The notes below the pieces were generated by a model, which worked only from the letters and a program-made list of their open reading frames with translations, did not search any database and was not told the DNA's origin. From Planctomycetota bacterium (GTDB taxonomy: Bacteria > Planctomycetota > Phycisphaerae > Phycisphaerales > SM1A02): a stretch of DNA of 37,685 bases. The position numbers were made by a program, and so were the translations under genes. The DNA lies in NCBI GenBank assembly GCA_016873115.1, contig VGYB01000019.1, positions 1 to 37,685 of the forward strand, read 5' to 3'. Positions 1 through 37,685 of the stretch are shown here, piece after piece (the stretch's first letter is position 1; each line of letters opens with the position of its first letter).

Positions 1-282
1 GTCGATCTCGTCACGCTCTACGACGCTCAGTCGAAGAACGCCGAGGAGCGCAAGGCCATCGTTGACAAAACGAACGCCGTGGTGGACCAGGCCAGAAAGG
101 TCCCCGGGCTCGGTGTGGATTTCAGCGGCACGCACTCGCAGCCGGATGATGTCGGCCGCAGCGCGAAGGCGGCTGAAATCTTCGGATCGGCGGAGATGGC
201 GACCAAGGTCCAAGCCATCAAGCGCCGCGTGGACCCCGACAACCGATTCCGGTTCCATCCCTTCGCGAAGTTCATGGCGTAG
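1..282 (+). CDS. 3' end of a probable FAD-linked (berberine-bridge-like) oxidase, partial
   Basis: The frame is open from the first base of the window to a TAG at 280-282, giving about 93 C-terminal residues of a gene that starts upstream. The end of the protein, with the sequence VDPDNRFRFHPF, resembles the tail of FAD-binding type-4 oxidoreductases with a berberine-bridge C-terminal domain, where a K-R-Y-DP-x-N-x-F-R-F motif closes the FAD domain. No FAD-binding or covalent flavin attachment residues lie inside the visible part, so the assignment rests on this short motif only. After the TAG the same frame stays open for 19 more codons to a second TAG at 341-343. The gene converges on the minus-strand gene ending at 347. 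It could instead be an unrelated protein with a similar tail. Confidence 0.45.
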   Translation, partial: VDLVTLYDAQSKNAEERKAIVDKTNAVVDQARKVPGLGVDFSGTHSQPDDVGRSAKAAEIFGSAEMATKVQAIKRRVDPDNRFRFHPFAKFMA

Positions 283-346
283 GTGGACAGCACGATCGTT
301 CGCGCGCTCGACGCCGCGAAACCAGACAAGCCGGCGTAGCTCCGCC

Positions 347-2071
347 TTAGCGGCCCGCCGGCGTCCGGACGAGTCGTGCTCCGAAGAGTTCGTTGCGCGT
401 CGCGGGCGGAGCCGAGCTTCGAGCGTTCTTTCCCTGCGTTCCCGCTGCATCGGCCCAGCAACCGCCGCGAACGATCCGCGCGGAGCCCTCTGCGTCGCTC
501 GTCCAGTTCCAGAGGACTCCGGAGAGACCATCCCGACAGTCGAATGTCGCGGTCCACTCCGTCTCACTCGGAAGCCGCCAACCGCAGCCACCGAGTGGCG
601 TGACTACAGCGGACATGAGCCGGGCGCCATCCCGTTCAGCAAACTCGACGCGATACGCAGGCTCAAGTCCCGCGCGCCGCGAGAGTTCGTTGCACAGATC
701 GATCGCCTCGAACCAGGTCAGGCCCGCCGCTTGCGTCGGGCCGGTGCGCGGCTCGGGATCGACGCCGAACACCTCGCGATAGACGGTCGCGGGTACCAGC
801 GGTGTCGCGAGCTGACGGGCATCGTCCTTGCCGCAGTCGACGGCCGAGGCGAGAAACGCGGCGGTCGCGGGACCAGCGGGCAGCGAAGCAGCGGCAAGCT
901 CCTTCGGTGCCGCCGGCTCCGGCTGCGCAGACGCGAGCGCGTCCGCCACGAGCAGCACAGCCTGCGGCGTTGAGCGCTTTGCGAGCACCGCGTTCTCGGC
1001 AACGGTCTCGAGCGAGAGCCGCGTACCGCGCGCAAGCCGAAACGGCGGATCAACGAGGTACGGTCGGTCGACATGACCATTCCATTGGTCGATGCGGACG
1101 AGAGTCGTCGCACGGCCATCGGGGCCGACAGCCCACAGGCGGACGCGCACCGCGTACATCCCAGGTCGCAGCACGATCGCCACGAGATCAACATCGCGGT
1201 CGTTGGGCGGAGCGACGCTCGTGACGGTGTCGCCGACGCAGGTCTCCCGCTCCGCTCCCCCGCCACCGACGGTCATCGCGTGCAGCATGCGGATCGGCGA
1301 CTCCCCCACCACGACCGGAGGCAGCGCCTCGAGGCGGAATCGCCCGCTCTCGTCCCGCCCACGCCCGTCGGCGTGGCACTCGGCGACGATCGCCTCGTTG
1401 GCAGCAATGGAGATCGCGAAGCCGTCGGGAAGCACGAAGGCACCGTCGATTCCGACACCGCCGATGCCCCCCGCTGGCCGCGTCGCAAGATCGCCAGTCA
1501 GTTTGAAGCCGAGGCTCGCATCCCGCTCATCAAGACTCTTCGCGAGCTTCGCATCACCCGCACAGAGCAGCGTTCGGGCGACCAGCCCGGGCGTTTTCGC
1601 GCGGACGCGCCATCCACCGACGACGAGTGGCCGATCGGCGATGCCGGCGATGAACGACCGCATCTGACGATTGTCGTTCGCCCCGATCGTCCAGCCATCG
1701 GCGACATCCCACGCGACGATCGGCTCACGAGTCTCGGGGAGAGTCGCCGGATGGAGATCAACGGCCCCGTCGATCCCGTCACCTCGTTCGACCCACGCCT
1801 TCAGCGCGTTGATCTCATCTTCGGTCGGCCTTGACGGGAACTCGACCACGCCCTCAACGGGGAGGAACGGCGGCATCACACCGCTCTCGATGACCGCGAG
1901 CAGCGTTCGGGAAACGCGCTTCACCTCGGCTGGGCGCGTGAAGTCGTATGCGCCCGGACCGCCTGGACGGTGGCAGTGGAGGCAGCAGCGCTCCAGCACC
2001 GGCGCGACATCGCGTGCGAAGTCGGGCTCGGATGCCGTGAGCGCCGCGATCGCAAGCGCGATCAGTTGCAT
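347..2071 (-). CDS. Cytochrome c / monooxygenase-like / FGE-like multidomain protein
   Basis: This 574-residue protein begins with a short hydrophobic signal-like stretch (1-14). A class I cytochrome c domain follows, with heme motif CLHCH at 30-34 and a likely axial Met in the MPPF motif near 66-69; its neighbourhood (FARDVAP, CHRPGGPG) matches planctomycete cytochromes. Residues about 120-385 look like the C-terminal fold of copper type II ascorbate-dependent monooxygenases (PDGRATTL, a WNGH segment, PPFRLARGTRL). The paired His copper ligands usual there are not recognisable. Residues about 420-574 resemble a formylglycine-generating-enzyme/sulfatase-modifying domain (RLPSETEW, VRGGCW, GARLVR). 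The start overlaps the end of the upstream YHYH gene by 10 nt, so the two are probably translated together. Probable location is the periplasm. Substrate is unknown; a redox or scaffolding role is inference. Confidence 0.75.
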   Translation of the reverse strand: MQLIALAIAALTASEPDFARDVAPVLERCCLHCHRPGGPGAYDFTRPAEVKRVSRTLLAVIESGVMPPFLPVEGVVEFPSRPTEDEINALKAWVERGDGIDGAVDLHPATLPETREPIVAWDVADGWTIGANDNRQMRSFIAGIADRPLVVGGWRVRAKTPGLVARTLLCAGDAKLAKSLDERDASLGFKLTGDLATRPAGGIGGVGIDGAFVLPDGFAISIAANEAIVAECHADGRGRDESGRFRLEALPPVVVGESPIRMLHAMTVGGGGAERETCVGDTVTSVAPPNDRDVDLVAIVLRPGMYAVRVRLWAVGPDGRATTLVRIDQWNGHVDRPYLVDPPFRLARGTRLSLETVAENAVLAKRSTPQAVLLVADALASAQPEPAAPKELAAASLPAGPATAAFLASAVDCGKDDARQLATPLVPATVYREVFGVDPEPRTGPTQAAGLTWFEAIDLCNELSRRAGLEPAYRVEFAERDGARLMSAVVTPLGGCGWRLPSETEWTATFDCRDGLSGVLWNWTSDAEGSARIVRGGCWADAAGTQGKNARSSAPPATRNELFGARLVRTPAGR

Positions 2072-3222
2072 TCACCCCACGCCGCGAGCAGCAACGCAAG
2101 ATCGCCAGGACCGATCTGGCCGTCGCGATCGATGTCGCCGCCACCGCCGGACACACCCCACGCCGCAAGCAGCCAACCGAGATCGGCCGAATCGACCGTG
2201 CGATTCCAGTTGAGGTCAGCGGGGCATGGCCCGCCGGTGAAGGTGACCGGATTGTCGGTGGGCGACACATGGCCGCCATTCGGCCCCGTGTTCCCCGTGA
2301 CCAGCGTGCCCAAATAGCGCGGCCCGACGAGGTACGGGTACTCCGTCGCGCCACTCGCAGAGATCGTCGAAAAGTAGCACCATTGGCCTTCCGGGAACTC
2401 GGGCGTCACGCTGAATCGTGCGTTGTGGACATTCAGGTCGCCGAGTCCATTCACGAACTCGTAGTCCTCGACGAAGCAGCCGATGGGGTACTGCGTGCTC
2501 ACCGCAGGCCCGTACTGGTTCGGCGGCAACTGCGTGCCGTCGGGCAGCGTGGTCCGCTGCGTGATCGCCCGCGTGCGGTAGCTCGTGCGCATCCGGGCGA
2601 TGCCGCCGCTGCCGTCTGCGTTCAGGTAGCCGTATGGCCCGTAGATCGGGAAGCCGTCGAAGGCCCAGCCGATGATCGGCGAGTGATGCTGCGCATCGGT
2701 CGCCACGACGCAGGGCGGGAACTGGTGTGGGTGGTAGACGCCGCCCGGTGCGGGGTGTCCCTTGCAGGCGTCGAAGCTCGCCGCTTCCCAGTACATCGCG
2801 TTCCGGTGCCAGATGTTCTGGTTGTTGTAGCTCATCGCATCGAGGGCATTGAAGAACGGAACACCGTTCGAGAGGACGCCGATCGACCCGAGGGGAGTGG
2901 CCGTCGGTGACGACGCGACCGTCGGATTCTTCGCAATACGGAAGACCCAGTTCTGGTTGGCGGGCACATTCGGATTCCCCGGCCACGGTCCGATCGAATA
3001 GCTCGGAATGCCGGTGCTCGACGGATACACGAAGTTCGTCGAGTGCCGCACCAGCGTGACGTTCGCCAGGATGCCGCCGTAGCCCACCTGACCGCCGGTG
3101 TTGCGGATCCACTGGGTCGTCGCGGGCACGATCGACTGGGCAAGGGCCGCCGGAGCGGTCAGCAACGGGACCGTGACCAGCGTCACGCGTACCGCGAGGA
3201 CGGATCGAATTGGCTTGGTCAT
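2062..3222 (-). CDS. Secreted YHYH-domain protein with dockerin-like C-terminus
   Basis: A 386-residue secreted protein. The chosen start gives MTKPIRSVLAV followed by a hydrophobic core and an Ala-x-Ala-type cleavage site near residue 29; an in-frame ATG 18 nt upstream would only add a short leader. The body holds the YHYH-domain signature: VYHPHQFPPCV near residue 165 (the second Tyr is Pro here), then HSPIIGWAFDGFPIYGPYGY. The last 55 residues contain two Asp-rich, dockerin-like repeats (DLNWNRTVDSADLGWLLAAWG and DIDRDGQIGPGDLALLLAAWG), the usual tail of secreted planctomycete proteins. No Shine-Dalgarno is seen; a CAAGAT hexamer ends 6 nt before the ATG. It lies between the redoxin and cytochrome genes. 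YHYH domains have no established activity, though their His-rich core suggests metal binding. Confidence 0.8.
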   Translation of the reverse strand: MTKPIRSVLAVRVTLVTVPLLTAPAALAQSIVPATTQWIRNTGGQVGYGGILANVTLVRHSTNFVYPSSTGIPSYSIGPWPGNPNVPANQNWVFRIAKNPTVASSPTATPLGSIGVLSNGVPFFNALDAMSYNNQNIWHRNAMYWEAASFDACKGHPAPGGVYHPHQFPPCVVATDAQHHSPIIGWAFDGFPIYGPYGYLNADGSGGIARMRTSYRTRAITQRTTLPDGTQLPPNQYGPAVSTQYPIGCFVEDYEFVNGLGDLNVHNARFSVTPEFPEGQWCYFSTISASGATEYPYLVGPRYLGTLVTGNTGPNGGHVSPTDNPVTFTGGPCPADLNWNRTVDSADLGWLLAAWGVSGGGGDIDRDGQIGPGDLALLLAAWGECN

Positions 3223-3311
3223 CGCCCTATCTTGCAGCAACCTGCGGAGCGTGGGCCGCGAAACTCTGAAAACCCAAGAAAACTTGACTCCCAGACCGGC
3301 AATCCGGCTTC

Positions 3312-3923
3312 CTAGGGGACGGGCTCAAGGATGCACCCCACCGCCGCCGTGCGATCCGGATCGGGGCGACGGCCCGCGAACGCGGCGTCGAGCGCCTCAC
3401 GAAGGTCGTTGGTCCGGGCTGAAGGCCGGCGGCGCCCAGGCCCCTCAAAGAGATCGTTGATCCGGCCTCGGTAGAGCAGATCGAACCCCCCTGCGCCGTC
3501 GAGCCGAACGATCGCCGCCTCGGGCGACATCGTCGCGCCAGTGGCGCGGACCGTGGTCTGGCGCGGGTCGAGCAGCGTCGGCAACTCCAGGGCGAATTCG
3601 CGATGGTGCCGTTCGATCGTCGCGGGCGCGACATGCGGATCCGGGTAGACAAGCCAGACCGTGGCCCCGCGAGCGCGGGCGTCGTCACCGATGCGGGCGA
3701 TCTCGGACAAGAGCGCGTTCGCGATCGGGCAGCCGTCGACGAGGTAGATGAAGAGCACGAGCGATCCCCCACGGCCCCTGAACGGCTCGACGGTCCGGCC
3801 ATCGAGGGTGTGGACGGATGGGGGCGGATCCGCCGCGGACGGAGCGCTGCAAGCCACCGGAAGCATGCACACCAGCGCGACCACGAGCAGACGCGGGAGC
3901 AGCCGAATCCTTCGATGCCTCAC
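3312..3923 (-). CDS. Redoxin (AhpC/TSA-like) lipoprotein
   Basis: A 203-residue thioredoxin-fold protein starting at GTG, with an AGGAGG ribosome-binding site (3931-3936) 7 nt upstream. The N-terminus is a lipoprotein signal with lipobox LPVAC at residues 21-25. The redoxin core carries DGCPIAN near residue 64, the planctomycete variant of the peroxiredoxin/ResA active-site region with only one Cys in the motif, followed by YRGRIND near 151 and a final Cys in GCILEP. In many Planctomycetes this same redoxin, with the YRGRID and GC-I motifs, is fused directly to a cytochrome c and a copper-monooxygenase-like domain. Here the cytochrome part is a separate gene two positions downstream. It is probably membrane-anchored and acts in extracytoplasmic redox chemistry; partner and substrate are inferred only from context. 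Confidence 0.78.
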   Translation of the reverse strand: MRHRRIRLLPRLLVVALVCMLPVACSAPSAADPPPSVHTLDGRTVEPFRGRGGSLVLFIYLVDGCPIANALLSEIARIGDDARARGATVWLVYPDPHVAPATIERHHREFALELPTLLDPRQTTVRATGATMSPEAAIVRLDGAGGFDLLYRGRINDLFEGPGRRRPSARTNDLREALDAAFAGRRPDPDRTAAVGCILEPVP

Positions 3924-3947
3924 CCGAGGTCCTCCTGGTGAACGACA

Positions 3948-3984
3948 GCGGGCTCGACGCCCATGGTGGTGGCGTCGAGCCCGC
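3948..3984 (-). terminator. Hairpin terminator downstream of the LysM gene
   Basis: A perfect 14-bp inverted repeat (arms 3948-3961 and 3971-3984, loop 9 nt) lies 36 nt after the stop of the minus-strand LysM gene and before the redoxin gene. On the minus strand it is followed by TGTCGTTC, a weak U tract. The stem is very GC-rich and is the strongest hairpin in this intergenic gap, so it is most simply an intrinsic terminator separating the two transcripts. Confidence 0.7.
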
Positions 3985-4020
3985 GGATCGGATGGATCAG
4001 CCGTGTCTCGCGGCTCGTGG

Positions 4021-4845
4021 TCACTTGGCCGGGATCGTCAGGCTCTGGCCAGCCTTGAGCGAACCATCGGCTCCGATTGCGTTGGCCTCGCGGATGCGAT
4101 CAACATTGGCCTTGGTCGCCGTGCCGTACTCGGCCTTGGCGATCTTCCAGAGGGTGTCACCGTTCTTGACGGTGTAGCGGCGGCCGGTGGTTCCCGTCGA
4201 CTTGCTTGCGCCCTTCTTGGCCGGTGGGGTCGAGCCACGGGCTGCGCCACGCGTCGACTTGCTGGCAACTGCAATCTGATCGCCTGCGGGCAGTTGCAGG
4301 CTCGAACCGACCTTGAGGCTGTTCGGGTTGATGCCGGGGTTGGCTTCAAGGATGGCCGTCCACGCCGACTCGCGACCGTAGGTCTTCTGGGCGATGCCGC
4401 CGAGGGTGTCACCCGACACCACCGTGTAGGTCGTGGTCGCCGCGACCGGAGCGACCGGAGCGACCGGCTCGACGAAGGCTGGCGTGACGGCACGACCGTC
4501 GGGACCGCCACCGCCGTTGGTGACTCCAGGACCCGTCAAGCTGGGAGCCGGGGCATTGGGTGCCGCCGCCGGATCAACAGCCGGTTGGTTGAAGATGTCG
4601 ATGCCCGCCGGGGGCGAGATGACTTCGATCCCCGAGCCTCCGGGGGTTGCAGGCCCGAGCACGATCGTCTCGGGGAACGTCGTGCCGGTCAGGCCCTGAG
4701 AGTCCAGACCACCATCGGCCATGAGACCACCACTCGACAGGTCGCCGGTGGGGTTGGGTGAGGGGGCGATGAGCGTGAGGTAGACGCCAGTTCCGACGAA
4801 CAGAACCAACAGGAAAACCAACGCAATCTTCGTGCCACGAGCCAT
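4021..4845 (-). CDS. Membrane-anchored double-LysM protein
   Basis: A 274-residue protein. The start MARGTK at 4845 is chosen because a GGAAGGAG ribosome-binding site (4853-4860) sits 7 nt upstream; a longer frame from 4890 would place this site inside the gene. One N-terminal transmembrane or uncleaved signal segment (about residues 6-27) is followed by a long Pro/Gly/Ala-rich linker. Two LysM domains follow: TYTVVSGDTLGGIAQKTYG near 143-190 and RYTVKNGDTLWKIAKAEYG at 220-274, ending in LTIPAK. LysM domains bind N-acetylglucosamine polymers such as peptidoglycan, so an envelope-associated role is likely. No catalytic domain is present. The gene is bounded by hairpins at 4885-4903 and 3948-3984, so it is probably transcribed alone. 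Confidence 0.82.
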   Translation of the reverse strand: MARGTKIALVFLLVLFVGTGVYLTLIAPSPNPTGDLSSGGLMADGGLDSQGLTGTTFPETIVLGPATPGGSGIEVISPPAGIDIFNQPAVDPAAAPNAPAPSLTGPGVTNGGGGPDGRAVTPAFVEPVAPVAPVAATTTYTVVSGDTLGGIAQKTYGRESAWTAILEANPGINPNSLKVGSSLQLPAGDQIAVASKSTRGAARGSTPPAKKGASKSTGTTGRRYTVKNGDTLWKIAKAEYGTATKANVDRIREANAIGADGSLKAGQSLTIPAK

Positions 4846-4884
4846 GACAGTGCTCCTTCCGTGAAGCGTTATGTCTAGGAATAT

Positions 4885-4903
4885 CGGCATCGTCCTGATG
4901 CCG
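4885..4903 (-). terminator. Hairpin terminator downstream of secDF
   Basis: A perfect 7-bp stem (4885-4891 with 4897-4903) with a 5-nt loop lies 11 nt after the secDF stop codon on the minus strand and is followed there by ATATTCCTAGACAT, an A/T-rich stretch. It probably ends the Nudix-rhomboid-tgt-yajC-secDF transcript. The A/T-rich sequence behind it may also contain the promoter of the LysM gene. Confidence 0.6.
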
Positions 4904-4914
4904 GGCTCACATAA

Positions 4915-7900
4915 TTATTGAACATTCTTTGGGCGCGCCACATAGCTGAGCGGCGCCGCGATCAGCACCGAACTGGCCGTACCGGCGATGAGCCCCACCA
5001 TGAAGGTGAAGGCGAATGGGCGGATCCCGGTGCCACCCAACCAGTACAGGATCAACGCCGTGACCAAGGTGGCACCGCCGGTGAGCACCGTGCGGCTGAA
5101 GGTCTGGTTGACGGCATCGTTGACCATGTCGCGCGTGGCGAACTCGGCCTTGCCCTTGTTCTCGCGGATGCGATCGAGGATGACGATCGTGTCGTTCAGC
5201 GAGTAGCCGATGATCGTCAGCAGGCCGGAGATGACATTGAGGTCGATCCGGAAGCCCTCGATCAGCGTCGAGGCTCCGAAGGCCGACCCCTCGGTGCGGA
5301 CACTGAAGGCAAGCGCTCCCAAGCAGACGCAGACATTGAAGCTGACGGCCACGATCGTGGCCATGCTGTACCGCAGGCTGCCGAAGCGCAGCCAGATGTA
5401 GAGCAGCATGCCGATCATGCTGAGGACGACCGCCACGACCGCGCTGGCCGCCAGGTTCTCGGCAACCCTGGGCGAGAAGCTGCTCACCTGCTCAAGGCTG
5501 AGCTTCTGGGTGAGCGCTGCATTGACCAGCGTCCACTCAGGCTGCGCCACCACGCGATCCCAGGTCGCAGCGTCGACCTTCGAGATCAGCGCCTTTGGAT
5601 CGACGGACAGCATGACGATCGAGCTGTAGCCCGCACTCGGGTTGCCCGGCTGCGCCATGTCAAGCCCGATGAGCTCGGTCTCGCGCGACGAAATCGGGCC
5701 GAAGTCCGGCTGCGATCGCATGCGGCCAAGCCGAGCTTGCGCGTCGGCGAGCGTGATCGGCGGCGAGATGCCCTCGATCAGCACGGCCACGCCGCCTGCG
5801 TACTCGCTCACGCTCTCGCCACGGCCCTCACGCCCGATCACGGCACCGAGCGTGTCGGCGTTGACGGGACGGGTTTGGAGCGCCGCGGCATCGGTGCCCG
5901 CGCCCTTGAAGGTCAGGGGCAGGGTGACTTCGATGTCCTTCGAGAAGGCATTGGCGACGGCATCGACCACCGCCTCGGTGGCCGTGTCGTCACCGCTGAA
6001 GTCCGCAGGATTGGCCACCTTGATCTGGAAGGACGAGGCCTTGCCATCGGCGGTCGACTCACCCACGGTGAGGATGGTCGCGTTGCGCAACTGGGCCACG
6101 GCAGACGATGCACCCGCACCCTCGCCGATGGCACGGATGCGCTCTTCCACCTCCGGACGGGAGAGCGCCAGGCGCCCATCGAGACCACCGGCTTCTCCCT
6201 GGGCCGTGCGACGGGTGACCAGCGTCATGGTGATGCCGCCGCGGAACTCGGTATCGAGCATCTCGCGACCGCTGGAGAAGGTGGCCACGATGCTGACAAT
6301 CGCCAGCGCGATGCATCCCAGCCAGATCACGCCACGCTTGCCGATCCAGTCGACATTCGGCCGGAGTGCCGAGGCAATGCCCGGGAAGATGGTGGTGGTG
6401 AACGGAAGGCTATTGCGATGCAGCACATTGGTCCACAACGCAAGCAGCACGCGGGTCACCACCATCGCGGTGAACAGCGTGGTGATGACGCCGATGGCCA
6501 TGGTGAGCGCAAAGCCCTTCACTTCCGTGGCCGCAACCTTGTACAGCACCACGCAGACGATCAGGTTGGTGATGTTGCCATCGATGATCGCGCTGAAGGC
6601 GCGCTGGTAGGCGATGTCGATCGCATCGCGCAGGCGTTCCTTGTGCTCCGCCATTTCCTCGCGCAGGCGCTCGAAGATCAGCACATTCGCATCGACCGCC
6701 ATGGCGATCGAGAGTGCCACGCCCGCCAGGCCGGGCAGCGTGAACGCGCCATCGATGGCAGCCATGATGCCGAAGAGGAAGAGCGTGTTGAGTGCCAGCG
6801 CGATCACGGCAATCACGCCACCGCTGAGGTACCACGCGATCATGATCACGGCCGTGGCCACAGTCGAGAGCAGGACCGCCTCGAAGCCGCGCGCCAGGTT
6901 GTCCTTCCCGAGCGCCGGCCCAAGGATGCTCACCGAGACGGGCTCGGGCTTGAGCTTCGCCTCGAGTTCCCCGCCCTCGAGCACGCGGATGAGGTAGGTG
7001 ATGTCCTCGTTCGAGAAATTGCCCGTGATTCGGCCGGAACCGTTGATCTGCGACTGGAGCGTCGGCGCGGTGTAGAGCTCACCGTCGAGCACGATGCCCA
7101 TCGGGCGCTGCAGGTTGGCGCCGGTCAAGCGACCCATGGCCATGCCACCCTGTTGGTCGAGCTGGAACGAGACGCACGGGCGTCCGAACTCGTCGGCATC
7201 GCGGCGCGCGCTCTTCATGGACCAGACCTGGCCTGGCGCGTGCGTCATGCTCATCGCATCGGTGTCGTAGAGCAGCACATAGATCTGGCCCTCGTGCTGC
7301 GCGGCGACCATGTCGCGGCCGCGGAAGAAGCTCGCGGGATCCGCGAGCAGCGATTCGAGCTGGCGCGGATCGTCATACCACTGCTTCAGGTCGTTGAGCC
7401 GGTACCAGCTTGCGACCACGCTATCGGTGCCATCAGGGCCACGCTCGGAGAGCTGGGTCTGGAGCTCACCCACATTGACGCCCTGCGCATTCGCGGCGCT
7501 CACGGGGATGTGGAACTCGAGCACGCCCGCGGCACGCAGCAGGCGCTTGAGATCCTCAGGATCCTCGTAGCCGGTCATCGCCGTCGCATAGGCGTCGTAC
7601 TCCTTGACCAGGCCATCCAGCTCGGTGGCCGATTCGGGGCACTGCTTGGCGATCGCCTCGAGTTCACGCTCGCGCTGGCTCGGGCCGTAGACCGGATTGC
7701 CGGACTCGTCGAAGAGTGCCTTGCCCCTGTCATCACGCAGCCGGTCACCCTTGGTGGACAGCTGGAAGGCGCGCTTCAGGCGGGCTTCGTTGACGCTCGA
7801 GGCGAGCAGGGCCTCGCGTGCCTTGCGCTCAGCGAGTTCGGCCGAGGCGATGCGCTCCTCGATGGGAGCCAGCGTGGCGGCATCCGCGGACTGCTCGAGG

Positions 7901-8418
7901 GCAGTCTGGTACTCGGCGCGGGCCTGCAGGGCCTGATCATGCATGGACTGCAGTTGGGCGAGCCATGCCGCGCGGCTGCCGGCAGCGGGCGCGGCACCAT
8001 CCTTGGGCGCGGGCACGAGCGAGGTCGCGTTGCGCTCCTGCAGCGCGCGGTCGAGTTCCCGCGCCGTGAGCTGCATGCGGCCGGCCACCTCGGCCAGGCG
8101 CGTGCGGAAGGCCTCCTGCAGGGCCTTGCCCTCTTCCGAGGGAAGCGGCATGACGATCTCGATGCGGTCGCGACCCTGCGGGGTCATGCTGATGTCCAGC
8201 ACCCCCTGAGGATTGACGCGCCGCTTGAGGGCATCGATCACCTGCGTCAGGACCGTCAGGGAATCGACACCCTCTGGCATCTCGACGGCATAGACGAGGC
8301 TGACCCCGCCGCGAAGGTCCTTGCCGAGGCGGATCTTCTCCTTGGGCGGCCACACGGCAAGGGCCGCAAGGACGGCAAGGACAGCGATGAGGATGATCTT
8401 CGTGGTCAGCTTGTTCAT
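4915..8418 (-). CDS. secDF: Fused protein translocase subunit SecDF
   Basis: A single 1,167-residue chain contains SecD and SecF, the proton-driven accessory subunits that help pull secreted proteins through SecYEG. The SecD half has an N-terminal membrane helix (7-22), DLRGG at 34-38, the P1 domain, then GIVLDGELYTAPTLQS and the six-helix RND-type membrane domain with the conserved VDANVLIFERLREE motif. The SecF half starts near residue 690 with a helix, DTEFRGG near 720, a second periplasmic domain, and membrane helices with NDTIVILDRIRENK. The SecD P1 region is enlarged by about 150 residues of charged, probably coiled-coil helix (about 130-290). There are 17 nt and no clear ribosome-binding site between yajC and this start, suggesting coupled translation. 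A hairpin follows the stop. Confidence 0.95.
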   Translation of the reverse strand: MNKLTTKIILIAVLAVLAALAVWPPKEKIRLGKDLRGGVSLVYAVEMPEGVDSLTVLTQVIDALKRRVNPQGVLDISMTPQGRDRIEIVMPLPSEEGKALQEAFRTRLAEVAGRMQLTARELDRALQERNATSLVPAPKDGAAPAAGSRAAWLAQLQSMHDQALQARAEYQTALEQSADAATLAPIEERIASAELAERKAREALLASSVNEARLKRAFQLSTKGDRLRDDRGKALFDESGNPVYGPSQRERELEAIAKQCPESATELDGLVKEYDAYATAMTGYEDPEDLKRLLRAAGVLEFHIPVSAANAQGVNVGELQTQLSERGPDGTDSVVASWYRLNDLKQWYDDPRQLESLLADPASFFRGRDMVAAQHEGQIYVLLYDTDAMSMTHAPGQVWSMKSARRDADEFGRPCVSFQLDQQGGMAMGRLTGANLQRPMGIVLDGELYTAPTLQSQINGSGRITGNFSNEDITYLIRVLEGGELEAKLKPEPVSVSILGPALGKDNLARGFEAVLLSTVATAVIMIAWYLSGGVIAVIALALNTLFLFGIMAAIDGAFTLPGLAGVALSIAMAVDANVLIFERLREEMAEHKERLRDAIDIAYQRAFSAIIDGNITNLIVCVVLYKVAATEVKGFALTMAIGVITTLFTAMVVTRVLLALWTNVLHRNSLPFTTTIFPGIASALRPNVDWIGKRGVIWLGCIALAIVSIVATFSSGREMLDTEFRGGITMTLVTRRTAQGEAGGLDGRLALSRPEVEERIRAIGEGAGASSAVAQLRNATILTVGESTADGKASSFQIKVANPADFSGDDTATEAVVDAVANAFSKDIEVTLPLTFKGAGTDAAALQTRPVNADTLGAVIGREGRGESVSEYAGGVAVLIEGISPPITLADAQARLGRMRSQPDFGPISSRETELIGLDMAQPGNPSAGYSSIVMLSVDPKALISKVDAATWDRVVAQPEWTLVNAALTQKLSLEQVSSFSPRVAENLAASAVVAVVLSMIGMLLYIWLRFGSLRYSMATIVAVSFNVCVCLGALAFSVRTEGSAFGASTLIEGFRIDLNVISGLLTIIGYSLNDTIVILDRIRENKGKAEFATRDMVNDAVNQTFSRTVLTGGATLVTALILYWLGGTGIRPFAFTFMVGLIAGTASSVLIAAPLSYVARPKNVQ

Positions 8419-8435
8419 GGTGGATACCGCGCGAC

Positions 8436-8832
8436 TCAGTCTGCGGACTTGGCCTTCTCGAGGATGTCGCTCACGGCGTTGCGCGCGAAGGTGAGCTTGG
8501 TGCCCGACGATTCATCCACGCGCAGCGTGACCTGGTCGCTCTTGACCTCGATCACCACGCCGATGATGCCGCCGATGGTCTGCACGCGGTCGCGATTGGC
8601 GATCGATGCGAGCATGGCTTCGCGCTTCTTGCGCTCCTTGCGGCCGGTGATCATGGGCAGCACGAGGATGACGAGCATCATCGGGATCAGGATCCAGAAG
8701 AACCCACCCGGATCCTGCGAAGCGGCGGCCGGTGCGGTGCCGCCGGCTGGGGCGGAGCCCTGGGCAGCGACAGGTGCGGGAGCGGGCTGGCCCGGGAGGG
8801 GCGGTGCCTGCAGGATGGCGGCGGCGATGAAA

Positions 8833-8840
<8 letters not shown>
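8436..8840 (-). CDS. yajC: Preprotein translocase subunit YajC
   Basis: A 134-residue YajC, the small SecDF-associated membrane protein. It has an N-terminal Pro/Ala/Gly-rich segment (10-45) not found in short YajC proteins, one transmembrane helix (about 48-66, FFWILIPMMLVILVLPMI), then the cytoplasmic domain RKERKKREAMLASIANRDRV-QTIGGIIGVV-VTLRVDESSGTKLTFARNAVSDIL. The QTIGGIIG and RVDE segments are the family signature. Its ATG lies within the last codons of tgt (8-nt overlap), and secDF follows after 17 nt. The tgt-yajC-secD-secF order is the classical bacterial arrangement, which supports the assignment. Confidence 0.93.
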
Positions 8841-9991
<1,151 letters not shown>

Positions 9992-9999
<8 letters not shown>

Positions 10000-11104
10000 C
10001 CCGGCTCGCCCGGCTCAAGGTCTCGCGCTCGGAGCGCGTCAGCGAACCGATGCCATCGGCCTGGATCTTGGCAAGGATGCGGTCGATCTCGGCGTTGTCG
10101 GGTGTCCGACGCTGTGCACGCCTGGCCGCGCCAGAGCGGCTCGTGGGGTCGATCCGGCCGAGGAAGTCGAAGAAGCCGTGCAGATGGTGCGTGTTCCCGA
10201 TGAAGTACCAACCCGCGATCGCTCCGCCAAGGTGGGCGGCTTCGCCCCCGGCGTTGTTCCCGGCGCTCACGATCGTCCAGATGGCATAGGCGAGCAGCAG
10301 GATGGCCAGCGTGCGCAGCCTCATGGGTATGAAGAAGAAGAGCAGCACCTCCGTGTTCGGTGCCAGGCGCGCCGCCGCGAACATGATGCCGAAGATCCCC
10401 GCGCTTGCGCCCACGAGCGGCGTGGTCGGATCGTTGAAGAGGAGTCCGGGGATCGAGGGCAGCTTGAGCAGCGCGAGCGCCCAACCGCCGAGGTTGAGCG
10501 CGAGGTACAGCAAGGCGCCGAAGATCCCGCACAGCAGGTAGAAGGCGAGATACCGCTTCTTGCCGAGGTAGCTCTCGATCACGCCACCGAAGAAGAAGAG
10601 ACCGAGCATGTTGAAGATGAGGTGGTTCACATCGGCATGCACGAACTGGAAGCCGACGATGCGCCAGAACTCCAGGCCGGTCCAGCCCATGAACGGCTGC
10701 TCGACGATGAGTGCCTTGGCGGTCGAGAAGTAGAGCCAGCTGTTGAGGAGCGGCATCAGCTGGTAGCTGATGGTGCCGACCTGCGTCTGGGTGCCGGCAA
10801 GCACGATGGGCGCATCGCCGCCCATCGAGGGCATCGTGCGCTCGGCGAGCCTGCCATTGGGCAGGCGCTCGACAATCGTCTGCGAGACCGGCTCGGTCAG
10901 CACGACCTGCTTGCCGCGAATCTCATTGATGTCCACGCCCGGGTCCACGCTGATCCCAAGCGGCACCATGCGTGGAGCCAGGAACCCATCGACCACGAAG
11001 ACCGCGACGCAGGCGATGATGATCCACGCGGTCACGCTGAGCGAGCCAAGCGCTCCTGCACCCCCCACATGCGGCTCTCGCCATTGACGCGACTCAACGC
11101 CCAT
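9992..11104 (-). CDS. Rhomboid-family intramembrane serine protease
   Basis: A 370-residue membrane protein. The start MGVESRQW at 11104 overlaps the end of the Nudix gene by 11 nt; a longer frame to 11230 would run antiparallel to no sensible domain and is dismissed. The first membrane helix is at about 25-43. A long soluble loop (about 45-130) precedes the rhomboid core, which has HADVNHLIFNMLGLFFFG, the nucleophile Ser in GASAGIFG near 231 and the catalytic His in AHLGG near 290, giving the Ser-His dyad. Rhomboids cleave transmembrane substrates within the membrane; the substrate here is unknown. The extra loop before the His/Asn segment is longer than in GlpG. The C-terminal tail (about 305-370) is charged and cytoplasmic. 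Placed in the tgt-sec operon, a link to membrane protein quality control is possible but inferred. Confidence 0.9.
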
Positions 11105-11621
11105 GGTCGCGACCCCCGGATGCACGCCACAGGTGGAATGCCGCGATCGTCTTGCCGTCCTTGATCTGGCCGGTCGCGATGCGTCGCTCGACCTCGTCGG
11201 GATGCACGAGCTCGACCTCGATCTGCTCATCGGCCTCGAGCGCCTGCTCGCACGGCGTGAGCGCCGTGGCTTCGTAGAGGTGCATCAACTCGTCGCAGAA
11301 TCCGGGCGAGGTCAGGTAGGCGCCGAGCCGACGCACCCGACCCGCGCGGTAGCCGCACTCCTCCTCGAGCTCGCGGCCTGCTGCAGGTTCCGGATCCTCG
11401 CCTGGTTCGAGCTTGCCCGCGCAGAACTCCTGGAGCCACTCGCCGACGGCGATGCGGAAGTTGCGGATCATGATCATGCGGCCATCATCGAGCACGGGCA
11501 CCACCGTGACCGCCCCGGGATGACGGATCACATGACGATCGAGCATGCGGCCATCTCGCGCCTGCACCTGCAGGCACTCGATGCGCAGGAAGCCTGCTTG
11601 ATGGACGATTCGACCGGTCAC
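11094..11621 (-). CDS. Nudix hydrolase, ADP-ribose pyrophosphatase type
   Basis: A 175-residue protein from a GTG start at 11619-11621, chosen because a GGAAGGAG site (11627-11634) lies 5 nt upstream; an ATG at 11648 in the same frame has no such site. The Nudix box GKLEPGEDPEPAAGRELEEE runs over residues about 67-89, matching G-x5-E-x7-REUxEExGU and binding the metal that activates water. The following PGFCDELMHLYEA segment with an acidic DEQIEVE resembles ADP-ribose/sugar-nucleotide pyrophosphatases rather than MutT. It probably hydrolyses ADP-ribose or related nucleotide sugars to AMP and sugar phosphate in the cytoplasm. It is the first gene of the Nudix-rhomboid-tgt-yajC-secDF unit and is divergent from the mlaF-like gene. 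Confidence 0.88.
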   Translation of the reverse strand: MTGRIVHQAGFLRIECLQVQARDGRMLDRHVIRHPGAVTVVPVLDDGRMIMIRNFRIAVGEWLQEFCAGKLEPGEDPEPAAGRELEEECGYRAGRVRRLGAYLTSPGFCDELMHLYEATALTPCEQALEADEQIEVELVHPDEVERRIATGQIKDGKTIAAFHLWRASGGRDHGR

Positions 11622-11626
11622 GCACG

Positions 11627-11634
11627 CTCCTTCC
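11627..11634 (-). promoter_or_regulatory. Ribosome-binding site fixing the Nudix GTG start
   Basis: On the minus strand the sequence reads GGAAGGAG, followed by 5 nt and GTG. The same 8-mer precedes the LysM gene at 4853-4860. It decides for the GTG at 11621 over the upstream in-frame ATG at 11648. Confidence 0.75.
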
Positions 11635-11650
11635 GGGGGGTCGGGCATGA

Positions 11651-11656
11651 TAGGGT
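11651..11656 (+). promoter_or_regulatory. Putative -10 box (TAGGGT) of a leaderless mRNA, mlaF-like gene
   Basis: TAGGGT is followed by 6 nt and then the GTG start at 11663. With a normal -10 to start-site distance, transcription would begin at or next to the start codon. No Shine-Dalgarno and no -35 consensus is visible. The assignment rests on the repeated occurrence of this arrangement in the window. Confidence 0.5.
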
Positions 11657-11662
11657 TCCACC

Positions 11663-12472
11663 GTGGACTCGTCGCCGTCCAACGAACCGCTCATTCGCGT
11701 CGCCCGGCTGCGCAAGCGCTTCGGACGCCTGCAGGTGCTCAAGGGGGTGAATGTCTCGTTCACGGCGGGCCGGACGACCGTGGTGCTCGGCCCCAGCGGC
11801 TGCGGCAAGAGCGTCCTGCTCAAGCACATCGTGGGTCTGCTGCGACCCGATGTCGGCGAGGTCTGGTTCGACGGCCATCGCGTGGACCGCTTGCGCGATG
11901 CTGATCTTGGCGTCGTCCGCCGCCAGATCGGCTTCCTGTTCCAGATGAGCGCACTCTTCGATTCGCTGAGCGTGGCCGACAACCTCGCGTTCCCGTTGCG
12001 GGAGCACGGCGTGACCGACGAAGTCGTGATCAACGCCCGCATCCAGCGGGTTGCCACGATGGTCGGGCTTGCATCGACGCTCCAGCAGATGCCTGCGGAA
12101 CTCTCCGGCGGGCAGCGCAAGCGCATCGCGCTGGCTCGTGCCATCGTCCTCGATCCCAAGGTCGTGCTCTACGACGAGCCGACCACGGGGCTCGATCCGA
12201 TCCGGTCGGACATCATCAACGAACTCATCCTGAAGCTCAAGCGCGAGTTGCACATCACGAGCATCGTGGTCACGCACGACCTGCAGTCGGCCTTCAAGGT
12301 CGGCGACCGGTTCGTGCTCATGCACGATGGCACGATCCAATTCGAGGGATCGGCCGCCGAGCTCCGCGAGTGCCCGGATCCGGTCGTGCGCCGATTCCTC
12401 CAGGGCGAGGCATCGCCAGAGGAACTGGCGGAGATCCGCGGCGACCGAGCGTCTACACTGGGCACTCCATGA
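11663..12472 (+). CDS. mlaF: Mla-type lipid-transport ABC ATPase
   Basis: A 269-residue ABC ATPase from a GTG start. Walker A GPSGCGKS is at 43-50, the Q-loop is at FLFQMSALFDSLSVADNLAF, the signature LSGGQRKRIALARAI near 151, Walker B VVLYDEPTTGLDPI near 171, and the switch His in VVTHDL. FQMSALFDSL and LYDEPTTGLDP are typical of the MlaF/Ttg2A branch, which energises phospholipid movement between outer and inner membranes. The adjacent MCE-domain gene supports this. The usual MlaE permease gene is not next to it, so the membrane partner must be elsewhere. The stop overlaps the start of the MCE gene as ATGA. Confidence 0.88.
   Translation: MDSSPSNEPLIRVARLRKRFGRLQVLKGVNVSFTAGRTTVVLGPSGCGKSVLLKHIVGLLRPDVGEVWFDGHRVDRLRDADLGVVRRQIGFLFQMSALFDSLSVADNLAFPLREHGVTDEVVINARIQRVATMVGLASTLQQMPAELSGGQRKRIALARAIVLDPKVVLYDEPTTGLDPIRSDIINELILKLKRELHITSIVVTHDLQSAFKVGDRFVLMHDGTIQFEGSAAELRECPDPVVRRFLQGEASPEELAEIRGDRASTLGTP
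12454..12459 (+). promoter_or_regulatory. Putative internal -10 box (TACACT) before the MCE gene
   Basis: TACACT lies inside the last codons of the mlaF-like gene, 9 nt before the ATG at 12469. It fits the TANNNT pattern seen before other genes lacking a ribosome-binding site. It could be an internal promoter or a chance match, because the gene already overlaps its upstream neighbour and can be translated by coupling. Confidence 0.3.
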
Positions 12473-13443
12473 AGGACGCCGCACGAAACTTCGTCACGGG
12501 ACTGGTGAGCATCGGTGCCCTCGGCGTGCTGGTCTCCCTGCTCCTCATGTTCGGCGAGTTGCGCTGGCTCGTCCAATCGTCGTACCGGGTCACGGTGGCT
12601 GCCAACATCGGCGCCGGGCTTCGCACCGGTTCGCAGGTCATGCTGAACGGCGTCCCGATCGGACGGGTCATCGCGGTAACCGTGCGCCCATCCGAGGAGC
12701 CGCCGGTCCGCGTGGAAGCAGACATCGATGCCGAGGTCGACCTGCCGCAGTCGTGCGAGGTCTCGTGCGAGAGCGGCCTGATCGGCGGTGGTTCGCGACT
12801 GAACTTCCGCATGCCCGAGGATCCGGCCGCCCGCACCGCCATGGCTCCCCGCGACGGCACATGGATCGCCACAGCCACCTTCATGACCTTCGAGGACCGC
12901 ATCGCCTCGATCGTGAGCGAGGACTTCACGGAGCTCGCCCGCAACCTCAACGAGCTCGTGGCTCCGCTCAAGGGCAACCCGGATGATCCCGCCAACGAGG
13001 GCTCGATCCGCACGAGCGTGACGCGGCTGAACCGCATGCTCGCCTCGGCCGAGGCGGCCTTCGCCGGTGCCAACACATGGCTCAACGACGAGCAGATGCG
13101 CACCGATGCCAAGAGTGCCGTCTGGAAGGCCAGCCAGCTCATCGATCAGGCGAGCGCCGCGATGGATGCGGTCGCCGGTGCAGCGAAGGGCGTCGAGGGC
13201 CAGGCCACCACCCTTGCTGCCGACCTGCGTCCGGTCATCGAGCGCATGCGCCAGACGCTCGAGAATGTGCAGTCGATCAGCGAGAAGGTCAATGCGGGCG
13301 AAGGCACCGTGGGCCAGCTCGTCAACAACCCCGATCTCTACCGATCGCTCGAGGATGCCGGCCGTCGGCTCGCCGCAACGCTGGCCGAGGTCGAGCTGCT
13401 CGTCCAGAAAGTCAAGGACGAAGGCCTGCGCCTGGAGTGGTAA
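12469..13443 (+). CDS. mlaD: MCE-domain lipid-transport protein (MlaD-like)
   Basis: A 324-residue protein starting with the ATG of an ATGA overlap. It has one N-terminal membrane anchor (about 9-28) and an MCE domain at about 38-115 (VTVAANIGAGLRTGSQVMLNG, GRVIAV, GLIGGGSRLNF). A long predominantly helical C-terminal region (about 150-324) ends with GTVGQLVNNPDLYRSLED, a pattern repeated in many MCE proteins. MCE proteins form hexameric rings that pass phospholipids through the periplasm. The protein is longer than E. coli MlaD, which suggests a tube- or tail-forming variant. It pairs with the ATPase encoded just upstream; no permease or lipid-binding MlaC-like gene is adjacent. Confidence 0.87.
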   Translation: MKDAARNFVTGLVSIGALGVLVSLLLMFGELRWLVQSSYRVTVAANIGAGLRTGSQVMLNGVPIGRVIAVTVRPSEEPPVRVEADIDAEVDLPQSCEVSCESGLIGGGSRLNFRMPEDPAARTAMAPRDGTWIATATFMTFEDRIASIVSEDFTELARNLNELVAPLKGNPDDPANEGSIRTSVTRLNRMLASAEAAFAGANTWLNDEQMRTDAKSAVWKASQLIDQASAAMDAVAGAAKGVEGQATTLAADLRPVIERMRQTLENVQSISEKVNAGEGTVGQLVNNPDLYRSLEDAGRRLAATLAEVELLVQKVKDEGLRLEW

Positions 13444-13505
13444 GTCCGCCGTGGTGAGTCGCTTGCCGCGGGTCCGGGCGACCTTGATGCATCTCCACCA
13501 ACGAC

Positions 13506-13536
13506 AACGCGGAGCCGTACGGCGCGGCCCCGCGTT
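13506..13536. terminator. Bidirectional hairpin between convergent mlaD-like and OmpA-like genes
   Basis: Seven-base arms AACGCGG (13506-13512) and CCGCGTT (13530-13536) enclose a GC-rich loop with its own short palindrome (GCCGTACGGC). The plus-strand side is followed by CCCTTGTCTCC and the minus-strand side by GTCGTTG, both weak pyrimidine tracts. Its place in the 117-nt gap between convergent genes fits a shared terminator. Confidence 0.55.
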
Positions 13537-13560
13537 CCCTTGTCTCCATCCGGAGGCGGT

Positions 13561-14217
13561 TCAGCCCGCTCCGCCGAGCACAATCACCTCGACGCGCCGG
13601 CTGCGCGCCTTGGTGTCGGCCGGCTTGTCCGGTCCCCACGAGCTGAGCTTGATGGAATCCTTCGGCAAGCCCTTGGCGATCAGGTACTCGCGCACGGCGA
13701 AGGCGCGCTCGAAGCCAAGGTGGTAATTGGTCGCGAAGCGATCCCTGCTGGCCTTGATCGGATCGGTGTCGGTGAAGCCGACCACATCGAGCGAACGGCC
13801 CGAATGGGATTCCTGGATGATCGTCACGATGCGGTCGAGGCTGCGCTTGGACGCGACCTTGAGCGTGCTCTTGCCGCTGTCGAAGAGCACATCACCCTCG
13901 ATCACCACATGGATGTCCTCACCGATTTTCTCGGCGCTGACGCCCTCGATGCCGTTGAACTCCTCGGCCGCGCCTTCGCTCACCGGAGCCGCGGCGATCG
14001 GCGAATTGGCGAGCCCTGCGGCAGCCTGCTCGGCGGTGTGCGCACGCTGCTCAGCGGCACGACGGGCCTCCTCGCTTTCCTCGAGCGCACGACTGCGATC
14101 ATCGAGTTGCGCCTTGAGCGCATCGATCTCCGTGGTGCTGGATTGCTTGTGCTGGCCCTCGCAGCCGACCATCGTCAGCAGCGACACGGCGATCCCGGTC
14201 ATCACGAACTTCGTCAT
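13561..14217 (-). CDS. OmpA-family peptidoglycan-associated lipoprotein
   Basis: A 218-residue protein with start MTKFVMTG at 14217, preceded by an AGAGGAG ribosome-binding site 6 nt upstream; the longer frame to 14277 is not needed. The signal peptide ends in a lipobox-like MVGC at residues 16-19, so it is probably lipid-anchored. Residues about 28-65 form a charged, heptad-like coiled coil (IDALKAQLDDRSRALEESEE), and the C-terminal half is an OmpA/MotB-like domain: DVLFDSGKSTLK, VVGFTDTDP, LGFERAFAVREYL and the final SRRVEVIV. This domain binds diaminopimelate in peptidoglycan. It is probably monocistronic, between the terminator at 13506-13536 and the prepilin peptidase gene. Confidence 0.87.
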   Translation of the reverse strand: MTKFVMTGIAVSLLTMVGCEGQHKQSSTTEIDALKAQLDDRSRALEESEEARRAAEQRAHTAEQAAAGLANSPIAAAPVSEGAAEEFNGIEGVSAEKIGEDIHVVIEGDVLFDSGKSTLKVASKRSLDRIVTIIQESHSGRSLDVVGFTDTDPIKASRDRFATNYHLGFERAFAVREYLIAKGLPKDSIKLSSWGPDKPADTKARSRRVEVIVLGGAG

Positions 14218-14299
14218 CCTTGACTCCTCTGATGCTGGCGGCACCACGCGGCACCGGGGCTTCCTGCCCGCGCGCATGGTAATCGCCTCGGATCATGGG

Positions 14300-15502
14300 T
14301 CAAGGACCTTCGACGATGCCCGGGAAGGCGACTCGGCCGAGGTCCACGAACCACGGCCTGAAGTAGACCAAGAGGAGCACCGCCGCCGCAAGGTACGGTC
14401 CGTACGGCAGTTCGCGCCGCCCACCGCGGCGCCAGACGATCGCGAGCACCCCCATCGCGGCAAGGGCGACGAAGGGCGCAATGAAGAATCCCGCGAGCGG
14501 CACGATCCAGCCGAAGGCGGCACCAGCGCAGCCCAGGATGTGCACATCGCCGTAGCCCATCGCCTCGCGTCCGAACGCCAGCGTGCCGGCGATCCGGATC
14601 GCCCAGATGATCCCGCCACCGACGAGGTAGCCGAACATGCTTGCGGCCACTGGCTCAAGCCACGGCGGCACAGATCCGATCGAGGCAGCGAGGAACACCC
14701 CGATGAACCCGCCGAGCACGGCGGGTGCGAGCACGATGCACGCATGCCCGAGTTCACGCACCGCCTCGCGACGGGCATGTGGATAGTTGGCGAAGAGTTC
14801 CCCCTTGGAAACGAACTGCTCGTAGTCGTGGAAGCCTGGCCGAAGCACCCCGGCCCAGAGCAGCACGGCAAGCTTGACCACCCCGATCATGCCGCCGATC
14901 GCGGCACCCGCCATCCACATGGGGGCTGCGGGGAGCGGGGAGACCATCGTGCCCGGATGCGGAACCCAGCCCTGGACCGCAGCCGCCAGGAACGCCACCA
15001 CCGTCGAGAGCACCGGAATTGCCAGGGGGATCGTGAAGGTGCGGGCATCGATCATCGTGATCGCGACGAGCGAGCCGATGCACCAGGCCCAGGCCAGGAG
15101 CATCGGCAACGCCCGCCAGAATCCCTGCTGCGCGAACCAGCCAAGACCGGCTTCGCGGGCACGATCCGCCGCGGTGCCGCCGAAGCACTGCCACCAGAGC
15201 GCCGCGAACATCGCTCCGACGACGAGTTCAACGACGAGGTACTGCGGCGAGATCCGTACGCCGCAGCCTGCACAGCGGCCCCGCACGATGAACCAGCCGA
15301 GGATCGGCAGGTTCTGCCACCAGGCCAGTCGAAGCCCGCAGGTGGGGCAGCGGCTCGGCGGTGCAACGACGCTCATGCCCTCGGGACAGCGCACCGCCAC
15401 GACATTGATGAAGCTGCCTGCACAGGCACCCATGCCAAAGGCGAATGCCGCACCGAGCGCGGCGAGGCCATGCATGAGGACCCAGTCAGGCAGCGACTCC
15501 AT
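14300..15502 (-). CDS. pilD: Prepilin peptidase / N-methyltransferase (type IV leader peptidase)
   Basis: A 400-residue polytopic membrane protein of the A24 aspartic peptidase family, which cleaves the leader of type IV pilins and type II secretion pseudopilins. The N-terminal part has GACAGSFINVVAVRCPEGMS and two CxxC pairs (CPTCGLRL near 52 and CAGCGVRI near 76), the zinc-binding N-methyltransferase region. The catalytic aspartates lie in TMIDARTFTIP near 167 and GYGDVHILG near 321. It is over 100 residues longer than most homologues; the extra sequence, including a soluble FHDYEQFVSKGELFANYPHA segment, lies between the two aspartates. It begins 8 nt after xseB and probably belongs to the xseA-xseB transcript. 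Confidence 0.92.
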   Translation of the reverse strand: MESLPDWVLMHGLAALGAAFAFGMGACAGSFINVVAVRCPEGMSVVAPPSRCPTCGLRLAWWQNLPILGWFIVRGRCAGCGVRISPQYLVVELVVGAMFAALWWQCFGGTAADRAREAGLGWFAQQGFWRALPMLLAWAWCIGSLVAITMIDARTFTIPLAIPVLSTVVAFLAAAVQGWVPHPGTMVSPLPAAPMWMAGAAIGGMIGVVKLAVLLWAGVLRPGFHDYEQFVSKGELFANYPHARREAVRELGHACIVLAPAVLGGFIGVFLAASIGSVPPWLEPVAASMFGYLVGGGIIWAIRIAGTLAFGREAMGYGDVHILGCAGAAFGWIVPLAGFFIAPFVALAAMGVLAIVWRRGGRRELPYGPYLAAAVLLLVYFRPWFVDLGRVAFPGIVEGP

Positions 15503-15510
15503 GGGAAGGC

Positions 15511-15744
15511 TCAGCGCTCCCCTGCCGAGAGACGGCTGATCTCCTCTTCAGCCTCCTTGAGCAGCGCGCGGCAGTGCTTCACGAGCGCAGCACCGCGTCG
15601 GTAGTCATCGAGGCTCTGCTTCAGGCCGGACTCGCCTGATTCCATTCGCTCGACGAGCTTCTGGAGCTGCTCCATCGCCTGCTCGAAGGTGAGCGTGGCG
15701 AGGTCATCGGCGGCCGGTTCCTTGCTTGGTTTGGCTGGGCTCAT
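15511..15744 (-). CDS. xseB: Exodeoxyribonuclease VII small subunit
   Basis: A 77-residue protein with the XseB signature: LTFEQAMEQLQKLVERMESG followed by ESGLKQSLDDYRRGAALVKHCRALLKEAE, a helical pair that wraps the large subunit. Exonuclease VII degrades single-stranded DNA from both ends. The start overlaps the xseA stop as ATGA, so the subunits are translationally coupled. The short N-terminal extension is Lys/Pro/Ala-rich. Confidence 0.95.
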   Translation of the reverse strand: MSPAKPSKEPAADDLATLTFEQAMEQLQKLVERMESGESGLKQSLDDYRRGAALVKHCRALLKEAEEEISRLSAGER

Positions 15745-17201
15745 GTCGACTCCTTGTCTCGGGCGGTCACGGTACTGCTGATGCGGCCATCGGCCACGAC
15801 GGTGGTCAGGTTGGCTCCAGGTGGGGCACGATCGACGGATCGGACGGGCTGTCCATCCGCACCCAGCGTGATCGAATAGCCGCGCTCGAGGACGCTCGTG
15901 GGCGAGAGCGCCGCAAGTTGGCGCGCCACGAGATCCACGCGCGCCGCATGCCGTTCCGATCGGCGAGTTGCTGACTGCATCAGGCGACGCGCGACATCAT
16001 CCAGGCAGGCACGGGCAGCAGCCTGCCGAGCGCCCGGATCCAACCGCGCCAGGCGGGCGTCGATCACGGCCAGCTTCCGGCCGATGTCACCGGTGGATCG
16101 GCGCACCGCCAGTTGCGCCCGCGAGGCGAGCCCATCGACGCGAGCACGCGCCGGCACGATCGCCGCCGCTGGCGACTGCATCACCGGTCGAGTCGTGAGC
16201 CGCTCGAGCGCCAGCGAGCAGGCATCGAGCGCATCCCGCACGGCACGATCAAGATCGGCCGCACGCACGCTGAGCTCTTCGTCGAGTGCCGCACGGTCGG
16301 CGAACACGCTCGCGGCAGCCAGGGACGGCGTGGCCGCGGTCCCATCGGCCGCGAGATCCGCGAGGCTGACATCGATCTGGTGACCGATGCCGGTGATCAC
16401 CGGCAGCCGACTGCGCACGATCGCTTCGACGATCGCGGCCTCGTTGAAGGCCCAAAGGTCCTCCTTGCTGCCACCGCCCCGCACCAGCACGATGCAGTCG
16501 AAGGGCAGCGAGGGCGCGGCGGCGTTGGCACGCTCGATCGCGGCGGCGACCTCGGCGGCGGCGCGATCACCCTGCACCGGCGTCGGCACGAGCGTGAGCT
16601 TGCAGGTGCGTCCGCGCTCACGATGCACATTCAGGACATCCTGCAACGCAGCAGCACCCTCGCTCGTGACGATGGCCACATGACGGGGTACACGCGGCCA
16701 CGCACGCTTGCGCTCGGTGTCGAACCAGCCACGCTCGCGGAAGAGCCGCTCCAGTTCACGCTTGCGGGCATCGAGGTCACCCTGCCCATCGGGCTCCATC
16801 GACTCGGCAATGACCTGCAGCTTGCCCTGCGGACCGTAGAAGTCGAGGCGCCCTCGCACGACGACCGCCATCCCTTCGCGGGGCTCGAAGCCGAGGCGAG
16901 CGAACTCGCGCGCGAACATGACCAGACCGATCGTGGCATCCGCCTCACGCAGCGTGGCGTAGAGGTGCTGCGACTGGCTCACGCGACCGAGTTCACCGCG
17001 CACGCTGAAGGAACCGGGCACGCCGATCCGGAGCGCTTCCTTGATGCGTGCGGCGAGCGCCGAGACGGTCATGGGGACCACGCTGGCCGTCAGCGCACCG
17101 TCGGATGCATCGGGGGTGGGGCTCGACCCGGAGCCAACAGCGGACTGCTGGCGGAAGAGCGCACCTTGAGCAAGACTGGGATCGAAGGGCTTCCTTGCCA
17201 C
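15741..17201 (-). CDS. xseA: Exodeoxyribonuclease VII large subunit
   Basis: A 486-residue XseA. The GTG start at 17199-17201 (VARKPFDP) is preferred because a TACCAT hexamer ends 6 nt upstream; the frame is open for another 393 nt upstream, but that part is antisense to recG. The first 45 or so residues are low-complexity, then an OB-fold (VSALAARIKEALRIG, SVRGELGRVSQS) and the catalytic domain with VLVRGGGSKEDLWAFNE and GIGHQIDVSLADLAADGTAATPS. The last corresponds to the usual GHExD-x-RAxTPS motif, with Gln in place of the Glu. The C-terminal coiled coil binds XseB. Transcribed divergently from recG; both are DNA-repair genes and share an 18-nt intergenic gap. Confidence 0.93.
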   Translation of the reverse strand: MARKPFDPSLAQGALFRQQSAVGSGSSPTPDASDGALTASVVPMTVSALAARIKEALRIGVPGSFSVRGELGRVSQSQHLYATLREADATIGLVMFAREFARLGFEPREGMAVVVRGRLDFYGPQGKLQVIAESMEPDGQGDLDARKRELERLFRERGWFDTERKRAWPRVPRHVAIVTSEGAAALQDVLNVHRERGRTCKLTLVPTPVQGDRAAAEVAAAIERANAAAPSLPFDCIVLVRGGGSKEDLWAFNEAAIVEAIVRSRLPVITGIGHQIDVSLADLAADGTAATPSLAAASVFADRAALDEELSVRAADLDRAVRDALDACSLALERLTTRPVMQSPAAAIVPARARVDGLASRAQLAVRRSTGDIGRKLAVIDARLARLDPGARQAAARACLDDVARRLMQSATRRSERHAARVDLVARQLAALSPTSVLERGYSITLGADGQPVRSVDRAPPGANLTTVVADGRISSTVTARDKEST

Positions 17202-17206
17202 AGGGG

Positions 17207-17213
17207 TATGGTA
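17207..17213. promoter_or_regulatory. Shared bidirectional -10 element between xseA and recG
   Basis: The heptamer TATGGTA reads as TATGGT on the plus strand (17207-17212), 7 nt before the recG ATG, and as TACCAT on the minus strand (17213-17208), 6 nt before the xseA GTG. Each fits TANNNT placed for a leaderless transcript. The whole space between the start codons is 18 nt, too short for two separate promoters with leaders. Confidence 0.55.
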
Positions 17214-17219
17214 CGGACG

Positions 17220-19328
<2,109 letters not shown>

Positions 19329-19333
19329 ACCGC

Positions 19334-19339
19334 TACCAT
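19334..19339 (+). promoter_or_regulatory. Putative -10 box (TACCAT) before the LolD-like ATPase
   Basis: TACCAT lies in the 20-nt gap after recG and ends 9 nt before the GTG at 19349. No ribosome-binding site is present. This would allow the ABC operon to be transcribed separately from recG. Confidence 0.42.
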
Positions 19340-19348
19340 TGCCGCCCC

Positions 19349-20005
19349 GTGAACGCACTCGCCATCCATGGCCTCGAACTCGTCCGACCGGGCGGTTTCA
19401 GGCTCTCCATTCCATCGCTCTCGCTCTCGCAGGGTGAACAGGCCCTGCTCGTCGCCCCATCGGGTGGCGGCAAGAGCACCCTCCTGCACCTGATCGCTGG
19501 ACTCGAGGATCCTGACGCCGGATCCATCGCCATCGCCGACATGCCCATCAGTTCGCTGCGCGGCGCTGCGCGCGATGCGTTCCGGGGCGCCTCGATCGGC
19601 ATGGTCTTCCAGACCTTCAACCTGTTGCACGGCTTCTCGGCGATCGAAAACCTGACGGTTGCGATGATGTTCAGTTCGGTGCCCGCGACAACGCACGATG
19701 CGCGGGCGCGTGCACTGCTGTCGGAGCTCGGTATCGACCGGCCCGAGCAGGCTGTCGAGACCATGAGCGTTGGTCAGCAGCAGCGTGTTGCGGTGGCCCG
19801 TGCGCTCGCCTGCCGCCCCACCCTGGTCCTCGCGGACGAACCGACGGCAAGCCTCGATCCGGCGAATGCCGCCACGGCCATCGGGCTCCTGCAGCGCGCC
19901 TGCCGGGACCACGGTGCGGCGCTGCTCTGCACGAGCCATGATCCCTCGCTGCGCGAGCACTTCAGTCGCGTGATCGACCTGGGCACCGTGGAGGCAGCAC
20001 GATGA
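19349..20005 (+). CDS. LolD/MacB-type ABC ATPase
   Basis: A 218-residue ATPase from a GTG start. Walker A is APSGGGKSTLL near 35-45, the Q-loop VFQTFNLLHGFSAIENL near 87, the signature MSVGQQQRVAVARAL near 139 (MSVGQ in place of LSGGQ), Walker B LVLADEPTASLDP near 160, and the switch His in CTSHD. The LLHGFSAIENL and SVGQQQRVA pattern fits ATPases paired with FtsX/MacB-fold permeases, which act as mechanotransmitters rather than channels. It overlaps the permease gene by 4 nt (ATGA). Together with the permease and the DUF3299 protein it forms a trio known from gammaproteobacterial, zinc-regulated clusters (Zrg-type); this match is from memory of the family, not from a search. Confidence 0.86.
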   Translation: MNALAIHGLELVRPGGFRLSIPSLSLSQGEQALLVAPSGGGKSTLLHLIAGLEDPDAGSIAIADMPISSLRGAARDAFRGASIGMVFQTFNLLHGFSAIENLTVAMMFSSVPATTHDARARALLSELGIDRPEQAVETMSVGQQQRVAVARALACRPTLVLADEPTASLDPANAATAIGLLQRACRDHGAALLCTSHDPSLREHFSRVIDLGTVEAAR

Positions 20006-21303
20006 CCGACTTCACGATCGTCCTGCGCAGCCTCTCGCTGCGCCGCTTCTCGACCACCGTGACCGTGACCATGGTTGCCGTCAGCGTGGCGCTGCTGCTG
20101 GTGCTTCTGGCCATGCGCGATGCCGGGCGCGCGGCGTTCCGTCGCGGCACCGGCAACGCCCACCTGCTCGTGAGCGCCGACACCAGCCCGCTGGTTGCCG
20201 TGCTCAATGGGATGTTCTATGCCAACGCGCCCTCGCAGCCGATCAACTGGGCCGCGTACATGAAGATCCGCGAGGCGTTCCCGTGGTCGTGGACGATCCC
20301 CACGCAGCTGGGCGACAGCTTCCGCGGTTCGCCCGTCATGGCGACGAGCAAGGAGTTCTTCACGAGTTTCGAGCCCGTGCTCGGCCAGCCGTGGACCTTC
20401 GTCGCGGGCAAGGCCTTCGAGGCGCCCTACGAAGCGGTCGTCGGTGCCGAGGCCGCGCGGATGCACGGGCTCAAGGTCGGCTCCGAACTGGTGCTCGCGC
20501 ACGGCATGGGCACCGCCAGCGGAGCAGCCGCACATGAGCACGAGGATCACCCGGTCGAGGTCGTGGGGATCCTCGCTCCCACCGGCAGTGCCCACGACCG
20601 CGCGATCTTCACGAGTCTCGAGACCAGTTGGTGCGTCCACGCCGAGGAATCGCGCCTGAAGGAAGCCAACGCCGCCAACCCCGGCGAGGATGACCACGGC
20701 CACCTGCATGTCGATCCGGAAGATCTGCGCGACAGCGAGAAGCTCATCACCGGCATCCTTCTGCGCGTGCCCACGCGGCCCGGCGAGCAGGTCAGCAGCG
20801 CCCTTCCGGTCGCCTTCGACCTCCTGCGCCGGCAATTCCCGTTCACGGTCGCGCAGCCCGCGCAGCAAGTCGGGCGGCTCTTCGAGATCGTCAGTGGCGT
20901 CGACACGCTCTTCATCGCCATGGCGGTCGCGGTCATGGTCGCGGGTGCGCTCAGCGTGATGCTGGCGCTCTACAACAGCATGGACCTGCGCCGTCGGCAG
21001 GTCGCGATCCTGCGCGTGCTCGGAGCGAGTCAGGGCCGGGTCTTCGGGCTCGTGCTCGCCGAAAGCGCGATCATCGGGCTGCTCGGTTCGGGGCTCGGTA
21101 TCGCGCTTGCAGCCGTCTTCGGTACGGTCGCCAGTGCCGAGCTGCAGCGACGCGTGGGCTTGGTGATCGATCCGAGCATGGACCTGCGCACCATCGTGCT
21201 GTGCACGGCCGCGGCCACCTTCCTCGCCTGCGCGGCGGGCATCGTCCCGGCCCTGCGCGCCTATCGCACAGCCGTCGTCCAAGGCCTGCGCCCCCTGGGC
21301 TGA
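20002..21303 (+). CDS. FtsX/MacB-fold ABC permease with His-rich periplasmic loops
   Basis: A 433-residue protein with one N-terminal membrane helix (about 19-39), a large extracytoplasmic domain (about 45-300) and three C-terminal helices (about 305-330, 355-380, 400-420) carrying RRRQVAILRVLGASQGRVFGL, the FtsX-family core. The periplasmic domain contains AHEHEDHPVEVVGILAPTG near 176-194 and EDDHGHLHVDPED near 230-242. These closely spaced His and acidic residues could bind a metal ion. The HPxxVVGILxPTG segment is a feature of the permease family found beside DUF3299 genes. Direction of transport and substrate are unknown. It overlaps the ATPase by 4 nt; the DUF3299 gene begins 15 nt later. 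Confidence 0.85.
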   Translation: MTDFTIVLRSLSLRRFSTTVTVTMVAVSVALLLVLLAMRDAGRAAFRRGTGNAHLLVSADTSPLVAVLNGMFYANAPSQPINWAAYMKIREAFPWSWTIPTQLGDSFRGSPVMATSKEFFTSFEPVLGQPWTFVAGKAFEAPYEAVVGAEAARMHGLKVGSELVLAHGMGTASGAAAHEHEDHPVEVVGILAPTGSAHDRAIFTSLETSWCVHAEESRLKEANAANPGEDDHGHLHVDPEDLRDSEKLITGILLRVPTRPGEQVSSALPVAFDLLRRQFPFTVAQPAQQVGRLFEIVSGVDTLFIAMAVAVMVAGALSVMLALYNSMDLRRRQVAILRVLGASQGRVFGLVLAESAIIGLLGSGLGIALAAVFGTVASAELQRRVGLVIDPSMDLRTIVLCTAAATFLACAAGIVPALRAYRTAVVQGLRPLG

Positions 21304-21318
21304 ACCACGAGTCCAACC

Positions 21319-22071
21319 ATGAAGTTCTTCTGGACGCTGCTCGCACTCCTGATCGTCGCCGGTGCGTGGATCGTCATCGCGCCAGAGGACCGCGACGCGC
21401 CGCCGGAGATGGCTGCCGTCAACACCGTCGGGAGATCGATCGAGCTGCCCATGCGCGGCGGCTCGACGCCAGCCGCTCGCGAAGCCGCCACGGCAGCCGA
21501 GGCCACGGCAACGGCGAACGCACCGGCACGCGAGCCCGAGAAGGCGCCGGAGGGTGGGCTGTCAGTGGGGCTCGACGCGCGCATCGAGGACGCCACGGTC
21601 AAGGCGGGCATGCTGAAGCGGGAGGATGGCGAGATCATCGCCGACGGCAACTTCATCATCCGCGGCTCTGGAACCAAGGAGGATCCCTACGAAGTGTCGT
21701 GGGACCTCCTGCAGAGCAGCTCGAACACCTATGTCCCCCGGCTCAGCGAGAAGATCATCCCACAGCGCCTCGCGATGCTGCATGGCAAGTGGGTGACGAT
21801 CGCGGGCTACATCGCCTTTCCGATCGTCTCGACGGAGTCCGATGAGCTCCTCGCCATGCTCAACCAGTGGGATGGCTGCTGCATCGGCGTGCCGCCGTCG
21901 CCGTACGACTGTGTCGAGGTCAAGCTCGCTTCGCCGGTCGAAGTCGGCCTGAAACACCAGATCAGGTTCGCCTCGATCACCGGCATCCTGCGGATCCAGC
22001 CCTATGTGATGGAACGCTGGCTTGTCGGTCTCTACCTGATGGATGACGCTACGCTCTCGCAGGACATGTGA
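21319..22071 (+). CDS. DUF3299-family membrane-anchored protein
   Basis: A 250-residue protein with an N-terminal membrane helix (about 2-20) and an Ala/Glu-rich linker to about residue 110. The C-terminal domain resembles DUF3299: VSWDLLQSSS, LHGKWVTIAGYIAFPIV, then DGCCIGVPPSPYDCVEVKL near 185-202. This last piece matches the family's G-C-I-H-V-P-P-P-P-x-N motif, but has Cys-Cys and Gly where His is usual. DUF3299 proteins have no proven biochemical role; they occur beside ABC ATPase and permease genes in zinc-responsive operons. It sits 15 nt behind the permease and 13 nt before the first M14 gene. An envelope role linked to the ABC pair is likely by context. Confidence 0.75.
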   Translation: MKFFWTLLALLIVAGAWIVIAPEDRDAPPEMAAVNTVGRSIELPMRGGSTPAAREAATAAEATATANAPAREPEKAPEGGLSVGLDARIEDATVKAGMLKREDGEIIADGNFIIRGSGTKEDPYEVSWDLLQSSSNTYVPRLSEKIIPQRLAMLHGKWVTIAGYIAFPIVSTESDELLAMLNQWDGCCIGVPPSPYDCVEVKLASPVEVGLKHQIRFASITGILRIQPYVMERWLVGLYLMDDATLSQDM

Positions 22072-22084
22072 AGGAAGGTTCCCC

Positions 22085-23854
22085 ATGATGATCGCTCCGC
22101 TCGTGGTCCTTCAGCTTGCCTTCGTGCAGGATGCGGCGGCACCCGCGCAGCCACCGGCACCTGCCGCACCGGCCACCGAACCGGCCAAGCCAGCGCCACC
22201 GCCAACGAGCTTTGGTGAGCTCATCTCGCTTGAGGCGCTCGAGCAGTCGCTGCGGCAGCTCGCGGCGTCGAGCGATGGCAAGGTCACGCTTGCCTCGATC
22301 GGTACCAGCACGGCCGGCCGGACCATCCACGCGCTGCACGTGACGAGCGAGCCCAAGCGCAAGGTGCCCGTGCCCGCGGTGCTGATCGTGGCGGGCCTCG
22401 ACGGCTGGCATCGCTCGGGGAGCCTGGTCGCCGCCGGTGTCGCCGAGCGCTTCGCACTGGAACAGCGGGCTGCGATCGATGCACGGACCGTGCTCGATGG
22501 GCTGGACCTCTGGGTGATTCCGATCGCGAATCCCGATGCATGGGCCGTCGGCCTCGCTCGTCCGCAGGACCACGCCGGCCGCGTTGGTGCGCGCATCGAT
22601 GATGACCGTGATGGCCGCGTCGATGAGGATGCCCCGCGTGATGTCAACGGCGACGGCGTGATCGCCATGATGCGTCGACTCGACTGTCCTTCGGATGCGC
22701 CCGCGACACGCGTGGCCGATGCGGCCGATCCACGGCTCGACCGTGCGCCGGATGGCGCCAAGGGTGAACTCGCCGCGTTCTCGCTGATGGTCGAGGGCCT
22801 CGACCAGGACGGCGACGGCAGCGTGGGCGAGGATGCCATCGGCGGCATCACGGTCGACGCGAACTTCCCCCACCTCTGGCGCGAATTCGCGGCCGACGCC
22901 GGACGATTCCCGCTCGAGGCCCCCGAAGCCAAGGCCCTCGCCGAGTTCATCCGCACCCATCCGGGGCTCGGTGCGGTCTATGTGCTCGGCCGCCAGGACT
23001 CACTCGCGCGAACCCCCAACCACGAGCGGCGCGACATCACGGGCCGCACGCCGGTCTTCATCGATGGTGATGACAAGGCGCTTTATGAACGCATCGGCAA
23101 GCTCTATCGCGACTCGACCGGGATCGAGCGCGCCCGCGACGCCGCACACGAGGGTTCGTTCGCAGCATGGTGCTACGCGCATCGCGGGCTGCCGACCTTC
23201 TGCAGCCAGGTCTGGCAGCGGCCGGATCCCTCGCCGCCGCCGGAGGACAAGAAGGACGCCCCCAAGCCAGCGGACGAGGACGCGGCTGCGTGGCTCGCAT
23301 GGAGCGATCGCGATCAGGGCAGCCGCGGCTTCCTGCCATGGAAGCCCTTCGACCACCCATCACTGGGCAAGGTCGAGATCGGCGGGTGGGCGCCGGGCTT
23401 CCGCACCGAGCCGCCGAGCGCCATGCTTCCCGAGCTCATCACCAAGCACGCGGGCTTCGTCGCCGCGCTCGCGGGTGAATCCGCGCGCGTGCGCGTGGAG
23501 CGCGTGAAGGCGCGCGAGGTCGCGCCGGGCGTCACGGAGATCACGGTCGATCTCGTCAACGACGGTCGCATGCCGATGACGACGGCCATGGCCAGGACCA
23601 ATGATGCGATTCCGCCGCTTCGCCTGCGCGCCAAGGTGGGCATCGATGCCTTGCTCTCTGGCGACGTCGAACGCCGCATCGAGCGGCTCGACCCGGGCTC
23701 GCGCGCGAGCGTCTCGTGGACGGTGCGGCGCGCTCCGAAGACGCACATCGAGATCGGTGTGCATTACCCGAGCGGCCGCTTCGACCGGGTCATCGTGGAT
23801 GATGATGCGCTGCTCTACGGCGGCCGCGTGCTCGAAGGAGGCTGGGAATGGTGA
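22085..23854 (+). CDS. Catalytically degenerate M14-type carboxypeptidase paralogue
   Basis: A 589-residue protein; the ATG at 22085 has AAGGAAGG 6 nt upstream. A short signal-like N-terminus and Pro/Ala-rich linker precede an M14 fold that aligns throughout with the next gene. Compared with that gene, zinc ligand His is Asp106, zinc ligand Glu is His109, the third zinc His is Gly302, the catalytic Glu is Gln375, and the NRNW substrate-binding motif is DANF. It should therefore lack peptidase activity. Two Asp-rich, EF-hand-like loops are kept (DDDRDGRVDEDAPRDVNGDG and DQDGDGSVGED). It overlaps the start of the active paralogue by 7 nt. A regulatory, chaperone or substrate-binding role is inference. 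Confidence 0.8.
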   Translation: MMIAPLVVLQLAFVQDAAAPAQPPAPAAPATEPAKPAPPPTSFGELISLEALEQSLRQLAASSDGKVTLASIGTSTAGRTIHALHVTSEPKRKVPVPAVLIVAGLDGWHRSGSLVAAGVAERFALEQRAAIDARTVLDGLDLWVIPIANPDAWAVGLARPQDHAGRVGARIDDDRDGRVDEDAPRDVNGDGVIAMMRRLDCPSDAPATRVADAADPRLDRAPDGAKGELAAFSLMVEGLDQDGDGSVGEDAIGGITVDANFPHLWREFAADAGRFPLEAPEAKALAEFIRTHPGLGAVYVLGRQDSLARTPNHERRDITGRTPVFIDGDDKALYERIGKLYRDSTGIERARDAAHEGSFAAWCYAHRGLPTFCSQVWQRPDPSPPPEDKKDAPKPADEDAAAWLAWSDRDQGSRGFLPWKPFDHPSLGKVEIGGWAPGFRTEPPSAMLPELITKHAGFVAALAGESARVRVERVKAREVAPGVTEITVDLVNDGRMPMTTAMARTNDAIPPLRLRAKVGIDALLSGDVERRIERLDPGSRASVSWTVRRAPKTHIEIGVHYPSGRFDRVIVDDDALLYGGRVLEGGWEW

Positions 23855-25599
23855 TGGCTCCAATGATCGTGATCGCAGCGGCGGCGTTGGCGCCGCAGGA
23901 TGCCCTGCCGAGCAAGTCAGGCATCGCGTGGAACCGCTACCGCGACTACGACGAGCTGCTGGCGGCCGTGAGGCAAGTCGCCGCGCGTTCACCGAACCTC
24001 GTCCGCATCGAGGAGATCGGCAAGAGCGCCCTCGGCCGGCCGATGGTCGTGGCGATCGTCAACAACCCGACCACCGGTCCCGAAGCCTCGAAGCCCGCCA
24101 TGTGGATCGACGGCAACATCCACGGCAACGAAGTGCAGGCCGGCGAGGTCGTGGGCTACACGCTTGATGCCCTCTGCAACGCGCACGGCCAGGTGCCCGG
24201 GCTCACCGAGCTCATCGACCGCTCGGTCTTCTACCTCTGCCCGAGCGTCAATCCCGACGGCCGCGATGAGTGGTTCAGCAAGGCCCACACGCCCAACTCC
24301 AATCGCACCGGCCTGCAGCCATTCGACAACGATCGCGACGGCGAACTCGACGAGGATGGCCCGGATGACCTTGACGGCGACGGGTCGATCGGCCAGATGT
24401 GGCGCAAGGATCCCAACGGCACGCACCGTCGCGATCCGCGCGACCCACGGCGATTCACGCCGGTGTCGCGCGAACCCAAGCCCGATGGCACCGTCGAACG
24501 CGGTGACTGGAGCTTCGCCGGCGAGGAAGGGATCGACAACGACGGCGATGGCCGCGTGAACGAGGATGGCCAGGGCGGCTACGACATGAACCGCAACTGG
24601 CCCAGCGACTGGCAGCCGGACCATGTGCAGCGTGGCGCGGGGCCGTGGCCGCTCTCCTACCCGGAAACGCGGTGCGTGGCGGAGTTCATCCTCGCCCGCC
24701 CGAACATCGCCGCGGTGCAGAGCTATCACAACGCCGGTGGCATGATCCTGCGCGGTCCCGGTGTCCAGTACAACGAGTCGGCGTATCCCGCGAGCGACCG
24801 CGCGGCCTACGACGCGATCGCCGCCGCGGGCGCGCAGATGCTGCCGGGCTACCGCCCGATGATCATCTACAAGGATCTCTACACCGTGCACGGCGGCTTC
24901 GTGAACTGGACCGCCGAGGGCCTGGGCGTCGTCTCGTTCACCAACGAACTCTGGACCGACGACCGCATCATGCAGAATGGATCCGCTCCCACCGAGGAGC
25001 AGCGGACCCGATGGCGGGACGATGTCCTCTTCGGGCGCACCTTCAAGGACTGGACCGAAGTGCAGCATCCAACGCTCGGCACCATCCTGGTGGGCGGCCA
25101 GAACAAGTGGTCCAGCCGTGCCACGCCGCACTTCATGCTTGAGGAAGAGTGCCACCGCAACTTCGCGTTCACGACCTTCCATGCGAGCCAGATGCCGCTC
25201 CTTCGGGCTGGCCACACGCGCGTGCGGTCACTCGGTGAGGGCGTGTGGGAGGTCTCGGTCGAGATCTGCAACGATCGCCGCATCCCCACGCGCACGGGTC
25301 GGGCCGCAGATCGAGGCATCGCACAGCCTGATCTCCTGACGATCGGACTGTCTGATCCGGCTGGTGTGGTCGCGGCGGGCGGCGTCGCCGAGGGTGGCGT
25401 GCTCGATCGCACCTACAGCCCGGTGAAGGCCGAGCCGGCCCGACTCCGGGTCGAGCGCGGCATTCCCGGCCTCGGTTCGACCGTCTTCCGGTTCATCGTG
25501 CGGGCGAATGCCGGCTCGACGGTACGCCTTCGGTACGAGAGCCAGAAGGCTTCGCCACTGGACATCGAGCTTCTCATGCAGGAGTCCGGCTCGCCGTGA
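23848..25599 (+). CDS. Secreted zinc carboxypeptidase, M14 family
   Basis: A 583-residue protein with a GAAGGAGG ribosome-binding site before the ATG at 23848. After a short signal sequence (about 1-20) comes the M14 domain with zinc ligands His92 and Glu95 in NIHGNEVQAGE and His294 in SYHNAGG, substrate-binding Asn248 and Arg249 in MNRNWP, and catalytic Glu367 in SFTNELW. Asp-rich loops (DNDRDGELDEDG, DDLDGDGSIGQMW, DNDGDGRVNEDG) between the first and second zinc segments look like calcium sites. The region after about residue 430 is beta-rich, probably a C-terminal accessory domain. It probably trims C-terminal residues from peptides outside the cytoplasm. The dead paralogue lies just upstream (7-nt overlap). 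Confidence 0.9.
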   Translation: MVMAPMIVIAAAALAPQDALPSKSGIAWNRYRDYDELLAAVRQVAARSPNLVRIEEIGKSALGRPMVVAIVNNPTTGPEASKPAMWIDGNIHGNEVQAGEVVGYTLDALCNAHGQVPGLTELIDRSVFYLCPSVNPDGRDEWFSKAHTPNSNRTGLQPFDNDRDGELDEDGPDDLDGDGSIGQMWRKDPNGTHRRDPRDPRRFTPVSREPKPDGTVERGDWSFAGEEGIDNDGDGRVNEDGQGGYDMNRNWPSDWQPDHVQRGAGPWPLSYPETRCVAEFILARPNIAAVQSYHNAGGMILRGPGVQYNESAYPASDRAAYDAIAAAGAQMLPGYRPMIIYKDLYTVHGGFVNWTAEGLGVVSFTNELWTDDRIMQNGSAPTEEQRTRWRDDVLFGRTFKDWTEVQHPTLGTILVGGQNKWSSRATPHFMLEEECHRNFAFTTFHASQMPLLRAGHTRVRSLGEGVWEVSVEICNDRRIPTRTGRAADRGIAQPDLLTIGLSDPAGVVAAGGVAEGGVLDRTYSPVKAEPARLRVERGIPGLGSTVFRFIVRANAGSTVRLRYESQKASPLDIELLMQESGSP

Positions 25600-26867
25600 C
25601 CGTGCCGGCCGATGTGTGCATCGTGGGCGCCGGGGCGGCGGGCCTGATGGCTGCCGTTGCCGCCGGGCGATCGCTCAAGGCGATCGGTGCCTCTGGCACG
25701 ATCGTCGCCCTCGACGGTGCCAAGACGCTCGGAGCCAAGATCCTGATCGCTGGGGGCGGGCGATGCAATGTCACGCATTGGCGCGTGACCGAAGCGGAGT
25801 ACGCCGTCAACCGCCCTGCCGTGCGAAGCGTGCTCAGGCGCTTTGGAGCGGATGACACGGTGCACTTCTTCGACCAGCTCGGGGTCGAACTCAAGCGCGA
25901 GGAGACCGGAAAGCTGTTTCCGGTCACCGACAGCGCTCGCACGGTGCTCAATGCCCTGCTCCGTGCCGTGACCGATGCGGGCGCCTCGGTGGTGCATCCT
26001 GCGCGCGTCACCGGCATCAGCCGCGGCGACGAGGGATTTCTGGTCACCGGCGAGTGGGGCTCGATGCGCGCCAAGCGTGTGATCCTGGCGACCGGTGGCA
26101 TGGCGCTCCCGCGCAGCGGATCGGATGGCGCAGGCTACGAGTTCGCGAAGGCACTCGGCCATTCGCTGACCCCGGCGATCCGTCCCGCCCTCGTGCCACT
26201 CACGCTTCCCACCGGTCACTGGATCAGGGAGCTCAGCGGGCTCACCGTGCATGCCGAGCTCGTGCTGCAAGGACCGACCGGCAAGCGACTGGTGCATTTC
26301 GCCAACAGCACCCTCTGCACCCACTTCGGACTCAGTGGCCCGAGCGTGCTCGACATCAGCCGCTATCTGCTCGAGGCACGCGATCGTGACCCGGGCACCA
26401 CGCTGATCCTGAACTGGATGCCGGGCGAGTCCGCCGAGGCGGCGGATGCATGGCTCCTTGCTGCCAAGGGCCGAGGCCTGCTCACCGTGCTTCGCGAGCG
26501 GCTGCCGGAGCGGCTCGCCCGAGCGATCCTCGCGCAAGCCCGGCTCGCATCCGATGCCACGGTGCAGCAGACACCGCGCGAGGCCCGTCGCCTGCTCGTC
26601 GAACTCCTGGTGTCCACGATGCTGCCGATCGAGGGCGACCGCGGGTTCACGCACGCCGAGGTCACGGCCGGCGGCGTGCCCATCGACGAGGTCGATCTGG
26701 GAACGATGCAGAGCCTGCGGTGCCCGGGGCTCTCGCTGTGCGGCGAGGTGCTTGATGTCGATGGCCGCATCGGCGGCTTCAACTTCCAATGGGCCTGGGC
26801 CACGGGATGGATCGCAGGCCAGGCCGTCGCGAAATCGATCGCGCCCATCCCTGAACCGGCAGCCTGA
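25596..26867 (+). CDS. BaiN/HI0933-family FAD-dependent oxidoreductase
   Basis: A 423-residue flavoprotein; its GTG start overlaps the M14 stop as GTGA. The N-terminal dinucleotide-binding motif is VGAGAAGLMAAVAAG near 10-24, followed by LGAKILIAGGGRCNVTH, the family's second motif. LATGGMALPRSGSDGAGYEFA, LCTHFGLSGPSVLDIS and the closing CGEVLDVDGRIGGFNFQWAW complete the HI0933/YhiN pattern. Most members are uncharacterised; one relative, BaiN, reduces bile-acid intermediates in Clostridium scindens. The reaction here is unknown. It is the last gene of the plus-strand run and converges on the HIT gene with a 4-nt gap. Confidence 0.9.
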   Translation: MTVPADVCIVGAGAAGLMAAVAAGRSLKAIGASGTIVALDGAKTLGAKILIAGGGRCNVTHWRVTEAEYAVNRPAVRSVLRRFGADDTVHFFDQLGVELKREETGKLFPVTDSARTVLNALLRAVTDAGASVVHPARVTGISRGDEGFLVTGEWGSMRAKRVILATGGMALPRSGSDGAGYEFAKALGHSLTPAIRPALVPLTLPTGHWIRELSGLTVHAELVLQGPTGKRLVHFANSTLCTHFGLSGPSVLDISRYLLEARDRDPGTTLILNWMPGESAEAADAWLLAAKGRGLLTVLRERLPERLARAILAQARLASDATVQQTPREARRLLVELLVSTMLPIEGDRGFTHAEVTAGGVPIDEVDLGTMQSLRCPGLSLCGEVLDVDGRIGGFNFQWAWATGWIAGQAVAKSIAPIPEPAA

Positions 26868-26871
26868 CGCT

Positions 26872-27318
26872 TCAGAGCGCCTTCGCGAGCAGCGCGCGGA
26901 ATCGCTCCCGGGCCTCGTGCACGGCAGCGTTCGCAGCGGCCATCGATGGATCGCGCATGCAGGCGCGATAGCCGTCGGCAAGGCCCCACGCGGCCAGATC
27001 ATCACGATCGGCACGGCGCGGCACGAGATGCATGTGCAGATGACGGGCACTCTCGCCGAAGGCGATCGAGTACACACGGTCCACGCCGAGTGCCTGCTTC
27101 ATGCACGCGGCGAGGCGCGCATGCAACACACCGAATCGGGCAGCGTCCTCGTCGCCCAGGTCGGCCACTCCGCCGACATGCGCCACCGCATCGAGCCGGA
27201 GCCAACCCGCAAGCGGACTCGGCTCGGGGTGATGCATCACGAGGAAACGGCCGTCGGTCCACAGAACATGCCCTGCGGCACGCGCCGCGGTGTGCTGCTC
27301 GCAGACCGCGCAGGTCAC
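26872..27318 (-). CDS. HIT-family nucleotide hydrolase
   Basis: A 148-residue histidine-triad protein. The GTG start overlaps the MazG-like stop as GTGA. It has an N-terminal CAVC pair (residues 3-6) that may bind zinc with a downstream His, and the HIT motif HLHMHLVPR near residue 93, whose central His is the nucleophile. GWLRLDAVAHVGGVADLGDE resembles the AppppA hydrolase/FHIT-like branch. It probably cleaves dinucleoside polyphosphates or adenylated small molecules in the cytoplasm. Pairing with a MazG-like pyrophosphohydrolase suggests a nucleotide-cleaning unit; this is inference from coupling. Confidence 0.88.
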   Translation of the reverse strand: MTCAVCEQHTAARAAGHVLWTDGRFLVMHHPEPSPLAGWLRLDAVAHVGGVADLGDEDAARFGVLHARLAACMKQALGVDRVYSIAFGESARHLHMHLVPRRADRDDLAAWGLADGYRACMRDPSMAAANAAVHEARERFRALLAKAL

Positions 27319-27599
27319 TTGGTGCCCTTGGGTCCGCCGCTCTGGAGGTACTTCTCGCGGATCGCCTCCTCAAGGTCGACGCCGGCGATGTTGGCCAGCG
27401 TGCACATCCACGCCAGGCAATCGGCGAACTCCTCGCGCAGGTTGGCGGGGTCCGGCTCGCCACGCTCGAACTTGCCGAGTGCGTGGGCCAGTTCGCCGAA
27501 CTCCTCGGCGAACCACAGGAAGGTCTTGCCCGCACCGCGCGCACTGTCCGTGGCGTAGTAACGGTCGTGGATCAACTTCTGGAACTCGGCGATGCGCAT
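27315..27599 (-). CDS. MazG-like nucleotide pyrophosphohydrolase
   Basis: A 94-residue all-alpha NTP pyrophosphohydrolase. The metal-binding signature is WFAEEFGELAHAL near 29-41 and EEFADCLAWM near 56-65, matching the ExxE...ExxD arrangement of the MazG/dUTPase superfamily. It likely hydrolyses non-canonical NTPs to NMP and pyrophosphate. No ribosome-binding site is present; TAGAGT ends 6 nt before the ATG, pointing to a leaderless transcript. The HIT gene follows with a 4-nt overlap. Confidence 0.88.
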   Translation of the reverse strand: MRIAEFQKLIHDRYYATDSARGAGKTFLWFAEEFGELAHALGKFERGEPDPANLREEFADCLAWMCTLANIAGVDLEEAIREKYLQSGGPKGTK

Positions 27600-27605
27600 G
27601 CGCGG

Positions 27606-27611
27606 ACTCTA
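27606..27611 (-). promoter_or_regulatory. Putative -10 box (TAGAGT) of a leaderless MazG-HIT mRNA
   Basis: On the minus strand TAGAGT is followed by 6 nt and the ATG at 27599. No ribosome-binding site or -35 consensus is visible. Confidence 0.5.
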
Positions 27612-27710
27612 CGCGGTGCGGGGCACTCCCGACGGGCCCATGAGCGGCCGTCGCGACATGGGGGCGCGGCCGCAAGCACCACGCAGTGACCTCGCTCCAT
27701 CGAGCCGGAA

Positions 27711-27784
27711 CGTCCTGGGCGGGACTTGAACCCACAGCCTTCGCCTTCGGAGGGCGACGCTCTATCCAATTGAGCTACCAAGAC
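27711..27784 (-). tRNA. tRNA-Arg, anticodon CCG
   Basis: A complete 74-nt cloverleaf on the minus strand. Acceptor arms GTCTTGG and CCAGGAC pair over 7 bp with one G-U, followed by discriminator G at 27711. The D arm is GCTC...GAGC, the anticodon stem TCGCC/GGCGA holds loop CTCCGAA with anticodon CCG (Arg, codon CGG), and the T arm is GTGGG-TTCAAGT-CCCGC. The 3' CCA is not encoded. A TACAGT hexamer (27805-27800) about 15 nt upstream of the mature 5' end could be its -10 box. Confidence 0.95.
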
Positions 27785-27827
27785 AACGAACGATCAAGGA
27801 CTGTACCAAGGCCCCTGCCAACCCCGC

Positions 27828-27833
27828 TAGCCT
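27828..27833 (+). promoter_or_regulatory. Putative -10 box (TAGCCT) of a leaderless MFS mRNA
   Basis: TAGCCT is followed by 6 nt and the ATG at 27840, with no ribosome-binding site between. Same arrangement as before the mlaF-like, recG and MauE-like genes. Confidence 0.5.
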
Positions 27834-27839
27834 TGCTGC

Positions 27840-29051
27840 ATGAACGGCACGGATGCTGTCCAGGAGGCCCGAATGCGTGCCCACGACGCGCCATCGCCGC
27901 GTGCACAGTCGTGGGCGCTCCACACGATCACCTGCGTGAACTCGCTCGGGACCGGCGTGCTCTGGAACGGGTTGAGCTTCCTCGTCGAGCGCGAGTACGC
28001 CTACACGAGGCAGGAAACGCTGGCGCTGTATGTCGGCACCGCCATGGCGTACGCCATCGCGGCGTGGTGGACAGGCTCGCTGCTGCGTCGTCTGGGCAAC
28101 CAGGTCAGCCCGCGCGCCTTCCTCGGCTGGATCTTCGTCGCACAGGGGCTGGCGGCGCCGCTCGTCCTGATCCCCGGCTCGAGCATCGGGCTCGTCGTGG
28201 CTGCGTCGGTGCTCTCGATTGCGGGCGCCATGATGTGGCCGGTCGTCGAAGCCTATGTCAGCAGTGGCCGGGATGGCCGCGCCATGCGACGCTCCATCGG
28301 GCTCTGGAGCATCAACTGGATGGTCTCGGTCGGAGCGTGCCTCCTGCTCATGGCGCCGCTCTATGCGACCGGCCACACGCGCTGGGCAATGGTGGCGGTG
28401 CTGCCGATCAGCGTGCTGAGCATCGTGTGCCTTCGGTTCCTGCCACGCGAACCAGCGCCGCACGGAACGGAGCTCCACGATGCCCCCGACTCCTACCGGC
28501 CGATGCTTGCGGGTGCGCGCGTGCTGCTGCCGACGGCCTACATCGTGGTCGGCGCCATCAGCCCGATCCTTCCCTACGCCATCGATGCCTTGGCGATCGA
28601 TCCGGCGTGGCGTACCCCCTTGGGTTCGCTCTGGCTTCTGGCCCGTGCGGCCGCGGTGTGCGTGCTTGCCGTCACGCACTTCTGGCATGGCCGCTGGCAG
28701 GGGCTCGTGATCGCGGCGCTCGCACTCACCGGCGGCTTCACGATGGCCGCATTCGCGCCCAACACCATCACGCTCGTGATCGGGCTGGTCGCCCTGGGGA
28801 TCGGGCACGGCGTCCTCTACTACAGCGCGCTCTACTACGCGATGCGACTTGAGCGCGCCGATGTTGACGCGGGCGGTACGCACGAAGCGCTGATCGGCCT
28901 GGGGTATGTGGTCGGCCCGGGAGCCGCACTCGTCGGCAGCATGTGGAGCGGGGTACGAGGGATCGTGATCCTCGAGCTCATCGTGCTGGCGCTGGGATTG
29001 CTGCTGGCAGTGCGGGCGTGGCGGCGCGCGGCGCGACGAGCCACTCCATGA
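27840..29051 (+). CDS. Major facilitator superfamily transporter
   Basis: A 403-residue polytopic membrane protein with roughly 12 hydrophobic segments and a short charged middle loop (PREPAPHGTELHDAPDSYRP near 205-224), the two-half architecture of MFS carriers. Each half is rich in Gly-x-x-x-Gly-type helices. No substrate-specific motif is recognised; the canonical GxxxDRxGRR loop is reduced to SLLRRLGNQVSPR. The start has no ribosome-binding site but a TAGCCT hexamer 6 nt upstream. The last 74 nt overlap, tail to tail, the end of the minus-strand hydrolase gene. Confidence 0.75.
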   Translation: MNGTDAVQEARMRAHDAPSPRAQSWALHTITCVNSLGTGVLWNGLSFLVEREYAYTRQETLALYVGTAMAYAIAAWWTGSLLRRLGNQVSPRAFLGWIFVAQGLAAPLVLIPGSSIGLVVAASVLSIAGAMMWPVVEAYVSSGRDGRAMRRSIGLWSINWMVSVGACLLLMAPLYATGHTRWAMVAVLPISVLSIVCLRFLPREPAPHGTELHDAPDSYRPMLAGARVLLPTAYIVVGAISPILPYAIDALAIDPAWRTPLGSLWLLARAAAVCVLAVTHFWHGRWQGLVIAALALTGGFTMAAFAPNTITLVIGLVALGIGHGVLYYSALYYAMRLERADVDAGGTHEALIGLGYVVGPGAALVGSMWSGVRGIVILELIVLALGLLLAVRAWRRAARRATP

Positions 29052-30591
29052 CCGACGGCAGCACCTGCGGCACGATCATCGTGTGGCCTTCGTCATCGTG
29101 CACCGTGCACTCGATGCGCGCACCACCATCCCGGAGTGACCGTGCGGAGGCCGAGATTCGATTGGCCTGCATCAGCGGATCGAGCGCACCCAACTCGACG
29201 CGGACGGGCGGCAGACCCCGGATCGCCGCCTCATCCATCGCCGTTCCACCCGCGCCGGGTACGCCGCCAAAGCCACCCCAACCGGCCAGCAGCGCCGCCC
29301 GCGCGATCGCCGCAGGCCGCGCACGAACGATCGAACCCGTTGCCGCTGCACCCATGCTGTGGCCGACGACCGAGACCCGCTCACGATCGATGCCCCACTC
29401 GCCAGCCAATTGGTCGACGAGACCATCGAAGAGCAAGGGGCTGGTCGCGAAGACCGTCGTGTTGGGCGCCACCACCACACAGCCGAGCCGGTCGGCCTGG
29501 CGAACGATCTCCCCTTGGCCGTATGCGGAGAAGAACATGCACTCATCGCCTCCGGCGCCATGCAGCGCGATCACCAACGGCGGGCTGGACCCGGCGCGCA
29601 CCGAATCGGGCACGACGATCCGGCACGGCAGCTTCACGCCACCGACATCGATCGTGCGCCACTGGTCGCCCCTGCGGCCGACGAACAGCGGCTCGCCCCG
29701 TTCGAGTCGGGCAAGGTCCTCGCTCACCATCGACCAGATGCGCGCCTGGTCCATGACGAGCTGGATCGTGCGACGCGGCGATGCCTCGTTGGTCAGGAGC
29801 GCTGCGCGAGCGCGGGCTTCGGCAAGGTCGGCGGTCGAGGCACGACCGGCAGCGGCGGCGAGCTCGATCGCACGCTCGGCCTTCTGACGGAGTTCATCCG
29901 GCGAGGCCTCGGTCACGGGAACCGTCCGAATCCGCATCCAGTCGCTCGCCGGGTCCTTGGCCACACGGACATCGATGGTGCGTGCTCCCGCATCCTCCCC
30001 CATCGCGAGCGTGACGGTGGCGGGCGGCGTGACCTCGAACGGCTGGCCGCCGCCGGCTCGCAGGGTGATCGGCGCACCGAGGCCGGACCGTGGCAGCGCC
30101 ACCGACACGGCCATCGAGGCCTCGTCGGCGTGCAGCGCACTGCGCACAGGGGCAACGCGCACCTGCATCGCACGAAGCAGATCAGCACGCTCGTCAGGGT
30201 CCTGCACACCCAGCACATCGAGCGTGAGTGCATCCAGCGCATCGACGGCCTCGACGAGCCGGTTCTGGAAGAAGAGCAGCGTGAGCGAATCGAACCGGCG
30301 GTTGAGTTCTGCGCGCGGCATCCCTGCGGGGCGATCGGCCATGGCAGCCTCCAGCCGCTGGAATGCTGCAGCCAGTTCCGCCTTGCTGACGGTGGGTCTG
30401 GCGGCAGTCGGCGCGCCCTTCGTTGGCCTTGGTGCCTTCGTCGTGGGCACGGGCTCCTGGTTCGGCGACGACGGCGTGGCCGGAGTCGCCCGCACGAGGG
30501 CCGAAGACTGCCCCGCAAGCGCACTGAGCACGCTCACCAGGCTCGCGCAGCACGCGCAGGCCAGAACTCCGGTCCGACGCGTGCCGCTCAT
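28978..30591 (-). CDS. Secreted alpha/beta hydrolase (esterase/PHB depolymerase-like)
   Basis: A 537-residue protein with a Cys-containing signal peptide (about 1-30), a Pro/Thr-rich linker and a helical N-terminal region (about 65-300) without recognised domain. The C-terminal half is an alpha/beta hydrolase: HGAGGDECMFFSAYG near 343 (oxyanion region), nucleophile Ser in VVGHSMGAAATG near 410, acid Asp in ELGALDPLM near 485 and His in DDEGHTM near 513. The GAGGDE segment resembles LpqC/PHB-depolymerase-type esterases. Substrate is unknown. It starts in an ATGA overlap with the photolyase gene, and its last 24 codons lie opposite the end of the MFS gene. Confidence 0.8.
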   Translation of the reverse strand: MSGTRRTGVLACACCASLVSVLSALAGQSSALVRATPATPSSPNQEPVPTTKAPRPTKGAPTAARPTVSKAELAAAFQRLEAAMADRPAGMPRAELNRRFDSLTLLFFQNRLVEAVDALDALTLDVLGVQDPDERADLLRAMQVRVAPVRSALHADEASMAVSVALPRSGLGAPITLRAGGGQPFEVTPPATVTLAMGEDAGARTIDVRVAKDPASDWMRIRTVPVTEASPDELRQKAERAIELAAAAGRASTADLAEARARAALLTNEASPRRTIQLVMDQARIWSMVSEDLARLERGEPLFVGRRGDQWRTIDVGGVKLPCRIVVPDSVRAGSSPPLVIALHGAGGDECMFFSAYGQGEIVRQADRLGCVVVAPNTTVFATSPLLFDGLVDQLAGEWGIDRERVSVVGHSMGAAATGSIVRARPAAIARAALLAGWGGFGGVPGAGGTAMDEAAIRGLPPVRVELGALDPLMQANRISASARSLRDGGARIECTVHDDEGHTMIVPQVLPSVMEWLVAPRAATPALPAAIPAPAR

Positions 30592-32030
30592 GAGGCTGGT
30601 GCCTTGATCGCCGAGAGTGCCCGGAGTGCTGCATCACGCGCTGTCGCGTGATCGACGATGGGCCGTGGATACGACTGTCCAAGCACCACCCCCGCTGCGG
30701 CGAGAACGGTCGTGGGCGCTTCCCATGGCTTGTGGATCAGCGTGCTGGGCACGCGTGCGAGCTCCGGCACCCAACGCCGGACATATGTCCCGTCTGCATC
30801 GAACGTCTCGCCCTGCAGGACAGGATTGAAGATCCGGAAGTACGGCGCAGCGTCTGCGCCGCACCCGGCACTCCATTGCCAGCCAAGCGAGTTGCTGGAC
30901 AGGTCCGCATCGAGCAAGGTGTCCCAGAACCAGTCGGCGCCGTGGCGCCAGTGCTGCCTCAGGTGCTTGACGAGGAAGGAGCTCACGACCATGCGGATGC
31001 GGTTGTGCATCGTGCCAGTCGACCAGAGTTCGCGCATGCCTGCATCGACGATCGGATAGCCCGTCTGCCCGCCCTGCCAGCGCCGCAGCGCCTCGCGGTC
31101 ATCGCTCCACGGGAACGCCTCGAAGGCAGGTTGCAGCGGTCGCTCCGCGGTGTGCGGGAAGTTGGCCAGCACATGGTGGGCGAAGTCCCTCCAGAGCACT
31201 TCCGCCTCAAACTTGTCGATCGCCCCACGCCACGCCGGATGCGCGTTCGCAGCACGCTCGGCTTCGTGCCAGATCCGGCGCGGCGAGAGTTCACCTGCGT
31301 GCAGGTGCGGACTCAAGCGGCTGGCTGCGGGGTGCCCGGGGAAATCCCGCCCGTCGGCGTACCCCGAGACCGGGCCAGCGAGGAAGGCCTTCAGCCGCTC
31401 CTTCGCCCCAGCCTCGCCCGGGGTCCAGAGCGCATGGAATGCTCCATCCCACGCCTTCGACGGCTCCAACCCGAGCGACTCGACCGATGCACTGGTGAGC
31501 GCGCCCGTGAACCATGGCACCGTGCGCGGAGCGCCGCGTGCTGCGTCGAGCTGGCACTTGGCACGCCAGGCCCTCGAGAACGGCGTGTAGACCTTGTACG
31601 GCACGCCGGTCCCCGTGCGAAGCGACCATGGGTCGTGGAGCAGCGAACCGTTCGCCCAGACGACCCCAACACCGGCGCCTGCGAGCTCACGCTGTGCCGC
31701 TGCGTTCGCCTCGCGCGCCTCAGGCTCAAACCGTTCATTGGCGTAGACGGTGTCAGCGCCAGACTCCTTGGCGACCGCGCGAAGCACGGCGGCCCGGGGT
31801 CCCGAGCGGATCACGAGCCGACCACCGAGCGAGCGCAGCGAGGCATCGAGCGCACCGAGAGAGCGATGCAGCCACCAGCGGCTCGCACCGCCGGGGGACC
31901 AGGCACCCTCACCCTCGGGATCCCAGATGTAGAGCGCCACGACCGGTTCGCCGCGCTCGCACGCAGCCCGCCAAGAGGGCTGATCGTCCAACCGGAGATC
32001 GTTCGAGAACCAGCAGATCGATGGTGCCAT
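30588..32030 (-). CDS. phrB: Class I deoxyribodipyrimidine photolyase
   Basis: A 480-residue light-driven DNA repair enzyme that splits cyclobutane pyrimidine dimers. The N-terminal Rossmann domain for the antenna cofactor begins ICWFSNDLRLDDQPSW. The FAD domain has the motif GYPIVDAGMRELWSTGTMHNR near 345-365, SSFLVKHL, and WFWDTLLDADLSSNSLGWQW near 385-405, containing the conserved Asp and Asn contacts to flavin. The stop of the epimerase gene overlaps the start (TGATG); a GTG one codon earlier is possible. It belongs to a minus-strand unit with the epimerase fusion and the hydrolase, downstream of a second, decayed photolyase. Confidence 0.94.
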   Translation of the reverse strand: MAPSICWFSNDLRLDDQPSWRAACERGEPVVALYIWDPEGEGAWSPGGASRWWLHRSLGALDASLRSLGGRLVIRSGPRAAVLRAVAKESGADTVYANERFEPEAREANAAAQRELAGAGVGVVWANGSLLHDPWSLRTGTGVPYKVYTPFSRAWRAKCQLDAARGAPRTVPWFTGALTSASVESLGLEPSKAWDGAFHALWTPGEAGAKERLKAFLAGPVSGYADGRDFPGHPAASRLSPHLHAGELSPRRIWHEAERAANAHPAWRGAIDKFEAEVLWRDFAHHVLANFPHTAERPLQPAFEAFPWSDDREALRRWQGGQTGYPIVDAGMRELWSTGTMHNRIRMVVSSFLVKHLRQHWRHGADWFWDTLLDADLSSNSLGWQWSAGCGADAAPYFRIFNPVLQGETFDADGTYVRRWVPELARVPSTLIHKPWEAPTTVLAAAGVVLGQSYPRPIVDHATARDAALRALSAIKAPAS

Positions 32031-33403
32031 CACGCGCGTCCGAGTTCGAAGTCAAGGGCATCCTGCACCAGCGGAAAGTCCCAGCGGAAGCCTAGTTCGC
32101 TCGCGCGGGTGGGGCGAGCGAACTGCCCACGCAGGAGCAATGACTCGCCCATCTCGCCGAACAGCATGCGCACGACGGCGGCCGGCATGGGGGCAATCGC
32201 CGGTCGACGCAGGCTGCGACCGAGTGCCTTGGCGAAGTTCCGCTGCTCGACCGACTCGGGAGCCACGGCATTCACCGGTCCCGACCAACGGTCATCGATG
32301 ATGGCCGTGGCGATCATGCCCAGGAGGTCATCGGACGCGATCCACGAGATGCCCTGCCGACCCGATCCAATCGGCCCGCCGGCGCCGAAGAGGAACGGCG
32401 TCCGCATCTTCGCCACCGCACCGCCCGCAGCCGTGACCACCATGCCCGCTCGCAGGAAGACCACGCGGATGCCCGCGTCGATCGCAGGTTGCGCCGCAGC
32501 CTCCCAATCCCGCGCGAGCTGCGCGATGAAGTCATCGCCGGCTGCATCGCGCTCGTCCACCGTGCGACCGTGCTCGGTGCCGTAGATCCCGATGCCGCTC
32601 ATGCAGACGAGGACCTTCGGCTTGCGGTCCAGCCCAGCCAGCAGCGTGCAGAGGTTTCGCGTGGCCGCGATGCGGCTCTCGCGCAGGACCTCCTTGCGCA
32701 CGGGCGTCCATCGTTCGTCGGCCAGGTTCGCACCGGCCAGATGCACGATCGCATCAAGTGACTCGAAGGGCGCCGTGGCGACGCGCTCACCGCCTGGATT
32801 CCACTGGATCTCGCCGCGGCCGGCGCTGGCTGAGCCGCGAGTCAATCGCTTCACGCTCGTTCCGCCGGTGGTCAGGAATGCCTGCAGTTGCCGCCCGACC
32901 AGGCCACTCGAACCGGTGATGCCGACGGACATGCCGGCCAGGGCCGAGCACTCCATGTGCCGACGCAGGTCATTCGCGAGGCGCTGATGGCGGAAGCGGA
33001 ATGCACGCTCGAGATCGCCGCGGACGAGCCAGCCCCCCAGAAGCGACCCAAGGGGCGGCAGCGGGAATTCGTACTGGATGTCATCGGTGATCGCACTCGA
33101 TGCACCGCGCTCCTCGAACCGGTGCTCGTGACGCCAGCGACGGAATGGGCCTCGGACCTGGATGTCGACGAACCCCTTTGCCGGATCGACCTGCTCATGG
33201 CGCGCCACCCAACGGATCGGCAGCAGACCCTTGTGCAGGATGAACTCAGCCGTCGCGCCATCGACCATGGGCACGGGTGCCTTGACCACATCGACCTCTT
33301 CCCATGGTGGGAGCATGCGCTGCAGCGCACCTTCGCGCATGTGCCAGTGGGCGAGATCGCCCCGCGACGAGGGCATCGGGCTTGAGCGCGTGAATCGGCT
33401 CAT
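32030..33403 (-). CDS. SRPBCC domain - TIGR01777 epimerase fusion
   Basis: A 457-residue two-domain protein. Residues 1 to about 150 form a SRPBCC/START-like ligand-binding domain (LPIRWVARHEQVDP, GPFRRWRHEHRF, YEFPLPPLGSLLGGW). The remainder is an NAD-dependent short-chain epimerase of the TIGR01777/YfcH type: GITGSSGLVGRQL near 157-169, IVHLAGANLADERWT, MSGIGIYGTEHG, then the C-terminal DUF1731 region ending with RASELGFRWDFPLVQDALDF. Such fusions are common in bacteria carrying photolyase gene clusters. Substrate is unknown. Its ATG overlaps the TGA of the upstream photolyase remnant, and the next gene starts at its stop codon, so the whole row is translationally linked. Confidence 0.9.
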   Translation of the reverse strand: MSRFTRSSPMPSSRGDLAHWHMREGALQRMLPPWEEVDVVKAPVPMVDGATAEFILHKGLLPIRWVARHEQVDPAKGFVDIQVRGPFRRWRHEHRFEERGASSAITDDIQYEFPLPPLGSLLGGWLVRGDLERAFRFRHQRLANDLRRHMECSALAGMSVGITGSSGLVGRQLQAFLTTGGTSVKRLTRGSASAGRGEIQWNPGGERVATAPFESLDAIVHLAGANLADERWTPVRKEVLRESRIAATRNLCTLLAGLDRKPKVLVCMSGIGIYGTEHGRTVDERDAAGDDFIAQLARDWEAAAQPAIDAGIRVVFLRAGMVVTAAGGAVAKMRTPFLFGAGGPIGSGRQGISWIASDDLLGMIATAIIDDRWSGPVNAVAPESVEQRNFAKALGRSLRRPAIAPMPAAVVRMLFGEMGESLLLRGQFARPTRASELGFRWDFPLVQDALDFELGRA

Positions 33404-33673
33404 CGCAGGGACTCCACGGTGACGGGCTTGCCGTGGACCAGGAGTTCACGAACGATCGAGGCCACGCGCTGGTCGTCGCGACGCTGATCGGCGAAACCCT
33501 TCCGCACGCTGCCCATGAGGAGGCTCATGCGGGGATTGTCCCCCCAAGGACGCCTTGTGGCGACCCAAGAAAGCCCAGTACATCGGCGTGATCGGGCAGG
33601 TCGTGCCCGGGGTGAAGCAGCACCCATCGCAGAACTCGCCCATCGTGCGGATGGAGGCGCTTGCGCACGCGCC
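33400..33673 (-). pseudogene. Frameshifted C-terminal remnant of an iron-sulfur (PhrB-type) photolyase
   Basis: Two minus-strand frames join into one homologous tail. The first reads ASIRTMGEFCDGCCF, then TCPITPMYWAFLGRHKASLG; the second continues DNPRMSLLMGSVRKGF to a TGA at 33400-33402. The CxxC...CP pattern followed by YWxFL-x-RH and NPRM is the C-terminus of cryptochrome/photolyase-related FeS-BCP proteins, where these Cys hold a 4Fe-4S cluster. The break is at a run of six G (minus strand; 33545-33540); five would restore the frame. Upstream, the frame is open only to a TGA at 33748-33746, and the roughly 400 residues of the antenna and FAD domains are missing. Its stop overlaps the epimerase start as ATGA, as in an intact operon. 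Confidence 0.7.
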
Positions 33674-33829
33674 GTGCGGGCCACTCGAGCAGCCTGGGCA
33701 GCCATGCTCCCGCCGGGCGAAGTGGCCCGGCCGGTGCGCCGTGTGTCATCCGCTGTGGGCCGCTTGCGAGGCATCGCTGTGGCTTCGTGGCCGACGCTCC
33801 GTGGATGCATCACGGCCCCCGTCGATCGC

Positions 33830-33835
33830 TAGCAT
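33830..33835 (+). promoter_or_regulatory. Putative -10 box (TAGCAT) of a leaderless ABC importer mRNA
   Basis: TAGCAT ends 7 nt before the GTG at 33843. No ribosome-binding site is seen. The region between this and the photolyase remnant (33674-33829) holds no convincing gene. Confidence 0.5.
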
Positions 33836-33842
33836 CGGCGGC

Positions 33843-35381
33843 GTGCTGCGCACGCTCGCTCCCCTGCTCATCCTGGTCGCGACCATGGGCGCGACCGCGG
33901 ACGACGGGCTGTCCCGGCTGCGGGCTGCGGGCATCATGCGGTGGGGCTGCGACATCAGCGGCGCTGCGCCCTTCACCTTCCCGGATCCGTCCAATCCGGA
34001 CCGGATCATCGGCTTCGAAGTCGAGATCGCCGAGGAGCTCGCGCGTCGGCTCGGTGTGCGGGCCGAGCGCTTCAGTGCCGACTGGCTCGCCCTGATCGAT
34101 GCCCTCGAAGCCGACCGGTGCGACCTGCTCATCAATGGCTTCGAGGTGACGGCTGACCGCGAACGGGTGGTGGCCTTTTCGAAGCCGTACTTCCGCTACA
34201 CCCAGCAACTTGTGGTCCGGGCGGAGGACCGTGACCGCTTTGCATCGCTCACCGATCTCCAGGGCCACCCCGTCGCCGTGCTCAATGGTTCGGCCAGCAT
34301 CGACAGCCTGCGATCGGCCGGTGTGCCTGCATCGCTCATCGTCCAGTACGACGATTCGCTCGCGCCCTTCACGGAGACCGTGCTGGGCCGCGTCGATGCC
34401 TGCCTCCAGGAGTCGTTGATCGCACGCTTCTATGCAGGCCACGATCCCCGACTCACCCTCGTCGATGCGACATTCGATCCGGGCGTCTACGCGGTCATCG
34501 TGCGCAAGCATGATGCAGCGCTCCTGGCCAGTGTCAACGCCGCACTCGAGGCCATGCAGGCCGACGGCACGCTGGGCCGGATCCTCCAGCGCTGGGGACT
34601 CTGGGATGACGCGCAGCGCGAGCTCGGCACGGATCGAGGGCCCACGGTCGCCACGATTCCCGAAGCGACCGGTGCGCCGCAGGCGGATGCCCTGCCGTGG
34701 GCGCCCGTCCTCTGGTCCCTCGCGCGAGCCGCCGTGATGACGGCATTCCTGACCATCGTCAGCATGCCGATCGCGACCTTCCTGGGCCTGCTGCTGGCCA
34801 TCACGATCCTGCATGGCCCGAAGCCCCTGAGCCGGCTCTGCCGTGGCTATGTGCTCGTCATGCGCGGAACGCCGCTCTTGGTGCAGATCTTCCTGCTGTA
34901 TTACTCGCTGCCCGCGCTGGGCGCGTGGTTGGGCGTTCCCGAACTCCTGACCTGGAACAAGATCGTGGTGGGCATCGTCTGTCTCGCGGCCAACTACGCC
35001 GCCTACGAAGCCGAGATCCACCGCGCTGCGCTGCAGGCGATCCCCCGCTCGCAGTGGGATGCGGCGCGTGCGCTGGGATTCACGCGTTGGCAGACGCTGC
35101 GATGCATCGTCGTACCGCAGAGCTGGCGACTGTCACTGCCGGCGATCATCAACGACCTCAACAGCCTCATCAAGGATTCGAGCCTGGTCAGCATGATCGG
35201 CGTGCAGGAGTTGCTCGCGGTGGCGCTTGGGATCGGCAAGGCCAGTTTCGCCGTACCGGCAATGCTCGTCGCAGCGGCCGCGTTCTATCTCGTGCTCAGC
35301 CTTGTGGCGGATGGATTCGGACGGTCGCTCGAGCATCGAGCCCGCACCGTGCGCACGCCAAGGGAGGCCACACCCAGATGA
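33843..35381 (+). CDS. Polar amino-acid ABC importer, fused binding protein and permease
   Basis: A 512-residue chain from a GTG start (MLRTLAPLLIL), supported by TAGCAT 7 nt upstream; the frame is open further upstream but without a coding look. A signal peptide (about 1-20) leads to a family-3 solute-binding domain (about 22-250: MRWGCDISGAAPFTF, IIGFEVEIAEELARRLG, DLLINGFEVTADRERVVAFS, PYFRYTQQLVV). It is joined to a His/Glu/Gln-type permease domain (about 285-505) with RGTPLLVQIFLLYYSLP and the ATPase-docking EAA loop EIHRAALQAIPRSQWDAARALG. Such GlnH-GlnP fusions tether the receptor to the membrane. Glutamine or another polar amino acid is the likely substrate class. The ATPase gene follows with a 4-nt overlap. 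Confidence 0.9.
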   Translation: MLRTLAPLLILVATMGATADDGLSRLRAAGIMRWGCDISGAAPFTFPDPSNPDRIIGFEVEIAEELARRLGVRAERFSADWLALIDALEADRCDLLINGFEVTADRERVVAFSKPYFRYTQQLVVRAEDRDRFASLTDLQGHPVAVLNGSASIDSLRSAGVPASLIVQYDDSLAPFTETVLGRVDACLQESLIARFYAGHDPRLTLVDATFDPGVYAVIVRKHDAALLASVNAALEAMQADGTLGRILQRWGLWDDAQRELGTDRGPTVATIPEATGAPQADALPWAPVLWSLARAAVMTAFLTIVSMPIATFLGLLLAITILHGPKPLSRLCRGYVLVMRGTPLLVQIFLLYYSLPALGAWLGVPELLTWNKIVVGIVCLAANYAAYEAEIHRAALQAIPRSQWDAARALGFTRWQTLRCIVVPQSWRLSLPAIINDLNSLIKDSSLVSMIGVQELLAVALGIGKASFAVPAMLVAAAAFYLVLSLVADGFGRSLEHRARTVRTPREATPR

Positions 35382-36121
35382 CCACGCCTGCCCTGGAAAC
35401 CCACCGACTGTGCAAGGCCTGGCCGCGCACCGGCGCTGTGCTCACCGACTGCTCGATGCGCGTCGAACGCCGCACCGTGCATGCCCTGATCGGTGCCAGC
35501 GGCAGCGGCAAGAGCACCCTGCTGCGGTGCCTTGGCCTGCTCGAGCCGCTTGATGCGGGGTCGATCATGGTCGACGGCGTGCTGGCGGTCGATGGACAGG
35601 TCCTCACCGTCAGCCAGCACATCCGCCGCTCGGTCGGCATGGTGTTCCAGGAACCAAGCCTGTTCGGGCACCTCACGGCGCTGGCCAATGTCACGCTCGC
35701 CCCGCAGCGGGTCCTCGGCCTCGAACCCGATGCCGCCCGAGAGCGCGCCCGAAGCGCGCTTGACCGCGTGCATGCGCTCCACCTGGCCGACCGACACCCG
35801 GATGAACTCTCCGGCGGTGAGCGCCAGCGCGTGGCGATCGCCCGGTCGCTTGCCATGGAGCCCACCGTCCTGCTCTGCGACGAACCCACCTCGGCCCTTG
35901 ATCCGCTGCTGACCCGGGAGGTCACGGCCGTCCTGCGCGAACTGGCGCTCGATGCCGGCACCACCATGGTGGTCGCGACCCATGACATGGAGTTCGTGGC
36001 GGCCACCGCAGATTCCGTCGACTTCCTGCATGCCGGGCGCATCAGCGTTTCAGGCACCGCGGATGTGCTCTCGACGCCCGGGCTCGATGACGAGCTGGAC
36101 CGATTCCTGAAACGATCCTGA
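35378..36121 (+). CDS. glnQ: Polar amino-acid ABC importer ATPase (GlnQ-like)
   Basis: A 247-residue ATPase; ATG in an ATGA overlap with the permease gene, with AGGGAGG about 10 nt upstream. Walker A is IGASGSGKSTLLRCLGLLE near 38-56, Q-loop MVFQEPSLFGHLTALANV, signature LSGGERQRVAIARSLAMEP near 148, Walker B LLCDEPTSALDPLL near 167, switch His in VATHDMEFVAA. The CLGLLEPLDAGSI and THDMEFVA segments are typical of the glutamine/arginine importer ATPases. It powers the fused transporter encoded just before. The symbol marks the family, not a proven substrate. Confidence 0.9.
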   Translation: MTTPALETHRLCKAWPRTGAVLTDCSMRVERRTVHALIGASGSGKSTLLRCLGLLEPLDAGSIMVDGVLAVDGQVLTVSQHIRRSVGMVFQEPSLFGHLTALANVTLAPQRVLGLEPDAARERARSALDRVHALHLADRHPDELSGGERQRVAIARSLAMEPTVLLCDEPTSALDPLLTREVTAVLRELALDAGTTMVVATHDMEFVAATADSVDFLHAGRISVSGTADVLSTPGLDDELDRFLKRS

Positions 36122-36146
36122 GCCGAACGCCACCCCGCAGGCTGCG

Positions 36147-36152
36147 TAGACT
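36147..36152 (+). promoter_or_regulatory. Putative -10 box (TAGACT) of a leaderless MauE-thioredoxin mRNA
   Basis: TAGACT ends 7 nt before the ATG at 36160, in the 38-nt gap after the ABC ATPase gene. No ribosome-binding site is present. Confidence 0.5.
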
Positions 36153-36159
36153 CCGTGTC

Positions 36160-37251
36160 ATGGCCGTCACGAATGAATCGACATCCGGCGCGACCCCCGC
36201 ATGCACCCTCTGCTCACGCCTGGGCTTTGTGGTGACCCGCCTCGCCGTTCCCGCATGGATCACCGCCGGAGCCCTCGCCAAGCTCCTGGAGAACGACCCG
36301 CGCAACCTGCCCAAGCCGATCTTCGACCTTGTGCTGTCCTTGGATGGCACCTTCGGTCTCCAGGGCGTGGCGTGGATGGACTTCGCGCTTCGCTCGATCT
36401 GCGGCACCGAGTTCGTCATCGCTGCCATGATCCTGTGCATGCCGCGCGTTGCGCGTCCGCTGGCTCTGGCGGTGCTGACGCTCTTCTGCGTCATCCTGCT
36501 CTGGCTGATCGGCACGGGATGGGCGAAGGATGGGTTCGAGGCCGTCCTCAAGGGTTCCTGCGGATGCTTCGGCAAGTCGGGCATGAATCCCCTGTACATG
36601 CTGATGATCGACGGTGCATTGCTGGGCGGCGTGCTGCGTGCACGCAAGGCCTGCGGGTGCAGCACGCGTTCGTGCATCGCCGGTGGAGGCCCCGCTGCGA
36701 TCGTGGCCGCCGTGGGCATTGCGGTTGCCTTCGGCATGCCGGCTCCTCCGGTGCAGTTGGAGGATCCCACAGCCAACACCCCAACGCCGCCGGATGTCAC
36801 GCCAACGGTGCCCCCGACAGCGTGGCCAGCGCGTCCAAGCCAGGTGCAGCCCTACTACCTGCCCGACTTCGCGACCTGGGTCGGCAAGCCGCTCGCCTCG
36901 CAGCCCGAGATGGCCCTGCTCGATGCGCCCCCACCGGCCACGATCAGCAGCGGCACCTGGATCGTGATGCTGTACCGGGCCGACTGCGAGCACTGCCATG
37001 AGGTGCTCGAGGCCCATTTCGTGGGCTCGCTCAAGCGCCCGGCACTGCTCATCGGCATTCCCGATCACGACCCTGCCAACGAGCAGCCCATGCCGTGCAC
37101 CGAGTGCACGATCCGCACATTCCTCAAGGGCCCCAACTATGTGGTCCAGACCCCAGTCGTGATGCGCATGAAGGATGGGGTCGTCGAGGCCGTCTGCACC
37201 GACCCCGAGGATGACGGGAGCCTGGCCGAGGTCCTGGAGGGTGGATCGTGA
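36160..37251 (+). CDS. MauE/DoxX-like membrane domain fused to a thioredoxin-like domain
   Basis: A 363-residue protein. The N-terminal half has four or five hydrophobic helices (about 22-45, 72-92, 100-118, 144-158, 170-190) with the GSCGCFG motif near 127-133 that marks MauE-type proteins, integral redox partners in disulfide formation. A Pro/Thr-rich linker (about 197-230) leads to a thioredoxin-like domain with active-site pair CEHC at 276-279 in VMLYRADCEHCHE, and a further CTEC near 314. The arrangement suggests a membrane electron carrier wired to its own extracytoplasmic thiol-disulfide domain, analogous to VKOR-thioredoxin fusions. The next gene starts in a GTGA overlap. Confidence 0.8.
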   Translation: MAVTNESTSGATPACTLCSRLGFVVTRLAVPAWITAGALAKLLENDPRNLPKPIFDLVLSLDGTFGLQGVAWMDFALRSICGTEFVIAAMILCMPRVARPLALAVLTLFCVILLWLIGTGWAKDGFEAVLKGSCGCFGKSGMNPLYMLMIDGALLGGVLRARKACGCSTRSCIAGGGPAAIVAAVGIAVAFGMPAPPVQLEDPTANTPTPPDVTPTVPPTAWPARPSQVQPYYLPDFATWVGKPLASQPEMALLDAPPPATISSGTWIVMLYRADCEHCHEVLEAHFVGSLKRPALLIGIPDHDPANEQPMPCTECTIRTFLKGPNYVVQTPVVMRMKDGVVEAVCTDPEDDGSLAEVLEGGS

Positions 37252-37685
37252 GCGACGAGACCTCCAATGAGCGTGCTGTTGACTTGGACTACCGCGAGTT
37301 TCACATGCGGGTGGCGGTCGCCTGCCTCCTCTTCAGTGCGGCGATGTTTCAGTGGAACGGCGGCACGTCGTGGCTGCCTACATGGCTTGCGAATGTGGGC
37401 CTTCGCTTCGGTCTTGACAGCGCAGACAGCCTGCGAGTGCTCATCGGGCTCGAACTCACGGGTGCGGGGCTGTGCCTCGGACTGCGGCGCCTTGGCGCCA
37501 AGGTTGCCTGGGCCTGCGCGTTGGCTGCAGCGTTCGTGTCGCTCGCCGAGCTCGCCGCGTTGAACGCACCCGGAGCCGTCGCCGCGGGTGTGGGCGCTTG
37601 GGCCATGCTCATGCCCGCCATCGTGCTCGCGGTCGCTGTCCTCTTCCTCGTGGCCAAGCCCTCGCCGTCGGCGGCAGCACCTCAG
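37248..37685 (+). CDS. Membrane protein of unknown function, partial (3' end outside window)
   Basis: The frame starts at GTG overlapping the previous stop (GTGA) and is open for 146 codons to the window edge. About four hydrophobic segments are visible (about 20-35, 65-80, 86-105, 110-135). There is a short acidic N-terminus and a segment HMRVAVACLLFSAAMFQWN. The size and helix number could suit a second DoxX/MauE-like subunit, but no diagnostic motif is seen. Tight coupling to the MauE-thioredoxin gene suggests a joint function in membrane redox chemistry. Confidence 0.6.
   Translation, partial: MSDETSNERAVDLDYREFHMRVAVACLLFSAAMFQWNGGTSWLPTWLANVGLRFGLDSADSLRVLIGLELTGAGLCLGLRRLGAKVAWACALAAAFVSLAELAALNAPGAVAAGVGAWAMLMPAIVLAVAVLFLVAKPSPSAAAPQ

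Follow-up and report, generated by a model that had tools for sequence, protein, structure and literature searches.

A putative shell of an FeS-BCP photolyase gene, hollowed out by an internal deletion, at the head of a planctomycete photorepair operon

The FeS-BCP or prokaryotic (6-4) photolyases, among them PhrB of Agrobacterium fabrum, CryB of Rhodobacter sphaeroides and CryPro, share a C-terminus recognisable by the motifs CxxC...CP, YWAFLGRH and NPRM. The sequence described here carries the same motifs, but differs from these enzymes in lacking about 456 codons and in having its Fe-S motif out of frame with the surviving start codon. With regard to gene arrangement, the part of PMC9649867 used here describes a two-photolyase operon of Synechococcus PCC 7335 in which two genes, one of them for a bifunctional CPD/(6-4)-like protein, follow each other with no intergenic space and the first contains an SD-like motif; the tight spacing and the SD-like motif recur at the present locus. 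In contrast to that operon, here an FeS-BCP gene and a class I photolyase gene flank a TIGR01777 epimerase gene, and the first gene is dead. The titles and abstract openings of the open-access literature on FeS-BCP photolyases, photolyase pseudogenes, reinitiation at overlaps and lake Phycisphaerae/rhodopsin yielded nothing on this locus.

The window (the whole stretch of 37,685 nt that was analysed) comes from an assembly of 2.36 Mb in 87 contigs, 95.9% complete, which is a single record and, judging by contig count and completeness, of metagenome type. The earlier note on this DNA had ascribed the motifs named above to the C-terminus of a PhrB-type FeS-BCP, and this assignment was borne out. 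On the minus strand, positions 33643 to 33400 hold the C-terminal motifs in two frames that are split at a six-G run and end directly before the epimerase gene, MGEFCDGCCFTPGTTCPITPMYWAFLGRHKASLG in the first frame and NPRM...TVESLR in the second. When read through the run, the resulting 80 residues match CryB (E 1.1e-4), PhrB (E 0.001) and further FeS-BCP chains, and at 79-90% identity they match long open frames at the orthologous position in seven of the eight other genomes of the genus, the full-length copies that the earlier note had advised looking for in the closest genomes. The 80 residues gave no Pfam match above cut-off, and two of the overlapping ORFs at the remnant, scanned unaltered, gave none above the Pfam or NCBIfam cut-offs, a weak HTH_15 (E 0.05) being the only signal. 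The window copy lacks the equivalent of PhrB C350, the region of which is deleted; the other three Fe-S cysteines (C438, C441, C454) are legible, yet out of frame with the surviving start. The DPRP and FAD-binding domains are likewise missing: a full-length congener protein matches the window copy only through its residues 502-590. PF04244 (DPRP) had no match anywhere in the window's own assembly, and a search of all 2.36 Mb with the full-length congener protein recovered the two remnant pieces and found the missing part nowhere. We consider the feature, with a probability of about 0.9, to be the shell of an FeS-BCP photolyase gene (PhrB/CryB-type, probably (6-4)), the first in its operon, gutted by an internal deletion (Table 1). 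The enzyme lost here probably acted on (6-4) lesions, as suggested by the residues conserved in its relatives.

Table 1. Coordinates of the remnant and its neighbours (positions in the window)
Feature	Position	Strand	Remarks
Uninterrupted 124-codon ORF, native start to native stop	33400..33774	-	full extent of the feature
Surviving 5' end, native ATG and 39 codons (linker preceding the folded domain)	33658..33774	-	gapless colinearity with the G002 gene start; ATG kept in the six congeners aligned there
Deletion junction	33657..33658	-	by comparison with G002, about 1,369 bp (3n+1) lost; position uncertain by about 12 bp; both flanks collinear with congeners
Fe-S region remnant (FCDGC...CPITPMYWAFLGRH)	33546..33657	-	out of frame with the surviving start codon
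Six-G run (C on the plus strand)	33540..33545	-	TTGAGGGA in 7/7 congeners, TTGGGGGGA in the window; off-frame TGA gone, frame back to native
Native photolyase 3' end, in frame with the surviving start	33400..33539	-	SD-like GGAG; TGA overlaps the epimerase ATG
TIGR01777-family oxidoreductase (epimerase), DUF1731, N-terminal SRPBCC-like part (PF03364 just under cut-off)	32030..33403	-	intact, 457 aa
Class I CPD-type photolyase	30588..32033	-	intact; GTGA overlap with the epimerase gene; no other FAD_binding_7 match turned up in the assembly
Amino-acid-type ABC transporter genes (fused binding protein-permease, ATPase), divergent	33843..36121	+	border the upstream region common to both; 33843 was chosen by us as the start

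Alignment between the window and the congeners breaks off near 33667 and resumes near 33766, about 1.4 kb being absent in between; since both flanks are collinear with the congeners, this is not a contig-end effect. In the comparison with G002, the gene of which is split over two overlapping contigs with its start on the second (C213), 39 codons from the ATG at 33774 are colinear, followed by the deletion and then by the last 80-odd codons. The missing stretch took the antenna and FAD domains, including the fourth cysteine, and left the upstream DNA, the start codon, the 3' end and the ATGA overlap in place. The gene had been described in the earlier note as cut off at its 5' side and still ending in an ATGA overlap with the epimerase gene; the 3' end and the overlap are indeed present, but the 5' end survives as well, and the loss is internal. 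The best supported mechanism is that the first gene of the photorepair operon decayed through an internal deletion. A second deletion, through an internal RRVRKRL motif, was also considered and rejected: it relied on a 14-bp exact match to G003 only, and the stretch is better accounted for by its colinearity with G002.

The deletion opens a frame which in all seven congeners meets a TGA at TTGAGGGA. The window reads TTGGGGGGA at this place, with the stop gone and one base more, and as a result the frame from the native ATG runs on to the native TGA. The six-G run lies where the earlier note had placed a frameshift, but the change is not simply further damage: it removes the off-frame stop and brings the reading back to the native frame. 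With a run one G shorter, translation from the native ATG was computed to end at 33525, before the epimerase gene, so that five G would not give the intact small protein that the note had contemplated. Six of the seven congeners have another off-frame TGA 21 nt upstream; missing from G002 as well as from the window, it may have been lost before the decay.

In the congeners, the intact gene encodes, from a conserved start, a protein of about 580-590 residues, and that of G007 matches prokaryotic FeS-BCP/(6-4) chains over two long stretches covering most of its length (E to 1.8e-70). PhrB numbering was mapped by hand from alignments of the remnant and the G007 protein. On this numbering the equivalents of C350, C438, C441, C454, H366, Y424, Y430, W342 and W390 are kept in 7/7 congeners, and the positions of Y391 and Y437 hold F in each of the seven. 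What these residues do is described in the part of PMC4619345 drawn on here. The residues taken as the mark of a (6-4) enzyme, namely the four cysteines with the equivalents of H366, Y424 and Y430, were found in all seven proteins, and on these residues the congener copies are predicted to be (6-4) photolyases.

The stop of the FeS-BCP gene overlaps the epimerase start by four bases in all seven congeners carrying it (ATGA in six, GTGA in G001), the epimerase gene is 1,374 nt long in 9/9 genomes, and the class I photolyase gene starts inside the epimerase stop (GTGA) in each of the eight genomes that have it, the window's included. The order FeS-BCP, epimerase, class I photolyase was also seen at nine of 12 loci, selected by hand, from other genera of the family; at the remaining three, where the FeS-BCP gene is more distant, these neighbours are absent. 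The former two-photolyase operon proposed earlier is well supported. PF04244 was found in 66 of 151 sampled genomes of the family. The operon appears to be old, and its age together with the spread of PF04244 in the family means that the absence of the gene from the window's genome and from G005 is best read as loss. A TIGR01777 epimerase thus stands between two photolyases in several genera; no paper treating a photolyase and TIGR01777 together came up in one search of the open-access literature.

The remnant is under relaxed amino-acid constraint, as would be expected of a pseudogene. Among changes private to the window (the window against the seven congeners, with G005 left out), the ratio of non-synonymous to synonymous was 12:4 in the remnant versus 22:49 in the epimerase gene (Fisher p=0.0016), and 10:2 in the remnant (p=0.0009) after removal of four changes at the junction. 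An earlier count that used G002 for polarisation found 11:4 for the remnant, 34:66 for the epimerase and 19:44 for the class I photolyase. The test is based on 16 changes in the remnant, and the counts are small yet in agreement.

Gene decay itself is of an ordinary, known kind, and the restored leader ORF is the sole unusual part. One possible, and tentative, explanation for it is that the second change was selected: the step from TTGAGGGA to TTGGGGGGA would have relieved polarity on the epimerase gene and on the only remaining photolyase, making the dead gene a candidate coupling leader. The internal deletion of about 1.37 kb hollowed out the photolyase gene while its start, 3' end and ATGA overlap stayed, and with the change at the G run the result is one open frame of 124 codons. 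The remaining ORF would have no photolyase function and would at most act as a translated leader bringing ribosomes to the epimerase gene, from which the second four-base overlap would pass them on to the last remaining photolyase. In this way the restored frame would keep termination-reinitiation at the ATGA, and hence the supply of the epimerase and of the last photolyase.

Several observations are consistent with such a leader. The ORF is continuous and ends in an overlap with the next start; the off-frame TGA of 7/7 congeners, at which translation from the native start would have ended after the deletion some 140 nt short of the epimerase gene, is gone in the window; and the native stop is exactly where the new frame closes, a point that the five-G version would not reach. 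Moreover, the four-base overlaps are conserved at all seven photolyase-epimerase pairs and all eight epimerase-class I pairs. Termination-reinitiation at overlaps of this kind is documented, and coupling was strict in 13 of 14 gene pairs tested in H. volcanii and E. coli, according to the portion of PMC6728339 consulted. Against the proposal, frames cancel by chance in about one case in two or three by our estimate, and the loss of one stop by drift is not rare; the second off-frame TGA is also gone, but from G002 too, possibly before the decay. The 3' tail carries one private change in its last 89 nt, a level (one or none) matched by 9% of equal-size epimerase windows, and the idea of a protected tail, raised by an early count of no window changes in the last 91 nt, was abandoned once this stricter count proved not significant. 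The epimerase gene could also initiate from its own SD, and either of the two mutations may have come first. The restored leader ORF is intriguing, and may be due to chance or have no role at all. It is in our view doubtful that, after the death of the gene, selection acted on operon coupling and not on the protein, so that both ends stayed and a second mutation put them back in frame, the downstream genes, the last photolyase among them, needing incoming ribosomes. Should the restored ORF have been selected, it would show that translation of an operon can keep a dead gene in frame, a point open to direct test.

Both the deletion and the G run are known from one metagenome-type assembly, and could be features of a minor strain or of the assembly. 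Homopolymers are error-prone on some sequencing platforms, and the window holds just six homopolymers of at least this length, the G run included; a true run of five G is nevertheless very improbable, as a comparable six-C run (33033-33038) lies inside the epimerase gene, the length of which is constant in all nine genomes. Nor would five G rescue the gene, given the approximately 1.37 kb that are missing. Slightly more improbable still is that the deletion stems from a chimeric or minor-variant assembly of a population in which most cells have the intact gene: a single metagenome-type record would allow it, but the contig is continuous, it is collinear with the congeners on both sides of the junction, and the missing part did not turn up elsewhere in the assembly. 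A functional small Fe-S or DNA-binding protein under selection, to which the legible cysteine motif and the open ORF might point, is extremely improbable and was rejected, since the motif is out of the ORF's frame, the fourth cysteine and the FAD domain are gone, constraint is relaxed, and the short form, which the earlier note would have expected in relatives in that case, occurs in no same-genus relative and, among the 24 of 61 genomes with a match, in one other short frame (G041), at a contig end.

The sister of the window's species appears to be G005. The two group with a support of 100 on gyrA+rpoB+epimerase DNA, and again with 100 on gyrA+rpoB with two outgroups (79 on codon positions 1+2); in IQ-TREE analyses G005 stood beside the window's genome weakly, with 52 on epimerase DNA and 43 on two proteins. 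G002 was considered as the sister on the basis of the epimerase alone (FastTree support 0.71) and set aside, the gyrA+rpoB trees favouring G005. Genome searches of G005 found neither a class I photolyase nor FAD_binding_7 nor PF04244, the read-through 80 residues had no match in it in the search of same-genus genomes, and its locus is without the ABC genes. Just before its epimerase gene G005 keeps a 65-nt scrap of the photolyase C-terminus, which scores 48-73 against the seven congeners (best of 100 shuffles 29-35) and gave a weak match with one stop in a protein search (E 0.002). The scrap (L049:9100-9262, contig C17 of G005) is in frame with the epimerase start (DWSFLSRVIASLRENPRGEQGAPHAM), is without the G run and, by eye, carries none of the window's private changes in that stretch. 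G005 appears to have lost both photolyases and to have kept a different scrap of the FeS-BCP gene.

The remnant is locally close to G002. At third positions, the difference between the window and G002 is 0.096 in the remnant and 0.322 in the epimerase gene (a ratio of 0.30, lower than for any other of the 28 pairs), and 10 of the 251 sites from 33400 to 33650 are common to the window and G002 alone. Past recombination with a G002-like lineage is likely, and is the simplest reason for this closeness. With 253 nt evolving freely at the epimerase silent rate since the split from G005, 35-39 changes would be expected and 12 were seen; dating by the epimerase clock was dropped, however, because the closeness to G002 makes the clock doubtful. 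As the G002 copy is intact, the death of the window copy most likely followed its separation from that of G002. The loss in the window is thus most likely recent and separate from that in G005, on a dating that is relative and rough. Of the dated loss of (6-4)-type repair claimed in the earlier note, the loss is well supported, its (6-4) character is predicted from conserved residues, and the date holds in these relative terms only.

Other light-related genes follow a similar distribution. Rhodopsin (PF01036) was found in six of the nine genomes of the genus (G000-G008), and was not detected in the window's genome (96% complete), in G005 (95%) or in G001 (74% complete, so that its absence there means little); it is undetected in the two species without an FeS-BCP gene and present in six of the other seven. 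FAD_binding_7 matches number one in the window's genome (the class I enzyme), none in G005 and two to four, some of them fragments, in each of the other seven. Of the 151 genomes in the family sample, 32 had both rhodopsin and PF04244, five rhodopsin only, 34 PF04244 only and 80 neither (Fisher odds ratio 15, kinship ignored); this co-occurrence was counted by hand and assumes that both searches drew the same genomes. The titles of congener records name one pond, one surface sample and one Loclat, which we take to be a lake, and the window's planctomycete is probably also from fresh water.

Photolyase and proteorhodopsin content differs between close freshwater relatives, which the authors of PMC9239080 tie, in the part used here, to depth or water clarity, and the excerpt of PMC11561045 used likewise links freshwater photolyase content to depth and clarity. 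As in the freshwater ecotypes of PMC9239080, light-gene content varies here among close relatives; in the present planctomycete the loss is caught in the sequence itself. The simplest reading of the gene content suggests a darker niche with less light exposure for the window's species and G005. The lineage would seem to be losing light-related genes, and (6-4) photorepair by this enzyme would be gone. The window may be regarded as an intermediate step of light-gene loss within one genus, with rhodopsin and the extra photolyase-family genes not found in its genome, the FeS-BCP gene hollowed out and the class I photolyase intact; the sister species lacks the class I photolyase too.

Some observations on neighbouring and related genes were also made. 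A second photolyase-family gene of the congeners (a frame of about 498 aa) has one internal stop both in G007 (G007:C8:4072-5412) and in G006 (G006:C266:10074-11390), and may belong to another photolyase-related family or may also be decaying. The single ORF at 33843-35381 bears both a periplasmic binding protein domain (PF00497) and a permease domain (PF00528) of an amino-acid-type ABC transporter. In the genus, the ABC transporter pair separates the photolyase operon from the gene at 36160-37251; at the nine operon loci of other genera, a homologue of the latter adjoins the photolyase gene directly, in divergent orientation.
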